Part shown: piece after piece, positions 1-64,000 of the stretch
Layout of the letters: the number at the start of each line of letters is the position of its first letter
Position numbering within the stretch: the stretch's first letter is position 1
Assembly: GCA_002726235.1 (NCBI GenBank)
Contig: PBSN01000008.1
Span: 606,136-670,135 of the forward strand
Length of the DNA: 64,000 nt
DNA from: Nitrospiraceae bacterium
GTDB taxonomy: Bacteria > Nitrospirota > Nitrospiria > Nitrospirales > UBA2166
Direction of reading: 5' to 3'
The notes under the pieces: generated by a model
What the model was told of the DNA's origin: nothing
The model's database searches: none
The model's input: only the letters and a program-made list of their open reading frames with translations
Translations under genes and position numbers: made by a program

Positions 1-547
1 TGATGCCATAACACTCGAACGATGCATTCAAAGATAAGGTTCACCTCAACATTCGATAATGATTGGAGTTTCTTCATGTGTAAGTAAAACGCAATGAAGA
101 AACCGTGTTGAGTGGGTGCGAGAGTTTCAAGTCCACGTTGTATCTCAACTGATACAGCTGTATCAATTCGGATACGCCGGAGGCACTCAGTGACTGTGAT
201 GTTCGCGAAGAAAAGATCTCACCCAATGAAATTATCGATTCCATTGGATTCTCTTTTCGTTAGGCGACCCACCTCATTGCCGATTGGAACCACATGCTCA
301 CATGGCTTAAAGCGGTTAATGTACTCAAGGATATGCATCGTATCGGGTCAAGAGACTGCAAAATCCATCAGTACGATGGAATCCTTCCGCTTCCCTGTAA
401 TCCCTCTTAGTTTTTGGTCAAATAGAATTCAAGGTGGCCTTGAGGAAATTACATCCTATGCGCTTGCCATTCCACAGCGACAAGCTTAATGTTTTCAATG
501 GCAATTCACCTATCGATTTCATACGGTACCGAGACGGAGGGAGTACG
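1..547. other. Left-edge region without a convincing gene
   Basis: No intact gene is recognised before the SemiSWEET start at 548. One forward frame from about 97 to 410 reads protein-like but carries three in-frame stops (after LYLN, after GFSFR and after NPS). It may be a decayed gene, but I cannot match it to a family. The uninterrupted open frame at 112-489 has an arginine- and serine-rich composition typical of a shadow frame. The last 15 bases hold the ribosome binding site of the next gene. Confidence 0.4.
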
Positions 548-802
548 ATGAGCTGGATCACTGTCATGGGTTTTGTCGCTGGGACTTGTACAACCGCCGC
601 GTTTCTTCCTCAAGTTGCAAAAATGTTTTTAACGAAAAAAACGCAAGATATCTCCCTGTTTATGTACATCATTCTGGCAACGGGTGTACTGTTGTGGACG
701 ATTTACGGGTTCATTAATGAGGACATCCCGCTACTGCTCGCGAATGGCATCACGTTGGTCTTTGTTTGCAGTATCCTTGTTCTGAAGCTACGGCATGGGT
801 AA
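548..802 (+). CDS. SemiSWEET family sugar transporter (PQ-loop, 84 aa)
   Basis: Small integral membrane protein with three predicted transmembrane helices and a PQ motif (FLPQVAKM) in the first helix. This is the signature of bacterial SemiSWEETs, half-size MtN3/SWEET transporters that dimerise to move sugars across the inner membrane. The 84-aa length fits the family. The ATG at 548 is preferred over an upstream in-frame ATG at 434 because GGAGGGAG lies about 7 bases before it and the protein then begins directly at helix 1. No sugar-metabolism gene is adjacent, so the substrate is unknown. Confidence 0.85.
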   Translation: MSWITVMGFVAGTCTTAAFLPQVAKMFLTKKTQDISLFMYIILATGVLLWTIYGFINEDIPLLLANGITLVFVCSILVLKLRHG

Positions 803-1116
803 AAAAGAAGGTACAGAAAAACACACGGCAAACCGCCAAATGTTCTCACTGCAGGCAATATGCCTCGTCATACAATGCCGGTCACCACACTGATCATTGA
901 TGGACACTCAAATGATAGGTGGATCGCAACGGCTAACCAACGAATGGATGGCAAATCACTAACACCCATCACACAGCACACACCAATCACATCACCGCGT
1001 TCTAATCCTGTAATACTCACAACCCATTCTTGTTAAACGTTGAATCGTCTTCCAAGAAGATGTATCCTTCTTTAGTGATGATGCGAGTAAACCCTGATGG
1101 AGGAGGTAAAGGCGTG

Positions 1117-1908
1117 ATGACACCCCTCCTGTTCGCCCTGCTCCTGCTGTTCAACGTGAGCCAGATTGCACTTGCTGGTGACTATGAAGATGGCGTGGAT
1201 GCACTTGCTCGTGGAGACTATACGACAGCCGCCCAGAAGTTCAGGCAAGCCGCGGAGGCCGCTCATACCGAAGCCCAATTCTCCCTTGGCGCAATGTACT
1301 TCAACGGAGAAGGGGTGTTGCAAGACGATAAGGAAGCGGCACGCTGGTACGCCAAATCAGCGGAAGCTGGTTTTGCGTTCGCCCAAGTCCAGCTTGCCTG
1401 GATGTACGCTAATGGGCTAGGGGTACCAAAAGACGATCACGAAGCCGTACGCTGGTACCGCCAAGCCGCGGAAGCTGGCCATACGAAAGCACAAAACCAG
1501 CTTGGGTGGATGTACGAGAAAGGCCAAGGTGTGCCGCAAGACGATCACGAAGCCGTACGCTGGTACCGCCAAGCCGCGGAAGCTGGTCATGCAAAGGCAC
1601 AAAACCAGCTTGGGTGGATGTACGAGAAAGGCCGAGGTGTACCGCAAGACGATCACGAAGCCGCACGCTGGTATCGCCAAGCTGCGGAAGCTGGTTTTGC
1701 GTTTGCCAAAGTCAATCTTAGCCTGATGTACACTAGCGGGCGTGGCGTACCAGAAGACTACGTGCAAGCCCTCAGGTGGGCTGACCTTGCCGCAGCGACT
1801 GCGCCTAACAAAGAACTCAGAGATCTTGCAGTCAAAATACGTAGTGATATTGCAGGAATGATGTCACAAGAGCAAATCGAGGAAGCGCAACGTCTAACCA
1901 GCGAGTGA
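1117..1908 (+). CDS. Secreted Sel1-repeat protein (five repeats)
   Basis: An N-terminal signal peptide (MTPLLFALLLLF, probable cleavage after IALA) is followed by about five Sel1-type TPR-like repeats of 36 residues and an Ala-rich C-terminal cap. Sel1 repeats form alpha-solenoids used in protein-protein contacts, and the partner cannot be deduced. The start at 1117 (or the adjacent GTG at 1114) is chosen because GGAGGAGG lies just upstream and the signal peptide then begins at residue 1. The frame stays open upstream to a TTG at 1030, which would add 29 residues before the signal. Repeats 2-4 are nearly identical at DNA level. A larger paralogue lies at 4989-6185 on the other strand. Confidence 0.85.
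   Translation: MTPLLFALLLLFNVSQIALAGDYEDGVDALARGDYTTAAQKFRQAAEAAHTEAQFSLGAMYFNGEGVLQDDKEAARWYAKSAEAGFAFAQVQLAWMYANGLGVPKDDHEAVRWYRQAAEAGHTKAQNQLGWMYEKGQGVPQDDHEAVRWYRQAAEAGHAKAQNQLGWMYEKGRGVPQDDHEAARWYRQAAEAGFAFAKVNLSLMYTSGRGVPEDYVQALRWADLAAATAPNKELRDLAVKIRSDIAGMMSQEQIEEAQRLTSE
1432..1755 (+). repeat. 108-bp near-identical tandem repeats inside the Sel1 gene
   Basis: The string GACGATCACGAAGCC recurs at 1432, 1540 and 1648, exactly 108 bp (36 codons) apart. The first two units differ at only a few positions and the third diverges in its second half. Such identity indicates recent duplication or gene conversion of Sel1 units, so the repeat number may vary between strains. Confidence 0.85.
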
Positions 1909-2058
1909 ATGGCAACTCACTAGCACCATATCACGCGCCCCCTGTCTCTGCCGCCTTGCACATCATAGCCTCTGTGAGCATCATACCTATTCATTTACAA
2001 CACAGGTGAGAATGCTGCGTGTATTGAAAATTGATCCATTGAAACTTCTCAATATTCC

Positions 2059-3387
2059 ATGAAACAACGTGCCTCTCTGCACACGGTTGGGTGTCGTCTT
2101 AACCAATCTGAAACCGCTATTTTTTTTCACCAACTCCAAGCGTCAGGTTTTCAGTTAGTGCCTTTTGGGGAACCAACTGATCTCTTCATTCTTAATACCT
2201 GTTCAGTGACCCATAGCGCGGAAGCTGATTGCCGCCGTGCAATACGGCGAACCATGCAGCATTCCCCCAATGCATTTATTGCCGTAACGGGGTGCTATGC
2301 ACAGACTGGAGCTAGCTCACTTGGAATGATTCATGGAGTGGATTTGATCGTTGGAAGCCAACACAAAATGACTGTCCTTGACTTGATTCCTTCCCTCAAG
2401 AAACAAAATACTCCTGAAATTGTTCGTGGACACCCCACTCGCGACAATTTTATCATCGACGGAGTTGGGTACTTTGAATCAACTCGAGCAACACTGAAAG
2501 TACAGGATGGTTGCGACTTTATGTGTTCGTTTTGCAACATTCCTTTTGCCAGGGGGCGAGAGCGCAGTCGCACGATGGACGATCTGTTGCGTGAAGGACA
2601 AGCACTTATTGACCGTGGCCACAAAGAGATAATCATTTCTGGGGTCAACGTTGGGAAGTATGAGTCGGCTGGGTATTCGCTTCTCGATGTCATTCGAAGA
2701 TTGGAAAAACTCCCTGGAATTATTCGTATCAGAATTTCCTCGATCGAACCAACGACCATTCCAGACGCCTTACTGGAACACATGGCTCATTCTTCTATCC
2801 TTTGTCACTATCTCCATGTACCTATTCAAAGCGGTGATGATGACATTTTACGCCGTATGCATCGACGCTATTCGGTTTGTGAATACAAGGAATGTATTGA
2901 AAAAGCTGCCCGCATGATTCCTGGAGCATGTTTTGGAACTGACGTGATGGTAGGATTTCCTGGAGAAGGTGAAAATGAATTCGCCCATACCATCGATGTC
3001 ATCAATGCACTGCCACTCTCCTATTTCCACGTGTTTAGTTACTCTGAACGACCAGGAACAGCGGCAGGAAAATTTGAGGAAAAGGTTCATCCACACATCA
3101 TTAAGGCGCGAAGTAAGCAATTAAGAACTATTTCTAAAACTAAACGGCTTGCGAGCTACCACCGGTATATCGGAGAATGTGTTTCTGTCTTGTTTGAACA
3201 GCGCGATACTGCTGGCTATTGGACTGGACTCACGGATACATATGTCCGTGTGAGCGTTAGAACGGATGAGGATCTAGCAAACAAGCTACGACTAGTTCAC
3301 GTTGCCGGTATTATGGGTGATAAAGCGGTGGGAGAGTTAGTTGGGAAAAACACGAAACCGGAAAAGCGCTTGGTGATGGTGTCATGA
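2059..3387 (+). CDS. mtaB: tRNA t6A37 methylthiotransferase MtaB
   Basis: Radical-SAM methylthiotransferase of 442 aa that converts t6A to ms2t6A at position 37 of ANN-decoding tRNAs. The N-terminal UPF0004 domain has the three auxiliary-cluster cysteines, C12 (GCRLNQ), C48 (NTCSV) and C79 (TGCYAQ). The radical-SAM triad C152-x3-C156-x2-C159 lies in GCDFMCSFCN, followed by PFARGRERSR. The GCRLNQ variant and the RGRERSR context favour MtaB over MiaB or RimO. The stop overlaps the start of miaB by 4 bases (ATGA), so the two are probably translationally coupled. Confidence 0.92.
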   Translation: MKQRASLHTVGCRLNQSETAIFFHQLQASGFQLVPFGEPTDLFILNTCSVTHSAEADCRRAIRRTMQHSPNAFIAVTGCYAQTGASSLGMIHGVDLIVGSQHKMTVLDLIPSLKKQNTPEIVRGHPTRDNFIIDGVGYFESTRATLKVQDGCDFMCSFCNIPFARGRERSRTMDDLLREGQALIDRGHKEIIISGVNVGKYESAGYSLLDVIRRLEKLPGIIRIRISSIEPTTIPDALLEHMAHSSILCHYLHVPIQSGDDDILRRMHRRYSVCEYKECIEKAARMIPGACFGTDVMVGFPGEGENEFAHTIDVINALPLSYFHVFSYSERPGTAAGKFEEKVHPHIIKARSKQLRTISKTKRLASYHRYIGECVSVLFEQRDTAGYWTGLTDTYVRVSVRTDEDLANKLRLVHVAGIMGDKAVGELVGKNTKPEKRLVMVS

Positions 3388-4706
3388 GTCACGCAGTTTA
3401 TCTTGAGACATTCGGCTGTCAGATGAATGAGTATGACAGCGATATCATACGCACCATCCTCAAACAACATGATTTTAAATTCACAAATCACCTTGATGAT
3501 GCAGATGTTGTGCTGATGAACACGTGCGCAATTCGAGAATCTGCACAGGACAGAATTCATGGACGACTTGCAGGATTAAAACGACTCAAGCATGAGCGTG
3601 GTCTCGTCGTGGGACTGCTTGGATGTATGGCTCAGAATCTCAAAAAAGACCTCATGAAGGCCGATTCGGTTATTGATGTGCTCGTCGGTCCAGATGGATA
3701 TCGCAAACTTCCCAATCTCCTCACAAAAGCGCTTGACGCACATCACCCTAGGATGGAAATAACTTTATCAGAGTCTGAGACCTATGCGGATATCGTCCCC
3801 GAGCAAATCGATAGCGTGACAGCTTTGGTCTCCATTATGCGTGGTTGCGACAATTTTTGTACTTTTTGTGTCGTACCCTACACTCGCGGACGCGAGCGTA
3901 GCCAAAACCCGGAAAGCATTATTTTTGAAGTGCGCCAATTGGCGAACAACGGAATCAAGCAGGTCACCCTTCTTGGACAGAACGTAAACTCATATGCCGT
4001 GAATGGGACAGATTTTGTCGATCTAATTATTCGTGTAGCAGATATTCCTGGAATTGAACGAGTTCGATTTACCTCACCACATCCAAAGGATTTTCCAGAA
4101 AAACTTATAGACGCCATTATTGACCATCCACGAATTTGCAAGCACATCCATCTTCCACTTCAGTCGGGAAGTGATAGAATTCTCGAACTCATGAATCGGA
4201 CATACACCCAGCAAGCCTTTATCGATCTTGCCAATGATATGCGAAATCGCTGCCCACAGCTCACATTAACTACCGATGTGATTGTCGGATTTTGTTCGGA
4301 AAGTGAGGAAGACTTCGCGGATACCTATCGCGTAATGGAGAAAATTGGATTCAACGCGGCATTTACCTTTATGTACTCTGAGCGGAAAAATACGATTGCG
4401 GCGCGACACTATCCCGACAATGTCCCACAGACCGTGAAAGTCGACCGAGTCTCACGCCTAGTCGAATTGCAAAACCGGATGTCGCGTCAATTAAATCGTG
4501 CCTTGATCGGGAAGAAACTTAAAGTTCTGGTTCAGGGAAACGCGAAGAAATCAGAAGACCAGTGGATGGGAAGGACCGATGGCAATACCATGGCCGTCTT
4601 TCCAAAAACAGGCAAAGAAGTATATCCAGGGAAGACAGCCACGATAACCATTTCAGATGCGACGTCACATACCTTGATCGGAGAGACAATCCCATCGTTT
4701 CAATGA
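3384..4706 (+). CDS. miaB: tRNA i6A37 methylthiotransferase MiaB
   Basis: Radical-SAM enzyme of 440 aa that adds the 2-methylthio group to i6A37 in tRNAs reading UNN codons. Auxiliary-cluster cysteines are C12 (TFGCQMNEYDS, the MiaB signature), C48 (NTCAIRE) and C81 (LGCMAQ). The radical-SAM motif is C155-x3-C159-x2-C162 in RGCDNFCTFCVVPYTRGRE. A TRAM domain occupies about the last 70 residues. It overlaps mtaB by 4 bases. The window also holds miaE (62186-62797), which hydroxylates the product of MiaB, although the two genes are far apart. Confidence 0.95.
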   Translation: MSHAVYLETFGCQMNEYDSDIIRTILKQHDFKFTNHLDDADVVLMNTCAIRESAQDRIHGRLAGLKRLKHERGLVVGLLGCMAQNLKKDLMKADSVIDVLVGPDGYRKLPNLLTKALDAHHPRMEITLSESETYADIVPEQIDSVTALVSIMRGCDNFCTFCVVPYTRGRERSQNPESIIFEVRQLANNGIKQVTLLGQNVNSYAVNGTDFVDLIIRVADIPGIERVRFTSPHPKDFPEKLIDAIIDHPRICKHIHLPLQSGSDRILELMNRTYTQQAFIDLANDMRNRCPQLTLTTDVIVGFCSESEEDFADTYRVMEKIGFNAAFTFMYSERKNTIAARHYPDNVPQTVKVDRVSRLVELQNRMSRQLNRALIGKKLKVLVQGNAKKSEDQWMGRTDGNTMAVFPKTGKEVYPGKTATITISDATSHTLIGETIPSFQ

Positions 4707-4988
4707 AATTGTCGCAATGCTTCCCTACTAAGCTTCCTGTTAGATACAATTATCCCAAACGTTAGATTTGCCCCATCTTGCACATCCCTTTTTGAGTTCT
4801 ACAATGAGCGGATCCTTCTTGTCTTTGCTACTCACCAAAGTATCAACAGACCAGCGAATCTAACCGATGCGGCTAGGAAAGATCAAAGCAAACGAGAAAG
4901 GCGAGGAAAAGAAGAACAGTATCTGACGGATCATGCAAAACTGGACGCGTCGGGATGATCGTGGCATATGTATCGCGTAATGCAAGTG

Positions 4989-6185
4989 CTAGTGATTCGA
5001 CATCCACTTACGGGCCATCAGTTCGGCTTCCACGAGTTGCTCTGCTGAGAGTCTGCTTGTCACAACATCACGGGACTTGCTTGCAAATGTTTTGAGTTCG
5101 TTGTCGGTTGAAGTCGCTGTAGCAAGGCTATACCACTTGTGCGCTTGTACCTCGTCTTGCAACACCCCTTGCCCATTGAAGTACCTCACAGCAAGACTAT
5201 TTTGGGCCTCTGGAACTCCAGCCTCCGCGGCTTGACTCCACCAACGCACAGCTTCCACATCGTCTTGCGGAACCCCTTTCCCTTTGTCGTACATCACGCC
5301 AAGGTTGTATTGGGCATCTATGTCACCAGCCACCGCGGCTTTACGGTACCAGTGCACTGATTCCTTGTCATCTTGTGGCACACCCCATCCTCTAGCGTAC
5401 ATCACGCCAAGAGTGTTTTGGGCCTCTCTATCAGCAGCCTCAGCGGCTTTACGATACCAGCGCACCGCTTCTGTATCGTCTTTCGACACCCCTTTCCCTT
5501 CGCCATACATCAGACCAAGACTATATTGGGCCTCCACAACGCCAGCCTCTGCGGCCTGCCGATACCAGCGCACTGCTTCCACATTGTCCTGCAGCACCCC
5601 TTGCCCTTTATCGTACATCACGCCAAGATTGTATTTGGCCTTCGCATCACCGGCTTCCGCGGCTTGGGTAAACCAATACGCCGTTTTCTCAAAATCTTTC
5701 GGAACCCCCTCCCCATTGAAATACATCGCGCCAAGATTGAGTTGGGCTAACGTATGACCTCCTTCTGCCGCATGGGTAAACCAGCGCACCGCTTCCACAT
5801 TGTCCTGCAACACCCCTTTCCCTTTGTAATGCATCCAGCCAAGATTGTGCTGCGCCTCTGTGAATCCAGCCTCCGCAGCTGGCCTCCACCAACGTACGGC
5901 TTTCACATTGTCTTGCGGTACCCCTTGCCCTAAAGCGTACATCCATCCAAGATTGGTTTGGGCCTCCACATGACCACCCTCCGCGGCTGGCTGGAACTGC
6001 TCTAAGGCTATTGTGTAATCCTCACTCTCATATGCAGCTTTACCATCTTGATAGGCAACTTCAGCTTGGCTGGATGAGAAGACTGCTGCAGGAAGAGACT
6101 CAGCAGAATCCATGGTCTCCTTGGATTCACACCCAAGACTGAACAGAGCGAGAATGATGAGAAGAGGCATTACGATCCAAGGCAT
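4989..6185 (-). CDS. Sel1-repeat lipoprotein (about eight repeats)
   Basis: Starting at 6185, the protein opens with a lipoprotein signal (MPWIVMPLLIILALFSLGC, lipobox LFSLGC, lipidated Cys at residue 19). A linker and about eight consecutive Sel1 repeats of 36 residues follow (consensus LGxMYxxGxGVxQDxxEAVRWYxxAAEAG), then a C-terminal cap. GGGGAGAA just upstream supports this start over the in-frame codon 36 bases earlier. The protein is probably anchored to a membrane facing the periplasm. Its repeats and cap resemble the secreted Sel1 protein at 1117-1908, so the two are likely paralogues. No function can be assigned. Confidence 0.85.
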   Translation of the reverse strand: MPWIVMPLLIILALFSLGCESKETMDSAESLPAAVFSSSQAEVAYQDGKAAYESEDYTIALEQFQPAAEGGHVEAQTNLGWMYALGQGVPQDNVKAVRWWRPAAEAGFTEAQHNLGWMHYKGKGVLQDNVEAVRWFTHAAEGGHTLAQLNLGAMYFNGEGVPKDFEKTAYWFTQAAEAGDAKAKYNLGVMYDKGQGVLQDNVEAVRWYRQAAEAGVVEAQYSLGLMYGEGKGVSKDDTEAVRWYRKAAEAADREAQNTLGVMYARGWGVPQDDKESVHWYRKAAVAGDIDAQYNLGVMYDKGKGVPQDDVEAVRWWSQAAEAGVPEAQNSLAVRYFNGQGVLQDEVQAHKWYSLATATSTDNELKTFASKSRDVVTSRLSAEQLVEAELMARKWMSNH

Positions 6186-6270
6186 ACGGTTCTCCCCAGC
6201 ATTGTTGAAGCAGGATTCCATCCCATCATCACTGACGAAATAAAGTCAAAAACTTACGAGACAGGATCGT

Positions 6271-6346
6271 TGGTGGAGCTGAGGGGGGTCGAACCCCTGA
6301 CCTCGAGACTGCCAGTCTCGCGCGCTCCCAACTGCGCCACAGCCCC
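6271..6346 (-). tRNA. tRNA-Ala (anticodon GGC)
   Basis: On the minus strand a 76-nt cloverleaf runs from 6346 to 6271. The acceptor stem is GGGGCTG/CAGCTCC with one G-T pair, the anticodon stem CGAGA/TCTCG encloses CTGGCAG (anticodon GGC, reading GCC), and the T arm is AGGGG-TTCGACC-CCCCT. The 3' CCA is encoded. It sits between tyrS and the Sel1 lipoprotein gene, on the same strand as both. Confidence 0.95.
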
Positions 6347-6527
6347 ACACAAGGCGATGATATCGACCCTCTTGAGTACTGTCAAGAGAACTTCAGCAGG
6401 ATATTTCTAACATTTCGAATGTGTGTTAGGCAACGATTATGATCTGCAGTCATCCACCTAGGATATGGGACATTTTACATATTCACCACCCTGCAAGAAG
6501 GGGTAGAATAACGTCCCTACATCACCA

Positions 6528-7745
6528 CTATGGAGAATACGTAACGGTGGCAAACTTTCGTTTTCCGACACGAATCTTGTAGAGTTTTCCTTCGGAGAGT
6601 TCTATCTTGGCATGAGGATCGGTTGGGCGTTGACCATCAAGCTCAACACTCCCCTGTTGCACAAGTCTCCTTGCCTCATTTCGGCTCGAGACCAATCCAG
6701 TTTTCTCGAGTAATGCAATGATCCAGATAGAGGGATTGTCAGGTAAATCAACATCACTCGCGCTCAACTGCACACTGGCATCAGGCTGATCTGGAAATTC
6801 TTTTTGGCCAAAGCGCTTCTGAAATTCTTCACGTGCATGTTTGGCGTTCTCAGCCCCGTGATAGCGCGCGGTAATTTCATGCGCAAGATCTTTCTTCGCT
6901 TCCATGGGATGCACGCTCTGCACATTTTCAATATCACGATCGGAAAGGAGTTCATAGTACCGCAACATTAACTCATCACTCACTGACATCAGCTTGCCAA
7001 ACATTTCCGTCGGAGAATCATCTAACGCAACCACATTGCCAAAACTCTTACTCATTTTCCGCACACCATCGATTCCCTCTAACAAGGGCATCGTCATCAC
7101 AACCTGAGGGGGCTTCCCATAATCACGTTGTAATTCACGTCCCATGAGCAGATTGAACTTCTGATCCGTTCCTCCAAGTTCAACATCCGCATCAAGCACG
7201 ACCGAATCATATCCCTGAATAAGAGGATAGAGAAATTCATGGATGCTGATTGGCTTTCCTTCAGCATACCTCTTCTCAAAGTCATCGCGCTCAAGCATAC
7301 GCGCCACTGTGTGACGGGCTGCAAGCTCAATGACCTTCTCCGCGGTCATCAGCTTCATCCATCGACTGTTGTAGTCAACAGTTGTGCGGTCTGGATCAAG
7401 AATCTTAAATATCTGACGTTCGTAGGCCATCGCATTATCCGTAACCTGATCTTTCGTCATCGGCTTTCGTGTTTCGGACACCCCACTGGGATCTCCAATC
7501 ATCCCGGTAAAGTCTCCAATGAGAAAAATGATGTCGTGTCCACAATCCTGGAAATGTTTCAGTTTGTGAAGGAGCACGGTGTGACCAAGATGGAGATCTG
7601 GAGCGGTTGGATCAAATCCAGCTTTAATTTTCAATGGGCAGGCGTGTTGCTGTGACCATTCAAGTTTCTGTCGCAGTGCCTCCTTTGGAATTACCTCGAT
7701 AGTCCCGCGGTTGAGAAGAGACAACTGCTGATCGATAGGAGTCAT
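6528..7745 (-). CDS. tyrS: Tyrosyl-tRNA synthetase
   Basis: Class I aminoacyl-tRNA synthetase of 405 aa that charges tRNA-Tyr. The Rossmann catalytic domain carries the HIGH-equivalent HLGH (residues 52-55, in [10 protein letters not shown]) and KMSKS (230-234). The [17 protein letters not shown] segment is typical of TyrRS. An S4 RNA-binding domain fills about residues 340-405. The length fits the TyrZ-like bacterial form. It lies 103 bp downstream of lpd on the same strand. No clear Shine-Dalgarno sequence precedes the ATG. Confidence 0.95.
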
Positions 7746-7848
7746 CGAGTGGAGAGACCAGAGGATGCTGAAAAAAGAGAGGCCAGTCGCAACATCCTAT
7801 TGTACACCTAGAGTGAGAAAAGAACCTGAAGAAGTAGTAAGTTCAAGA

Positions 7849-9255
7849 TCATGGAGTTGCTACAGCAACCTTTTTTTTTGCAAGATGAATTGCCTCACCA
7901 GAGACATCTTCGGCGGCCTCCATCAAACCTTCTGCCCACGTTGGATGGGCATGGATTGTGGTGGCCAATGTTTTAGCAGTAGCGCCAAGTCGCATACCCA
8001 ACGCGGCCTCGTGGATTAGGTCAGCAGCATGCGAGCCAACAATATGTACACCAAGAAGGCGATCACTTTCAGCATCCGCGATAACCTTGAATAATCCAGT
8101 TGTCTCGCCCTGCGCATGCGCTTTTCCCAATCCAATAGGTCGAAATCGGCCAATGCGAGTTTGTATTCCTCTTGTTTTCGCTTCCTCTTCAGTGATGCCT
8201 ACTCGACCAATTTCAGGAACAGTAAAAATTCCTACAGGGATCACATCATCGTTAATCTCTATCAGGTTGCCCATCATGTTTTCGACAGCCACTTTTCCAT
8301 GATATGAGGCAACATGAGCTAGCATGGACTTACCAGTCACATCTCCAATCGCGTAAATCCCTGGCGCTGTTGTTTCTAAATATTCATTCACCGTAATCTC
8401 ACCGCAATTCCCAACAGCAACGCCAGCATTCTCCAGCCCTAAACCCTGAGGGTTAATATGGCGACCGACTGAAACAAGAACTTTGTCTGTTACAATTGTC
8501 GTCCCATCAGAACATGTGACTTGAACATTTTCATCAGATTTTTCAACCTCCACTACCTGGGTTCCCAAGTAAAGATCAATCCCTTGTTTCTTGAATACAG
8601 ATTGAATCTGGGCGGATACCTCGGTATCTTCCGACGGCAATATCTGAGGTGCCATTTCGACCAAGCTCACTCGGCTCCCCAACCCTGCAAAGAGAGATGC
8701 AAACTCACATCCTTCCACGCCAGCTCCGACAATCAGAAGCGTTTTTGGAATATCAGTTGTATCCAAAAGCTCCTTGCTGGTGACAATGAATTCTCCATCG
8801 ACTGGCAAATTTGGCAACGTTGTTGGTTGTGAACCAGTAGCAATGACAATAGCATCCGCAATAACGGTATGTTCTTTTCCTTCAATTTCCACGATGCGTA
8901 TCGTTCGTTGATCAAGAAGTTCAGCCCGCCCCTCAATGAGCTGTACACCCCAAGACTTAAAAAGGGAACGAACACCGCTTGCAAGTGTGCTAACTATCTT
9001 GTTTTTTCGGTTAACCATTGCCTGAAGGTCTACCGAAATAGGCCCGGCAATCTGTATCCCAAATTCAGAGGCCAAGCAAACTTTGGTGAACACATCCCTA
9101 CACGCCAACAAAGCCTTACTGGGAATACAGCCCCAATGAAGACATACCCCTCCAACCCATCCCTGCTCGACAACGGTCACATTCGCTCCAACCTGAGCAG
9201 CACGAATCGCAGCGACATACCCTCCAGGACCAGCACCGATAATGACGACATGCAT
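7849..9255 (-). CDS. lpd: Dihydrolipoyl dehydrogenase
   Basis: FAD-dependent disulfide oxidoreductase (E3 or L-protein) of 468 aa that reoxidises dihydrolipoyl groups with NAD+. It shows an N-terminal FAD fold (GAGPGG at residues 7-12), the redox-active pair C38 and C43 in GGVCLHWGCIPSKALL, a central NAD fold (GAGVEGCEFAS), the second FAD motif (YAIGDVTG), and a C-terminal interface domain with the catalytic HPTWAE. It starts 6 bp after gcvH, so its lipoyl partner here is probably the glycine-cleavage H protein. It could also serve 2-oxoacid dehydrogenases encoded elsewhere. Confidence 0.95.
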   Translation of the reverse strand: MHVVIIGAGPGGYVAAIRAAQVGANVTVVEQGWVGGVCLHWGCIPSKALLACRDVFTKVCLASEFGIQIAGPISVDLQAMVNRKNKIVSTLASGVRSLFKSWGVQLIEGRAELLDQRTIRIVEIEGKEHTVIADAIVIATGSQPTTLPNLPVDGEFIVTSKELLDTTDIPKTLLIVGAGVEGCEFASLFAGLGSRVSLVEMAPQILPSEDTEVSAQIQSVFKKQGIDLYLGTQVVEVEKSDENVQVTCSDGTTIVTDKVLVSVGRHINPQGLGLENAGVAVGNCGEITVNEYLETTAPGIYAIGDVTGKSMLAHVASYHGKVAVENMMGNLIEINDDVIPVGIFTVPEIGRVGITEEEAKTRGIQTRIGRFRPIGLGKAHAQGETTGLFKVIADAESDRLLGVHIVGSHAADLIHEAALGMRLGATAKTLATTIHAHPTWAEGLMEAAEDVSGEAIHLAKKKVAVATP

Positions 9256-9261
9256 ACTGTA

Positions 9262-9654
9262 TCAGTCGTCGCCTTCTCCACGCACAAACGCCTCATAGGC
9301 TTTCGCATCCATTAGCTGGTCCAACTCTTCCTGAGTTTCAAGCATGATCGAGACAATCCATCCCTCTCCATACGGATCATTGTTGACGAGATCTGGACGA
9401 GCGATCAATTGATCGTTGATCCGGAGAATGGTCCCATTCACAGGACTATATATTGGAGAGGTCGCCTTGGTTGACTCCAGTTCTCCAATCTCATCCCCTC
9501 GGTGTACCTTCGCCCCAACTGCAGGAAATTCCACATAAACAATATCGCCTAAAGACTCCTGCGCAAACTGACTAACGCCAACAATGCACCCACCACCATC
9601 GTCAACATTAACCCATTCATGATCTTTGGTATACAGGAATGTATCAGGGAACAT
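9262..9654 (-). CDS. gcvH: Glycine cleavage system H protein
   Basis: Lipoyl carrier protein of 130 aa that shuttles the aminomethyl group between the P, T and L proteins of glycine cleavage. The attachment lysine is K63 in GELESTKATSPIYSPVNG, the family signature, and the fold and length are typical. The gene overlaps the upstream lipoprotein gene by 11 bases and its Shine-Dalgarno sequence (GAGG) lies inside that gene's last codons. It is followed 6 bases later by lpd. gcvP and gcvT are not in the window. LipB at 37494-38315 could supply the octanoyl group for lipoylation. Confidence 0.95.
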   Translation of the reverse strand: MFPDTFLYTKDHEWVNVDDGGGCIVGVSQFAQESLGDIVYVEFPAVGAKVHRGDEIGELESTKATSPIYSPVNGTILRINDQLIARPDLVNNDPYGEGWIVSIMLETQEELDQLMDAKAYEAFVRGEGDD

Positions 9655-10789
9655 TATGACCTCTAAACCCTAACCCAACTCCTTGCTGAAGTCCGAGAGA
9701 TGTTTTGATGTTGAGCGCTTCCTTTGCTGTTGACCACATTGGCTTGCGACCAGAAACAAGGACGAATACCATAGCCGGATCGTCAAGAAGCTCTGTCATT
9801 TTCATCGCTGCTTGTCCAATAAATGGACTCACCTCACCATGCACTCCAGGTTCGGATACCGCAACGATAAAGCGGTCAAATAAACGTTGCCGCGCCTCCA
9901 AAAAATCTTCTGTGTACCCAACAAGCGCTTGTCGTGGGTTGAGCATCGTGTCGGTATGCAATTCAATGCCAAATCTCGCTCTAGGTTGTTTCTGTCTTAC
10001 CGCAGCCATCACACTGTCGAGAACACTCAGATACTCCCGATTCTTCCATCCTGCCCAACGCCAAAATTCAGGCGAAAATTGTCCTCTATCCTGTGCTACA
10101 GGAAGGCTCCTAGGCGCATTTTGTGTCCGCTGTCGATCGGCCGAGGTGAAAAGTTTCCGTGGGGATAGGCTATAGTGGAAATCACGTTGGAACCCCTCAA
10201 GCCCATAGTGACTAAATCCATCAAATGGTCCGGAAGGTGGATCAAAGCGAAACACAATCAGGTCAACACCTGCAGTTGCAAGACCAAGAGATGTCCTCTT
10301 AATTGATTCCTGAAATTCTGGGTGAAGAAGATCGGGAGATCCTGACGGCCGGAGAACTCCACTATCGGAATTAAGGCGTATATCACTCCACCCTCGATGA
10401 GAGTTCCCTTCAAAAAGCTTCTCCCTGAGGTTGACCACTGCGTATACCCTTACCTGCTGTCGATGAGCCTCCCTAACAAGATCATTCCATTGAAGGTTGC
10501 TTCCGCGCTCAAACAAAGACCGTTGCAGGAATAGCGTGTTCGTTCCTTGACCCTTAGTGGAAGCAATCCACGACTGAAGGCTTGCCTTGGACCTCATGGC
10601 ATCTCTAGGCAAGGAAACTTCCCACCCGAGTAGAGACCCAAACTGCCATGGCTCTACTGTCATTGAGCGTTCGTGTATGGGGAGAGGAATGGCTGAGTTG
10701 GAAATCTCAGACCGAACCTGCTTCCCTCCGACGACACAACCGGAGACCATCACGGCAGCCACCGTCATCACGACAAAGGGTGCAAGCAA
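9644..10789 (-). CDS. Lipoprotein with PgaB-like glycoside-hydrolase-like fold
   Basis: Putative lipoprotein of about 381 aa. A short hydrophobic stretch ends in MVSGC, followed by a region suggesting a TIM barrel (VRVYAVVNLRE, then AGVDLIVFRFDPPSGPFDGFSHYGLEGF, then RARFGIELHTD). The spacing and motifs resemble the C-terminal glycoside-hydrolase-like domain of PgaB and the GHL10/DUF187 group, which act on extracellular polysaccharide. I have not identified catalytic residues with certainty. The start is a TTG directly after a stop, with no clear ribosome binding site. The gene overlaps gcvH by 11 bases, an odd partner for a possible envelope polysaccharide enzyme. Confidence 0.6.
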   Translation of the reverse strand: MLAPFVVMTVAAVMVSGCVVGGKQVRSEISNSAIPLPIHERSMTVEPWQFGSLLGWEVSLPRDAMRSKASLQSWIASTKGQGTNTLFLQRSLFERGSNLQWNDLVREAHRQQVRVYAVVNLREKLFEGNSHRGWSDIRLNSDSGVLRPSGSPDLLHPEFQESIKRTSLGLATAGVDLIVFRFDPPSGPFDGFSHYGLEGFQRDFHYSLSPRKLFTSADRQRTQNAPRSLPVAQDRGQFSPEFWRWAGWKNREYLSVLDSVMAAVRQKQPRARFGIELHTDTMLNPRQALVGYTEDFLEARQRLFDRFIVAVSEPGVHGEVSPFIGQAAMKMTELLDDPAMVFVLVSGRKPMWSTAKEALNIKTSLGLQQGVGLGFRGHNVP

Positions 10790-10950
10790 GAGGTAAACCC
10801 GTTACCAAACACTAAGGCACAAATGCTTCATTCAGGTCACTCTCTGTTTTAGGACAGCGCGTGGCACTTAAACCCTCACCTACGCCTATATATGCTCCGA
10901 TTCTGTGCTCCTCACGCCTTATCCTGGCCACAATTGAAAAACCTAAGTGG

Positions 10951-11379
10951 TTACTCAGTTCGCGAATATAAGTCACTGTCAGTAAAAAAGAACTCAATTT
11001 CTTTACCTGCCGTCTCCGGAGCATCAGATCCATGCACAACATTGAAGTCAATACTTGCCCCAAATGCCTTGCGAATTGTACCCTCAGCTGCCTTGGAAGG
11101 ATCCGTCGCACCCATCAGATCGCGATGTCGAAGAATTGCTCCCTCTCCTTCAAGAGCCAAAACTACGATCGGACCCGACGACATAAACGAAGTGAGATCA
11201 TTAAAAAAAGGTTGATTGCAATGAACTTGGTAAAACGCCTTAGCTTGCTCCTTAGTAAGTTGTGTCAAACGAATCGCGATGGGAATCAGCCCGCTTTGTT
11301 CATACCGGCGAATAATTTCACCGATCACTAGGCTTCGTACTCCGTCCGGCTTAATAATTGCCAATGTGCGTTCAAACAT
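10951..11379 (-). CDS. ndk: Nucleoside diphosphate kinase
   Basis: Enzyme of 142 aa that transfers the gamma-phosphate between nucleoside triphosphates and diphosphates through a phosphohistidine. It begins TLAIIKPDGV, and the catalytic histidine is H116 in NVVHGSDAPETAGKEIEFFF, the family signature. GAGGTAGG lies 8 bases before the ATG. It follows mtnA by about 50 bases on the same strand, so it may share the rdgB-mtnA transcript. Confidence 0.95.
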   Translation of the reverse strand: MFERTLAIIKPDGVRSLVIGEIIRRYEQSGLIPIAIRLTQLTKEQAKAFYQVHCNQPFFNDLTSFMSSGPIVVLALEGEGAILRHRDLMGATDPSKAAEGTIRKAFGASIDFNVVHGSDAPETAGKEIEFFFTDSDLYSRTE

Positions 11380-11429
11380 TTTGTGTGCCTACCTCTAGAA
11401 TATTAGCGTGGAATACATAAAATCGAATT

Positions 11430-12464
11430 CTAGCACTCTAGCATTCCTCTGGCCAGATCATTCGGACGGAATATCCCACGTTCCGTAATGATCCCAGTGA
11501 TCAATTCTGCTGGTGTCATGTCAAACGCGGGATTGTATATTTCGGTATGCTCTGGAGTGATACGCGTCATCCCAAGAACATTGGCAACTTCACCTATGTC
11601 TCGCTCTTCAATCGGAATACCATCACCATCGGGCATTGCAGGATCAATGGTTGATCGTGGAGCCGCCACATAAAATGGCACTCCATGTGCTCGCGCTAAC
11701 ACCGCTAGGCTGTATGTGCCTATTTTGTTCACTACATCTCCATTTGTTGCAACCCGATCGGCCCCAACAACACATACCTGAATGCAGCCCTTCCGCATAA
11801 GCGCTCCCGCCATGTTGTCCGTAATCAGCGTCACTGGAATTTTATCCTGCTGTAGTTCCCACACCGTAAGCCGCGCACCCTGAAGTACAGGTCTTGTTTC
11901 TCCAGCAATCACAGAGATCTTCTTCCCTTCATCCCAAGCAGCACGGACAACGCCCAGTGCCGTCCCATACCCTCCGGTCGCCAAGGATCCCGCATTACAG
12001 TGCGTCATCACGGTCTGGCCTTTCGCCAATAACGTCGCACCATGCCGTCCAATTGCTCGATTCATTGCAACATCCTCTTCTAAAATCCGACACGCTTCGG
12101 CAACCAAATAGGCCTTGAGGTCGACAACAGAAGAATCTCGATGCGCATTCAAGACTGCCTTCATTTGGTTAAGTGCCCAAAATAGGTTCACCGCCGTCGG
12201 TCGCGTTGCTGCAAGGTGATCGCAGATCTCAAGAACGCCATTTGAAAAAGCGTCAAAGGTTTTTTCCTTGATCGTTTGCGCCCCAAGAGCAACTCCCATT
12301 GCTGCCGTAATCCCGATTGCCGGAGCCCCACGCACGCGAAGATCTTTGATCGCCTGAGCGACCACTCGATAATCATCGCAATCAAGAAAGGTTACGGAAT
12401 GAGGCAACGCCTGCTGATCCAGCAGGCGCACACATCCATCTTTCCATTCAATAGGGGAAATCAT
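11430..12464 (-). CDS. mtnA: S-methyl-5-thioribose-1-phosphate isomerase
   Basis: Methionine-salvage enzyme of 344 aa that isomerises 5-methylthioribose-1-phosphate to the ribulose form. Features are the N-terminal RVRGAPAIGITAAMG, the catalytic C156 (THCNAGSLATGGYGTALG) and D236 (VGADRVATNGDVVNKIGTY). The eIF2B-like fold and length are typical. Its start overlaps the rdgB stop by 4 bases. None of the other salvage genes (mtnP, mtnB, mtnD) lies in the window. Confidence 0.94.
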   Translation of the reverse strand: MISPIEWKDGCVRLLDQQALPHSVTFLDCDDYRVVAQAIKDLRVRGAPAIGITAAMGVALGAQTIKEKTFDAFSNGVLEICDHLAATRPTAVNLFWALNQMKAVLNAHRDSSVVDLKAYLVAEACRILEEDVAMNRAIGRHGATLLAKGQTVMTHCNAGSLATGGYGTALGVVRAAWDEGKKISVIAGETRPVLQGARLTVWELQQDKIPVTLITDNMAGALMRKGCIQVCVVGADRVATNGDVVNKIGTYSLAVLARAHGVPFYVAAPRSTIDPAMPDGDGIPIEERDIGEVANVLGMTRITPEHTEIYNPAFDMTPAELITGIITERGIFRPNDLARGMLEC

Positions 12465-13063
12465 TGCTTGATCATGACTTGTAAGATGACTTTTGCTTTT
12501 CGAAGTGCGATTGCTCTGTGACTCATCGAATTTTTCTCTTCAGCACTCAATTGAGCCATGGTTTTCCCAAGCGAAGGAATAAAAAATATTGGATCGTACC
12601 CGAAGCCATTATCCCCCATTGGGCGTTCTGCAATCATCCCTTCCAGGGTACCATCAGCAACATGTACTTCGGACCCAGGTCGCGCAACCGCAGCAACAGT
12701 AATAAACAACGCCTGACGACATTCCCGCGGAACTCCTTCCATCTCGTGAAGCACTTTACGCCAGTTATCCTCGTAACTTGCTCCTAGGCCAGCATAGCGG
12801 GCCGCAAATACCCCGGGACGACCTCCAAGCGCCTTAACCTGCAACCCCGTATCGTCCGCAAGAGACATGTGTCCCGTATACCGTGCAATCTCGGTCGCTT
12901 TTTTCACCGCATTCGCCTCACATGTCTCCCCATCCTCCACAACGTCAGGCGCACCAGGAAATTCCTCCAACGTCCGCAAGCAAATACCAAGCTCTGCGAG
13001 GAGAGATGATAACTCGTCTTTTTTATCTTGATTTCTAGTCGCGAGAACTAGGGAGCCAATCAT
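12461..13063 (-). CDS. rdgB: XTP/dITP pyrophosphatase (RdgB/HAM1)
   Basis: House-cleaning nucleotidase of 200 aa that hydrolyses dITP, XTP and ITP to monophosphates, keeping deaminated purines out of nucleic acid. The N-terminal LATRNQDKKDEL, the acidic D70-D71 (LADDTGLQVKALGGRPGVFAARYAG) and the C-terminal GYDPIFFIPSLGKTMAQL are family signatures. The stop overlaps the mtnA start (ATGA), so the two are probably cotranslated. rdgB is often found with unrelated housekeeping genes, so the pairing says little about function. Confidence 0.95.
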   Translation of the reverse strand: MIGSLVLATRNQDKKDELSSLLAELGICLRTLEEFPGAPDVVEDGETCEANAVKKATEIARYTGHMSLADDTGLQVKALGGRPGVFAARYAGLGASYEDNWRKVLHEMEGVPRECRQALFITVAAVARPGSEVHVADGTLEGMIAERPMGDNGFGYDPIFFIPSLGKTMAQLSAEEKNSMSHRAIALRKAKVILQVMIKQ

Positions 13064-13130
13064 GCAAACACTGGTCGCATACCAGTGTCACCACTGTTCA
13101 CTCGACAAAGGGCCGTAGCGTGTTGCACCG

Positions 13131-13916
13131 TCACGGATTCACCATTGATTTATCAGGAGAATCCAAGTCTGAGACCGTCGAGTCAGGAGAGGGAGCCTCA
13201 AACGCGCCATCACCTCCGCCGAGAATACTAACCTTTGATGATGCTTCGCTCAAGTAGATCGAGTATGGATACCCTTTAAGGAGTTCCTGATATCGTGCCA
13301 TAGCGGCCTCTGACTGGTTCTGCTGCTCCCCTAAACTCCCAAGCTCAAGTAACGCAAGATCCTTATTTGGCGCCTTATCAATTGTCAGAATCGTTTCGAA
13401 GACACGCTCCGCACTTTGAAAATCCCCTTGTTCAAGATGCGCATATGCCAATCGTTGGCGCACAAGAGCATTCAATGGCCCTTGAGATGGATATTTTTCG
13501 AGGAACCGCTGATACGTCACAATGGCACCCTCATGATCACCAAGAACCGCCAATGCATTGGCAAGGAGATGCATCGCTGGGGGTGCGCTTGAAGTTTCGG
13601 GGTAATCCTCAACTACGGATCGAAACAGCTCAACGGCTTGACGCACATGTGACAGAGCTGCATCCGTATCGCTCAATGGGCGATTCATATACAACTGCGT
13701 GGCTTGCTGAAGTTGGTCTTGCGCCGTCTGTGCAGCCTGCACGTTCATAAAATAGATTCCACCGGCCACGGCCGCCACCACAATCACACTCCCAATAAAC
13801 ACCCACAACCCCTTCGCGTATACACCCATATCACGCCGCATACGCGCCATGGATTCCATCACATGACGTTCGTCTGGAACATTTATTGTTCTTATGGTTT
13901 TGATCTTAAACGCCAT
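13131..13916 (-). CDS. Membrane-anchored TPR protein (YfgM-like)
   Basis: Protein of 261 aa with a cytoplasmic N-terminus of about 35 residues, one transmembrane segment (about 36-57, GLWVFIGSVIVVAAVAGGIY) and a periplasmic region with about three to four tetratricopeptide repeats, ending in an acidic, Ser/Pro-rich tail. The arrangement matches YfgM/YbgF-type proteins that assist envelope protein assembly. GAGGG lies 4 bases before the ATG. It stands 67 bases upstream of rdgB on the same strand. The specific role is unknown. Confidence 0.7.
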   Translation of the reverse strand: MAFKIKTIRTINVPDERHVMESMARMRRDMGVYAKGLWVFIGSVIVVAAVAGGIYFMNVQAAQTAQDQLQQATQLYMNRPLSDTDAALSHVRQAVELFRSVVEDYPETSSAPPAMHLLANALAVLGDHEGAIVTYQRFLEKYPSQGPLNALVRQRLAYAHLEQGDFQSAERVFETILTIDKAPNKDLALLELGSLGEQQNQSEAAMARYQELLKGYPYSIYLSEASSKVSILGGGDGAFEAPSPDSTVSDLDSPDKSMVNP

Positions 13917-14019
13917 TAATCCCTCACCCTTGCAAAATCTGTAAATTGCCTCTTCGAAGTAATCGTGGTATTACGTCATAGCGGCTGACACTTGTCAAGC
14001 ATCTCCCATTCACGAAAAT

Positions 14020-15198
14020 ATGTTTACACAGTCCCTGACCAATCTTCAGGAAGCCTATCTGCTCCGAACACTCCACCGAACTGAGTCTGCCCAGGATGCT
14101 GAGATCACCATCAAAGGAAAGACTATCATCCTATTCTCATCCAACAACTATCTTGGCCTCGCTAATCATCGAAAACTTAAAGAAGCCGCCATTACCGCCA
14201 TTAAACAGTACGGATTTGGTTCCGGGGCGTCGCGATTGCTTTCTGGAACCATGAGTCTACACGAACAACTTGAAGCTCGCCTCGCATCCTTTGCAAAAAC
14301 AGCCGCTGCTCTCACGTTTAACTCAGGATATCATGCGAACCTCGGTCTAATTCAAACGTTGGTCGAAGAACTCCAACCACATTGTCTCGTACTTGCAGAC
14401 CGTGCATGCCATGCAAGTCTCATCGATGCTATTCGGCTTACAAAAGCCCGCCTCAAAGTGTACCAACACCAGAACACCGAACAACTTGAACGGCTTCTCT
14501 CAACACATGCCGTAACCGAAGCCAGAAACAGTCTTGTCGTCACCGAAGGAGTCTTCAGTATGGATGGAGATATCACTCCGCTACCGAAACTACTCACATG
14601 TATCGAGAAATCCTCAGCGATGTTGCTCGTTGATGATGCTCATGGAATTGGCGTTATGGGATCCACTGGACGTGGGACTATCGAACACTTTGATCTTGAA
14701 ACAAAGATTCCTATTCGCATGGGAACACTCGGCAAAGCACTAGGATGCGTGGGAGCCTTCGTAGCTGGACCGCATGATCTCATACAGCTCCTCATCAACC
14801 GTGCCCGGTCATTCATCTACACAACCGCTCCACCTCCAGCCTTTGCGGCAGCCGCACTTGCTGCCTTAACGATTCTAGAAACTGAGCCAGAACGCAGGGA
14901 AAAATTATGGTGGAACCGAGATTACATGCTCTCAAATCTAAAATCCCTTGGATACAACACCATGCACACCGAAAGCCCAATTCTCCCAGTACTGATTGGT
15001 GATCCCTCACGTACACTTCAATTCTCACAGCGACTCTTTGCACGCGGCATCTATGCCCCAGCCATTCGTCCACCAACAGTCCCTCGGGGAACAAGCCGGC
15101 TACGGATAAGTATGATGGCAACCCACCAACAATCCCAGCTGGATTATGCCTTAGACGTCTTTAGAGACGTGGGTCGGTCGTTAGGAATTATTGCTTGA
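14020..15198 (+). CDS. bioF: 8-amino-7-oxononanoate synthase
   Basis: PLP-dependent alpha-oxoamine synthase of 392 aa that condenses pimeloyl thioester with alanine in biotin synthesis. Motifs are GSGASRLLSGT (68-78), DDAHGIGVMG (205-214) and the PLP-binding lysine K239 in MGTLGKALGCVGAF. The LGKALG form and HGIG are typical of BioF rather than of serine palmitoyltransferase. No other bio synthesis gene is adjacent, although birA is at 23731-24477. A paralogous enzyme of the same superfamily is encoded at 17986-19161. The 3' end overlaps the convergent downstream gene by 11 bases. Confidence 0.88.
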   Translation: MFTQSLTNLQEAYLLRTLHRTESAQDAEITIKGKTIILFSSNNYLGLANHRKLKEAAITAIKQYGFGSGASRLLSGTMSLHEQLEARLASFAKTAAALTFNSGYHANLGLIQTLVEELQPHCLVLADRACHASLIDAIRLTKARLKVYQHQNTEQLERLLSTHAVTEARNSLVVTEGVFSMDGDITPLPKLLTCIEKSSAMLLVDDAHGIGVMGSTGRGTIEHFDLETKIPIRMGTLGKALGCVGAFVAGPHDLIQLLINRARSFIYTTAPPPAFAAAALAALTILETEPERREKLWWNRDYMLSNLKSLGYNTMHTESPILPVLIGDPSRTLQFSQRLFARGIYAPAIRPPTVPRGTSRLRISMMATHQQSQLDYALDVFRDVGRSLGIIA

Positions 15199-16051
15199 CG
15201 GAAAAGTTTACGACTGGATCGAATATCGTGGGAGGGGAAATATGAGGTCCCATGCTAAATTCAGCAATTCTAAATTCCTCTAATTCCTCAGTGACCACTG
15301 TGGTATGCATGGTGACACCGCCTATCACCGGCATATTAACCGTTTCAATAGATTTAATCAGACCAACATGAGGAGCAAACCAACTGATCAACTTATCCTT
15401 CGTTACAATAACCTCACCATTCGATGACATTGTAACGGTCAGTTCCATCTTCCCGTTCAGCCTTAGTACATTCTGAAACGTCCCCGCTAACACCGAAAGG
15501 GTTTCCAACGACCCAACGGTTATTTCGGCAAACGCATCAACATGCTCGTTAATACCATCTCCATCTATGTCTTGAAACAAGTCACCATCTTTTAAGTTGA
15601 ATTGTCGAAGGGTTTGTTGTTCAAGCAACGGAAATCTGACCACCGGATACGGGGTAAGTTGTTGTTCAAATAAATCATGAGGATGACTGCCATGATATAT
15701 CACACCCTCATCCCCAACATGATAGTAGCTTTCCCTCTCACCCCTATTGCTAGGATTGGTTTCGATAAAAACAATCACACGCTGACCATCCTTCTGCATC
15801 GTCTTGACCGCAGTTGCGCTGTTCATGTAAACGGCAATATTGGTAGCGGTGAGTTGTACTTCCCTCTTATGTTCTGTTCCCTGATAATGCCACACGCTTC
15901 CAATTGGAGCAGAAAAATATGACTCTGGGTTGGCAATAGGAGTTGGAGCCGTTGGGATCGGCACAAACCCGACATTGAACATGCCACACACCACTACCAC
16001 TAGGCTATCCAGCATGCGGAACCTGACTTTCATTAGCTCCATCAACAACAT
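15188..16051 (-). CDS. Secreted protein of unknown function
   Basis: Protein of up to 287 aa with an N-terminal hydrophobic segment (about 15-30) consistent with export, then a globular region. Visible features are a calcium-loop-like DIDGDGINEHVD (about 165-176), an AGTFQNVLRL segment and SWFAPHVGLIKSIE. The last two recall secreted beta-rich proteins with 'AGTFxxCLxV' and 'WYAPGVGLVK' motifs, but I cannot name the family. The start is uncertain: ATGs at 16051, 16042 and 16033 are all possible, the last preceded by GGAG. The gene converges on bioF and overlaps it by 11 bases. Confidence 0.65.
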   Translation of the reverse strand: MLLMELMKVRFRMLDSLVVVVCGMFNVGFVPIPTAPTPIANPESYFSAPIGSVWHYQGTEHKREVQLTATNIAVYMNSATAVKTMQKDGQRVIVFIETNPSNRGERESYYHVGDEGVIYHGSHPHDLFEQQLTPYPVVRFPLLEQQTLRQFNLKDGDLFQDIDGDGINEHVDAFAEITVGSLETLSVLAGTFQNVLRLNGKMELTVTMSSNGEVIVTKDKLISWFAPHVGLIKSIETVNMPVIGGVTMHTTVVTEELEEFRIAEFSMGPHISPPTIFDPVVNFSVKQ

Positions 16052-16581
16052 CGCCTATCCCAGATCGGGCCAAAACCGTAGCATATCATCGTCCACCTCT
16101 CAAGCTCTTGCGCGACTCTTTTTCCAACAATAAGGTAGTATGTAGCCGTGATGCCACACACTACATCCACTCTACCACACGCTTTGATCAACCTCTATAG
16201 ACCGTCTCAAAACTCAGAAGGTAGTTCCCAATCGCATCCACTCACAACACAATGATATGCTGTGGTCAGATAAAACATACACTAACAGACTGTTGAAAAA
16301 CTCAAAACGTTTCGCATTTCACGTGTATGCCGGAAACCCTGACCGGCAATACACAATCTGCAGGATAGTCAAAAAACGTGTCTATCCCTGCCTGAGTATC
16401 TCAAAGGAAATGGCACAAGCCATTGTGCATCCACAACATACAGAGGCTATTGGAGAAGAGTACGTGAGGGGGCAATGGGAAAAGAACGCCGATGGCGGCC
16501 ATTTCGAAAAGACTCAGGGCATGTTTTTTCAACATCCCGCTAATGAAATGACAGCCACCCTCCCACATAGCATCGTACGCA
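16052..16581. other. Intergenic region with repeat-like element
   Basis: This 530-bp stretch separates divergent genes and so must hold promoters in both directions, none of which I can place with confidence. Its right-hand half contains the inverted-repeat element listed separately. The 112-codon open frame at 16257-16595 runs through that element and is not convincing. Confidence 0.5.
16284..16543. repeat. MITE-like element with inverted ends (long copy)
   Basis: The left end reads CAGACTGTTGAAAAACTC. The reverse complement of the right end reads AGCGGGATGTTGAAAAAACA. Both share TGTTGAAAAA in inverted orientation, 260 bp apart. The ends resemble the better-preserved elements at 20485-20610 and 35679-35794, but the interior is longer and unlike theirs, so it may be a composite or heavily decayed copy. 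No transposase reading frame is present. Confidence 0.45.
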
Positions 16582-17973
16582 TTGAGACACCTTAAACTAC
16601 ATCGCTGGTTTACAACAGGCCCACTCCAGCTAATCTTCAAGAACGCTGGAATCCTGCTCAGTGGAAGATCAGTCGCGGGATTATGCAACCTCGGTTCTCT
16701 CGCCCTCGCAGCGCGTACTCTTGGCCCTGAGGTTTTTGGCACCCTCGTTCTCATCCATACTGTCATTCGGTTGATCACAGGCATTGCAAAATTCCAGTCT
16801 TGGCAGGCTGTCATCCGGTACGGAGCAGTAAGTCTACAGGCCAAGAAACATCAGGATTTTCATAGGCTGATTATCTTCACAGTACTGCTCGATGCGGCAA
16901 GCGCACTGCTCGGAGCAATGATAGCAATCCTTGCAGCACCACTTATTGCGCCATATCTCGGATGGAGTTATGACGTGACATCCATGGCAATGCTTTACGG
17001 CACTGTCATTCTGTTCAGCATCACTGCCACACCAACAGGAATTCTTCGTCTCTTTAACCGCTTCGACCTTCTGTCGATCCACGCAATCATCTCACCAGGA
17101 ATCCGCTTAATCGGGGGAAGCATTCTCTACTTTTACAGTGTCGGTTTATGGGGATTCTTATCCATATGGTTCATCGCGAGTGTTGTCAGCGGAATCACAC
17201 TTGTCGTCATGGGCTGGTGGGAACTACGCAAGCGTGAACTTATCCCTCCGAGAAGTCTTTCCTTCCATAACCTCACTCAACCGCACTCCGGACTGTGGCG
17301 ATTCGTCTTTGCAACGAATATCCAAAGTTCATTGGATCTTACGACCGGACATCTCACGACATTGATGGTCGGCTGGGTCCTTGGACCAACTGCTGCTGGG
17401 CTGTTCAGAATTGCGAAGGAACTGTCTACCGTGCTCTCCAGAGCCGGCGGACTCTTGGCGGAATCAACGTATCCAGAGTTGGCAAAGCTATCCACTCAAA
17501 AGCAAAACAAGACTTTCCGGCGCGTGGTCTTTCGGTCCGGACTTGTCGCAGGAAGCGGTGCAACCATGATTTTTTTCAGCATGATCCTTCTTGGCGAACT
17601 GCTTCTCCGATTGACCGTAGGAATTGAATTTGTTGCTGCCTATCCACTCCTTCTTCTCCTCATCTTTGCCGAAACAATTGGAGCATTTGGATTTGGCCTC
17701 AATTCAGCTATGTATGCTATTGGCCGTCCTGGCATTCCATTGAAGGTCAATATCACCACAACCGCACTCTACCTTCCTTTACTTTTCTTTTTGGTGACAC
17801 AGGTGAACATAATCGGCGCTGGAATTGCTTTCATCGTATTTCTAGCAGCGAGATTCGTCGCAATGGCAACGATCACGACACGGCTTCTTTCTCGAGTCGA
17901 TACAACGCCACCCGTAAATACCCAAGGCTCCGCCACATTGCATGACTCCACGCCAACTGGCAAAGGGATGTGA
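16582..17973 (+). CDS. Polysaccharide/lipid flippase (Wzx-like)
   Basis: Integral membrane protein of about 463 aa with 12-14 hydrophobic helices. It is of the oligosaccharide flippase type (MATE/MVF superfamily), which translocates lipid-linked sugars across the inner membrane. The N-terminal segment KNAGILLSGRSVAGLCNLGSL and the AARTLGPEVFGTL loop after helix 1 are typical of the family. The start is the TTG at 16582, with no clear ribosome binding site, so the true start may lie slightly downstream. The gene converges on the serine palmitoyltransferase gene with 12 bases between the stops. A role in moving a product of that cluster is possible but unproven. Confidence 0.75.
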   Translation: MRHLKLHRWFTTGPLQLIFKNAGILLSGRSVAGLCNLGSLALAARTLGPEVFGTLVLIHTVIRLITGIAKFQSWQAVIRYGAVSLQAKKHQDFHRLIIFTVLLDAASALLGAMIAILAAPLIAPYLGWSYDVTSMAMLYGTVILFSITATPTGILRLFNRFDLLSIHAIISPGIRLIGGSILYFYSVGLWGFLSIWFIASVVSGITLVVMGWWELRKRELIPPRSLSFHNLTQPHSGLWRFVFATNIQSSLDLTTGHLTTLMVGWVLGPTAAGLFRIAKELSTVLSRAGGLLAESTYPELAKLSTQKQNKTFRRVVFRSGLVAGSGATMIFFSMILLGELLLRLTVGIEFVAAYPLLLLLIFAETIGAFGFGLNSAMYAIGRPGIPLKVNITTTALYLPLLFFLVTQVNIIGAGIAFIVFLAARFVAMATITTRLLSRVDTTPPVNTQGSATLHDSTPTGKGM

Positions 17974-17985
17974 TGGTGGAAATTG

Positions 17986-19161
17986 TTAACTAAAGGACAA
18001 GAAGGCTTGGCAAATCTTTTCGATCTGCTCGTCGGTGTGACCTGCACTTACACTACAACGCAACAAACACCCTCCATTTGGTGCGGCCGGAGGCAAAACC
18101 AGATTCACATACACACCGTGTTCCATCAGTTGACTCCATAACCCAATCCCTCGCTCTTTCGTTTCCACCAGTGCAGCGATGACCGGACTAGGCTCCGGAC
18201 CCAAGGTAAACCCCATATCCTGTAAGCTCTCATAGAGACATGTCGCATTTTCCCAGAGCCTCTGACGCAATTCTGGATGTGTCTCGATAATCCGAAGAGC
18301 GGCGCGTGTTGAGGCAACGACGGAAGGGGAAGGCGACGCTGTAAAAATGTAGGGACGGCTTGCATACCGTATCATCTCTACTTCAGGATGTCTGCTTACA
18401 CAAAACCCCCCAGTGGCGCCGAGACTTTTGCTGAATGTTCCCACGATCAAGTCCACGCTTTCCTCAACACCAGCCTCTTCAGCAAGCCCTCGACCATTCT
18501 TTCCAAGGACCCCAAGAGAATGAGCTTCATCAACCACAAGAAACGCCTGATATTTCGTCCTGATGGCTGCAATATCCTTAAGAGGAGCACGGTCGCCGAG
18601 CATGCTGTAAATACCCTCAACAATAATCAACACGCGTGAGGCGCGATCACCAAGCCTCCGCAAGCGCTTCTCTAGATCACTGGCATCGTTGTGTCGGAAT
18701 CGAATAACCTCGGCATCGCCCATACGACACCCATCGTAAATACTGGCATGACAGTCCGCATCGAGAAGAATGACATCATCTGACCCAGCCAAGGTTGAAA
18801 GCAGTCCAATGTTGGCGAGATAGCCTGTCGAAAATACAATTGCCGACCCAACGTTAAAGAAGTCTGCAAGTTCCCTCTCTAACGCAATATGACCCGCAAA
18901 GGTTCCATTGGCCATCCTTGACCCTGTGGTACCCGTACCCTGTTCCTCCAACACTATACGTGCTGCGGCAATACAGTCGGGATGAAACGTCAGCCCAAGA
19001 TAATTATTGGTGCCTGCAAGAATCGTTCGACGCCCATTCACTATCGCTTCAGTGGAAGAAATCACTTGATCGATGACGACATTGAAGGGATCTCTCTCCC
19101 CTTCCCCAAGAAGGCTTTTCCGGGCCTCCGCAAGTTGCTGAAACTTATCAAAAATGGGCAT
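17986..19161 (-). CDS. spt: Serine palmitoyltransferase
   Basis: PLP enzyme of 391 aa that condenses serine with a long-chain acyl thioester to 3-oxosphinganine, the first step of sphingolipid synthesis. Besides the shared superfamily residues (H138 in DADCHASIYDG, D211 and H214 in VDEAHSLG, PLP lysine K245 in VGTFSKSLGATGGF) it has features I recall from Sphingomonas serine palmitoyltransferase: DPFNVVIDQV near the N-terminus, GTGTTGSRMANGTF, GTFSKS, RPYIFTAS (269-276) and the ending LLRCSVSAGHTDEQIEKI. These separate it from BioF and Kbl. Its start overlaps the acyl-carrier-protein stop (TAATG), which makes the ACP its likely acyl donor. Confidence 0.88.
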   Translation of the reverse strand: MPIFDKFQQLAEARKSLLGEGERDPFNVVIDQVISSTEAIVNGRRTILAGTNNYLGLTFHPDCIAAARIVLEEQGTGTTGSRMANGTFAGHIALERELADFFNVGSAIVFSTGYLANIGLLSTLAGSDDVILLDADCHASIYDGCRMGDAEVIRFRHNDASDLEKRLRRLGDRASRVLIIVEGIYSMLGDRAPLKDIAAIRTKYQAFLVVDEAHSLGVLGKNGRGLAEEAGVEESVDLIVGTFSKSLGATGGFCVSRHPEVEMIRYASRPYIFTASPSPSVVASTRAALRIIETHPELRQRLWENATCLYESLQDMGFTLGPEPSPVIAALVETKERGIGLWSQLMEHGVYVNLVLPPAAPNGGCLLRCSVSAGHTDEQIEKICQAFLSFS

Positions 19162-19409
19162 TATGATTGACGCGTAAGATGTTCAAGTTGCAACACAAAA
19201 TCTTTGATGGTTCGAACATCTGGAATAATATTCAGCGGGATCGAGATATCAAAACGATCCTCAACCTCAAGTAAAATCTGCATTACTTGTAATGAATCCA
19301 AGCCGATATCGGAAACCAACTCTGTCCCCTCGTCAAGTATGAGGTTATTGTTCGCATAGGGTGCCAAAATCGCGCACAGCTCAATCAAAATGTCGTCGTA
19401 GCTTTTCAT
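19161..19409 (-). CDS. Acyl carrier protein of the sphingolipid-type cluster
   Basis: Protein of 82 aa with a predicted four-helix acyl-carrier fold. The phosphopantetheine serine is S39 in DIGLDSLQVMQI. It lies 5 bases after the epimerase gene and overlaps the serine palmitoyltransferase gene by one base, so all three are probably cotranslated. In characterised bacterial ceramide pathways a dedicated ACP (AcpR in Caulobacter) is loaded by an acyl-ACP synthetase and feeds serine palmitoyltransferase. The same role is inferred here from context. It is not the housekeeping fatty-acid ACP, whose typical neighbours are absent. Confidence 0.85.
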   Translation of the reverse strand: MKSYDDILIELCAILAPYANNNLILDEGTELVSDIGLDSLQVMQILLEVEDRFDISIPLNIIPDVRTIKDFVLQLEHLTRQS

Positions 19410-19414
19410 ACGTG

Positions 19415-20401
19415 TTACGAATCTAGCCGGTACGGAACTGTCGTATCTGATTGTGCTGAAGAATGCGCTTTACATCCCCAACCAAAAGTTTTTCGCAACC
19501 CCTCATCAAGCGCAATTTTTGGGACCCATCCAATCGCATCACGAATAACCGCGTTATCACAGACCCAATTGTGATGCCGAAGCTCTCGAACCTTGCCTGG
19601 TGTAAACATCGGTGTGTAGCCCGTGAGACGCGATGCAGTGATGTTGCATAGGGCAACAAACCTCAACAATGATTCCGAAATTGAAAAACGAGCCACACGC
19701 CGTTGACAGATTCGCTCTACAGTATCGATGACATCATTCCAGCTATATCCGCCAGGATAGCCATCGTGGAATTCCACGACCCGAAGAGCGGAAAATGGAT
19801 TCTCTAGACACATCACCACGGCATCCGCAAGATCATCCACGTACAGCAATGAGAATCGTGCGTGATCATGACCAAGCTTCAGCGCAATACCTCTTCCCAT
19901 CCACTCGAACAGCGGGCGCAACTCACGATCACCCGGTCCGTATACCGCCGGAGGCCGTAGCACCATCCACTCCATATCCCTCGCCAGTAACGCAAGTTGT
20001 GCTTCCCCTTGCAACTTACTCGTCGCATACGGAGACAGCACGGGCTCACGAGCTGCCAAAGAAGACATCAGCAAGAAACGTGGAACCCTGGTTTGGTCAC
20101 AAGAAGCTTGTAGGACGTTTTCGACACCATGGACATTCACGGACTCGAAATCGGCCAAAGAAGCTCCACGAACAAGCCCGGCGCAGTGTACCACATCATC
20201 CACGCCTTCAACGAGGCGGCGGAGACTTCCAAAATCTGACAGATCTCCTTCAACAAACTGGATTGGAATGGTAGCAAGATTGGCTGTCCGGGACGATGCA
20301 CGCACAAGCGCACGAACAACCCAGCCCGCAGCATGAAACCTGTGTGCTAATACATTGCCGATAAATCCCGTTGCCCCAGTTAAGGCAACTATCCTGGACA
20401 T
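19415..20401 (-). CDS. NAD(P)-dependent epimerase/reductase (candidate CerR)
   Basis: Extended short-chain dehydrogenase of 328 aa. The Rossmann motif is GATGFIG (residues 9-15) and the catalytic pair is Y125/K129 in SPYATSKLQGEAQ, with upstream MSSLAA providing the serine. The fold class includes 3-beta-hydroxysteroid dehydrogenases and dihydroflavonol reductases. Position between the acyl ligase and ACP/serine palmitoyltransferase genes parallels CerR in Caulobacter, which reduces the 3-keto group of the sphingoid intermediate. That role is inferred from context. Without the neighbours it would be an unassigned NAD-epimerase. Confidence 0.8.
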   Translation of the reverse strand: MSRIVALTGATGFIGNVLAHRFHAAGWVVRALVRASSRTANLATIPIQFVEGDLSDFGSLRRLVEGVDDVVHCAGLVRGASLADFESVNVHGVENVLQASCDQTRVPRFLLMSSLAAREPVLSPYATSKLQGEAQLALLARDMEWMVLRPPAVYGPGDRELRPLFEWMGRGIALKLGHDHARFSLLYVDDLADAVVMCLENPFSALRVVEFHDGYPGGYSWNDVIDTVERICQRRVARFSISESLLRFVALCNITASRLTGYTPMFTPGKVRELRHHNWVCDNAVIRDAIGWVPKIALDEGLRKTFGWGCKAHSSAQSDTTVPYRLDS

Positions 20402-20484
20402 GGAAAGAGCCTAGTAAAGCATCGGACAATCTGATTATTTTGTTTGAAAAGGCATTGGTGCAGCACAGTTGGCAGAACAGCCCA

Positions 20485-20610
20485 CAGGATGTTCACAAGG
20501 GCTTCCAAATGCGGCTACAGAAAGCGAACGATCGAGAAAGAAGTGCACACGTTGAGATTCTGAACGATGCAAGAACAACGCGAAAGATCAGGTTTTTCTC
20601 AGCATCCTGC
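20485..20610. repeat. Palindromic intergenic element, CAGGATG...CATCCTG
   Basis: A 126-bp element with inverted ends: CAGGATGTTCACAAGG on the left and, on the opposite strand, CAGGATGCTGAGAAAAAC on the right. Internal segments such as CTGAACGATGCAAGAACA fit a 'GTTCTCGCATCGTTCAG' pattern that I remember from repeats scattered through Nitrospira genomes. It has no coding capacity. It begins 6 bases after the acyl-AMP ligase stop and fills much of the gap to the epimerase gene. It may act as a transcript-end structure or be a non-autonomous mobile element. Confidence 0.65.
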
Positions 20611-20616
20611 TAGCGG

Positions 20617-22419
20617 TCACCCCGTAGCGCCACATTCACGTGCTAATTCTGAAGAGGCATGTTTTGACTCGTTCGAGAAAAGCTGACCTCGGCGCTGAAG
20701 AAAGTCCTGCCGAGTCCGCGAGCGAGAAAGTTTACCCGATGACGTACGAGGCAATGTGTGAGGACGGGCTAATTCAATAAAGCAGTTGATCCCAAGTTCC
20801 TCGCGGATCATACGCTGCAACCGATCAATGAGATTTCCTCCTTGGATGCCGGTGAACTCACCGCATTGAACCACCATCATAGCCAACTCCTCACCATCCA
20901 CACCTGAAACGGAAAATGCAGACGCGTCTCCAGGTCTGACTTCAGGTTGCTGTTCCGCCAAATATTCAAGATCCTGAGGCCAAATATTTCGCCCGTTGAT
21001 GATAATGAGGTCCTTGATCCGGCCCGTGATGAAGAGATGTCCCTTGACACGATACCCAACATCTCCTGTATTCAGCCACCCATCAGGCGATAGAACCTCT
21101 TGTGTGGCATCCGCGTCCCCACAGTAACTCGTCATAATACTCGGTCCACGGAGAAAAATCGTTCCGCATTCTCTATCGCCTAATTCACGGCCCTCTTCAT
21201 TGCGAATTTGAATTTCGTACTCCGGCAGGGGCTTTCCACAATTCACGAAACTACTTACACCTGACCGATTTCCATCTCCAGTTCCATTGGGCGCGACTCG
21301 TGCCACCTGTCGCTCAGAGAGATAATCTCTATCAACACGATCGATCTCAAGACCTTGAAACACCGGAGCAAAGCTTACGGCGAGAGAACATTCAGCCATG
21401 CCATAACATGCCATAAACGCGTTAGCATTGAATCCAGTCCCGTTAAGAGCCTTCGCAAAATTCGCTAATGATTCATGGCGAATCATTTCCGCGCCAGCGC
21501 CAGCAACTCGCCAACTTCGAAGATCAAGTGCCGTAGCATCTTCTTGCCGAAAACGACGCGTGCAGAGGTCATATCCAAATGTCGGACTAAAGGAAATCGT
21601 GGCGGAATTCTTCGCAATTAGGGAAAGCCATTGTCGCGGGCGCATCGCAAAATCTCGTGGACTGAGGTAATCAGTAGAAAGCTGAGAAGCAACTGGACCA
21701 AGCACAAACCCCACGAGGCCCATGTCGTGATAGAACGGAAGCCAGGAAACGCAACGATCAAAAGATCGGACGGCGAGGCCGTGTTTTATGATACCAGAGA
21801 GGTTATTTAACACCGCCTGTTGGGTAATCATCACACCTCGAGGAAAGCGCGTACTCCCAGATGTATACTGGAGGTAGGCAACCTCGTCTGACCCAAGTGG
21901 GCTCAACGCGTTCGTGCCTTCGGAAAGTGCTCCAAAATCCTCTGGGCTACCGACAAATCGAAGATCCAATCCTTCAGAAGCCTCTGTAAGAAATGGCAGA
22001 AAAGCTAGAGGCGCCACTGCAACTGAGGCTTGGCAGATTACGAGCAAGGCCCGCAACTGTTCAACATACACAGATCGATTGGAGAGATGAATGAACGCCG
22101 GAAGCGGTACTGGCACCAAGCCTGCGTACTGGCAGGCAAAGAAAAACCGTATAAAATCAGGACTAGTATCCGCAAGAAGAGCAACTCGTGTCCCACGCGG
22201 AAGTCCCAGACCTTGAAGACGGCGCGCCAACGTTTGTGCCTGTTCGCGCAATTCCGCATAGGAAACCACAGTATAAAGCTCACCTTTGCCGGTATAAAAG
22301 TTACACCCGGTCACACCTCGTGCGGCGTAGTCCAGCGCTTCTGAAAGATTGTCGAATTCGCCTGGCCGAAGCGGCACTCTGTTCTCGGTTGGAGTTGGCT
22401 TCATTTCATTAACCCTCAC
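20617..22419 (-). CDS. Fatty acyl-AMP ligase / acyl-ACP synthetase
   Basis: Adenylate-forming enzyme of 600 aa, of the FAAL type that activates fatty acids as acyl-AMP and passes them to an acyl carrier protein rather than CoA. It shows the P-loop YTSGSTRFPRGVM (185-197), the GDVGY motif and the INGRNIWPQDLE segment typical of FAALs, then a small C-terminal domain ending with a PRTSSGKLSRS catalytic-lysine motif. The start is either GTG 22419 or ATG 22404, which has GAGG upstream. Together with the downstream epimerase, ACP and serine palmitoyltransferase it completes a set like the Caulobacter ceramide genes. A repeat element separates it from the epimerase gene. Confidence 0.85.
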   Translation of the reverse strand: MRVNEMKPTPTENRVPLRPGEFDNLSEALDYAARGVTGCNFYTGKGELYTVVSYAELREQAQTLARRLQGLGLPRGTRVALLADTSPDFIRFFFACQYAGLVPVPLPAFIHLSNRSVYVEQLRALLVICQASVAVAPLAFLPFLTEASEGLDLRFVGSPEDFGALSEGTNALSPLGSDEVAYLQYTSGSTRFPRGVMITQQAVLNNLSGIIKHGLAVRSFDRCVSWLPFYHDMGLVGFVLGPVASQLSTDYLSPRDFAMRPRQWLSLIAKNSATISFSPTFGYDLCTRRFRQEDATALDLRSWRVAGAGAEMIRHESLANFAKALNGTGFNANAFMACYGMAECSLAVSFAPVFQGLEIDRVDRDYLSERQVARVAPNGTGDGNRSGVSSFVNCGKPLPEYEIQIRNEEGRELGDRECGTIFLRGPSIMTSYCGDADATQEVLSPDGWLNTGDVGYRVKGHLFITGRIKDLIIINGRNIWPQDLEYLAEQQPEVRPGDASAFSVSGVDGEELAMMVVQCGEFTGIQGGNLIDRLQRMIREELGINCFIELARPHTLPRTSSGKLSRSRTRQDFLQRRGQLFSNESKHASSELARECGATG

Positions 22420-22831
22420 ACCCCCATTACATCAACACCGAAACTATTCTTACAAAATAGGCATCTACAAAATAGGTACCATCTTACAAAACTTACAAAA
22501 ATAGGCGTTCAGCATCACCGAGAACGCACGTCGAAAAAAACGCTGCGCTACTTTATATATATTGCGCCAAAAACGCAACTAGTGACTCCACTACCCCCAA
22601 CATATAGCGGTTGGATGATGTCCAAACCACTTGCCTCCGTATACAGCGTACGGGCGGAACAGAAAACACCTGCTGAAAATCTATAATGCCAAGGCGTTGG
22701 CCAAACAGCTACCAATGCCTTTGATGTCGTGACACGAGCGGGTGGAAGACCACCAGCGGACTGATCATGTAGTGGAAGGTGTGACTCTCAACATTCACTA
22801 GCAGGCTCTCAACATCCTCCTCAGAGAGGAA
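22420..22831. other. Intergenic region upstream of the acyl-AMP ligase
   Basis: About 410 bp without a gene. Near the ligase end it holds short AT-rich direct repeats (listed separately), where promoter or regulatory sites of the lipid cluster would be expected. I see no clear terminator for coaX-side or ligase-side transcripts. Confidence 0.5.
22450..22505. repeat. Short direct repeats, TACAAAATAGG
   Basis: TACAAAATAGG occurs at 22451 and 22466, and a related TTACAAAAATAGG follows near 22493-22505, with another TTACAAAA between. They lie 30-90 bases before the acyl-AMP ligase start, a position suitable for regulator binding upstream of the lipid cluster. This is suggestive only. Confidence 0.4.
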
Positions 22832-23602
22832 TTAATGACTTTGGTTTTTCCGATACAGTAGTTCTAGACCTTCAAGCGTCAACAAATCTCGGACCTCGTC
22901 AATCGTTCCCGAAACCGGAGCAATGAGCGCTGCCTGCCCGCCGGTCGCAACAACGAAACATTCTTTCCCTAGATTCAGTTTTATTCGTCGAACGATCCCA
23001 TCGACCATCCCCGCAAACCCATAGATAAGACCCGATTGCACACTCGAGGCTGTGTTGTGCCCGATAACCTCTTTGGGAAGAGTCAATTCCACACTTGAAA
23101 GCTTAGCAGCCCGCTTGGCAAGAGCGTCTGCTGAGATCCGAACTCCGGGAGCAATGGCACCGCCAAGATACTCTCCAAGCTCCGTAACCACGCAAAAGGT
23201 AATCGCCGTTCCAAAGTCCACAATGATAACTGGTCCTCCAAACCGAGCATAAGCAGCAGCGGCGTTCACAATACGATCGGAACCGATTTCTTGAGGTTGT
23301 TCAAAACGAAACGTAAGCCCGGTATTCAAATCGGATGATACAATAAGTGGTACAGCCTGAAAGTAGTCCTGTGACATCTGTTCGAGCACGGGTGTCAGCG
23401 GAGGAACCACACTGGACAGAATCACGGAACGAATAGGCAATGATTCAACACCACGAGCATTTAAAATATCGAGGAACGTAATGCCATATTCATCGGCTGT
23501 TCTGGCGCGATCGGTTGCCACCCGCCAGTCTGCAACTAACCGAACCCCATCAAAAACTCCGCTGATAGTACTGGTATTGCCAATGTCAATTGCGAGAAGC
23601 AT
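22832..23602 (-). CDS. coaX: Type III pantothenate kinase
   Basis: Enzyme of 256 aa that phosphorylates pantothenate in the first step of coenzyme A synthesis. The ASKHA-fold phosphate-binding motif DIGNTSTISGVF is at the N-terminus, GSDRIVNAAAAYARFGGPVIIVDFGTAITF is central, and GAIAPGVRISADAL follows. All are typical of CoaX and unlike CoaA. The gene follows birA on the minus strand, an association seen in many bacteria. Confidence 0.95.
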   Translation of the reverse strand: MLLAIDIGNTSTISGVFDGVRLVADWRVATDRARTADEYGITFLDILNARGVESLPIRSVILSSVVPPLTPVLEQMSQDYFQAVPLIVSSDLNTGLTFRFEQPQEIGSDRIVNAAAAYARFGGPVIIVDFGTAITFCVVTELGEYLGGAIAPGVRISADALAKRAAKLSSVELTLPKEVIGHNTASSVQSGLIYGFAGMVDGIVRRIKLNLGKECFVVATGGQAALIAPVSGTIDEVRDLLTLEGLELLYRKNQSH

Positions 23603-23730
23603 AGCGCAGAAGTTAGAAATAAAAAATCAAAAACACTACTCTCACATAGCCAAAAAAAACAGTGTTCCCCATTCCAGCCTTGCGCTCATATTCCCATATC
23701 TTCACTGGACTCTGAACGCTTCTTCTCTAT

Positions 23731-24477
23731 CTACCTCAGGTGTACTATATCCGCACTGCGAATGATCGCCATGTCCCCTTGACCACGTCGCAGTCGTAAC
23801 GATCCGTCCAATTCAATACCATCTGCCCAACCATCGACAGGCCCCCCAACGGGAAGATATGCAATAACTCTACGACCGATGGTATCAGAAATACTGAGAT
23901 ATTCATGGATAATATCTGACATACCATCATTCCAGAACTTCTGATACTGCACGTTAAGCTCACCACTCAATCTTGTGAGGAACTGGTTGCGATCGATCGA
24001 CTCAGCAACATGCTCCGACAGCGACGTCGTCGTGCAGTAAAGAGAGGATGGCAACGACGCCTTGGACATATTGACGTTCACACCAATACCCAGAATAACG
24101 CTTTGAATCTCGCCATTATTGGATACAGTTTCCGCTAAAACTCCAGCCACCTTTTGTCTCCCAATTAATACATCATTGGGCCACTTAATCCGCGCGTTTA
24201 GTTTGGTTTTGGTTTGTATCGCGGATGCGATAGCCATAGAAGCGATCAATGGGATCCATGAGATCCATTCTCGATTTCCCGCCCGCAAGATGTACGAACA
24301 ATACAGGTTAACGCCAGACGGCGAGATCCACTCTCGACCAAGTCGCCCCCGTCCCCGTGTTTGTGCATCGGCAACTACCAGTGTTCCTTCCGAGGCTCCC
24401 TCATGGTAAAGGTCAAGAGCAACCGCATTTGTCGACGTCACCTCTTCAAAGCGATGGATTGGTTGTCCTAGTACCAT
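23731..24477 (-). CDS. birA: Biotin--[acetyl-CoA carboxylase] ligase
   Basis: Enzyme of 248 aa that attaches biotin to the carboxyl-carrier protein of acetyl-CoA carboxylase. It shows the biotinyl-AMP loop RGRGRLGREW (41-50), IKWPNDVLIGRQKVAGVLAE (about 97-116) and a small SH3-like C-terminal domain. There is no N-terminal helix-turn-helix, so this is the monofunctional form without repressor activity. AAGGGAG is 3 bases before the ATG. The gene lies between nadC and coaX on the minus strand. Confidence 0.93.
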   Translation of the reverse strand: MVLGQPIHRFEEVTSTNAVALDLYHEGASEGTLVVADAQTRGRGRLGREWISPSGVNLYCSYILRAGNREWISWIPLIASMAIASAIQTKTKLNARIKWPNDVLIGRQKVAGVLAETVSNNGEIQSVILGIGVNVNMSKASLPSSLYCTTTSLSEHVAESIDRNQFLTRLSGELNVQYQKFWNDGMSDIIHEYLSISDTIGRRVIAYLPVGGPVDGWADGIELDGSLRLRRGQGDMAIIRSADIVHLR

Positions 24478-24505
24478 GAACTCCCTTGATTACATCTGGG
24501 TATCA

Positions 24506-25387
24506 TTATGCACCGGCTTGTTTCGGCACATGCGGCACGAGATAGAGACTCATAGGAGAAGCTGGTGCCGACTGCGTCAGAGCGCCTATGGATACAATGT
24601 CTGGCCCCGCTGCCGCGTACCACAGAACGTTGTCCAAGGTTATTCCTCCGGAAACTTCAAGTATCGTCTTCCCTTTCGCCAATTTTACGGCCGCCTCAAC
24701 GTCTGCGACGGTCATGTTATCCAACAAAACAATATCCGCTTTCCCATCAAGCGCAGCCTGAAGTTGATCCAAGGAATCGATTTCAACTTCAATCTGTAGT
24801 CCAGAATCGACATACTCTCGAGCCTGTCGACACGCAAGCCCCACATCACCTCCACAGATCGCGAGATGGTTGTCCTTAATGAGAACCCCATCACCCAAAT
24901 TCTGGCGGTGTGCCCCTCCTCCCCCAATAGTAACTGCCCACTTCTCCAAAGATCGCAAACCTGGCGTCGTCTTACGTGTTGCAGCAATCTGAACCGAGTA
25001 TGCCCTAACTAAATCGCAGAACTTTGACGTCAGAGTTGCAATACCTGAGAGATGTTGAAGGAAATTCAGCGCAACCCGCTCCCCCGCGAGAATCGCACGA
25101 CTATTTCCCGTCAGGGTGAAGATCACAGCACCAGGAGCAAGTTTGTCACCATCAGACGCCACAGGACAGAAATTCATGTCGGAATTGAGCGATTGGAAGA
25201 CACCTCTGGCAAGTTCAACCCCCGCAACGATACAAAATGCTTCTGCATAAACTGTAGCCATCGACTCACTTGCAGAATCGATAATGGCCGTTGAGGTGAT
25301 ATCACCAGCCCCGACATCCTCCGCAAGTGCGTGCGCCACTGAGTGGCGAATCAACTGTTCTGAAAGAGTTGGAGGCAACACGTTCAT
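24506..25387 (-). CDS. nadC: Nicotinate-nucleotide pyrophosphorylase (carboxylating)
   Basis: Quinolinate phosphoribosyltransferase of 293 aa that forms nicotinate mononucleotide and CO2 from quinolinate and PRPP in de novo NAD synthesis. Motifs include EDVGAGDITS, the substrate-binding ATRKTTPGLRSLEKWAV, GGGGAHRQNLGDGVLIKDNH and the barrel segments VEVEIDSLDQ and VLLDNM. It follows valS by 76 bases and precedes birA by 28, so the four cofactor and translation genes may form one transcript. Confidence 0.95.
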   Translation of the reverse strand: MNVLPPTLSEQLIRHSVAHALAEDVGAGDITSTAIIDSASESMATVYAEAFCIVAGVELARGVFQSLNSDMNFCPVASDGDKLAPGAVIFTLTGNSRAILAGERVALNFLQHLSGIATLTSKFCDLVRAYSVQIAATRKTTPGLRSLEKWAVTIGGGGAHRQNLGDGVLIKDNHLAICGGDVGLACRQAREYVDSGLQIEVEIDSLDQLQAALDGKADIVLLDNMTVADVEAAVKLAKGKTILEVSGGITLDNVLWYAAAGPDIVSIGALTQSAPASPMSLYLVPHVPKQAGA

Positions 25388-25463
25388 GTTTAAGCCTGTG
25401 CGGCCTTTAGATTGATCACCGTGACATCGCAGGCACAGACGAAAATTTCGCGTAGGAGAGCAA

Positions 25464-28211
25464 TTAGTCCTGGAGTCGGCTCAATTCCAGCGAAATCTTG
25501 TCACACTCGGCCCGAAGCTCATGCTGTTTTGCTTGTTCCTTTTGCACAACTGCAACCGGTGCGTTTGCAGTAAAAACAGCATTGCTCAGCTTTTTCTCCG
25601 CACGATCAAGATCAGCACGGAGTACAGCCAGGCGCTTTTCAAGCCGAATTCGTTCTTTGGTAAAGTCGACCAGCCCATCAAGCAATATATAGACATCAGC
25701 AACCTTAGTAACTTGGCTGCCATACTTTCCCTGAGGCTTTGCTAAGGATGTCCCTATCTGCAGTGAGTCAATCCGCCCCATTTCTTGAATCCGTGCTGTG
25801 TGACTTAATAAGACAGCCTGGGATTCCTCATTTGCAGGAATGGCCACCACATCAGGAAGGACTTTTCTAGGCGGAACCCCGTAGGTAGACCGTAGCACGC
25901 GAATGCTCGAAATAACATCAATCACCGCGCTCATAGCCGTCTCAACATCCATATCGGCCTTGCTTTCATCCTGCAGAGGATATGCGCTCACCATGACATG
26001 CTCAGCCTCACCCGGTTGGTGCTGAAGGGTGGACCACAATTCCTCGGTCAGAAATGGCATAAAGGGATGCAACAGTCGCACGATGCATTGGAGAACATCC
26101 AGCATCGTCTGAACCGTTTCATTACGACGCACCTCCGATTCACCAGCGCTACCCTGTTGCTTTAGATCAGGCTTTGAAAATTCGATATACCAATCACAAA
26201 ACTCATGCCAAACAAACTGGTACAGGCGATTAGCTGCCTCATCGAAACGATACGCGCCAAGAGACGTATTCACGTCCCCGATACACCGATGTAGGCGACT
26301 CACAATCCAGAGGTTGATCTGCGAATCGATCTTTGCACTCTCGACGTACGCAAATCCGTCCGGCACGTTGTCCAGAGCAAAACGCGTTGCATTCCAGAGT
26401 TTATTAGCAAAGTTTCGATAGCCTTCAATGCGTTCAGAGGCAAGTTTGATGTCTCTGCCAGGCGACGCCATCGCAGCCAAGGTAAAGCGGAGTGCATCGG
26501 TTCCATACTCACCCATCACGCTCAACGGATCGATGATATTTCCCTTTGACTTGCTCATCTTTTGCCCTTCAGCATCACGAACAAGGGCATGAACGTAGAC
26601 ATCGTGGAAAGGGATTGCGTTCTGAAATCGAAGTCCCATCATGATCATTCGTGCAATCCAGAAAAACAAAATATCGAAGCCGGTGACCAAAACGGTCGTT
26701 GGGTAAAAGATCTGCAGCATCTGCTCGGCCTCACCCGCGCACCCGGAGTTGTGTTGGTGTTCAGCCGGCCACCCAAGCGTAGAGAAAGGCCACAGTGCTG
26801 ACGAAAACCAAGTATCAAGAACGTCCGGATCCTGCAAGATATTGAATCCAGCACATTTTGGACAACATTCGGGATCGCTTCGTTGGATGATGGGAGCCAC
26901 ATGGGCTAAATCACAGTCCTCACAATACCAAGCAGGAATCTGATGCCCCCACCAGATTTGTCGCGAAATACACCAGTCTTTGATATCGCGCATCCAGGCA
27001 AGATAATTGTTCTCCCAGCCTTTGGGAACAAACCGAATGTCGCCGGATTCAACCGCTCTAATCGCGGGCTCCGCAAGCGGCTGGATCTTCACATACCATT
27101 GCGGCGAAAGAAACGGTTCCACAATAGTCCGACATCGATAACACTTCCCAATCGAGTGTTTGTGCGCTTCGGTATTGATCAGAAAACCGCGCTCGTCAAG
27201 AAAAGCAAGAATTTGTTTTCTCGCCTCAACAACAGATTTGCCTTGAACGCTACGAAGCACTTCATCATCTACATCGGACAGCTGAGTTGGATCGACCCGC
27301 GCGTGCTTATCAAGGATCGAAATCTCATTGAGATGATTTCGAAGCCCAGCTTCATAGTCGTTGAAATCATGGCCTGGTGTGATTTTGACCGCACCAGTAC
27401 CAAACGTTCGGTCAACCAAAATTGAATCGGTGACAATCGGAATCGTTCGACCCGTCAGCGGAAGACGGATGGATTTCCCAACTAAGTGGAAATAGCGGGT
27501 ATCCTCCGGGTGCACTCCGACTGCAGTATCTCCAAGCATTGTTTCGGGGCGGGTGGTCGCAATAATAAGCACATGATCTCCACTTCCATCAATTGGATAG
27601 CGAATGGAATAGAGCGATCCATTGGTCTCTTCATGTTCGACTTCAATATCGGCCAGGGCCGTGAGGCACCTCGGACACCAATGAATCAGACGCGTGCCGC
27701 GATAAATGAGGCCATCCTCATAAAGCCGAACAAACACCTCGCGAACGGCTTTGGAAAGCCCCTCGTCTAATGTAAATCGAAGCCGAGACCAATCACAGGA
27801 AACACCTAAAGACCTCAACTGATTGAGAATCGTTTCTCCGTATTTCGCTTTCCACTCCCACACTCTTTTGACAAACGCTTCACGCCCTAATTTTTCTCGA
27901 CTCGTTCCCTCCTTGAAAAGTTGCCGTTCGACCACGTTCTGCGTGGCGATTCCAGCGTGATCTGTCCCTGGAAGCCAGAGGACATTGAATCCACGCATGC
28001 GAAACCATCGTACGAGAATATCTTGGATCGTGCTGTTCAACGCATGCCCCATGTGGAGCGCGCCAGTGATATTGGGAGGAGGAATTACAATCGAAAAAGA
28101 AGGAGATGGAGACTCGAGGTTCGCCTGAAAGTAGCCTCGATCTTCCCAGATCTGATACCACTTTTTCTCCACATCCTGCGGTTGGTAAGTTTTTCTAAGC
28201 GTCGGCATCAT
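25464..28211 (-). CDS. valS: Valyl-tRNA synthetase
   Basis: Class I synthetase of 915 aa. It has the HIGH-equivalent HMGH (53-56, in PPNITGALHMGHALN), a CP1 editing domain with TTRPETMLGDTAVGVHP (about 219-235), zinc-binding CxxC pairs near 430-453, KMSKS (551-555) and a C-terminal anticodon domain. The coiled-coil arm of about 70 residues at the end (VDFTKERIRLEKRL onward) is typical of ValRS and sets it apart from IleRS and LeuRS. It is full length. No strong ribosome binding site precedes ATG 28211. Confidence 0.96.
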   Translation of the reverse strand: MMPTLRKTYQPQDVEKKWYQIWEDRGYFQANLESPSPSFSIVIPPPNITGALHMGHALNSTIQDILVRWFRMRGFNVLWLPGTDHAGIATQNVVERQLFKEGTSREKLGREAFVKRVWEWKAKYGETILNQLRSLGVSCDWSRLRFTLDEGLSKAVREVFVRLYEDGLIYRGTRLIHWCPRCLTALADIEVEHEETNGSLYSIRYPIDGSGDHVLIIATTRPETMLGDTAVGVHPEDTRYFHLVGKSIRLPLTGRTIPIVTDSILVDRTFGTGAVKITPGHDFNDYEAGLRNHLNEISILDKHARVDPTQLSDVDDEVLRSVQGKSVVEARKQILAFLDERGFLINTEAHKHSIGKCYRCRTIVEPFLSPQWYVKIQPLAEPAIRAVESGDIRFVPKGWENNYLAWMRDIKDWCISRQIWWGHQIPAWYCEDCDLAHVAPIIQRSDPECCPKCAGFNILQDPDVLDTWFSSALWPFSTLGWPAEHQHNSGCAGEAEQMLQIFYPTTVLVTGFDILFFWIARMIMMGLRFQNAIPFHDVYVHALVRDAEGQKMSKSKGNIIDPLSVMGEYGTDALRFTLAAMASPGRDIKLASERIEGYRNFANKLWNATRFALDNVPDGFAYVESAKIDSQINLWIVSRLHRCIGDVNTSLGAYRFDEAANRLYQFVWHEFCDWYIEFSKPDLKQQGSAGESEVRRNETVQTMLDVLQCIVRLLHPFMPFLTEELWSTLQHQPGEAEHVMVSAYPLQDESKADMDVETAMSAVIDVISSIRVLRSTYGVPPRKVLPDVVAIPANEESQAVLLSHTARIQEMGRIDSLQIGTSLAKPQGKYGSQVTKVADVYILLDGLVDFTKERIRLEKRLAVLRADLDRAEKKLSNAVFTANAPVAVVQKEQAKQHELRAECDKISLELSRLQD

Positions 28212-28383
28212 TCACTGACCTATAACGTACAAAACGGCGAAAAACGGTTAGTTGTAGGTTGTAGCACGGCATCTTTAATCAAGACAAGACGGGCGTTAAG
28301 AACAAGAACATGTGAAAATGCTGTTCGAAATCCTTGACAGCGCATTCATGTCCAGAATAGCATAGGGGTAATTGAGGTCTGAC

Positions 28384-28644
28384 ATGGGAATACGTTTAGT
28401 CATAATCCTCATCCTCCTAGTGGTCTTGTATTACCTAGGCAAGCAGGTATACCAATTGTTGCTTGGTTCAGGAAAACCAACCGACAAGCCGGGAGCGATC
28501 AGCGCAGGCGTCGATCTCACCCAAGACCCGGTCTGCCTAACCTATGTCTCGAAGGCACGCGCCATCAGCACCAAGCGCAATGGCGAAACTCACTACTTCT
28601 GCAGTGAACATTGTGCCGCTGAGTTCGAGAATCGCGCAGCCTAA
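28384..28644 (+). CDS. Small membrane protein with TRASH/YHS-like metal motif
   Basis: Protein of 86 aa with one N-terminal transmembrane helix (MGIRLVIILILLVVLYYLG) and a soluble C-terminal domain with the pattern DPVCLTYV...GETHYFCSEHCAAEFE. This resembles YHS/TRASH treble-clef domains, which bind metals through the three cysteines. Many such proteins sit near metal-transport genes, but none is adjacent here. The ATG at 28384 is preferred to the upstream TTG at 28372 because GAGG lies 6 bases before it. The stop is 7 bases from the convergent glycosyltransferase gene. Confidence 0.7.
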   Translation: MGIRLVIILILLVVLYYLGKQVYQLLLGSGKPTDKPGAISAGVDLTQDPVCLTYVSKARAISTKRNGETHYFCSEHCAAEFENRAA

Positions 28645-28651
28645 CCTCTAC

Positions 28652-30355
28652 CTACGTCCCACACGTCTTTTCAGACAACAACACATACCCCGCAACATCC
28701 TTCACTATCGGCAATTGCTGAACGTCAGTGGGTAGCTCTGACAATAATCGTTCCTGGGTAATCAGCGTAATCGCTCCCCCTTTGTTGATCAGTCGATCAA
28801 GCGGTTCACGATGGCCCTTGTGTGAAAAAATAATCTTGTGGCGTGCATAAAAAATGTAACTCGGTTTTGTGCGCCCATAGACAACCAGATCGTCATCAGC
28901 CCTAATGCAGTCTCCTGCAAGAGAAGCAAGCACATGTGGGGGTGAGAGAAAGTTTTTATCAAAAATCGGGAAGCCAACATGGATAATAAGTAATGAGGAT
29001 AGTCCAATTGTCACGGCCGCAAGTTGAATTGCCACCCGTACACGCTGTGCCGCTAGCCCATAGAACGCGGTCGCCACGGAGCCAATGAACAGGACCGTAC
29101 CAATGATGGAAATGCCAATCCCAGGATCAACGCTGTCGGCCATGGGAAACTCTTGCGCGATAAATTCAACGAGTTGGTTATACACAAATGGAAATGCCGC
29201 GAGACCTCCGCCTAACAGTGTTCCAAGCACTAAAATGATCCAAAAGGCGCTTGTACCTTTGGGCCGTGCCTCGCCACTCATAAATCGTGCAAGGGGAAAG
29301 GCGACTAAGATCGCCGCTGCCGGAAATAGCGGCGCAATGTAGTGCGGAAGCCTAGTTGCAGAAAACGTAAAGAAGAGAAACAGCACCATAAACCAGCAAG
29401 CGGCAAAGACAAGTAGAGATTGGCCTTGACCACCAGTCATACGATACACTTTAAAGTCTGATACCACGTCCCGAAAAGCTAACGGTAGAAAACCGCTCCA
29501 AGGAAAAAACCCCAGTAGCAGGACAGGGATATAAAACAATATTGTCCCACCATGTCCCCCAATAATGTTGGCGTACCGACCAAGAGTGTTCGCCTGCGCA
29601 GATTCCAAATATGTCACCCCATGGATCATCAGCATTGACCCATACCAAGGTAAGGTAAGGCAGAGAAACAACAACACCCCAACAAATGGGCGGGCTTCAC
29701 AAATCACTTTGCGAAAGTTTTGAGTTAAAAGAACAAATACCAACACCACCAGCAACGGAACAATCACTCCCACAGGCCCTTTAGTAAGCATCGCGCCAGC
29801 CATTGCTATATAGCAGACGAGATACCATCGTTTTTCTCTTCTTTCACCAGAAAACGCAATCCAAAAACTAAATAGTGTGAGGGTTGTAAAAAAGATGAGG
29901 ATCATATCGGTCAGGACCATTCTTCCGATCGCAAGCATCTCGAGGTTCAATAGGAGGCATAAGGTAGACCACCACGCAACGTTGACCGTCGCAACTCGGG
30001 TAAGAAATAGGTACTGCATGAGAATGAGAAGAGTCCCGAATACGGCAGAGGGAAAGCGCGCAGAAAATTCGTTGACGCCAAAGACGAGATAGGAAGCCCC
30101 GATAAGCCAGTAGGTGAAAACCGGCTTCGCAAAACGAGGTTCACCGTTGAGGGTTGGAGAGATCCAATCTCCGCGCTCGAGCATCTCACGAGGCGCGCCA
30201 GCGTTGCTCCCCTCATCGTTATCAGTCAGGTTAAGAGCGCCAAGTGCCGAGAAAAAGAGCACTCCACAGAGAAACAGAAGAATCCCATTATGTCGGATGT
30301 GAATCGGTATCACGGTAGCACAATCACTCGCATGAAAATAACACCAGGGTTGCAT
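28652..30355 (-). CDS. GT39/ArnT-like membrane glycosyltransferase
   Basis: Integral membrane protein of 567 aa with about 11-12 transmembrane helices and a periplasmic C-terminal part. The first loop has the dolichyl-mannosyltransferase/ArnT signature: [42 protein letters not shown], with the acidic DNDE as likely catalytic site. Members transfer a sugar from a polyprenyl-phosphate carrier to lipid A, protein or another acceptor on the periplasmic face. The acceptor cannot be told here. The gene stands alone between two plus-strand genes. Confidence 0.82.
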
Positions 30356-30420
30356 CGGGCCTTGAGATACGTATCATGATGCTAATACATGAAGAACTCA
30401 AGGAGGCTGAGGAAAGGATA

Positions 30421-31188
30421 ATGAAGAAGCTGGTATTGATCCGCCACGGAGAAAGCGTCTGGAACAAGGAAAATCGGTTTACCGGATGGGTCGATGTCGA
30501 ACTCTCTCCGAAGGGCCTTGAAGAAGCCAGCGAAGCAGGACGTACCTTGCGTAATAAAGGGTTCGAGTTTGATGTCGCCTATACCTCGCTATTAAAACGT
30601 GCCATCAAAACACTATGGCTGGTACTGGAAGAAATGGACCACATGTGGATTCCAGTACACCGGACCTGGCATCTTAATGAGCGACACTATGGCCTACTGC
30701 AAGGTTTGAACAAAATCGAAACGGTCGAAAAACACGGAGAAAAGCAAGTGCACGTCTGGCGACGCAGCTACGACATTCGCCCTCCAGCGCTCGGATCGAA
30801 TGACCCGAACTTTCCAGGGCATGATCCGCGTTACAAGGCCCTCGCGATCCAACAGATCCCAGCGACGGAATGCTTAAAAGATGTGGTGAATCGATTCTTG
30901 CCCTATTGGCAATCGACCATTGCTCCCGCGATCGAAAAGGGTGAACGGGTCCTCATCGCCGCGCATGGAAACAGCATACGCGCACTAGTTATGTATTTAG
31001 ACGAAATTTCAGAGGACAAAATCACGGACCTCAACATTCCAACGGGAATCCCGCTAGTGTACGAATTAGAAGATGGTCTTCGGCCCATCCGTCATTACTA
31101 CCTCGGCGACCCCGAAACTATTGAACGTGCAACGCAAGCCGTTGCCAATCAAACTACAAGAAAAAGCTCACCTTCACCCACGCCGTAA
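30421..31188 (+). CDS. gpmA: 2,3-bisphosphoglycerate-dependent phosphoglycerate mutase
   Basis: Glycolytic enzyme of 255 aa interconverting 3- and 2-phosphoglycerate through a phosphohistidine. [24 protein letters not shown] contains catalytic H9, [15 protein letters not shown] carries the active-site acid, and the second histidine is in [11 protein letters not shown]. The long insert after YDIRPP is typical of dPGM. The ATG at 30421 is preferred over the open frame upstream at 30376 because the family begins at [11 protein letters not shown] and an AAAGG lies 4 bases before it. The 3' end overlaps the convergent alcohol dehydrogenase gene by 15 bases. Confidence 0.95.
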
Positions 31189-32181
31189 ATCCAACACCCC
31201 CGCCCCTTGAATCTTTCCAGCCTTCATGGTCTGAAGCGCAAAGTTTGCTTCTTCAAGACTGAACAATTCCGTATGTGTCCTGATGGGTATCTCCGAAGCA
31301 ATCTGCAGTAAGTCCAACCCATCTTGCTTAGTATTAGCTGTGACACTGCGAATGACCCGCTCGCCAAAAAGCTCTTCATCATAGTTCAAAGATGGGATCG
31401 GACTCATATGGATACCTGCGATTGCCAATGTTCCACCTTTGCCTAACGCTCGCATTGCAAAAGGAACGAGTTCACCAGCTGGTGCAAACATGATGGCACA
31501 GTGTAACTTCTCTCGTGGGACCTCTGATGAACCACCAACCCAAGAGGCTCCAAGTTCAAGGGCCAACACCCTGTGGTGCTCACGCTGCGAGAAAACAGAA
31601 ACAGAGCACCCCCAATGTTTCGCCACCTGAATCGCGATATGTGCCGCAGCACCAAACCCGTAAAAACCCAAATGCTGGCCAGGCCGAATGCCACTAAGTC
31701 GTAATGCTCGATAGCCAATAATCCCGGCGCACAACAACGGTGCCGCTTCTTCATCATGAAACTCATAAGGCATCGTGTACACAAAAGATTCCGAAGCCAC
31801 GATATATTCTGCAAACCCTCCATCGACGTGATACCCTGTAAACGTGCTACGATCACACAGATTTTCACGAGCACTAATGCAGAAATTGCACTTCCCACAT
31901 GTTTTCTGCAACCAAGCCACCCCAACTCGATCCCCCTCGTTAAAATTTCTTACGTCTTCCCCTACTTTATCCACAACACCCACAATCTGATGGCCAGGGA
32001 TCACCGGCCGTTTTGCCTCAGGAAGTTCTCCTTCGACAACATGAAGATCTGTCCGGCACACTCCACACACATGCACCTTCACGCGAATCTGACCGATCAG
32101 TGGCTCCGGCAACAGCACATCCGTAAGAACCAAAGGGTTACTCCCAACTTCAGCCGACTGTTGTAGAACCATGGCTTTCAT
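31174..32181 (-). CDS. Zinc-dependent alcohol dehydrogenase
   Basis: Medium-chain dehydrogenase of 335 aa, of the AdhA type. The catalytic zinc ligands are the Cys in [13 protein letters not shown], the His in VIPGHQIVG and a later Cys near [13 protein letters not shown]. The structural zinc site is [16 protein letters not shown] Rossmann fold with [16 protein letters not shown] binds NAD(P). The start at ATG 32181 is favoured because family members begin at MKAMVL, although no ribosome binding site is visible. An upstream TTG would add six residues. Substrate is unknown. It stands alone and overlaps the end of gpmA convergently. Confidence 0.85.
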
Positions 32182-32508
32182 ACAAAAGCTGTGAAACAAT
32201 TATCGAAAAATAAGAGCAGTCGCGATAGAACTAGGAAAAATCATGGAACCAAGACGGCACCCCAGCAGTGGATGAAGATGATCAACCAGCAACGGCTCCA
32301 GTTGCATCCGGTAGCAGACGATCATAAAGAGCAAGATCCATTAGTATAACCGACCCCCATCACACACACTGTCACACAAGTGTGTGCATTGAATCAAGAA
32401 ACGCGCAGAAAGGCGTAGAACATCATTACCAACCCATACTCATTGGACATCCGACCAAGGCTTCGCTAGCATTTGGCGCAGGAAAAATCGCAAATATTGG
32501 GTGATTAT
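32182..32508. other. Divergent intergenic region
   Basis: About 330 bp between the divergent alcohol dehydrogenase and flavodoxin genes, with no gene seen. CACACAC and GTGTGTG arms around 32358-32385 could pair loosely, but there is no following T-run, so I do not call a terminator. Confidence 0.4.
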
Positions 32509-33159
32509 ATGACAACAATTTTCCCCTCTTCTTTCGGATTGTTTGTAAGCGCCATGGTTTTCCTCACCTCCAGCCCGTGCTTTGGAGACACTAACGTAGT
32601 CCCTGAAGAGCTACCAACAGTCAACGTCAAGATCCTCATTACGTACCACTCTCTGACTGATAATACGGCAAAAATGGCGCAAGGCGTTGCCGAAGGGGCA
32701 CGTTCTATGGAAGAAGTAGTCGTGGTCGTAAAACCAGTCTCTGCGGTCACCGCCAACGATCTTTTCTCTTCAGATGCGATTATCGTCGGCTCACCAGTGT
32801 ACTGGTCAAACATGGCCGGAGAGGTCAAGACATTCTTTGATAATTGGCAATTCAAGTTCGGTGTTTATCCAGAATTCAAAATGCGAGACAAGGTGGGTGC
32901 GGCCTTTAGTACCGGCGGTGGACGCTCCAACGGCAAGGAACTGACCATGCTGACGATTTTGTCTGCGATGCTGGGAAATCAAATGATCGTCGTGAGCGGA
33001 GGAGGAGCCTTTGGTGCTAGCGCAACAACCGAAGGGGAAAGTCCTGGCATCGACGCGTACGAATATAATGAGGCTCAAACACTGGGGCGACGAGTCGCCG
33101 AAGTCGCATCTCTCGTGAAAGGTGGCCAATTACGCCAAACACGGAAGACAAGCCCATAG
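32509..33159 (+). CDS. Exported flavodoxin-like / NAD(P)H:quinone reductase-like protein
   Basis: Protein of 216 aa starting at ATG 32509. A signal-peptide-like segment (about residues 8-26, GLFVSAMVFLTSS ending PCFG) precedes a flavodoxin fold. The phosphate loop is TYHSLTDNTAKMAQGV, and later motifs are GSPVYWSNMAGEVKTFFDNW, AFSTGGGRSNGKE and GGGAFGAS, as in WrbA and other NADPH-dependent FMN reductases. Export is unusual for a flavodoxin, and the hydrophobic segment could alternatively be an uncleaved anchor. Electron partner and substrate are unknown. The gene stands alone. Confidence 0.72.
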   Translation: MTTIFPSSFGLFVSAMVFLTSSPCFGDTNVVPEELPTVNVKILITYHSLTDNTAKMAQGVAEGARSMEEVVVVVKPVSAVTANDLFSSDAIIVGSPVYWSNMAGEVKTFFDNWQFKFGVYPEFKMRDKVGAAFSTGGGRSNGKELTMLTILSAMLGNQMIVVSGGGAFGASATTEGESPGIDAYEYNEAQTLGRRVAEVASLVKGGQLRQTRKTSP

Positions 33160-33363
33160 ATTCAACACCCCTTATCACTGAGAGGTATTGTCCAGCGTCT
33201 TCTCGTGAATTATCATCTTTCATGCGGCTGACCACAGAGCTTCCAAATAATTCATCCCCCTTAGGAAGGCTGACGATTTCATGACAGACTCGCGAATCGC
33301 CATAGCAACAGTGGATACAATCTCGATTGCAAGCCACTCAAACCATGGCGACACTACTGTCCT

Positions 33364-35097
33364 ATGAAATTTCTAACCCTCATTCAATATTTTGAACGGC
33401 TTGAAGCGACGACCAAGCGTCTTGATATGTTTGAAATTCTTGCCGAGCTTTTTCGTCTCTCCAACGCCAACGAAATCGACAAGATTATTTACCTCGTTCA
33501 AGAACAATTACTCCCTTCGTTCTATACCTTGGAAATGGGCATGTCTGAAAAGTTACTCATCCGAGCAATTACTGATGCATCGGGCAAGGACCTCACTGAG
33601 ATCCAGCAACATTTTCGATCCAGTGGAGACTTAGGGATAACAACGGAGCATTTTTTGAGCGGTCAGCATGGCACCAACCTCGACGTACACACCGTGTATT
33701 CACAACTCTGCGACCTCGCAGAGCTGGCAGGAAAGGGAAGTGTTGAACAAAAGGTTGAAGCGCTCACAGCACTCCTGCATTCCGCAACACCAACCGAAGC
33801 CAAGTACATTAGCCGTTTTGTAGTCGGTCGAATGCGCTTAGGCACAGGAAATGCCACAATACTTGAAGCCTTAAGCCTCGCCAAGACCGGCGAGCGGAAA
33901 CCCAAGACAATCCTCGAACGCGGATTCAATCTCTGTTCGGATCTCGGAATGGTAGGCCGTATTTTGTTTACCGATGGCATTTCTGGAATCGAGAAAATCA
34001 GCCCGACGGTGGGATCCCCTATCCGCATGGCCTTATGCGAGCGTGTTGCAACCCCCGAGGACGTGATTAAGAAAATCGGTCGCTGTTCCGTCGAACCAAA
34101 ATTGGACGGGTTTCGTTGCCAAATTCATAAATCCAAAGAAGAGGTTGAAATTTTCTCACGCAACCTCGAACGCACGACGCCAATGTTCCCTGAACTGGTT
34201 CAGGCCACAAAGACGGCAATCAACGCCGAGAGTATCATCTTCGAAGGTGAGGCCCTCAGCTATGACGATCTGACGGGCGAACTTCAGCCATTCCAAGTCA
34301 CCATACAGCGGAAACGAAAACACGGCATCGTGCAAGCTGCGACGGATATTCCGCTGAAACTCTTTGCGTTTGATCTTCTCTACGTCAACGGCGAGGACTG
34401 GACGAATCGGGCATATTCTGATCGACGCAAGCTATTAAGTTCGTTGATTACAAACAACCCGGTCATCGAACTCGGGCATGCCGATGAGACAGATGATCCT
34501 GCCGAGTTTTCCCGGATATTCCAGACTGCTATCGATAAAGGCGCAGAGGGCGTAGTAGCCAAACGCCTTGACGGCCCATACAAAGCTGGTGCACGAGATT
34601 TCAACTGGATCAAACTTAAACGTAGCTACAAAGGAACGCTGGCCGATACGGTAGACGTATGTCTAGTCGGCTATTTCAGTGGAAAAGGCACACGTGCTGA
34701 ATTCGGTATCGGAGCGGTACTTGCAACTGTCTACGATCCCAATACTGATACGTTTAAAACAGTCTCTCGAATCGGCTCAGGATTCTCCCAAGAGGACTGG
34801 GGCCGACTGCGCAAAGTTCTTGACTCCCATGCCTCAGAATCAATGCCACCACGTGTAGTCTCAACACTCACCCCTAACGTGTGGGTTCATCCCCACACCG
34901 TGATCACAGTAATGGCTGATGAAATCACCCGCTCAGCAATGCATACCTGTGGAAAAGATGAAAATGGCATTGGATATGCACTGCGGTTTCCTCGCGCACA
35001 AGGGTTTATTCGCAGTGACAAGAATCCTGAAGACGCAACAACCGTTTCCGAAATCATCACCATGTCGGAAAGCCAAAAACTCATAAAGCTGGCATGA
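33364..35097 (+). CDS. ATP-dependent DNA ligase (archaeal type)
   Basis: Ligase of 577 aa with an N-terminal DNA-binding domain, an adenylation domain with nucleotidyl lysine K246 in VEPKLDGFRCQIH, and an OB-fold domain. Further motifs are SRNLERTTPMFPEL (III), FEGEALSYD, EGVVAKRLDGPYKAGARDFNWIKLK (IV/V) and the C-terminal RFPRAQGFIRSDKNPEDA. Length and domain order match the archaeal and eukaryotic DNA ligase I group rather than the short bacterial LigD/LigB forms. Bacteria use NAD-dependent LigA for replication, so this is probably an extra repair enzyme gained by transfer. The gene stands alone with no Ku or primase neighbour. Confidence 0.92.
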   Translation: MKFLTLIQYFERLEATTKRLDMFEILAELFRLSNANEIDKIIYLVQEQLLPSFYTLEMGMSEKLLIRAITDASGKDLTEIQQHFRSSGDLGITTEHFLSGQHGTNLDVHTVYSQLCDLAELAGKGSVEQKVEALTALLHSATPTEAKYISRFVVGRMRLGTGNATILEALSLAKTGERKPKTILERGFNLCSDLGMVGRILFTDGISGIEKISPTVGSPIRMALCERVATPEDVIKKIGRCSVEPKLDGFRCQIHKSKEEVEIFSRNLERTTPMFPELVQATKTAINAESIIFEGEALSYDDLTGELQPFQVTIQRKRKHGIVQAATDIPLKLFAFDLLYVNGEDWTNRAYSDRRKLLSSLITNNPVIELGHADETDDPAEFSRIFQTAIDKGAEGVVAKRLDGPYKAGARDFNWIKLKRSYKGTLADTVDVCLVGYFSGKGTRAEFGIGAVLATVYDPNTDTFKTVSRIGSGFSQEDWGRLRKVLDSHASESMPPRVVSTLTPNVWVHPHTVITVMADEITRSAMHTCGKDENGIGYALRFPRAQGFIRSDKNPEDATTVSEIITMSESQKLIKLA

Positions 35098-35135
35098 GAT
35101 CTTGAGGCTGTTCGCAAATATACCTACCCAAAGAC

Positions 35136-35166
35136 TTGACTGCGGGTTAAAGGAAAAGGGTATTAT
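35136..35166 (+). promoter_or_regulatory. Possible sigma70-type promoter of the smbP-like gene
   Basis: TTGACT at 35136-35141 and TATTAT at 35161-35166 resemble -35 and -10 boxes. The 19-base spacing is longer than the preferred 17. The position, about 80 bases before the SmbP-like start, is suitable. Confidence 0.4.
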
Positions 35167-35252
35167 TTAAAATATCACGCCATAGGAGAAATACATCACC
35201 ACCGTTAACAGAGGCTCAGTGTCATTTTTCCGAACAATTTAAGGAGGATACA

Positions 35253-35678
35253 ATGCGAAAATACACGAATATTCTCGTCACAATCCTTGTTCTTGGATGT
35301 ATTGCGTTCACCGCAGGAGGCGCAATCGCAGACAGCGACCATGGCCATGGCCATGGCCCCGATGAGGCAATGGGCCACCTAAACGCGGCGATTTCTCACG
35401 CAAAGGGTGCGGTCATGCATGGTGGAGAGGGACATGCGGGAGAAGTATCGAAGCATGCTGCAGAATCCATTGCACACGCGAAAGGAGCTATTCACAGCAT
35501 GCCTTCTAAAAATCCCCATGGGGCAGAAGCTATATCACACATCAAGGAAGCTGTAACGCACCTGCAGGCTGCGGTAAAACACGGGGACCAAGGACATGCT
35601 GACCAAGCCACGAGTCACGCGAACGAAGGTGTCAACCATCTTGGTGGCGCGGCAATGCACGCAAAAGAAGTACACTAA
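35253..35678 (+). CDS. smbP: SmbP-like histidine-rich periplasmic metal-binding protein
   Basis: Protein of 141 aa with a cleavable signal peptide (MRKYTNILVTILVLGCIAF, probable cleavage after AIA) and a mature part rich in His, Ala and Gly in heptad-like repeats (HLNAAISHAKGAVMHG, HAAESIAHAKGAIH, HIKEAVTHLQAAVKHG, HANEGVNHLGGAAMHA). This pattern matches small metal-binding protein SmbP of ammonia oxidisers, a helical bundle that binds copper and other divalent metals. AAGGAGG lies 6 bases before ATG 35253. A convergent gene encodes another histidine-rich periplasmic protein. Symbol assigned by resemblance. Confidence 0.8.
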   Translation: MRKYTNILVTILVLGCIAFTAGGAIADSDHGHGHGPDEAMGHLNAAISHAKGAVMHGGEGHAGEVSKHAAESIAHAKGAIHSMPSKNPHGAEAISHIKEAVTHLQAAVKHGDQGHADQATSHANEGVNHLGGAAMHAKEVH

Positions 35679-35794
35679 CAAGATGTTGAAACAGTCCTCC
35701 AGCAGCGTTCTCGACCCTTTGTCGTCTTCCCGTGGACACTCCGAACTTCACAGTCCATTCGGCCCTGCTGAACAGATGATTTTTAATATCCTGC
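35679..35794. repeat. Palindromic intergenic element (second copy)
   Basis: A 116-bp element beginning CAAGATGTTGAAACAG at the base after the smbP stop codon and ending TTTTTAATATCCTG, whose complement CAGGATATTAAAAA matches the left end imperfectly. GTCCTCCAGCAGCGTTCTCG follows the left end, and GGCCCTGCTGAACAG precedes the right end. The same pattern underlies the element at 20485-20610. No coding capacity. Confidence 0.6.
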
Positions 35795-35813
35795 AGATTG
35801 TGTGAATACCTCG

Positions 35814-35846
35814 CGGGGTGACGTGAAATCGTCACCCCGTTATTTT
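35814..35846 (+). terminator. Rho-independent terminator after the smbP-like gene
   Basis: A perfect 10-bp stem (CGGGGTGACG / CGTCACCCCG) with loop TGAAAT is followed by TTATTTT. It ends plus-strand transcription 5 bases before the stop of the convergent Spy-like gene. The repeat element lies between smbP and this hairpin. Confidence 0.85.
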
Positions 35847-35850
35847 ACAC

Positions 35851-36561
35851 TCAGTGCCCCATACCATGCCCACTGCTGCCGTGATGGCCTTTCTTGCCAT
35901 GATGGCCCTTGCCCAAACCGGCATGACCATGACCCATCATGTGACCATGTACCATCGTTGAAAACTGTTCCTGCTGTTCAGTCGTCAGCTCCTTCTTCAC
36001 GTTCAAAAAGGCATCAATCCTGGCCATCATCAGCTCACCTTTCAAATGTCCAATTGATTCGACAATTGCTTGGAGCTGCCCTCGATCGGGATTAGGCGAA
36101 TCGATGAGGAGACCAAGGTCAATTTCTGCAATCCGAACATTTGCTTTCTTTTGAATAACCGCTTTCTTGTAATCGGCTTCAACCGGTCGGAGCGCGGCGA
36201 CTTGTGATTTCGTAAGGTGCAACTTTTTCTTCAGCATCTGCAAAGAAAATGCATGGTGATGCGTGTCACCATGCATACCCTCATGCCCATATTTTTTGCC
36301 ATGCCCATATTTTTTGCCATGCCCGTCTTTTTTGCCATGCCCATATTTTTTGCCATGCCCGTCTTTCTTCCCGTGCCCGCGAATCTCTCCATGATGTCCC
36401 TTCTTCCCATGGTAGTCGCCGTCGTAGGCCTCTCCATATTCCATATCCATAGAAAAATGTTTCCCATGCTTCCCTTCATCAGCAACGGCGCCATTGGCAA
36501 AGAGAAGAAGCAGGACAGCACAAAACCCGACAATTCCACGATGTGTGTGTGTATGATTCAT
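35851..36561 (-). CDS. Spy/CpxP-like histidine-rich periplasmic protein
   Basis: Protein of 236 aa starting at ATG 36561, which has AAGGAGG 7 bases upstream. An earlier in-frame start at 36651 lacks this. It has a signal peptide (GIVGFCAVLLLLFANGAVA), then a low-complexity region of GHGKKYGHGKKDGHGKK repeats, a helical core with LTKSQVAALRPVEADYKKA and LTTEQQEQFSTMV, and a second His/Gly-rich tail (GKGHHGKKGHHGSS). The LTxxQ-type helices match the Spy/CpxP family of periplasmic chaperones and metal sensors, and the His-rich parts suggest metal binding. It converges on the SmbP-like gene, so both may serve metal handling in the periplasm. Confidence 0.78.
   Translation of the reverse strand: MNHTHTHRGIVGFCAVLLLLFANGAVADEGKHGKHFSMDMEYGEAYDGDYHGKKGHHGEIRGHGKKDGHGKKYGHGKKDGHGKKYGHGKKYGHEGMHGDTHHHAFSLQMLKKKLHLTKSQVAALRPVEADYKKAVIQKKANVRIAEIDLGLLIDSPNPDRGQLQAIVESIGHLKGELMMARIDAFLNVKKELTTEQQEQFSTMVHGHMMGHGHAGLGKGHHGKKGHHGSSGHGMGH
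36282..36371 (-). repeat. 18-bp tandem repeats encoding GHGKK-type repeats
   Basis: Five 18-bp units on the plus strand start at 36282, 36300, 36318, 36336 and 36354. They alternate between CATGCCCATATTTTTTGC and a CATGCCCGTCTTTTTTGC variant. They encode six-residue repeats (KYGHGK / KDGHGK) in the Spy-like protein and are likely to vary in number through slippage. Confidence 0.85.
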
Positions 36562-36664
36562 CTTCGATCCTCCTTGTGATGCAAACAATATCGTTGAGAT
36601 TGCCCTTTTACAAACCAGCTTCATGTGGAGAGGCATGATCTCACAAACCACCGCATGCTTGTTA

Positions 36665-37321
36665 TTAAATTTTTCGATACGCCTTACAAAACTCCTGCAT
36701 CGGACATTGGAGACATACCGGGACTTTCGCCGAACAGATGCATGCCCCGAAATCCATCAATGCTTGGTTAAAGTCGTAGGTACGGCCACGCGGAAGGAGC
36801 CCATCGGACAATGCCCACATCATCGCATCCGAAGGCTTCGTACGTGGTTTGCCGAGAAACACACGAAGCACCACCCGGCGCACGTTGGTATCTAAGATAG
36901 GCACATCCTGTTTAAAGGCAAACGAGCGAATTGCACCTGACGTATATCGCCCGATTCCCTTGAACGACTGAAGTTCTTCGTCGCTGTGTGGAAGCTGGCC
37001 ATCGTAATGTGCGACGGTTTCCCGAGCGATGGTATGGAGCTGTATCGGCCTGATGTTATAGCCCAACGGATACCATATTTTCTTAACATCCTGCACGCGG
37101 GCTTTTGCAAGCGCCTGCAGCGTGGGGTACTTGGAGAGAAATTCATGGTATTTCGGCACCACCCGATCAACCTGCGTTTGTTGCAGCATAACCTCAGAGA
37201 CCAGAATCGAATACGGATCTGAAGTTTCGCGCCAAGGTAATTCGCGCGCATTCTTTCGATACCAGCGCAATAATTTCTGCTGAAATCTGCTTTTCAGATG
37301 TCTGGGAATAGCACGCAACAC
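36665..37321 (-). CDS. mutY: MutY-family A/G DNA glycosylase lacking the C-terminal domain
   Basis: DNA glycosylase of 218 aa of the MutY type, which removes adenine opposite 8-oxoguanine. The catalytic domain is complete: E43 in SEVMLQQTQVDRV, a helix-hairpin-helix FKGIGRYTSGAIRSFAF with Y126 at the variable position, D144 in ILDTNVRRVV, and the [4Fe-4S] ligands C196-x6-C203-x2-C206-x5-C212. The NUDIX-like C-terminal domain of classical MutY (about 130 residues, which reads 8-oxoG) is absent. The protein ends six residues after the cluster, as in archaeal MIG-type enzymes. The start is a GTG directly after a stop. Confidence 0.8.
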   Translation of the reverse strand: MLRAIPRHLKSRFQQKLLRWYRKNARELPWRETSDPYSILVSEVMLQQTQVDRVVPKYHEFLSKYPTLQALAKARVQDVKKIWYPLGYNIRPIQLHTIARETVAHYDGQLPHSDEELQSFKGIGRYTSGAIRSFAFKQDVPILDTNVRRVVLRVFLGKPRTKPSDAMMWALSDGLLPRGRTYDFNQALMDFGACICSAKVPVCLQCPMQEFCKAYRKI

Positions 37322-37493
37322 AACTTACGATTCTAACAGGATAGTAAAAATGGCCGCCAGCCCTGTTTTCACAACACGCAAAAATCACTTTCTCCCACTT
37401 TACGGAAGATCAATGCACGGCAACCACAGCACAATGACAAAATATATGTAACCATCCCTATGGCATCACAAATCACGTTGAACGTTAGCTCAA

Positions 37494-38315
37494 ATGCTCA
37501 ACAATGGGGCCTATGTTTTTGGACACGATGAAAAACTTGTGGTAGCTTCACCTAGAACCATCCGTGGAGGCACAGTGACGAAACACCTAGCCTACCTCTA
37601 TCAGTTGCCACCCACCCCCTATGAGGAAGCCTGGCAACTCCAACAAACTATTCATAGCGAACGTGTCGATGACAAGACAAACGACACCCTTCTTCTGCTG
37701 GAACATCTACCAACTTACACCGTAGGACGACGCGTCAAGGACGCACTCCGCCTAATCAATGAAGATGCTCGGATCAAACATAGCATTCCCATTTACCAGA
37801 CCGAACGAGGAGGACTTATCACCTACCACGGACCAGGACAGCTTGTGGGATACCCCATTCTTAAACTCAAGACATACTGCCGCGGCCCAAAAACCTACAT
37901 GCACCTACTCGAGGAAGTCTTGATTCGCCTCCTTCACGATTTTGGCCTTCAAGCACACCGACGTGACCACTGCATAGGCGTTTGGATTGCAGACCGAAAG
38001 ATCGCGGCACTGGGCGTCCATGTCAGCCGTGGAGTGACCATGCACGGATTTGCGTTGAACGTCATGAACGATCTTCAAGCATATGATTGGATCATCCCCT
38101 GCGGGATCGAAGGATGCAAGGTGACCACCATGGCCAAGGAACTAGGAAGAGACGTTAGATTACCCTCAGTCTCAGATCGGCTATGCGCTATTTTTGCGGA
38201 GACCTTCGGGGTTCTATTTCAACAAGAACGATCCAAAGATGTTCTGTGGAAACATTCAAATCAAGTGCACCTAGGCCTAAAAAAGCAACCCCATCCAACA
38301 GCCCAAGCACCATAG
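37494..38315 (+). CDS. lipB: Octanoyltransferase LipB
   Basis: Enzyme that moves octanoyl groups from acyl carrier protein to lipoyl domains, feeding lipoate synthesis for proteins such as GcvH (9262-9654). Numbered from ATG 37494, it has the substrate-pocket RGGLITYHGPGQLVGYP, the catalytic lysine K169 (RKIAALGVH) and catalytic cysteine C203 (WIIPCGIEGC). The frame is 273 aa from 37494, but a GTG at 37575 has GGAGG 4 bases before it and would give 246 aa without the unusual N-terminal extension. I think that start more likely. lipA is not in the window. Confidence 0.92.
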   Translation: MLNNGAYVFGHDEKLVVASPRTIRGGTVTKHLAYLYQLPPTPYEEAWQLQQTIHSERVDDKTNDTLLLLEHLPTYTVGRRVKDALRLINEDARIKHSIPIYQTERGGLITYHGPGQLVGYPILKLKTYCRGPKTYMHLLEEVLIRLLHDFGLQAHRRDHCIGVWIADRKIAALGVHVSRGVTMHGFALNVMNDLQAYDWIIPCGIEGCKVTTMAKELGRDVRLPSVSDRLCAIFAETFGVLFQQERSKDVLWKHSNQVHLGLKKQPHPTAQAP

Positions 38316-38748
38316 CCGATTGTATTTGAACGTCGATACATTCTGCGAGTACCAAGTCTCATGACCCTACGCTACCGCCGACTAACCTTCTAGATCTGCC
38401 ACCATGTAATACGCAAGGATCCACCGGATTGCGAGTAGTCCGAAGCTGGATTTTTCGTGAGAGAATCCATTTTAAATCCAGCGTTCATAATTTCACCGTA
38501 AATTTACGCCGCAACGTAACGTGGTTCTTTTTGAGCCATCTGCTCATAGTGTTTCTCCGGTATATGAGACACATCCAACCTTACCAATGAGCAGAAATTT
38601 TACTTGCCGCGCTGTACAGATTTCCAGACCCACCTCGATATATAGCATATGCAGTTTCTTTCCAGGCTTGAGATTGCCAGACTCTCATATTCTCTTAGGG
38701 CGATATCCTGAGACTGTAGCGACAATCCCTCAGTTCCACATCAAGACC
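38316..38748. other. Intergenic region between convergent lipB and xth
   Basis: About 430 bp with no gene. A perfect 9-bp inverted repeat GCTGGATTT...AAATCCAGC around 38444-38483 encloses about 20 bases. It lacks a T-run, so a terminator role is uncertain. Confidence 0.45.
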
Positions 38749-39516
38749 CTAAAACTCTGCCCACATAACGGTGTGATCGGAAGGATTCTCCATATTTCGC
38801 GGCATTATGTCGACCTCTGCTTTGACACATTTCTTCGCTAGCAATGGCGTAGCGAGGATATGGTCAACGCGCCACCCCCGATTCTCAATCAACGTGTTTG
38901 GCTGACGATAATCCCAGAAAGTGTACTGCAAACGATCGGGATGTAATTTCCGAAAGACATCGGTAAATCCCCATGCCACAGTCTCATGGTAGACTCGACG
39001 CACGTCTTCGTGAAAACAGACGTGTTTGAGTTTCGTTGTTGGCCTGTCAACATCGATCGACTCAGGGGCAACGTTCAGATCACCACACCAAATTGCAGGT
39101 TTTGTAATGGAAAGGTGCTTTGAAAAGTACGCACGTAAACGCTTGTACCACTCTAACTTGTAGGAGTACTTTGGGGAATCGAGACTGGCTCCCTGGGGGA
39201 CATAAGTATTGACGATGGTGATTCCATCAACCGTCACTCGAAGGAGACGAGCTTCATCAGGTTCTCCCCCATCATCAAATCCGTATGACACATTTTTTGG
39301 CGCGTTCAAACTCAAGACGGCCACACCATTGTATGACTTCATCCCACGAAAAGTCACATAGTATCCAGACTCGTCAAACGCAGACAGCGGAAACTCAGAA
39401 TCCTGTACTTTTGTCTCTTGCAGACAGAGAACATCAGGTGTGTTGCGCTTCAGCCATTGAAGCACGATAGGAAGTCGTTTCCGAATGGAATTTACATTAA
39501 ACGTCGCGAGTTTCAA
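38749..39516 (-). CDS. xth: Exodeoxyribonuclease III
   Basis: AP endonuclease and 3'-exonuclease of 255 aa in base-excision repair. Motifs are MKLATFNVNSIRKRL, LQETKVQDSEFP, GVAVLS, the catalytic WCGDLNVAPESIDV, and RVDHILATP with SDHTVMWAEF at the end. Length and order are standard for the ExoIII family. The start overlaps the end of the SDR gene by 4 bases, so it is probably the last gene of an HTH-SDR-xth operon. Confidence 0.94.
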   Translation of the reverse strand: MKLATFNVNSIRKRLPIVLQWLKRNTPDVLCLQETKVQDSEFPLSAFDESGYYVTFRGMKSYNGVAVLSLNAPKNVSYGFDDGGEPDEARLLRVTVDGITIVNTYVPQGASLDSPKYSYKLEWYKRLRAYFSKHLSITKPAIWCGDLNVAPESIDVDRPTTKLKHVCFHEDVRRVYHETVAWGFTDVFRKLHPDRLQYTFWDYRQPNTLIENRGWRVDHILATPLLAKKCVKAEVDIMPRNMENPSDHTVMWAEF

Positions 39517-40250
39517 TCAGGAACTCCGCGGCCCCAATCCGCCCACATACGATCTACAACTAGGCGATGAACAATCGCATTGGGTCCAAGCGTTGCCAAG
39601 TACACCGCAGTCTCGGCGATATCAAATGGGTCGATCAGGCCGCTTTTCTCTCTTTCTTCTCTTGACGCATCAACCAGTTCATCTGCAACCCGCCCAGGAC
39701 AGATCGCCGCAACCCTAATCTTGTGCGGACGCCCTTCATCCGCCAACGCTTGAGTGAGTCCAAGGATACCGAATTTTGAGGCGCTGTAGGTTCCAGTTCC
39801 AGACCACGATTCTACACCTGCGACACTCGACATATTGATGATGTTTCCGCCACCGCTTTGCTTCATCACGCGAACTCCTTCACGACAACAGAAAAACATC
39901 CCTCGAAGATTGGTATTCATGACGTGATCGAATGTGTCCGTTGCTGTCTCCACAATGTGTTCGCCAAGAAGAATGCCGGCATTGTTAACGAGGATATCGA
40001 TTTTCCCAAATTGCCTCACCGTTTCCGAGATAAGGTGAGTCACCTGTGCTTCATCTGTTACGTCGGTCTGGATCACAGCTGCTTGGCCACCACGCGCGCG
40101 AATCGTTGCTGCACCTTGATCACACAATTCAATCCGTCGAGCCGCAATGACAACAGTCGCTCCTTCTTCCGCAAATCTTAAGGCAATAGCTTTTCCGATA
40201 CCGCTGCTACTGCCTGTGACAATTGCTATCTTATTCTCCAAACGCTTCAC
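39513..40250 (-). CDS. Short-chain dehydrogenase/reductase
   Basis: Classical SDR of 245 aa with the cofactor motif TGSSSGIGKAIA (12-23), the structural NNAG, the catalytic serine in NMSSVAG and YSASK about residues 154-158. The FabG-like sequence gives no clear substrate. The start is a GTG. It lies 11 bases after the HTH/zinc-ribbon gene and overlaps xth by 4 bases, so the three are probably cotranscribed. Confidence 0.85.
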   Translation of the reverse strand: MKRLENKIAIVTGSSSGIGKAIALRFAEEGATVVIAARRIELCDQGAATIRARGGQAAVIQTDVTDEAQVTHLISETVRQFGKIDILVNNAGILLGEHIVETATDTFDHVMNTNLRGMFFCCREGVRVMKQSGGGNIINMSSVAGVESWSGTGTYSASKFGILGLTQALADEGRPHKIRVAAICPGRVADELVDASREEREKSGLIDPFDIAETAVYLATLGPNAIVHRLVVDRMWADWGRGVPD

Positions 40251-40261
40251 TACTTTACTTT

Positions 40262-40579
40262 CTACGCTCGATACTCAATGCCATACCGAGGATCTGATAT
40301 TTTTTTTCCGCGGCACTGCGGACACCGGCTGGGTCGAGTGAGTCGAGTACGGGTGAGAAACTCATAGCCACACTCGTGGCAACCCGAAGGCTCCATCACG
40401 AAGCGTCGCGACTTATCGCGAGATACTGACCGAAGAATGTGTGGCATATGACCGTCAACCTGGCGTTGAGGAATCCCAAACTGTGCCGATAGCTCACGAG
40501 CAGAGCATAACGTCCCCATAAGCCGCTGCATGATCTGTTGCCGGATGGTGAACTGGTTATCACACATGGATGATGCCAT
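40262..40579 (-). CDS. Putative transcriptional regulator, HTH plus zinc ribbon
   Basis: Protein of 105 aa. Residues about 10-50 (IRQQIMQRLMGTLCSARELSAQFGIPQRQV) look like a winged helix-turn-helix with the recognition helix near FGIPQRQVDGHM. The C-terminal part has two CxxC pairs (CHECGYEF and CPQCRGKK) forming a zinc ribbon. Similar small HTH/zinc-ribbon regulators occur in archaea and deep-branching bacteria. It is the first gene of the SDR-xth operon and may control it. Confidence 0.65.
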   Translation of the reverse strand: MASSMCDNQFTIRQQIMQRLMGTLCSARELSAQFGIPQRQVDGHMPHILRSVSRDKSRRFVMEPSGCHECGYEFLTRTRLTRPSRCPQCRGKKISDPRYGIEYRA

Positions 40580-40764
40580 GTCAAAGGGATGCCTGCCGCA
40601 TCAAAAAAGGCATTATCGACTCAGCATATGAGTACAAGCATGTCTGGCGGAAAAATCAGCGTCTAGGGAAATGCCGAAAATGAGGAGTGCAACACCACCA
40701 GCGACATCATGATCGCGATTGATTGAAGAAGCCTGCGGTAATTTCTTAAAATAACGAAGTCTCC

Positions 40765-43700
40765 TCAGAACGCCACCCTTTTCGTTTCACCATTTTCAAG
40801 AAGATCGAAACAATGAGATATCCATTGCCGTGTCAGTTTTTCGTGGACCACGTTCTGCATTAAGCGTTCATGCAGACATTCAAAATCCACATGGTCCAAC
40901 TCTTGATCCTGATTAAAGCAGGAGAAAACAATCTTTTCCTTGCCACTTTCGGGATCCTCATGCCGTTGGAGACACTGGGCACAGATTTCCTTCATCATGC
41001 ACTGCATGGGGGAGTTGATGCTACCGATGGCTACATGATCTGGCTTGAAGAATTCTTCGAGCACCCCGTACCGAGCCTTGCGCACCGCATCCATCATGCG
41101 ATCTGATCCGATAACAATCATCCGGTCAACCTCATTGAGAGGGATGTCCCCCTTGCCAAGACTGCCGTCGCCATAGGCCTTGATGGATTCGATGATATTG
41201 GCCACCACGGCCTTGTCCTGAGGACGGGTGGGTTCGAATCCCGGTTCCTCGTCACAACACCAAACGATGACATCGCCTGAATTGATGATGTCCTTCACAT
41301 GGTAACGATCAGCCACTTGCTTATAGCCGGCAAAGTAGAGCACGCGGGAACCAGCATCGCGCAACGCTTGGCCAATAGAAAACAGCACCGCATTACCCAA
41401 ACCACCGCCAAGCAACATCACCGTCTCGTTCTTTGGTGTTTCCGTGGGAGCCCCTGTGGGACCCATCAGAACCACCGGCTCGCCAGGCTTAAGATGGATG
41501 CAGAGGTTAGACGATCCACCCATTTCCAGCACAATAACTGACACCAATCCCTTCTCTCGATCAACCCAAGCGCCGGTAAGAGCCAACCCTTCCATCGCCA
41601 AGGTCGTGCCATTAACCCGCAAGGCATGATTCTCATAGTTCTGCAGGCGAAAGAACTGTCCCGGCTGAAACGCCTGCGCCGCAAATGGTGCATGCAACAC
41701 CACTTCAACAATATTTGGTGTGAGGCGAACAACCTCCTTTACAGTGGCGCGCAACCCTGCATTCAATTCGGTTACCAAGTCAAGTGCCTTGATATCGGAG
41801 GGTGGGTTACGGTCAAGAACTCTCTGCACGATAGGAAATCCCTTCTTGGCACTGGCCATAGCACTCACCACGTTACCAGCAAAAGAGGGATGAAGGTCGC
41901 CAAAGAAACTGATGGAATGATTATCCTCGGTGATTTTGATGAGCGAATAGACCTTGCTCGGTTTCGCCGACCATTCAGGTTGTACCGGACTCCCCGACTC
42001 ATCCAAGGCTTGATAGTATTTGCCGTTCATCTCGGCAAAGCCGGGATGTTCGCGGGCTAGGGTTGTATTTGGCTGAGTGCCAGCAGCCACCAGAATCGCA
42101 CGAGCAGGAAGAGTCACTTCCTCGCCTGTGGATTTGGGGCGCCCATCCTCACCAATTTTCTGCCGCGCTAACCGAATGGCTTTGGTATGGCCATACTCGT
42201 CCAGCTCCACGGCCAACGGCGACAGCAATTCGGCAAACCGAATGCCCTCGTTGAGGGCATAGATAATCTCATCATGGTTGAGGGTATAGCTAGGCGAATC
42301 AATCATGCGACGACGATAGGCAATGGTGACACCACCCCACTGCTTGATAAGCTCGGCAAAATGGGGACTGCGCCCTTCCTCCTCCGCTACTTGGCGCTCT
42401 TCCCAGACAGCCATAGCATGAGCCAGGAACTCATCGGCGATCTCCGCCTCCTCTTCGGTGTAGAGGCTACGGACCATCTCTTCACCCTGCTCTTTCTTCA
42501 GAATGTTATAACGCACGCTAAATTTCTCCACTTGGCGTACGTAATAGGCCATGGCTTCCGTCGCCGAGTCGATAGCGGTCAGACCACCACCAATCACCAC
42601 CACAGGCAACCGCAGTTGCAAATTGGCGATGGTTTCCTTCTTGGCCGCACCAGTAAGCTGGAGCGCCATGAGAAAGTCAGAAGCCTGACGCACGCCACGG
42701 GCAAGACCGTTTGGCACAGAGAGATAGGTTGGCTTGCCAGCGCCAGCACACATTGCGATGTGATCAAATCCCATGGAAAAGGCAGATTCGGCAGTCATCG
42801 AACTGCCAAAACGAACGCCGCCGAACATCGTAAACAGTGACCGTCGCTCCACCAACAGGCGCAGGACCTTGAGAAAATTCTTGTCCCAGCGCACAGTGAT
42901 CCCGTATTCGGCAACACCACCAAATCCAGCCATGGCACGCTCATCAAGATTCTCATAAAGTTCGGCAATATCCTGAATTGGCTTGAAGACCACGCGTTCT
43001 CCACTAGCGGTTACGCCAGAAATTTTTGAATCCACGGGTTCAATCTTGAGACCATCTACGGCGACCACCGTATGACCTGCATTCATTAGAAAATGTCCCA
43101 GCGTGAAACCTGCAGGCCCCAGCCCTACGATTAGAACCTTGTAGCCAGTCTCTGGCAACGGCAGGGGTTGCTTAAAATTAAGCGGATTCCAGCGCGTCAG
43201 CAGGCTATAGATTTCAAATCCCCATGGCAAAGCCAAAGTATCCTTGACGATCCTAGTCTCCACTTGCGGAATTTCAACCGGCTCCTGCTTCTGGAAGATA
43301 CAGGCCTTGGAACACTCGTTACAGATACGATGGCCAGTACCAGCCACCAAGGGATTGTCCACGGCAATAATGGCCAGGGCGGCCAAAGTATATCCATCTA
43401 CCTTGACCTTATGCATCTCAGAAATTCGCTCGTCGAGAGGACAGCCAATAAGGGAAACTCCCAGGGGATTGTCCATGAAAGAACCAGTTTTCTTATCTCG
43501 GAACCCAGTGGAACAAGAATCACGCTCACGATCATGACAAAGGACGCAATAAGTGGCATGATCATACGCGCCAATGAAATCCATACCGTCATCGGTCAGC
43601 GAAAACCCATCACGGCGATAGAGGGGTTTGTCCTCAGGCTGTTTCATCGAGATGACGCCGTTTGCTTCCTCCGTGGACGTGGGCACAAGATTAAAATGAT

Positions 43701-44277
43701 CAACTTTTCGAATGAGGTGAAATAACACATTCTTCCCGTGACGTTTACGCCCAGCCTTTGTATGCCCCGCCCAAGCGGCATAGCGTTCGGCTAGATCGAT
43801 AGCGACAACGTTGGCCTCTTCGTCATCAAGCCACTCAAGAACATGCCTAGCAAAGGTTAGTTGATCTAAAGCACTGCCAAACCTTTCGGTCAATGCCTTC
43901 TCAAGCGCTGCCCCGTCAAACCCTTCCGCGTCTTCCGCTGAATGTGCCTTGGCGGCACGGCGCTGAATGAACTGTCGTTTGCATATCCGGATCGGAGCCA
44001 ACTCATTATCTCGTTCGGATAGTGCACGTAGGGACTGACCGATAGAAAAAAGGTTGCCAAGGAAATCCTCGAGATAGGGTGCAATGGCCACTAACAGGTT
44101 AGATTCATCGAGACGCTCTAGTTTGTCAGGCGCAGCGCGTGCCACCAACAGTTGGTCACACAATTCCTCATCCGATTCCCCGAGGTATTTAAGAAACAGA
44201 TCATCAATTCGCTTGAGCCCTTCAAGATCATAAAGATCTTCAAAAGCTAAATCGTAGCCCAGTAATATTTTAGTCAT
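40765..44277 (-). CDS. Very large NfnB-NfnA-like flavoprotein fusion
   Basis: Protein of about 1170 aa. An N-terminal helical region of about 240 residues has no recognised fold. It is followed by a cysteine-rich ferredoxin-like segment (CVLCHDRERDSC, then GCPLDE, then CNECSKAC) as in the GltD/NfnB N-terminal domain. Next come two Rossmann motifs (VLIVGLGPAGFTLGHF and VVVIGGGLTAIDSATE) typical of GltD/NfnB. The C-terminal third is a ferredoxin-NADP reductase-like module (GLRATVKEVVRLTPNIVEVVLH, LGGGLGNAVLFSIGQAL) ending with a PyrK/NfnA-like cysteine cluster (CMMKEICAQC, then a later C). The order is NfnB then NfnA in one chain. Such parts suggest electron transfer among NADH, NADPH and ferredoxin, but bifurcation is not shown. 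Start at ATG 44277; an upstream in-frame start at 44352 adds 25 residues. Confidence 0.75.
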   Translation of the reverse strand: MTKILLGYDLAFEDLYDLEGLKRIDDLFLKYLGESDEELCDQLLVARAAPDKLERLDESNLLVAIAPYLEDFLGNLFSIGQSLRALSERDNELAPIRICKRQFIQRRAAKAHSAEDAEGFDGAALEKALTERFGSALDQLTFARHVLEWLDDEEANVVAIDLAERYAAWAGHTKAGRKRHGKNVLFHLIRKVDHFNLVPTSTEEANGVISMKQPEDKPLYRRDGFSLTDDGMDFIGAYDHATYCVLCHDRERDSCSTGFRDKKTGSFMDNPLGVSLIGCPLDERISEMHKVKVDGYTLAALAIIAVDNPLVAGTGHRICNECSKACIFQKQEPVEIPQVETRIVKDTLALPWGFEIYSLLTRWNPLNFKQPLPLPETGYKVLIVGLGPAGFTLGHFLMNAGHTVVAVDGLKIEPVDSKISGVTASGERVVFKPIQDIAELYENLDERAMAGFGGVAEYGITVRWDKNFLKVLRLLVERRSLFTMFGGVRFGSSMTAESAFSMGFDHIAMCAGAGKPTYLSVPNGLARGVRQASDFLMALQLTGAAKKETIANLQLRLPVVVIGGGLTAIDSATEAMAYYVRQVEKFSVRYNILKKEQGEEMVRSLYTEEEAEIADEFLAHAMAVWEERQVAEEEGRSPHFAELIKQWGGVTIAYRRRMIDSPSYTLNHDEIIYALNEGIRFAELLSPLAVELDEYGHTKAIRLARQKIGEDGRPKSTGEEVTLPARAILVAAGTQPNTTLAREHPGFAEMNGKYYQALDESGSPVQPEWSAKPSKVYSLIKITEDNHSISFFGDLHPSFAGNVVSAMASAKKGFPIVQRVLDRNPPSDIKALDLVTELNAGLRATVKEVVRLTPNIVEVVLHAPFAAQAFQPGQFFRLQNYENHALRVNGTTLAMEGLALTGAWVDREKGLVSVIVLEMGGSSNLCIHLKPGEPVVLMGPTGAPTETPKNETVMLLGGGLGNAVLFSIGQALRDAGSRVLYFAGYKQVADRYHVKDIINSGDVIVWCCDEEPGFEPTRPQDKAVVANIIESIKAYGDGSLGKGDIPLNEVDRMIVIGSDRMMDAVRKARYGVLEEFFKPDHVAIGSINSPMQCMMKEICAQCLQRHEDPESGKEKIVFSCFNQDQELDHVDFECLHERLMQNVVHEKLTRQWISHCFDLLENGETKRVAF

Positions 44278-45003
44278 GGTTATGTCTTCTTGTTTCCCCA
44301 CGTATCGTTTCCTCATTATTTCTGCTCTTGGTGCAAAGCTTCTTCTCGTCATAGCTCATAGCGGTCCAATCATGCTCATACCCTGTATTAAGCTTTACCG
44401 AAAGATCCTTAATGATCTGCTAGTGGCACTTTTGATTCAAAACACCCATTGCCATCCTTCAGTCAATCATATAAGCAACTGATTCCAGAGAATCATACAT
44501 CGTCAATTCGAACTGTATCGTTAGTATTGACACTTGATTGTCCCCATCGCTTTTCTACCGACCCTATAATCATGGACAAATCGGCGCAACATGATAGCAT
44601 GAACGATCAAACATGCCATGAAAAGAATGGCGCAAGTTTAGCCAACAAACAAATGTGCCCCTGCCGATGAGATGCCCCCTCACCGAGGGCCAAACGATAA
44701 ACATTCTTGGACAACGGGAAGTAGAGCAACAATGCTACTCATCTTCAGCAAATGTACTTGTTCCATAATTTTGTCCACGCAATGGGTTTTGCAAATAAAC
44801 ATTACAGATGGCGCAGAGGAGAAAGGACATCACCCCATTCCACGTACCAGCTAGAAAAAATGCACCGCTGATTTTTAAACGCACAACATCGACGGAGTGA
44901 CTGAAAGCGTTGTTTTGTGACAGCGTGCTCTGACCTCACATCGAAGCCATGAAATCCGCGGCTAAAGGCTCCCAATGACCAAGCCCGCACACTGTGAGAA
45001 ACC
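44278..45003. other. Intergenic region upstream of the large flavoprotein
   Basis: About 725 bp between the FIST gene end and the flavoprotein start, both on the minus strand, with no convincing gene. Short open frames here lack ribosome binding sites and recognisable sequence. It should hold the promoter of the flavoprotein gene. Confidence 0.45.
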
Positions 45004-46239
45004 CTATAAATTTGAGGGAATGTCAGGTGCCTGACAAAACAAGGCGACACTTGCGGCATATCCGTGCAGAAAGTTCATACTTCCAACGAGACCTATTTCT
45101 CCTGCAGCAAAAAAACCCCCAACCGGAACATCGCCAATGCGCTCACGAAGACTACTCACATCATGATGTGGCCGACCGAAAAACCGTTGCCCACGTCCAG
45201 TACAGCTAAACAAAAGCGCCCCATTAACCTCGATACCAGAAAGCTGTCCCTTAACACCCGCAAGGAGCAGGTTCAGATCTTCGCTTGCAGTTTTTTCATC
45301 TCGAAGATGGAACTGCACGGTCTGGCCTTCCTTCACCACATCTCCAAGTGAGATGCTACCGGACGGCCGATCAACACCAACTAGTCCTCGGATAAGAAAA
45401 TCACCCCGTCCAAGTTCCTGTTTATATTCATCCATGGCATACCCCACCATAGTCTTCGTTCGCGCCTGCTGTTGATCGTGTTGATTCAGACCTTCAAATA
45501 ATTCCTGAAGACGGTCTAATGCTGAGCTTCCGCCTAATTCATGAATCATATTGCCTTTGGCCTTGGTAATGATAAAGCGTTCTCCAATTGGTCGACATCC
45601 TTGCGATACCACAGTACAAATCTTCACTGCACCCATCATGGTAACTCCTACGGTGCCCGAGGTCACAACGTGATCATTAAACAGAAGCCTGTTCTTGCCA
45701 GGGGCATGTCCACTACTAACCATCCCTCCAACCGCCGGCGCACCAGGGAAGCGATTGCTCAAAAACGTGAAGAGCTCTGTTGCAGGCGTCGAGTACGGAT
45801 CGGCAAATAAAATCGTCGTCGGAGAGTCAGATGACCGATCATACCCCGGCATCTCTTTCGGCCACCCCGCGACAGTGACACGATCGCTTTTCCGCTCAAA
45901 GGTAAGGTGAAAGGGAACGAGATGTGTCCGAGGCAAATGGGCTAACCAGAGACACATCCCAGGCGTTGTTTCAATCTCTTTGGCTCCACCAATGATACCG
46001 TGGCAAGAACACCCGAGCAAAACCTGAGGATTCAATCGGTTCCGCAGATAAGGCACGACATCAGCAATATGTTCCGCATGATGATTAGAAAAAAACAGAA
46101 GCGCTAGATCAGCCGATGTACCACTGAGACTTTCTGCGGCCTTCTCACACAAGTCCACCATGGCTGCCCGAGTTTCAGCTTCCAAGGAAACGGCTACCGC
46201 GCACTGCATTTTCATATTTGGATTGATCCCTTCACCCAT
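45004..46239 (-). CDS. FIST-domain sensory protein
   Basis: Protein of about 411 aa made of a FIST N domain (ADLALLFFSNHHAEHIADVV, then LLGCSCHGIIGGAKEIE, then APAVGGMVSSG) and a FIST C domain (NGALLFSCTGRGQRFFG, then VPVGGFFAAGEIG). FIST domains are thought to bind small ligands, possibly amino acids, and are usually linked to signal-transduction modules. Here the protein is stand-alone. The start is uncertain among ATGs at 46248, 46239 and 46215. The one at 46239 has AAGGGA about 9 bases upstream. It follows the MDR gene by about 70 bases on the same strand. Confidence 0.8.
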   Translation of the reverse strand: MGEGINPNMKMQCAVAVSLEAETRAAMVDLCEKAAESLSGTSADLALLFFSNHHAEHIADVVPYLRNRLNPQVLLGCSCHGIIGGAKEIETTPGMCLWLAHLPRTHLVPFHLTFERKSDRVTVAGWPKEMPGYDRSSDSPTTILFADPYSTPATELFTFLSNRFPGAPAVGGMVSSGHAPGKNRLLFNDHVVTSGTVGVTMMGAVKICTVVSQGCRPIGERFIITKAKGNMIHELGGSSALDRLQELFEGLNQHDQQQARTKTMVGYAMDEYKQELGRGDFLIRGLVGVDRPSGSISLGDVVKEGQTVQFHLRDEKTASEDLNLLLAGVKGQLSGIEVNGALLFSCTGRGQRFFGRPHHDVSSLRERIGDVPVGGFFAAGEIGLVGSMNFLHGYAASVALFCQAPDIPSNL

Positions 46240-46308
46240 CCAGCACATTCCCTTCGTGTACTATACCCATACCAAAAAACTATCTTGATTCGACCTCGCA
46301 TTTGTCTC

Positions 46309-47331
46309 TCACACAGCCATCAGATCGATTACAACTTTTCCAATATGTTGTTGGGATCGCAAATATTCATAGGCCTGTACCGTATGATTAAATGAGAATA
46401 CACGCGAAAGGTGTGGCCGAATCTTCGCCACATCATACGCATACACTACTGCGCGTAATTCCTCCGTTGATTCCATCAAAATTCCGCGCACTGTGACCTG
46501 ACGTCTGAGAAGATCACGAACATTGATCATGCTTTTCACACCATCGAGTACGCCAACTAAACTCACCCGGCCCCCATATGCACACGATTGAATTGATAGC
46601 CCAAGTGACCGTCCACCTGCGACCTCGACAACAACATCCGCACCACGACCCCCTGTAATGTCCACAACTCGCTGTGACCAGCCGTGCTGCCGATAGTCAA
46701 TCACTTCAGTGACGCCAAATTCGCGCTTCGCAATTTCAGCCTTCGCCTCACTCGAGGTACTCAAGATTGAACGCGCCCCGACCATGCGGACGATTTGAAG
46801 AGCAAAGATCGAGACACCACCCGTCCCATGAACCAACACCCAATCACTAGGCTTTGCCTTCCCATGCGTCACAACCGCAGCCCACGCGGTTAAACCTGCA
46901 ATCGTGAAGGTAGCCCCCTCACAAAAGGTCAAATGCTCTGGCACATTCACCAGCGCAGCTGAAGGATAGATGATCTGTTGCGCAAGCACACCATCAACCC
47001 CGTTGCCTCCTACAAACGTCTTTACCCATTTATTATTCATCGTTCCCGCTGGCCAGCACCGAAATGGCGCATTCAACACTCGATCACCCGCCTTCACCTC
47101 TGTAACGTCTGGACCAACCTCAACCACCTCCCCCGCCATATCCGAACAAGCAACGATCGGCGGATTCTGCTCACCTCCATAGCGTCCATCGGCAACCATA
47201 AGGTCACGATAATTCAAGGAGACAGCACGCACATCCACAAGAACCTCCCCTCGTCGAGGAGCTCCGGGAGGGTGAGACTCTTCGCGCTGAAGACCATCAA
47301 GGCCCTTCCCATTAACCGTGTAACGTTTCAT
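46309..47331 (-). CDS. Quinone-oxidoreductase-like MDR dehydrogenase
   Basis: Medium-chain reductase of 340 aa without the zinc-binding cysteines of alcohol dehydrogenases. Motifs include SLNYRDLMVADGRYGG, a Rossmann fold with WVLVHGTGGVSIFALQIVRM, and RGADVVVEVAGG. This is the zinc-independent NAD(P)H:quinone oxidoreductase type. The substrate is unknown. It sits between the PhoX-like and FIST genes, all on the minus strand. Confidence 0.82.
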   Translation of the reverse strand: MKRYTVNGKGLDGLQREESHPPGAPRRGEVLVDVRAVSLNYRDLMVADGRYGGEQNPPIVACSDMAGEVVEVGPDVTEVKAGDRVLNAPFRCWPAGTMNNKWVKTFVGGNGVDGVLAQQIIYPSAALVNVPEHLTFCEGATFTIAGLTAWAAVVTHGKAKPSDWVLVHGTGGVSIFALQIVRMVGARSILSTSSEAKAEIAKREFGVTEVIDYRQHGWSQRVVDITGGRGADVVVEVAGGRSLGLSIQSCAYGGRVSLVGVLDGVKSMINVRDLLRRQVTVRGILMESTEELRAVVYAYDVAKIRPHLSRVFSFNHTVQAYEYLRSQQHIGKVVIDLMAV

Positions 47332-47472
47332 GCCTAGGTATTCATTTCCATTCCTTAATCATGTTAGGCATCACAGTAGAACAGGGAGCACCAATTACAC
47401 TACCATTTTCCAAGAAAAATCTATTCGTAGAAAATCCCGTCTCGATGAGTCACGGTGTACACAACACCCAAC

Positions 47473-49071
47473 TCAGTCAGCAAATCGATAGATCGCTATC
47501 TCAAATCCAGTAATCTTAATAAGATCATCGGTATATCCAGTAATCCGATTGGACGTCATGTCCAGCAGAGACATAGCCTGTTCTCCGTGTTGAATCAGCA
47601 CATATGCGGCTTTTCCCGTCGCATCAAAGATAAAACCTGTGGGCTCGGCATGTGGATCAGCTACTGACAGCACTGAAACACATCCATCAGACTTGAGATC
47701 TCGATCACGACCGTCAGGGAGACAAGCGAAAACCTCACCAAACTTTGCATCCTCGGTCACATACATCGTGCCTGTGATGGGTTGAAACGCGATATTGTCA
47801 TGAGCGTTAAACCGACGATCTCCTTCGGCAAATCGATTGATTGTTACCGTAGATACACTCTCCTTGCTCATCCCTCCGCTCGCAAGATAGCGAAAACCAG
47901 TCCTCAGATCCGTAAAATGTGTCGATGTATCCGAATAAGGCACATGGTCAACTCCACAGATGATCTCACCATAATGCCCGGCATTCAATCGTCCGGTATT
48001 AGCCCAACAAAAACGAACACCTTTTCCAATATACGTTGGATCACGATGCAAGTCCTCGGGACGATAATACCCCGTGCCTCCGTTGCGGTTTGCATCCTGC
48101 CTCGCGGTGCGCGCAGCAACATTCACCCATGTACCAACACCAACCTCACACCCCTGTCCAAACTGCGGAAAGTTTGAATGCGCAACCTCGACACAAGACA
48201 CCGTCAGCGCGTACGTGGACCCTGATATCAAAGGTGAATCTTCAAGAGTTGCAATCGGCCTCTTGTCTACACGAGGATGTGTTGGAATGAACTTGAAAAT
48301 CGACCCCCCATCAGTGTCCAAACTTCCCGATCCCGGCCGCAACTCATCCCCAAAAATAATTACGCCACTCGGAAGAACAGTAAATCCCTCCCAGGCTAAG
48401 GTTGGAAGCGCAACACGTTGAACAACCATGCTGCTGATCTGTTCGCTATCAATCGCCTTGCGAATATCACCCATCGTTCGGTCTGCAATCCAATGACCCG
48501 TTGTATTGAGAAGATCGATAATCTCATACGCACGTCCATCATCTGCTTCTTCGGTGACAAGCACAGTCCCCCAACCTGTCGTTCGAATCCCATCACACTG
48601 GTGCATTCCATACAAAATCGTTTCTACCATCCCATCCGAAAGAGTGACGCGTTGTACCGATGAATTGGCCCCATTATGACCACGAGGAGTCACTCCTGAG
48701 CGTTTCTGTTCGATACAAATCAATAAATGGCTCGGATGATCAACCGTAGGCCAAAAGGTGATCATGTCACCCATCGATGCGATATTGCGTGCCACAAATT
48801 CAGCCTGAAGTCCTTTAGCAAGTTTCACCCGTTGGGACGCAATAGCAGCAGCTCGCGGCACAAACTCAGCATCGCTAGCGGGCGCCTCAAGAGGCTGCAG
48901 AATACCGAAAAGCTGCTGGGATCTCTGGGTAAGGTGTCGCTCAAACTCTAAGCCAATGTCATGAGTAGTCATTCGCGTTTTACCAGAACCTGCCTCCGCC
49001 ATAGAGGGTCCAATACATACAATACTCACGCAGAACACAATGACTCTCGGAACCCATTTCCCCTTTCTCAT
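47473..49071 (-). CDS. Secreted PhoX-like (DUF839) protein
   Basis: Protein of 532 aa with a Sec-type signal peptide (VPRVIVFCVSIVCIGPSMAEA) and a beta-propeller-like region with motifs of the PhoX/DUF839 family: TTGWGTVLVTEE, GYYRPEDLHRDP, FCWANTGR, NAHDNIAFQPITGTMYVTED and EPTGFIFDATGKAAYV. PhoX enzymes are calcium- and iron-dependent alkaline phosphatases usually exported by Tat. Here no twin-arginine motif is present, so the protein may be a divergent relative rather than a phosphatase. ATG 49071 is preferred to a TTG 9 bases upstream. Confidence 0.75.
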   Translation of the reverse strand: MRKGKWVPRVIVFCVSIVCIGPSMAEAGSGKTRMTTHDIGLEFERHLTQRSQQLFGILQPLEAPASDAEFVPRAAAIASQRVKLAKGLQAEFVARNIASMGDMITFWPTVDHPSHLLICIEQKRSGVTPRGHNGANSSVQRVTLSDGMVETILYGMHQCDGIRTTGWGTVLVTEEADDGRAYEIIDLLNTTGHWIADRTMGDIRKAIDSEQISSMVVQRVALPTLAWEGFTVLPSGVIIFGDELRPGSGSLDTDGGSIFKFIPTHPRVDKRPIATLEDSPLISGSTYALTVSCVEVAHSNFPQFGQGCEVGVGTWVNVAARTARQDANRNGGTGYYRPEDLHRDPTYIGKGVRFCWANTGRLNAGHYGEIICGVDHVPYSDTSTHFTDLRTGFRYLASGGMSKESVSTVTINRFAEGDRRFNAHDNIAFQPITGTMYVTEDAKFGEVFACLPDGRDRDLKSDGCVSVLSVADPHAEPTGFIFDATGKAAYVLIQHGEQAMSLLDMTSNRITGYTDDLIKITGFEIAIYRFAD

Positions 49072-49710
49072 GTAGGACAATACCTGTTGGATTTTGTGTG
49101 AGGATAGAGCAAGACAGTGTGCTCTTTATAATACTGGCAAGCAATATCTTGATGAAAGCATTTGTTGGAACACCTCACACAATGAGGAAGCCATGCCGTC
49201 CACGATTCATGCAAATGTATGACAACACCAGCGATTTGGAAAGAAGCCTAAGCGTCGGCTCAACCACAGCAAAAATTGCGTCACAGCTTGCTATGGCTCT
49301 TATGTACACCATTTTCCTGTGGCACCACATGAGAATATGCCCAATCTCTCCCACTGCCAGCACACCCGACAAACCAGTCTGCCACCAAATGCAAGAATAC
49401 TCTGGGGTAGAAGCGCGAAAAACACCCCTGCTACCAGAGGGAACCAAAAAAAAACCTATGAGCCCATTAATCCAACCCATCGAGGAAGGAAGATAGTGAA
49501 ACTAAGACTGGATATCAAGTCGAATAATAGTCAATCATTCCTAAACCAACACCCCACTCTGCAAGGATAATGGGGTATCTTCACAACTCCCCGATCAGGA
49601 GGACACTACTACTCCAAGTGCTGACTGAAAGATGAGGAGTATTATATTACCGTGAGGCACTACAAATAAAGGCCGCACAGATGCCATCACTCCTTTAGAA
49701 GTAGGAAATT
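49072..49710. other. Intergenic region between PhoX-like and methyltransferase genes
   Basis: About 640 bp without a convincing gene. The forward open frame 49098-49496 and the reverse one 49175-49480 overlap each other and match nothing I know. Base composition becomes more AT-rich toward 49,700. Confidence 0.4.
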
Positions 49711-50385
49711 CTATAGGACAATGAACGAAATGTTTGAATCAAAATGAAATTTTTCGATTTTTACTTGGCTTAATCCTTTCATCTCCTCGATTAGTGCAAC
49801 TGTTTCTCCGGGCCACCCATCGTTATTAATTTCGTCAAATGCTAGAACGCTACCTCTTGGCATTCTAGGCAAAAAAGTATTAAGCGCTATTTTCGTTGGC
49901 TCATATACGTCAAAATCAAGAAATAATAGTGAAATAATTAAGTGTTTATTTCCATCAAGATAATTTGGAATCGTTTGTATTGCATCTCCTTTAATTAGCT
50001 CTATTTTTGAAACATGATTAAGATATCGTTCTTCATTAAAATCTTTGATTCCTTTCAAAATACTATCATATGCTGATGCAGAGGATTTAAATGCACCTTT
50101 CTTTAAGTTAGGGTTAATGCTCGTCCCTTTATCTTTATCATTTATGTGGGGAAATCCTTCGAAAGTGTCAAAACCTATAACTTTTCTTTTTATACCATAA
50201 GGTTCAAATATTTCAGATAATTTTGCCCAGGCAAATATCCCACCACCATTCCAAACACCACATTCAATAATTGATCCTTCAATATCTAATATTCTTTTGA
50301 ATAACTCATAGCGAGCAATGAAACGAGCCATATGCCTTCTGTGTATGAATAATTCGAAATTTTTAATTTTTTCATCCATCCTCAT
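49711..50385 (-). CDS. TylF/MycF-type O-methyltransferase
   Basis: Protein of 224 aa of the macrocin O-methyltransferase family. The SAM-binding motif is IIECGVWNGGGIFAWAKL, followed by VIGFDTFEGFP, and the metal-binding acidic residues lie in LLFLDFDVYEPTKIAL and VLAFDEINNDGWPGE. Such enzymes methylate sugars in antibiotics, lipopolysaccharide or capsule. AAGGAT lies 7 bases before ATG 50385. The gene is markedly AT-rich, with many AAT, ATT and AAA codons unlike its neighbours, and stands alone. This suggests recent horizontal acquisition, perhaps a remnant of a polysaccharide locus. Confidence 0.85.
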   Translation of the reverse strand: MRMDEKIKNFELFIHRRHMARFIARYELFKRILDIEGSIIECGVWNGGGIFAWAKLSEIFEPYGIKRKVIGFDTFEGFPHINDKDKGTSINPNLKKGAFKSSASAYDSILKGIKDFNEERYLNHVSKIELIKGDAIQTIPNYLDGNKHLIISLLFLDFDVYEPTKIALNTFLPRMPRGSVLAFDEINNDGWPGETVALIEEMKGLSQVKIEKFHFDSNISFIVL

Positions 50386-51668
50386 ATCGCTATCCTTCTT
50401 TTAGTAGTTCAATAACGCTATTTGTATCCCCCATCGCATTTGCCCATTATAGTAGAATGGTAAGGGAGATGCTTCACGTACAACACAAGCTGTAGCGTAC
50501 TACATCTCCTCGTATCATCCTCAAGTGTGATCGGTGTCTTTCTAGATGAAATGCTTGGGGAAATTTCGCATAGGCCGTGAAGAGCTATACTCCATGCAAC
50601 ATAGCGTAGTTCCTAAAAATTACACCAAACAAAATTGTTCCCTCCCATCTTCTAATGTAATCTGCCTAACTATTGCAGGTGACTAATATTTAGGCAATTC
50701 GCTAAAACAGCCTCCAGATATATCAGAACTCGGCCACGTCCACACAGTTATCCATGACCATCTGTTGATAACGCAATTCATGTCAGAAATACCGATCACT
50801 CAACTGACTGTATCCATACGCACATAAGATGGTGAAAATGATTTTTTCAAGTACTGTATTGAAATGAGACCATGAAGGTTCATGCCTCGAATGTCCGTAA
50901 GTTTTACGGATTGCACACAGCAAACACCGGATCAAGCGCAAATGGCGTGATTTTTTTAATAATTCACACCTTGCCAACAAAGCCACAAAGCGCGTTTTTA
51001 GCGGAAAATTCAATAAAATAATGAAATCGCTGGTTAGCGACATAAACGTCGTAGTAGTGACAGATAGAAATTGCCTTTTGGAGACAACAATCAAGGCCCA
51101 GTGTGTAATTCCGAGGGTGAGGTTCGGCATCTGATAAACTACCTCAGAGAACCTATCTGGCAGGCTATATTCATAATGATCGCGCTCATGGATAGCCTCG
51201 AAACCGAACTCAGGATGACATGTTCCGTTGTGATGAGCCCTCATAGCACAATTTCTCCAGCACCCGAAAACATCACGAATGCAAACTTGCCCACTGTTGG
51301 TGTCCATTGGATTAACCATGCTCTTGGCAATGCGTTGAGGCAAGACATCCGCTGGCAGGAAAATCTCTCCCTCTGCTCATGCGTATATGCCAAACAGTGA
51401 ATATCTATCACACCGCAATCCTGTCTACTTTTTTCTTGCAGTTTCAGTATAATGTGGTGCCGTGGGGAAGGCGGACGAATGTCAGAACGAGTGGGGAACA
51501 TGATGCATTCACGTACCATTCAGGGTGTACCGGCAGACACCACCAAGGAACCTTGATCAACTGCCAATGCACAGCGCGCCATCATGGCGGCACTTCACCC
51601 ATCAATGGGTGTTTCGAGAGACTTTCCATTGGACCCGAAATACCTTACCCCGAAAATCGGAACCGACG
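50386..51668. other. About 1.3 kb without a convincing gene
   Basis: The longest gene-poor stretch of the window. A reverse open frame at 50783-51343 (186 codons) and forward frames at 51071-51400 and 51379-51672 overlap one another, lack clear ribosome binding sites and are unlike any family I know. A short hairpin (TCCGTAA-gtt-TTACGGA, 50894-50910) is visible. It may hold the remains of genes lost beside the acquired methyltransferase. Confidence 0.5.
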
Positions 51669-52088
51669 ATGAGACAACGCGACTACGTCTTATTGATCCT
51701 GCTCATGACAATTGTGACAGGGTGCGCGAACATCACAAGTTATCACACACGCGCTGACGCACTGCATGATTTAGGCACAATCGTTGTCATGCACACCGTT
51801 GGGGACGTCCAACATTTAGAAACACAGATCCGTGAGGGCCTTCAGCAGCGAGGATTCAACGCTGTCACCGGTAACGACACCACCACCCCTGATGCCGACA
51901 CTCTTGTATATTATGTCCCCTATTGGGTTGAGGGAGCACATGACCACACGTTACATCTTCACGTCCACGATGCACACACACAGCAACTCCTCGCCTCAGC
52001 AACATCTTCGCAATCATTGTTTAAAAGTAAAAATCTCAAGAGGATCGTGCAGAAGATGCTCGATAAACTGTTTTTCCACGACAACTAG
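51669..52088 (+). CDS. Small lipoprotein of unknown function
   Basis: Protein of 139 aa with a lipoprotein signal (MRQRDYVLLILLMTIVTGC, Cys at residue 19). The mature part begins ANITSYHTRADALHDLGTIVV and has alternating short strands and helices, including a histidine-rich strand (HDHTLHLHVHDAHTQQ). The shape recalls DUF4136-type envelope lipoproteins, but I cannot assign a family. The frame is open upstream to 51525, but ATG 51669 places the signal peptide at the N-terminus and is preferred. No clear ribosome binding site. Confidence 0.7.
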   Translation: MRQRDYVLLILLMTIVTGCANITSYHTRADALHDLGTIVVMHTVGDVQHLETQIREGLQQRGFNAVTGNDTTTPDADTLVYYVPYWVEGAHDHTLHLHVHDAHTQQLLASATSSQSLFKSKNLKRIVQKMLDKLFFHDN

Positions 52089-52205
52089 GCCATCCTTCCG
52101 TGAAGAAGCCGTGGGCCGATAAAGAAGATGATTTCCGCGCTACACACCTTCCTGTAGTGTGTAGGCAACATACTCATCTATCCAACCTCCAATCGACACA
52201 CTCAA

Positions 52206-52898
52206 TTATGGTGCAAACAAGCCCCTCAAGATCGCTGACCCAAGAATATGCTCTTCGAAGCGACCCTGAAACTGGCTCCGTGTGAGCGCTGTCCCTTCCT
52301 CAATTGCGGGAACTGACCCGCTGAGTGCATAGAGCGTAAAAGTATAGACATGTTCGTTTGGCGGACAGGGTCCAGCATAATTACTTGTTAGATCCCAATT
52401 GACCCCTTGAGTGACACCTGAGATATCACTCACCGCCTGACCTTTCTCGAACCCAGACATATCAGCAGGAATGTTATAGACTTGCCAATGTTTGCAGGCA
52501 CTCGCTCCCGTGCCACACGGTAGAGACTCATCATCGACGATAAGAGCAAGCCTCGCCGTTCCGTCTGGAGCATCGCTCCATGCCAAGGTCGGCGAAATAT
52601 TATCCCCGCCTTTTAGAGTACAGGCATGGGCTAATGGAATCTCCCCGTTATCCGAAAAAGCCACACTACTCAAGGTAAACAAAGGTGCAGGGTCAGCAGA
52701 CGACAATACCGGATCAGCAGACAGGGAAGGCTCTGCAAAAGTCTCTTGGGGCAACCCTCCAGCTTCCTGAGACCCTGCGCCCTGCGGAGAGTCCACACTA
52801 TTATCACTACCGCACCCGATGGTCAGCACACAAGCCACACCGATGAGAATAAGCGATAGCCCCCTGTGACTACGAACTAGGGTTGTTGGTCTATCCAT
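52206..52898 (-). CDS. PEBP-family lipoprotein (YbhB/YbcL-like)
   Basis: Protein of 230 aa. From ATG 52898 it has a lipoprotein signal ending LTIGC (Cys at residue 29), a Ser/Pro-rich linker of about 50 residues, and a phosphatidylethanolamine-binding-protein domain with HACTLKGGDNISPTLAWSDAP, ALIVDDESLPCG, ACKHWQVYNIPAD and NWDLTSNYAGPCPPNEHVYTFTLYAL. Bacterial PEBPs bind small anions or lipids, with unclear roles. GGGAGGGG precedes this ATG by about 7 bases. An open frame extends 64 codons upstream without a better signal. It lies downstream of the membrane/spermidine-synthase fusion on the same strand. Confidence 0.82.
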   Translation of the reverse strand: MDRPTTLVRSHRGLSLILIGVACVLTIGCGSDNSVDSPQGAGSQEAGGLPQETFAEPSLSADPVLSSADPAPLFTLSSVAFSDNGEIPLAHACTLKGGDNISPTLAWSDAPDGTARLALIVDDESLPCGTGASACKHWQVYNIPADMSGFEKGQAVSDISGVTQGVNWDLTSNYAGPCPPNEHVYTFTLYALSGSVPAIEEGTALTRSQFQGRFEEHILGSAILRGLFAP

Positions 52899-53102
52899 TG
52901 CACCACCCCTCCCTTCCCTGGTGAATAATGCGTCGCTACTTGTATTGCCTATCCATACACATAACACTGCCTTACTCGAAAAACGCGTCAATGTTCTACA
53001 ACCATAGCATAAGAATATTCTCCTTCGGACATCGCACACGAAATGCCACACCCTAATGCCATACACAATTGACGAGATCAATCCCATCATTTCTATCGTG
53101 AG

Positions 53103-55745
53103 TTATTCTTGCTCCACACGAATATTTTCGAGTGCTTCGTTGTAGGCGACGATGACATCAGGATGTTTGGGATATTGGGTTTTCACGTACTGCAGTGTGT
53201 GAAATGCTCTTTGCCAACTTAGATCGTGATCCGCATAGGTACGAGCCAAGGCAAGCAACCCATCAAGATCCTCGACACCCTCTAGCGTAACTTCAGCATG
53301 ACGGTCCAACATGGTCACGTTAGCGATCAAGGTATCTTCAAAGAGCTTGAGTGGTGCCGAATACTCAATGCGCATATTGTCATCGGTATTTCGTATTTCC
53401 TTGTCAGCTAATTCCACCAAGGTATCACGTGAAAACTGATGCAGGCCAAGCAAATGTTCCGGCCGTTCAACATTAATGCTCTGCAAATCGTCAACGACCT
53501 GGTCATTCTGAAAGATCTCCTTAAACGAATCCACCGATAACGAAAGTTCAGCCTGGCTCCCCACGACGAGTAAATCTGCAGAACCAACACGAAACACCCG
53601 CACGTATTCATACACATCCGCGAATGTCGCAAGGAGTGAACGCACATCGTCCGTCCCCATGCTATAGGTCTGCAGCCACTGAACCCACACTCCTCCTGGT
53701 CGAAGCTTTTGCTTGCCAAGCTCAAAAAACTCCCGTGTAAACAAATTGGACACGCCGGTCAACCAAGGGTTTGACGGTTGAGCACTTACAAGATCGTAAG
53801 TGCTGTCTTGTGCAAGGGTAAGAACATTTCTTGCATCATTGACGATCAATCGCACACGAGGATCCTCAAGCGGTCGGTTGTTGTGCGCATCAAATGCATG
53901 GCTAGCAGCAACAACTGCTGGCTCTAATTCAACGAGGTCAATCTCGCGCGCAGGGTGAAGCGTGACCGACCCTAGCGTAATCCCGCTCGCCAAACCAATA
54001 ACGAGAACGCGTTCGGCCTCCGGCGCAAAGGCAAATGGCATGTGAGCCAACAAAACCTGTGTGTCCATGTCGTGCAACGAAGCTTCTACTTTTCCATTAT
54101 TGGCGAGGAAAATATTTCCATCATAGGGATCACGTTCAACAGTCACGACAGAGGAAAGTCCTTCCTCGTAGAAAACAAGCTCTGAGGACCCTGTCACTGC
54201 CTCGATCACACCTTCTCGACTCAAGTCGCTGAGCGTTGTCACGTAGGAATAGAGCCCTGCCGCCATAAACCGAGGATCCCATGGTGGTTTGTGCCAATGG
54301 ACGACCACGATTGCACTCAGCGTCACCATGAGCGACACAACAATCACGCCACGACGTCGTTGACCGCTCACGGAAAGAGCAGTTATGCCCACAATAAGTG
54401 CGGCAATGAGGTTGACCGATACGGCAGCCAATACGGCTCCACGCATGTGTAAGAAAGGCAAGAGCACAAGACCTCCACCAGCCGCTCCGACGATCGCGCC
54501 GATCGTATTCATGCCATACAGACGACCAACTGAGTGGCTCAGAGTACGTCCCGATTTAGCCATTGCACGAACGAGATAGGGAAAGGTTGCGCCCATACAC
54601 AATGCGGGAAGGAACATGATGGCCAAAGGCAGTGCCAACATAGCGGGCCACATCAAATACAGCGCATCCTCGAGGGTTTGGTACAACCCGACGTAGATAA
54701 ATGGCAACTCGCTGTAGAAGTACATCGCAATCCAACACCAACACGCTACCTGTATTTGGATCAGCATAAGCACGCCAAGGACGCGCGTCTGCCCGCCACG
54801 CGCAAAACTGCGATCAGCCATCCATCCCCCAACCCATCCCCCAATTCCGATTCCGAGGAGAAAGGCAAGTAGCATGATTGAAAATGCATAGGCGCTGCCA
54901 CCAAGCATGAGTGCTGTGAGGCGAAACCACGCAACCTCACATAATAGACTGGAGAAACCCGCCAGGCCGGCAACGATAATAAGCGCACGACTGGAAGAGG
55001 GTGGAGGGTCGATCAGCGATCCTTCAGTGTCACGATTTCCCACCTTTGAAGCCGAGTTGACCTCCAACAAAGGGACGGGACCCATCACCCCCGCAAGTGC
55101 GAAAGCACTAAGCGCTAACAGCAGGTTAGCAAGAGCTGCCCAGTACGTGGTTGAGTGCACCCCAAGGTAAGGGAGAAGAACGAAGCCAGCCAGCCCAGTG
55201 CCAATCACCGCGCCAAGGGTATTGGCTCCGTAGAGTCGTCCTACCTGCCATCCGGCATCCTCAGATCGCGCCACGACAAAGCGAACAAGCAGTGGGAGTG
55301 TTGCCCCCATACACATTGTTGGCGGCAGGAGGAGAAGCCCAACAAGCACGAACTGAAATCCTCCAAACGCAAGCGGAGTTGGTTCAAACATCAACCAAAA
55401 ACCGAGGTAGAGTGGTTCCGCACGCTCAAGAATCACAGGAAAGAGAAAGGCATAGCCTCCGATGAAAAGCTCCAAGGCGGCATACCATGCGAGAGGATGG
55501 CGCGTGCGCTGCGCCCGATGCGATACAAACAACGCTCCAAGCGCAAGACCTGCCATGAATGCGGCAAGGACCGTGCTAATTGCGACTTGGCTGGTTCCAA
55601 ACACAAGGTGCAATTGCCGCGCCCATACCGTCTCGTAGATGAGAGAGGTTGCACCACTTGCCATGAATATCGGGATAATCAGTACACGGGAAATACGACG
55701 GTGGCGTGTCTCTCCATCACCTGCACCCGAATCTGAACTGTTCAT
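53103..55745 (-). CDS. Membrane/spermidine-synthase-like fusion protein
   Basis: Protein of about 880 aa. The first half is a membrane domain with about 14 helices in two similar halves (each with GLxSLxYExxWxRxLxLxxGSS-like and ATLPxLVRxxxxxxxxxGRLYGxNTxGAxxG motifs). The second half is a spermidine-synthase-like methyltransferase fold (VLVIGLASGITLGSV, DLVELEPAVVAASH, LEDPRVRLIVNDARNVL, LVSAQPSNPWLTG), followed by a short C-terminal region of TPR-like helices. Such fusions are common in bacteria but uncharacterised. The first motif lacks the usual GGGDG of polyamine synthases, so aminopropyl transfer is doubtful. Start at ATG 55745 or GTG 55757. Confidence 0.82.
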   Translation of the reverse strand: MNSSDSGAGDGETRHRRISRVLIIPIFMASGATSLIYETVWARQLHLVFGTSQVAISTVLAAFMAGLALGALFVSHRAQRTRHPLAWYAALELFIGGYAFLFPVILERAEPLYLGFWLMFEPTPLAFGGFQFVLVGLLLLPPTMCMGATLPLLVRFVVARSEDAGWQVGRLYGANTLGAVIGTGLAGFVLLPYLGVHSTTYWAALANLLLALSAFALAGVMGPVPLLEVNSASKVGNRDTEGSLIDPPPSSSRALIIVAGLAGFSSLLCEVAWFRLTALMLGGSAYAFSIMLLAFLLGIGIGGWVGGWMADRSFARGGQTRVLGVLMLIQIQVACWCWIAMYFYSELPFIYVGLYQTLEDALYLMWPAMLALPLAIMFLPALCMGATFPYLVRAMAKSGRTLSHSVGRLYGMNTIGAIVGAAGGGLVLLPFLHMRGAVLAAVSVNLIAALIVGITALSVSGQRRRGVIVVSLMVTLSAIVVVHWHKPPWDPRFMAAGLYSYVTTLSDLSREGVIEAVTGSSELVFYEEGLSSVVTVERDPYDGNIFLANNGKVEASLHDMDTQVLLAHMPFAFAPEAERVLVIGLASGITLGSVTLHPAREIDLVELEPAVVAASHAFDAHNNRPLEDPRVRLIVNDARNVLTLAQDSTYDLVSAQPSNPWLTGVSNLFTREFFELGKQKLRPGGVWVQWLQTYSMGTDDVRSLLATFADVYEYVRVFRVGSADLLVVGSQAELSLSVDSFKEIFQNDQVVDDLQSINVERPEHLLGLHQFSRDTLVELADKEIRNTDDNMRIEYSAPLKLFEDTLIANVTMLDRHAEVTLEGVEDLDGLLALARTYADHDLSWQRAFHTLQYVKTQYPKHPDVIVAYNEALENIRVEQE

Positions 55746-55757
55746 GGTGTCACACAC

Positions 55758-56502
55758 ACTAACTGATCATCGTTTGAAACTCTGGTTGTATTCTGTCAGA
55801 AACAATCCGGAACAACGACTCAGATGTATGAATCGTAAACGCCAGTGAGCCTAACTGAGAGACTCTCGGAAAGACAAGCGTTGAATGCACATACCACAGT
55901 GTGATTGAAGCAATCAGACAGGATGGGACACATCGAAGAAAATGGAATCGAGGAAATGGAAACACCCTTCCGCTTGGAATAACAACGAGACCACAACTGC
56001 ATTCCAATGGGAAATACACAACGGCTGTGTCAAAAAGAATATAATCTGAGGCATTCATGCGGAGAATCAGCAGGAAGTCTCAAGTTTCAGCCGTGGTTCA
56101 CCTCGTCTCATAATCGCTGAGGACATACACGGACGCAAGCACGCTTTTTTTCCCTGAATGCACGAGGCACACTGTGGCTACGGCAACGATGCCCCCGACA
56201 AGAAAACAATACGCCATAATCCATGCACATACGATGCAAGCAACGATGAACCAGGGATTGCTACTTGCATTGCAGATTAGGTAGAAAACACGGCATTCAT
56301 CTTTGGTATGCTTTATTGGTAAGCGCACGCCTAGAGAGACATCGTGCACTACCACAGTTTACGACGATGATCACGAGATCCTAGGCATGGTAACCAAGGT
56401 CCAAACAAGCACCAGTATGAAACACGCAATTGTGTCATACAAACGAGTGGTGCTGGGAACAACTATGGCATACATCACAGATAAGCACAGGTGCAAAGCA
56501 TC
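55758..56502. other. Divergent intergenic region
   Basis: About 745 bp between divergent genes. A reverse open frame at 56098-56355 (85 codons) contains a hydrophobic stretch (NPWFIVACIVCAWIMAYCFL), but it starts with GTG without a ribosome binding site. I do not call it. Confidence 0.4.
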
Positions 56503-57165
56503 ATGCGCGTGATTGCAGTCAACGTGGGAACACTTCGCCCCATTCCATGGCGAGGAAAACAAGTGCAAACTGGAATTTTTAAGCACCCTATTGACGGACG
56601 CATTGCAGTACAATCACGTGGACTCGATGGAGACCAGCAAGGTGATCTGAAACTTCATGGCGGAATTGACAAGGCGGTGTATGTCTATCCCAAGGAACAC
56701 TATGAGTATTGGCAGCATGAGTTCCCAGATCTCACTTTCCCCTGGGGAATGTTCGGAGAGAATCTGACAACCGAAGGCGCCTCGGAAGACGCCATGTACA
56801 TCGGCAACAGATGGCGTATTGGCTCAGCTCAGTTCGAAATTGTGCAACCACGTGAACCCTGTTTTAAGCTGGGGATCAAATTTGGAAACCCAAAGGTCAT
56901 CAAACAGTTCATCGCAAGCGGCCGAAGTGGCTGGTATTTGAAGGTCATCACTGAAGGTGAAGTCGGAGCAGGCGATCAAATTTTTCCGGTCAGCCAGAAT
57001 GATCAGCATGTCACCGTGACTGATCTCAACAAGCTTCTGTTCCAGACTGTGCAAGACCAATCCATATTGCAGCGAGCCCTTCAAATCAAGACACTTCCCA
57101 CTGGGTGGCATGATTTGATCTCGCAATACCTTGCAAAACATTCGAAGTGTAAAGACAGCATATGA
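56503..57165 (+). CDS. MOSC-domain protein (YiiM-like)
   Basis: Protein of 220 aa of the MOSC family. Motifs are GIFKHPIDGRIAVQSRGLDGDQQGDLKLHGGIDKAVYVYP at the N-terminus, FPWGMFGENLTTEG, and the conserved cysteine in QPREPCFKLGIKFG, the likely molybdenum ligand. YiiM-type proteins reduce N-hydroxylated purines such as 6-hydroxylaminopurine, and this is the closest match I recognise. The start at ATG 56503 gives the family-typical MRVIAVNVG. It lies 42 bases before the solute-binding protein gene on the same strand, with no obvious functional link. Confidence 0.85.
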   Translation: MRVIAVNVGTLRPIPWRGKQVQTGIFKHPIDGRIAVQSRGLDGDQQGDLKLHGGIDKAVYVYPKEHYEYWQHEFPDLTFPWGMFGENLTTEGASEDAMYIGNRWRIGSAQFEIVQPREPCFKLGIKFGNPKVIKQFIASGRSGWYLKVITEGEVGAGDQIFPVSQNDQHVTVTDLNKLLFQTVQDQSILQRALQIKTLPTGWHDLISQYLAKHSKCKDSI

Positions 57166-57206
57166 CAGACTATTAGCACTCATCTTTACCATAGAAGGAA
57201 TCACTG

Positions 57207-58469
57207 ATGACCAATACATCAACTGATATAACACGACGAACATTCATGAAGCACCTCACATTGGGTGGAGTTGGTGCATTAAGTTTTGCCGGAACACAAC
57301 TCGGAAAGCGCGCAACTTCGGCACCAATCACCAGCCCATTGGCTCCAACGGGAAATCCTATCCGGATCGGAATGATCGATCCAATCACTGGCCCCTACAG
57401 CACGTCATCAATGCATGATATCCACGGCGCTACTGTCGCAATGGACATGGCCAATGCCTCAGGAGGGATCCTTGGAAGACCGATCGAATTACTACCGGTT
57501 GACGATGCCTCAAATGCCGATATCGCACGCAAACAGGCAATCACACTCATTAAAGAAAAACGAGTTGATGCATTGGTCGGATCGTTTAATGGTGAGGCTG
57601 CGCTCGCCGTTTCAGAAATCGCTGAAACAGAAGGTAAATTGTTTATGGTCTCCTGCGCGCACATTAATGAACTTTCCGGATCAGCATGCCGATCTTCATC
57701 GTTTACCTATATGCCCACTGCCCGTGCGATGTCACGTGCAGTAGCCCCTCACATCGTGAAAACATATGGGTCAAACTGGTTTTTCCTCAATGCAAATACG
57801 ATGGATGGAACATCTGCATATACGGCAATGAAACACGCCTTGAGTGAACTGGGAGGAAAAGAAGTCGGTCACACCGTGACCAAATTTGGAGAAACCGACT
57901 TTACATCCGCATTGCAAGAAGCGAGGTTAGCAAAACCCGACGCAGTAATTCTAAACATCTATGGGTGGGATCTCGTCAATGCACTGAAAAAGGCAAACTC
58001 CATGGATCTGACAATGGATATGGGAATTGGAGGCATGATTGCCGGTGAACAAATCGGTCGACCACTTGGTTACACCGCAAACCAAGGCATTTGGGGACTC
58101 ACCTGGGACCCCAAGGTTCCGACAAAAAGCTCTAACATCTTTATTGATGGCGTGATAGCGAAGTATCGTCACACACCAACCTCGCGTTGCTACCTTGGCT
58201 ATGCGGCGCTAACACAAATTCTAAATGCCATCCGCAGAGCAAAAACTACAGATGTTAGCGCCCTCGTCAAAACACTCGAAGGACACCTCTTTGATGGATT
58301 GAAGGAGGGACCATCATTTTTTCGAGCATGGGACCATCAACATGTCCAAGACATCTTGGTTGGAAAAGCATTTGGGAAAGAACTTGGCTTAGGACATTAT
58401 GATATTCTTGAGACTGTCCCTGGCGACGCGATCACAATACGACGTGACCAGAGCACCTGCCAGCTGTAA
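57207..58469 (+). CDS. Tat-exported ABC-type solute-binding protein (LivJ/UrtA-like)
   Basis: Periplasmic binding protein of 420 aa with a twin-arginine signal (TRRTFMKHLTLGGVGALSF) and a type I fold: IRIGMIDPITGPYSTSS, ATVAMDMANASGGILGRPIELLPVDD, DALVGSFNGEAALAVSEIAE, LEGHLFDGLKEGP. It resembles the branched-chain amino acid, urea and amide receptors of the LivJ/UrtA/AmiC class. No permease or ATPase gene is adjacent, so it may supply a transporter encoded elsewhere or act as a receptor. AAGGA lies 7 bases before the ATG. The downstream DUF5069 gene, 30 bases away with a strong ribosome binding site, is probably cotranscribed. Confidence 0.85.
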   Translation: MTNTSTDITRRTFMKHLTLGGVGALSFAGTQLGKRATSAPITSPLAPTGNPIRIGMIDPITGPYSTSSMHDIHGATVAMDMANASGGILGRPIELLPVDDASNADIARKQAITLIKEKRVDALVGSFNGEAALAVSEIAETEGKLFMVSCAHINELSGSACRSSSFTYMPTARAMSRAVAPHIVKTYGSNWFFLNANTMDGTSAYTAMKHALSELGGKEVGHTVTKFGETDFTSALQEARLAKPDAVILNIYGWDLVNALKKANSMDLTMDMGIGGMIAGEQIGRPLGYTANQGIWGLTWDPKVPTKSSNIFIDGVIAKYRHTPTSRCYLGYAALTQILNAIRRAKTTDVSALVKTLEGHLFDGLKEGPSFFRAWDHQHVQDILVGKAFGKELGLGHYDILETVPGDAITIRRDQSTCQL

Positions 58470-58499
58470 TCCATCACGACACCACGTAAAGGAGGTTTG

Positions 58500-59042
58500 A
58501 TGGAAAAAATCACAAACTTCAGCGACTGGGAAACAAGATTTCAACAGGTTTATGACCGAGCCATGATCCGATATCGATCAGCCCCTTGCGATGCCAATAC
58601 TTTATTTCCAGAAGACGATGCGACATTCTTAACCTCCATTGGATGTACTTCTCATGAATTATATGATTTTGTCGAGGATTGGTGTGATAGCGGAGTTCCC
58701 ACATTCGAGACGGTACTTCATATCACCACAATTCGGCGAGACTATTTTCTCAATGAGCAACAAAACCATCCATCAGCAACCCACGCTCCATTATCATCGT
58801 TTCCCCCAATGGATGCGGAATTGGGCGGATATCTATGGCTTCCTCGAATTATTGCCAAAGCGAAAGCAAAGTTGCGTGGAGAGCTCCCGCCAGAGGTGAT
58901 GTATAATTGCGGGGGAGACCGTCACTTTTTGAAAACGATAGGACTGGAAGCCTCGGCTTTCCTCAAAGTCGTCCGCGACGCCAAAGACGATAACCAGATC
59001 CTTGATTATGTACAAGAAACAGGAAAATGGCCGGGACAGTGA
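58500..59042 (+). CDS. DUF5069-family protein
   Basis: Soluble protein of 180 aa with no signal peptide or membrane segment. The central motif GGYLWLPRIIAKAKAKLRGELPPEVMYNCGGDRHFLKTIGLEASAFLKVV matches what I recall of DUF5069 proteins, for which no function is known. The start at ATG 58500 is preferred to the adjacent TTG, with AAAGGAGG 4 bases upstream. It follows the Tat-exported solute-binding protein gene by 30 bases, so the two probably form an operon. Confidence 0.75.
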   Translation: MEKITNFSDWETRFQQVYDRAMIRYRSAPCDANTLFPEDDATFLTSIGCTSHELYDFVEDWCDSGVPTFETVLHITTIRRDYFLNEQQNHPSATHAPLSSFPPMDAELGGYLWLPRIIAKAKAKLRGELPPEVMYNCGGDRHFLKTIGLEASAFLKVVRDAKDDNQILDYVQETGKWPGQ

Positions 59043-59664
59043 CAGCTTTGTTGCGCATGTCTGCGAGTGTTAGGGATACTACATCATAGAAATACGCAAA
59101 CTCTTTCGTGAACGATTTGTAGGGTTGTGTGGATTTAAAAAGAATTTGCGCTACCCAATTCTTATGATCCCACACAACCCCATCATTCCGCTGTAGACGA
59201 TTAAGTAATTACATGTTGGTTTCGCCAACATATTGCACAATGGTATGACGACGAAGATCCTCTTGCATCTGTAGCCAGAGACATGGAAAGGCCCTTGGCA
59301 CGCACTGGGCAACACCGGTCCAAGCAGCAGAACGTACCCAACGACTGCTCCTGCAACTCATAGGCATGCTACTGATGGTCTTTAGAAACCGGGACATTCG
59401 ATAGGCATGTCACGACACAAATTTCAATCACATTATCTCTAATTTTTTATAGTTTTGGCTTTCGTATTACATATGAAACACATATATGTGTGGCTTCATA
59501 GAGGTAACAGACTAAACACCAAATCAGAACATGGATACGCTCCACTAAGCCCCCCCACTTGACCTCGCCAGTTTCGTGATTATATATCCCTGATAGATAG
59601 ACGCTATAGGCGACAGAGGAACAGCGGCCTGTGAACACACCAACGCTCAAACGAGGCATCTCTC
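59043..59664. other. Intergenic region upstream of lon
   Basis: About 620 bp without a convincing gene. The part from about 59,430 to 59,500 is AT-rich and contains the palindrome listed separately. The small reverse frame 59209-59397 is not supported. Confidence 0.45.
59478..59491. promoter_or_regulatory. Perfect 14-bp palindrome upstream of lon
   Basis: ACACATATATGTGT at 59478-59491 is a perfect palindrome, flanked by TATGAA on the left and TTCATA on the right (one side offset by three bases). It lies about 175 bases before the lon start in an AT-rich stretch. It could be an operator, but no factor is known. Confidence 0.35.
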
Positions 59665-62112
59665 ATGGATGATCAAACCACAGTTGCAACGCTCCCCGTC
59701 CTTCCGATCAAACGAATAGTGCTGTTCCCTGGCGTCTTGATGCCAGTCACAATCGGTCGAACCTCCACCATTGCGGCCATGGATTCAGCAATGAAAACGG
59801 AAGATAAAACCATCATCGTGGTGTCCCAACGTTCCCCGGAACAAGAACATCCAAGCATCGACGACCTCTATTCCATCGGAACCAAGTCGGTGATCAAGCA
59901 AGTTACGCGAACTGATGGATCAAAAATCCATGCCTTGATACAGGGAATTGAACGCGCCGTCTTGCTTCGAGTGGAGCAGACTGATCCTTATCTCACGGTA
60001 CGCTCCCGGCAACTTCTTAACCCATCTGACTCTGGCCCCGAAATCGACGCCATGCATCGCGCCATCGTCGACTTAGTGCAGGCACTGCCAGATCTCATAG
60101 AATCACCAGGAATCCAAGAAGCCGTCTCCTCATTAGTAAGTGACGAAAAAGACCCCGTTGCCCTAGCCTACCGCGTAGCCTCATTCATGAATCTGACGGT
60201 GGCAGGCGAACAAGAACTGCTAGAAGCCCAAACCTGTGCTGATCTTTTGCGCGGCCTCTACGCTGCATTATCTCGTGAAATGCAAATTCTTCAACTACGC
60301 AATAAGATTGCGGGTGAAGTAGAGGCCAAGCTCAGCAAGAGTCAACGTGAATATATCCTGCGCGAACAGCTCAAAACAATTCATCAAGAACTGGGCGAGG
60401 ACGACAGTGAAGAAAACGAACTCTCCCACCTCAGAAAACAGATAGAAGAATCCGACTTGCCAGAAGCGGTGAGAAAAGAAGCCAATCGTGAGATGAACCG
60501 GCTATCAAAAATCCCACCTGCTGCGAGCGACTATCACGTCATTCGTAGTTACCTTGAAATGCTGCTCGAACTGCCGTGGACCAAAGCATCGCCAGATCAA
60601 TTGGACCTTGCCAATGTACGCAACGTCTTGGACGAAGATCATTACGGGATCAAAGAGGTGAAGGAACGGATCGTTGAACACCTTGCCGTCTTGAAACTCA
60701 ACCCAGAAGCAAAAGCGCCCATCCTGTGTTTAGTTGGACCTCCAGGCGTCGGGAAAACAAGCTTAGGCCAATCAATTGCGCGAGCACTTGGACGCGCATT
60801 CCAGCGCTTCAGCTTAGGAGGTGTTCATGATGAAGCCGAATTACGTGGACATCGCAGAACATACGTTGGGGCACTTCCCGGAGGCATTATCCAAGCGATT
60901 CGACGCGCAGGATTTAACAATCCCGTACTGATGTTGGATGAAGTTGACAAGATGGGTCGTGACTTTCGAGGCGACCCTGCGGCAGCCATGCTTGAAATTC
61001 TTGACCCTGCACAGAACCACACATTCCGAGACCATTATATCGACCTACCGTTTGACCTCTCGAATGTTTTCTTCATTACGACCGCAAATACACTTGATTC
61101 GATTGCTCAACCTCTGCTTGATCGAATGGAAATCATCCGACTACCCGGCTACAGCGAATATGAAAAACTTGAAATCGCGAACCGATATCTGTGGCCTCGT
61201 CGCCTCAAAGAGTCAGGCCTCGAGAACCAGCCTCTCAACTTTTCCCAAGACGTTATTGGAGACATTATCAGGAAGTACACTCGAGAGGCTGGTGTCCGCC
61301 AGCTTGAGCAAATGTTGGGGAGAGTCACGCGAAAGATTGCCCTGCAATTGGCCGAAAAATCACAGGAGACACCTGCTGCCATCATCACAGTCACACCCAT
61401 GCTGATCGAAGAATGGTTGGGAACAGAACGTTTTATGCCCGAAGAGGCCCGCAAAACACTTCCTGCGGGAGTTGCAACAGGTCTCGCATGGACCCCAGCA
61501 GGCGGAGATGTTCTTTACGTGGAAACAACCCTCCTTCCCGGAAACCACGATATCAAACTCACCGGTCAACTCGGCGACGTGATGCAAGAATCCGTCCATG
61601 CCGCTCGGAGCTATCTCTGGGCGCACGCGGAATCCATGGGCCTAGACATCTCGACCTTTAAGCGAAACGGGGTTCATGTCCACGTTCCATCTGGAGCCGT
61701 TCCGAAAGACGGCCCCTCAGCGGGGATCACCATGGCAACCGCACTCGCATCGGCGTATCTCAATATGCCGGTGAGAAGTGATACCGCCATGACAGGAGAA
61801 ATGAGTTTAAGCGGACTTGTCTTGCCTGTCGGCGGAATTAAAGAAAAAGTTCTTGCCGCGCACCGAGCGGGGATTCATCGGATCATCCTGCCGAAATTAA
61901 ACCAGAAAGACCTCAAAGAAATACCCGACGAAGTACTAGCGGTCATTACGTTTCTCCCTGTAGAGCGTATCGACGAAGTACTGCCTCTCGCCTTCTCTTC
62001 AAACCACGAAGAACTGGCAAAAGACGGAGATCACGACACTACTCAACATCTCCATGAAACCCACACGACCCTTGAGGCCTCAGGTCCAACTGCCTCGCCA
62101 AATATATTTTAG
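59665..62112 (+). CDS. lon: ATP-dependent protease Lon
   Basis: Cytoplasmic AAA+ protease of 815 aa degrading damaged and short-lived proteins. It comprises an N-terminal substrate domain ([19 protein letters not shown]), a coiled-coil helix, an AAA+ module with Walker [10 protein letters not shown] (358-366) and Walker B MLDEVDK, and a C-terminal serine protease domain with catalytic S685 ([11 protein letters not shown]) and K728 ([11 protein letters not shown]). Length is typical. GAGG precedes the ATG by 9 bases. The C-terminal tail beyond the protease domain is slightly extended. It stands alone. Confidence 0.96.
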
Positions 62113-62185
62113 CATTTTGGCACGGATAAAATATTTGAGTGACACTTTTCTAAAACCTCTCTCTGCGAAGAGGGCTGGTAATTTC

Positions 62186-62797
62186 TTAGTGCAGCCTGTC
62201 ATGGCGCGGCGGTAGAACATTCATAATATCTGCTTCTTGAGCGAGTAACTCCCTCCATCTATATTCAACCATTTCCGCGGGAAGATAGAGATTAGCTAAT
62301 CTTAGATAGAGTTTGTAGTGTCCCGCTTCGGCAACCATCATCTCATGGTAAAAGTCTCGCAGCACCTGATCGTCGAGATACTTCCACAATAATCGAAACC
62401 GTTCGCAGCTTCGTGCCTCGATCAATGCGCCAACCAACAACTTTTCAAGCAACTGATCATCACGAGTTCCACCCGTCTTCACGATGGATTGAAGAGCCTT
62501 CACATAGCGATCAGCTCGTCGCATTCCCAAACGCAATCCTCTCTTTCGAAGTTCGTCCATGACAAGCTTAAAATGGTGCCATTCCTCAGCAACGATAGGC
62601 GTTAGCTGTTCAACGAGCTCTTCCTTCTCTGGAAATTTAACAATGAGCGAAATCGTGGAAGACGTCGCTTTTTGTTCACAGTACGCGTGATCGACGAGGA
62701 TATCCTCTATACTCATTTCAGCGATATTGACCCACGACGGATCAGTCGCGAGCTTCAATCCAAGCGTGAATGTTTTTGTTCGTTTCGAATGTGTCAT
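62186..62797 (-). CDS. miaE: tRNA ms2io6A37 hydroxylase MiaE
   Basis: Ferritin-like diiron monooxygenase of 203 aa that hydroxylates the isopentenyl chain of ms2i6A37 in tRNA. Predicted iron ligands lie in ILVDHAYCEQKATS, EEWHHFKLV, IEARSCERF and EAGHYKLY, the typical E...ExxH pattern of the family. It completes the A37 pathway with MiaB (3384-4706). MiaE has a patchy distribution in bacteria and needs oxygen, so it suggests an aerobic or microaerobic life. Confidence 0.93.
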   Translation of the reverse strand: MTHSKRTKTFTLGLKLATDPSWVNIAEMSIEDILVDHAYCEQKATSSTISLIVKFPEKEELVEQLTPIVAEEWHHFKLVMDELRKRGLRLGMRRADRYVKALQSIVKTGGTRDDQLLEKLLVGALIEARSCERFRLLWKYLDDQVLRDFYHEMMVAEAGHYKLYLRLANLYLPAEMVEYRWRELLAQEADIMNVLPPRHDRLH

Positions 62798-62851
62798 GCG
62801 TTAAAGATATACGGCTTCGACACGTCTCAAACACGCACTGAGCTATGTTCT

Positions 62852-63508
62852 CTAGCCGAAGTCACCTGAGCCGTTGGTCAGCACTGAAGGCAGAGCCACG
62901 GACTTACGGCTGGAGGTATTACGAGGCGCATTGGCACCACGTGACTGATTGAGCGACGGTAGCACGCCAATGAAGCTGAGAAATGCATTACGCGTTTGTC
63001 TTTTTGAATCGGTCTTGTTCCAAGCCTTGACCGTTTTTTCATAGGTCACAGTTTGCTTGTCGTTCCAATGCAACAAACTGCCGAGATGCCGCTTACTAAC
63101 TTTTCCGTCCATCTCATAGAGGCATGGCACAATTCTACTTAACGATAGTCGTTCGACGGCCCCAGTGTCAGACAATGTCACATTGAACGGGTGCTGCCGG
63201 CATGTGACCGGCCGATGATCGTAGATAAGACACATGTTGTCTTTCCCCAGGAACATGCACTTCCCTACCTTCCATTTCAAACCCATCACGGCTCTCCGTT
63301 TCCCGAAGCGCACAGCAAAGGTATCTCGTTTCGCAATGGTCAGAAATTTATCGTAGAAAAAACGAATAAATTCTCGAGGCGTTTTTCCGGTCCCATCGGC
63401 GATGCGATGCACATCATCAGGCGTAATATACACGGCCGTCCCTTTACAACAGTTGCCACAACCGGTGCAACGAAATTTGAGAAGCGCGAGCGGATCTTTA
63501 AACGGCAT
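62852..63508 (-). CDS. YkgJ-family cysteine cluster protein
   Basis: Protein of 218 aa with an N-terminal FRCTGCGNCCKGTAVY cysteine cluster and a second set CMFLGKDNMCLIYDHRPVTCRQHPF, the typical layout of YkgJ/UPF0153 (putative zinc- or iron-sulfur-binding) proteins. The C-terminal 60 residues are basic and Ser/Asn-rich, probably disordered. Function is unknown. The start at ATG 63508 has GGAG about 8 bases before it; the adjacent GTG 63511 is an alternative. It precedes miaE by about 50 bases on the same strand. Confidence 0.85.
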   Translation of the reverse strand: MPFKDPLALLKFRCTGCGNCCKGTAVYITPDDVHRIADGTGKTPREFIRFFYDKFLTIAKRDTFAVRFGKRRAVMGLKWKVGKCMFLGKDNMCLIYDHRPVTCRQHPFNVTLSDTGAVERLSLSRIVPCLYEMDGKVSKRHLGSLLHWNDKQTVTYEKTVKAWNKTDSKRQTRNAFLSFIGVLPSLNQSRGANAPRNTSSRKSVALPSVLTNGSGDFG

Positions 63509-64000
63509 CACCCTTACTCCATATGTTCAGGCTCAATGAGCGAAAGCATCTTAGCACGATCGTCGAAGCATGAAAGTCTTGACAAATAATGTTCCTAAAG
63601 CTCCAAAGAGGGTTCGCGATAACGTCTGGAGAAGCAATAAGGCTTATGACCGGGTGGTCTCTATTTAATATATCAATTGCAGGAAATAGCAGTTTATCAG
63701 CAATACGACAACACGCGGACAGCAACATACAGAATACGTCAACACAAAAAACCGCGTAACGTGATGCGACAACATCGTGTGGATAATGCATTAAAAACAA
63801 AGAGACTGAAGTATGCCAACGAAAGGTCGTATTCGTTGCCTCAGGAGAGGAAGCACAGAACTGCGGTGGGTGTCATATATCTTAACCTCGAAAAGTCTTT
63901 CCCAATACACCGGAAGCTGCACTAGACGTGGATACCGTCAGCGATTGGGCACTGGTTCAAGACATTGCACGGTCGTTTCGGCCTGCTCAAGATCCTCAGC
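63509..64000. other. Right-edge region; possible start of a truncated gene
   Basis: No complete gene. From about 63928 a forward frame beginning GTG reads DVDTVSDWALVQDIARSF to the window end and looks protein-like, so a gene may begin here and run past the edge. There is no clear ribosome binding site. Other small open frames in this stretch look like shadows. Confidence 0.3.

Follow-up and report, generated by a model that had tools for sequence, protein, structure and literature searches.

A gene cluster on the minus strand of a Nitrospirales genome very probably makes the first intermediates of sphingolipid synthesis, and the same genome appears to hold the rest of a Caulobacter-type phosphosphingolipid pathway. 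The genome examined is a 1.87 Mb draft, 90.65% complete, and the window, by which we mean the whole stretch of 64,000 nucleotides that was analysed, is the right end of its contig C8. The sequence-only reading of this DNA had claimed four minus-strand open reading frames, and all four are present, in the order aasR-cerR-acpR-spt (window positions 22404 to 17986). This order is kept in congeners, in other Nitrospirales, in Desulfobacterota-like MAGs and in Proteobacteria, and together with the family scores of spt and of the ligase it is well beyond chance. Both of the named relatives closest to this genome are Nitrospirae MAGs, in support of the earlier suggestion that the DNA might come from a Nitrospirota.

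The first gene of the cluster, aasR (20617-22404, in an ORF that extends to 22419), codes for a predicted acyl-AcpR synthetase, or fatty acyl-AMP ligase. Its product scores 764.8 bits against NF006624 (cut-off 600) and is 48% identical to AasR of Escherichia coli BL21(DE3); the ATG at 22404 (MKPTPTEN..., which aligns with relatives) is more likely to be its start than the GTG at 22419. It lies 215 bases upstream of cerR (19415-20401), which codes for a member of the NAD-dependent epimerase/dehydratase family (PF01370) that is 41% identical to BL21 CerR over its full length. The place of cerR between aasR and acpR is conserved, and homology and gene position make the protein a putative 3-oxo-sphinganine or 3-oxo-ceramide reductase. 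Five bases separate cerR from acpR (19161-19409). The product of acpR matches PF00550, has a GLDSL phosphopantetheine site and falls under every NCBIfam cut-off for housekeeping acyl carrier proteins; it aligns with BL21 AcpR, and its gene occupies the same position as acpR of BL21 and Caulobacter. It is a candidate for a specialised carrier. The last gene, spt (17986-19161), overlaps acpR by a single base (TAATG) and codes for a predicted serine palmitoyltransferase (SPT) of the Rhodobacteria type, discussed below.

The N-acyltransferase needed to complete a ceramide had been noted as missing from the cluster, which is true of the window; the gene exists elsewhere in the genome. A profile built from seven relatives and run against the genome found one bCerS/YghO homologue (C8:90714-91835; E=3.6e-177), 50% identical to BL21 YghO, so that all five ceramide genes, aasR, cerR, acpR, spt and cerS, are present in the genome, four in the window and one at this position. 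The bCerS gene adjoins two nucleotidyltransferase genes, of the CC_1153 and CC_1152 types. Genes for a phosphosphingolipid head group and for export were also found. Contig C16 opens with a CC_1152-type gene, of which it has the 5' end, followed in order by LptF2, LptG2 and genes for a phosphoesterase (CC_1158-like), a CDP-alcohol transferase (CC_1159-like), a kinase (CC_1160-like; ceramide kinase), a CC_1161-like protein and BioD. Thus, homologues of CC_1152, 1153, 1158, 1159, 1160 and 1161 and of LptF2/G2 are all found, on C16 and in the stretch of C8 around bCerS (locus L018); the assignments to Caulobacter genes were made indirectly, through gene descriptions in the literature and through the clusters of Roseomonas, E. 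coli and Desulfobacterota-like genomes. The roles of the CC_1158-, CC_1159- and CC_1161-like proteins are putative, by homology and position, and the exact reactions of these proteins and of CerR are unsettled even in Caulobacter. Two biotin genes, bioF (14020-15198 of the window) and bioD (C16:6650-7357), both have a block of sphingolipid genes close by or directly adjoining, possibly by chance.

Beside spt, and convergent with it, lies a plus-strand gene for a Wzx-like flippase (16582-17973; PF01943/PF13440). The protein is 30% identical to a flippase-like protein encoded at the spt locus of BL21 and 36% identical to the product of a Roseomonas gene directly upstream of acpR-spt, and its position beside spt is kept in two congeners (L003 and L071); it is a candidate for the sphingolipid flippase, in the role of CC_1166. 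The protein encoded at 15188-16051 has no Pfam or NCBIfam match and an N-terminus that resembles a secretion signal; two congeners have it too, likewise with the flippase on one side and bioF on the other. Elsewhere on C8 lie LpxC and, in addition to the pair on C16, another LptF/LptG pair, so that LPS is probably made as well. A fatty-acid hydroxylase, which relatives carry, was sought in the genome (a 90.65% complete draft) and none was found; the acyl chain is on this account predicted to be without a hydroxyl.

What the sequences themselves establish are the genes, the families to which they belong, their kept order and their co-occurrence. Work in Caulobacter and E. coli, from which we infer the substrates, products, head group, transport and location, suggests how these genes could act together. 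AasR, AcpR and SPT of E. coli BL21(DE3) and Caulobacter have been shown to give 3-oxo-sphinganine (PMC9386255). By analogy, AasR would load a free fatty acid onto AcpR, and SPT would condense the acyl-AcpR with L-serine to 3-oxo-sphinganine. N-acylation by bCerS and reduction of the ketone by CerR would then give dihydroceramide; which of the two comes first is a matter of dispute for Caulobacter. The ceramide kinase and the CC_1152/1153/1158/1159/1161-like enzymes would add a phosphoglycerate-type head group, and the flippase and a second LptF/LptG pair, LptF2/LptG2, would bring the product out to the outer membrane, where it would sit alongside ordinary LPS. That the organism makes sphingoid lipids, as the sequence-only reading had also proposed, is what the gene content leads us to infer.

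The head group is where a competing reading has most room. It shares the ceramide steps and holds that the C16 genes do other work, the end product being ceramide or a glycosylated form, with no ceramide phosphoglycerate. The C16 genes sit on a separate contig, the kinase-like protein shares only about 31% identity with its Roseomonas counterpart, and C. crescentus makes glycosphingolipids too. However, in the congener G350 and in G378 the C16-type genes share one contig with bCerS, and Roseomonas and Desulfobacterota-like clusters also hold genes of this type together with bCerS. We regard this reading as rather unlikely, though it deserves to be kept in mind, and favor a phosphoglycerate-type head group.

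In this genome the pathway genes are found in three places: the window locus, the bCerS group on C8, and C16. The congener G350, in contrast, has nearly all of them on two contigs, one with CerK-CC_1159-CC_1158-LptG2-LptF2-CC_1152-CC_1153-bCerS-hydroxylase-HIT-aasR-cerR (C109) and the other with cerR-acpR-spt-flippase-bioF (C103), and both contigs end inside cerR. An ancestral cluster was thus split in the window species. There, as in UBA2166, the neighbour of the bCerS group is a gene, named from its sequence, that resembles undecaprenyl-diphosphate synthase, and the cluster is therefore a broken one.

At the end of contig C8, positions 63910-64000 of the window (plus strand, 91 bases) are the edge of a nucleotidyltransferase gene of the CC_1152 type, and this gene is repeated. 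They are 100% identical to the other C8 copy (L018 14990-14900), and C16:1-98 is 100% identical to L018 14283-14186; the two matched edges bound a stretch of about 805 bases at C8:89 kb, around the gene of the CC_1152 type. From this the gene seems to occur twice; the assembly would have broken at the second copy, whose interior is absent from it. We considered a join of C8 to C16 through this repeat. Because the repeats are inverted, the alternative pairing, with LptF2 beside CC_1152-1153-bCerS as in G350, fits at least as well. The inverted orientation would also be compatible with an inversion or with an assembly ambiguity.

The pathway starts with the PLP enzyme encoded by spt. This protein scores 620.9 bits against the serine palmitoyltransferase equivalog NF047599 (curated cut-off 500), the only cut-off that it passes; it lies under those of the sister families BioF (337 against 426), KBL (324 against 460) and HemA (235 against 339), and under that of the CAI-1 synthase CqsA (221 against 428), a family compared by profile score only. 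The protein shares 53% identity with the SPT of S. wittichii and 52% with that of S. paucimobilis, both of solved structure, and 58% with BL21 SPT. In the phylogeny against SPT, BioF, KBL and HemA, a maximum-likelihood tree of 48 rows in which PDB sequences were used with the letters shown in printed alignments, it falls in the SPT clade at 100/100, on a branch with the E. coli type of enzyme and the PDB entries 2x8u and 2jg2, apart from the other three families. On these profile scores and the tree, BioF, KBL and HemA were rejected as its identity. Residues K245, H138, D211, H214 and R368 are the equivalents of Lys265, His159, Asp231, His234 and Arg390; sister enzymes have these residues as well, so that they indicate a working fold and say nothing on whether serine, alanine or glycine is the substrate. 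Where S. paucimobilis SPT has Arg378, the present protein has Leu, as does E. coli SPT, and the Leu-bearing BL21 enzyme works in vivo (PMC9386255). Nostoc punctiforme offers a caution, as SPT-like residues were misleading there and the protein is BioF. The present case differs in that the Nostoc genome had one oxoamine synthase, and that one outside the SPT clade, whereas exactly two such genes were found here, spt and a genuine bioF (14020-15198; 458.7 bits, cut-off 426). Scores and phylogeny thus support the earlier proposal of a serine palmitoyltransferase, and specify one of the Rhodobacteria, AcpR-using type; the outcome that would have told against that proposal, a grouping with BioF or KBL, did not come about.

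Could an enzyme of this type serve a related lipid? With alanine as substrate the gene set might make a 1-deoxyceramide, and with cysteate a sulfonolipid; or it might supply a capsule with its acyl anchor, in the manner of the rhizobial RkpFGH proteins (an ACP, an oxoamine synthase and a reductase). SPTs that accept more than one substrate are known (PMC10196870), and 1-deoxyceramides occur in abundance in the Black Sea, where Desulfobacterota may be their source. Against this, the match of the protein to cysteate acyltransferase is 197 bits against 456 for SPT, a 1-deoxyceramide would lack the 1-hydroxyl for a kinase, and the presence of homologues of LptFG2, bCerS and ceramide kinase speaks for a ceramide that is phosphorylated. 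We find a product of this kind improbable. A BioF, a KBL or another α-oxoamine synthase unrelated to sphingolipids is more improbable still, to the point of being negligible: these enzymes belong to one superfamily whose members are often misannotated for one another, and the protein is 36% identical to KBL of T. thermophilus, but its scores, its separate clade, the BioF already present and the co-occurrence of spt with bCerS all speak for an SPT.

We surveyed 395 Nitrospirota genomes with the NF047599 cut-off. SPT of the window type was found in 13, with 12 passing the cut-off and one (G252) having the gene in two pieces. In G252, a single-contig genome with the remaining cluster intact, spt (L072 9254-10412) is in two overlapping frames, from a frameshift or a sequencing error. 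All 13 carriers belong to the order of the window, the Nitrospirales, and within the Nitrospirales the genomes that carry bCerS are exactly these 13. Another 148 of the 395 genomes have bCerS, all outside the order. Two of these loci were read (L073 8350-12121 and L074 8196-11505); both have cerR-spt-bCerS, with no adjacent acpR or aasR, and by coordinates spt and bCerS are adjacent on one contig in many others. The SPTs of the loci read are about 45% identical to the window SPT and nearest to that of Sphingobacterium. Since they score 594 and 579, just below the curated Bacteroidetes-type cut-off of 640, we call them Bacteroidetes-like by nearness and not by membership. By sequence comparison, a second SPT type thus appears to be widespread in other Nitrospirota lineages, so that in a single phylum the kind of SPT differs from lineage to lineage.

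The pathway itself is known; the host lineage is new relative to open papers, and we make no claim of priority. Genes for sphingolipids have already been inferred for 40 phyla (PMC11334938), and PMC10667739 cites a report of sphingolipid gene potential in Thermodesulfovibrio, a genus of Nitrospirota. The earlier remark that no description of sphingolipids was known from Nitrospirota is thus too broad for the phylum, at least as regards gene potential; for the Nitrospirales we found no open paper naming the lineage, subscription papers and supplements being outside the search. On the present genes, the phosphosphingolipid route of Caulobacter, apparently complete and including the genes for head group and export, extends to the Nitrospirales, and these organisms could be a further source of the sphingolipids found in soil, sediment and water. 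Perhaps, and here our confidence is evenly divided, part of the order has an outer membrane of LPS and ceramide phosphoglycerate, the latter exported by its own LptF2/LptG2, while other Nitrospirota lineages make sphingolipids with a Bacteroidetes-like SPT, the two systems having been acquired separately. The split cluster, set against the contiguous form of the congener, is a natural comparison for assigning the export and head-group genes.

Among known systems, CC_1152-CC_1168 of Caulobacter crescentus (PMC11324152, PMC9386255) has the same aasR-cerR-acpR-spt order and, as traced through the Roseomonas and E. coli copies, shares with this genome homologues of CerS, CC_1152/1153/1158/1159, CerK, CC_1161, LptF2, LptG2 and a flippase; unlike in Caulobacter, the gene set is here split over three places, and no fatty-acid hydroxylase was detected. 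The yghO-spt locus of E. coli BL21(DE3) (ECD_02850-02854) also has the same order, with the identities of 48% (AasR), 41% (CerR), 58% (SPT) and 50% (bCerS) given above. As in the window, acpR and spt of BL21 share one base (18714 of L101), and a flippase-like gene and LptFG2 are present in both; near the equivalent spt locus of an E. coli plasmid record we found no kinase or CDP-alcohol transferase homologues. Other Nitrospirota lineages have cerR, spt and bCerS together and, unlike the window, an SPT nearest the Sphingobacterium type. In the clusters of Nitrospirae bacterium MH1_Bin19 and other Nitrospirales, spt is 64-73% identical and homologues of bCerS, CC_1152, CC_1153 and usually LptF2 lie nearby; there, unlike here, the genes form a single contiguous cluster, and the clusters that were checked also include a HIT protein and a fatty-acid hydroxylase.

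Follow-up and report, generated by a model that had tools for sequence, protein, structure and literature searches.

Nfn is a two-subunit enzyme that anaerobes use for electron transfer among NADPH, NADH and ferredoxin. In aerobes with a high NADPH/NADP+ ratio and a low NADH/NAD+ ratio, the reverse, bifurcating direction of the Nfn reaction can turn favourable. The reaction Fd(red) + NADH + 2 NADP+ = Fd(ox) + NAD+ + 2 NADPH has been given as -20 kJ/mol under standard conditions, and a review from 2019 counted only one aerobe with an Nfn homologue (PMC6405883). The NfnB subunit has the [4Fe-4S] motifs RCx2Cx4Cx3CPV and GRVCPQExQCx3Cx13Gx2ER, and Arg187 of T. maritima NfnB, an arginine described as conserved in all Nfn, touches N5 of the bifurcating FAD (b-FAD); NfnA has the [2Fe-2S] motif DGTGMCGxCRx10CV with Asp-Cys3 ligation (PMC6405883). 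Fused Nfn forms have already been described as patterns B-D, of which pattern C, from Mobiluncus curtisii and some Alpha- and Gammaproteobacteria, is about 200 amino acids above the fusions of about 757 amino acids (PMC6405883).

The window, which is the whole stretch of 64,000 nucleotides analysed here from a Nitrospiraceae bacterium, encodes a protein of 1170 amino acids with three parts: a helical N-terminal domain (residues 1-212), an NfnB/GltD-like part (219-824) and an NfnA/PyrK-like part (838-1156). The features of the gene are as follows.

40765..44277, minus strand: gene for the single-chain Nfn-like flavoprotein, 1170 amino acids
43642..44277, minus strand: residues 1-212, N-terminal helical domain, for which no relatives outside the family were found
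43258..43548, minus strand: region of two predicted [4Fe-4S] clusters, C244, C247, C255, C279, C319, C322, C326 and E340, placed by sequence
42889..42891, minus strand: R463, at the position of the arginine that contacts N5 of b-FAD (T. maritima NfnB Arg187), by HMMER alignment
41806..43146, minus strand: residues 378-824, predicted b-FAD and NADPH Rossmann folds (GxGPAG, GGGLTAID, Y654-R655-R656)
42340..42531, minus strand: residues 583-646, helical insertion in the NADPH domain (AlphaFold2 helices 565-597, 608-634 and 640-646)
40810..41766, minus strand: residues 838-1156, NfnA/PyrK-like half with predicted a-FAD barrel and NAD fold (E896, T901, GGGLG 957-961, D1009)
40918..41001, minus strand: putative [2Fe-2S] site C1093, C1099, C1102 and C1120 (C1093-x5-C-x2-C-x17-C), by alignment with L. 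lactis PyrK

The uninterrupted frame on the minus strand covers 40765-44352 and would give 1195 amino acids (25 more) if counted from an upstream in-frame ATG at 44352. The ATG at 44277 is the likely start because a gene with 85% identity in another genome of the genus starts there. Homologues in several phyla match over the full length at 57-62% identity, which rules out chance as an explanation for the reading frame. The observation of the initial annotation, a single-chain NfnB-NfnA-like flavoprotein, is confirmed. The family is present once in the genome (27 contigs, 1.87 Mb), where a family search gave gltD as the sole further match, a weak one. Genes for a FIST protein and an alcohol dehydrogenase stay beside the gene across the genus, and none of its neighbours in the window or the genus is informative about function.

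Both halves were matched by searches against Pfam, NCBIfam and PDB. The GltD/NfnB-like part was found as Fer4_20 and Pyr_redox_2 and by similarity to P. furiosus NfnI-L (E 4e-17), and the PyrK/NfnA-like part matched T. maritima NfnA in the PDB sequence search (E 5e-11). An AlphaFold2 model of the whole protein, built on an alignment of 45 sequences, reached a pLDDT of 87.4 and a pTM of 0.89; the loop 451-462, which adjoins R463, is modelled with low confidence. Residues 220-823 of the model superimpose on P. furiosus NfnI-L (5jfc_L) with Z 25.2 and rmsd 2.5 over 435 of 463 residues, while Xfn follows at Z 24.8 and GltD, almost tied, at Z 23-24. Residues 838-1156 resemble T. maritima NfnA (4yry_C; Z 13.5, rmsd 2.7, 259 residues) and NfnI-S (5jca_S; Foldseek TMt 0.86). 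The insertion at 583-646 has no counterpart in canonical Nfn, and the fused Nfn of 847 amino acids from another genome of the same phylum (L022) is gapped at the same place.

The initial annotation left about 240 N-terminal residues unassigned, and residues 1-212 indeed match nothing in Pfam, queried with 32 family members, or in PDB, searched with a sequence profile. Modelled separately with AlphaFold2 they form a single helical unit (pLDDT 92.8). Fold searches with Foldseek and VIA-align yielded no usable match to it (the top Foldseek hit had E 2.6 and the highest Z was 4.3), though a related fold may have been missed. The domain is conserved throughout the family, with R47, F72, F77, F103 and W169 among the invariant residues. 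Across 185 Gammaproteobacteria it is confined to the 34 genomes with the full-length protein and always lies inside long frames. A possible role would be the docking of a partner or of a second subunit.

The predicted FAD and Fe-S content follows from residues conserved in sequence, and the cofactor-binding positions that the initial annotation had singled out for checking are retained. All seven cysteines of the cluster domain and E340 are invariant in 45 homologues, and C247, C255, C279, C319, C322, C326 and E340 are common to the canonical fused Nfn as well. The ligands are kept, although the spacing (Cx2Cx7C...GCPL and GHRICNxCxxxC) departs from the Nfn motifs. R463 is invariant (45/45). 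Its counterpart in the alignment with P. furiosus NfnI-L is R201, which was equated with Arg187 by counting on from a column that the aligned sequences share and not from a paper. The glycine motifs for FAD and NADPH are also invariant in the 45 sequences, as is Y654-R655 of the arginine pair for the NADP 2'-phosphate, position 656 being R or K in an alignment of 15.

In the C-terminal half E896, T901, GGGLG, D1009 and the four cysteines are invariant in the same 45 sequences. The strand for a-FAD, ERxPxT in NfnA, keeps E896 and T901 in the branch of the window, with R and P replaced (EGLALT). Judged by where it falls when aligned to the fused Nfn (L022), D1009 may mark a preference for NADH over NADPH. 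The terminal cysteine cluster noted at the outset is seen as CMMKEICAQC...C, with four cysteines in place of the Asp-Cys3 motif of Nfn, and the potential of such a cluster should therefore differ from that in Nfn. Since the sequences depart from two Nfn-defining motifs, the family is called Nfn-like and not Nfn.

A scan that took a single genome for each species found relatives encoded in at least 578 genome stretches, mostly from Proteobacteria and Acidobacteria. The hosts include Alpha- and Betaproteobacteria, Acidobacteria, Planctomycetes and Mariprofundus, among others, and the best 80 stretches are at 57-62% identity. Many of the stretches belong to groups known as aerobic (Azospirillum, Nitrosomonas, Nitrotoga, Acidobacteria, Planctomycetes). 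In sampled genomes the family occurs in 34 of 185 Gammaproteobacteria and 53 of 240 Alphaproteobacteria, including genomes of 1.0-1.4 Mb. A phage search at 1e-30 gave no match and a plasmid search a single one, pTcM1 of Acidithiobacillus. In a quick tree of 91 proteins, for which the sampling was biased to the 80 closest loci, the protein of the window and its counterpart in the genus-mate form a group with a protein from Rhodospirillales (SH-aLRT 99), apart from the four proteins of the same phylum but other families; lateral transfer is therefore likely.

The window protein belongs to a branch in which the sites for the second FAD and for NAD are intact. In a side branch with the A. caldus plasmid protein and gammaproteobacterial proteins (G307, G476, G368 and G329; L123-L125 and L128), the Gly-rich loop on the NAD side is gone, and T901 and D1009 are mostly gone. 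The NfnB half of these proteins is retained, as are all four [2Fe-2S] cysteines. NAD coupling is thus not universal in the family.

The nearest described model, NF005128/PRK06567, matches over almost the whole length, N-terminal domain included (E 2e-241). Residues 6-707 align with model positions 3-684, and further stretches reach position 1029 in the same domain order. The score of 803.8 bits is below the curated cut-off of 1072, which was reached in none of the 240 alphaproteobacterial genomes sampled, so the model covers only part of the family. It is named 'putative bifunctional glutamate synthase subunit beta/2-polyprenylphenol hydroxylase'. The initial annotation had considered a glutamate-synthase-related form with a different established role; our literature search found no such role for NF005128, no tests of its two named activities and no paper on the family.

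Most of the 80 loci that were fetched are stand-alone, as judged by crude gene calling that recovered 70 of the 80 targets, and an operon conserved across the whole family was rejected on this ground. In what follows, family matches stand behind the names NIR_SIR, FdxA (PF11953), the AprA-like set and the transporter; the cys, pnt and grx genes and those for heme A synthase are named from our own reading of translations. In two Nitrosomonadaceae (L107 and L110) the order is regulator, sulfite reductase, (cysH), cysD, cysN, target and pntAA-pntAB-pntB, with extra genes in a third (L112), and in Nitrotoga (L081) the target is followed by pntAA-AB-B. A sulfite reductase hemoprotein lies immediately upstream in two Alphaproteobacteria (L036, L040), and in several Alphaproteobacteria a heme A synthase-like gene is divergent to the target. 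The genome of the window has, on another contig, cysH preceded by a sulfite reductase whose C-terminus is TusA-like.

The gene for FdxA is directly upstream of the target at two loci (L075, L100), and in five Gammaproteobacteria (G307, G476, G368, G330, G433) FdxA and the target have a divergent GrxD between them. One longer set (L058) reads GntR, AprA-like flavoprotein (PRK08275), AprB-like ferredoxin, HEAT, FdxA, SsuABC-like transporter and target. L060 has this set without FdxA, and related sets occur on pTcM1 (FdxA included) and in G329; this AprA-like/sulfonate-transporter operon is found in Betaproteobacteria and on the Acidithiobacillus plasmid. Among Gammaproteobacteria, FdxA is present in 34/34 family-positive and 116/151 family-negative genomes (Fisher p 5e-4, kinship uncorrected). 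A search for PF11953 did not find it in the window genome and nine relatives. The FdxA neighbours in several lineages support the suggestion of a ferredoxin-linked enzyme, and the interpretation first offered is, as a whole, partly supported. Sulfite reduction and AprA-like reactions are plausible clients, going by these gene neighbours.

We consider the chances about even that the protein is a stand-alone Nfn-like NADPH:ferredoxin oxidoreductase, coupled to NAD and bifurcating in the branch of the window. The direction, the bifurcation and the clients that we infer would be as follows. NADPH would pass a hydride to the b-FAD of the NfnB-like half, from which one electron would travel through the two [4Fe-4S] clusters to ferredoxin, while the other would reach NAD+ by way of the [2Fe-2S] cluster and the second FAD. 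On balance NADPH would be consumed to give reduced ferredoxin and NADH, opposite to the usual direction of Nfn in anaerobes, and this would be favourable at high NADPH and high NAD+. Reduced ferredoxin might then serve sulfite reduction and other low-potential reactions. PntAB, which adjoins the target in Nitrosomonadaceae, would convert NADH to NADPH again, driven by the proton gradient, and with PntAB the net effect would be reduction of ferredoxin at the expense of the proton-motive force. As a tentative extension, the large Nfn-like family might work in the bifurcating direction in aerobic bacteria and, with PntAB, convert proton-motive force into low-potential ferredoxin electrons, which would feed sulfur assimilation and further anabolic steps.

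The side branch with the degenerate NAD site, which keeps its NfnB half and four [2Fe-2S] cysteines, would suit a plain, non-bifurcating NADPH:ferredoxin reductase that can dispense with NAD; its NfnA-like half would be left as an additional electron port or as a relic. P. furiosus NfnII, which is reported to have NAD-independent ferredoxin:NADP activity, points the same way (PMC6405883). The intact second FAD and NAD sites in the window's own branch, conserved 45/45, and the retained R463 argue against such a reductase there, and we regard it as possible but short of probable. The sulfate-assimilation gene sets of Nitrosomonadaceae and the two alphaproteobacterial loci suggest another role, that of a dedicated electron donor to sulfite reductase in place of the CysJ flavoprotein. 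NIR_SIR is indeed found in 44 of 48 family-positive genomes and near-full-length CysJ in only 2. However, in Gammaproteobacteria CysJ is not rarer with the family (10/34 family-positive against 17/151 family-negative genomes), and 7 of the 34 have no NIR_SIR match at all. Replacement of CysJ as the general role of the family was rejected on these counts, which indicate that sulfite reductase is possibly one client but not the sole client, and a dedicated donor of this kind is unlikely.

The name of the closest model, and the fold of the NfnB half, which is similar to GltD and DPD, would also fit a glutamate-synthase-related beta subunit or a DPD/YgfK/AegA-type reductase serving another catalytic subunit. 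The genome of the window has gltB and gltD adjacent on another contig (C7), with no gltB beside the window gene, and this GltD has Lys (GIPDFKIEK) and not Arg at the N5 position. No GltB-like neighbour was seen at the loci examined, and Nfn structures rank first for the NfnB half, though GltD is within 1-2 Z units. The target is not regarded as a glutamate synthase subunit because of the separate gltBD, and we hold this whole class of explanation to be very improbable.

If the preferred reading of NAD-coupled bifurcation is true, the protein would offer aerobic hosts a soluble route to low-potential ferredoxin electrons, and sulfite reductases without CysJ a source of electrons. For the question of what bifurcation needs, the branch whose NADH site is degenerate offers a natural comparison.

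Compared with the described systems, the fusion as such is not new because single-chain Nfn is already known. The target shares with Nfn the two half folds, the ligands of two [4Fe-4S] clusters, the arginine at N5 of b-FAD, the NADPH arginines and the a-FAD and NAD folds. It departs from two-subunit Nfn in being a single chain with the NfnB half first, in its helical N-terminal domain and helical insert, in the altered cysteine spacing and four-cysteine [2Fe-2S] site, and in an identity of about 20-28% to the solved subunits. By the description in the review, pattern C is similar in having one gene with a C-terminal NfnA-like part and a greater length than other fusions, but the target exceeds the fusions of about 757 amino acids by about 410 residues. 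With PyrK it has in common the FAD/NAD folds and the four-cysteine [2Fe-2S] site of the C-terminal half, while its first two cysteines lie one residue further apart, and it has a fused NfnB half and no PyrD in the chain. The likeness to GltD lies in the fold of residues 219-826 (Z 23-24), from which it differs by the arginine at N5 and by its extra domains. The family is unusual in its divergence, in the four cysteines of its [2Fe-2S] site, in the helical insert and in an N-terminal domain that our searches found nowhere else, and it is the N-terminal domain, the insertion, the cluster ligation and the hosts that set it apart from the known fused Nfn.

Several stretches carry a recurrent gene set of GntR, an AprA-like flavoprotein, an AprB-like ferredoxin, a HEAT protein, the ferredoxin FdxA, a sulfonate-type ABC transporter and a member of the target family:

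L114:6361-14035, the set on A. caldus plasmid pTcM1
L058:1627-13501, the set
L060:2284-13498, the set without FdxA
L128:489-8742, the set, of which only the part between HEAT and target, both included, was read

Sulfonate-type transporter genes adjoin one of the two target-family copies in genome G329 (C1:325091-328516 and C9:102786-106250). Another gene order, FdxA, a divergent GrxD-like monothiol glutaredoxin and the target, was found in five gammaproteobacterial genomes, three of which measure 1.0-1.7 Mb:

L123:1653-6428, the three genes
L124:1431-6231, the three genes
L125, L126 and L127, the three genes

The proteins of L114, L123, L124, L125 and L128 form a side branch of the target family with a degenerate NAD/second-FAD site in the C-terminal halves, where the [2Fe-2S] cysteines are kept. 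The [2Fe-2S] motif is Asp-type in a canonical NfnB-NfnA fusion from genome G069, of the same phylum as the window:

L022:370-2913, the fusion, 847 aa

Further genes were noted in the window and elsewhere in its genome, where a nitrate reductase-like gene lies near the NirB-like gene:

window:40262-40579 (-), PF0610-like helix-turn-helix and zinc-ribbon protein, downstream of the target gene
L144:7363-10386 (contig C14), NirB-like nitrite reductase with Rieske-type C-terminus, single 1007-aa chain
L143:7123-9594 (contig C7), sulfite reductase hemoprotein with C-terminal TusA-like domain
L143:9524-10321 (contig C7), cysH-like gene, next after the sulfite reductase gene

This sulfite reductase hemoprotein resembles in sequence the one adjoining the target in Nitrosomonas.
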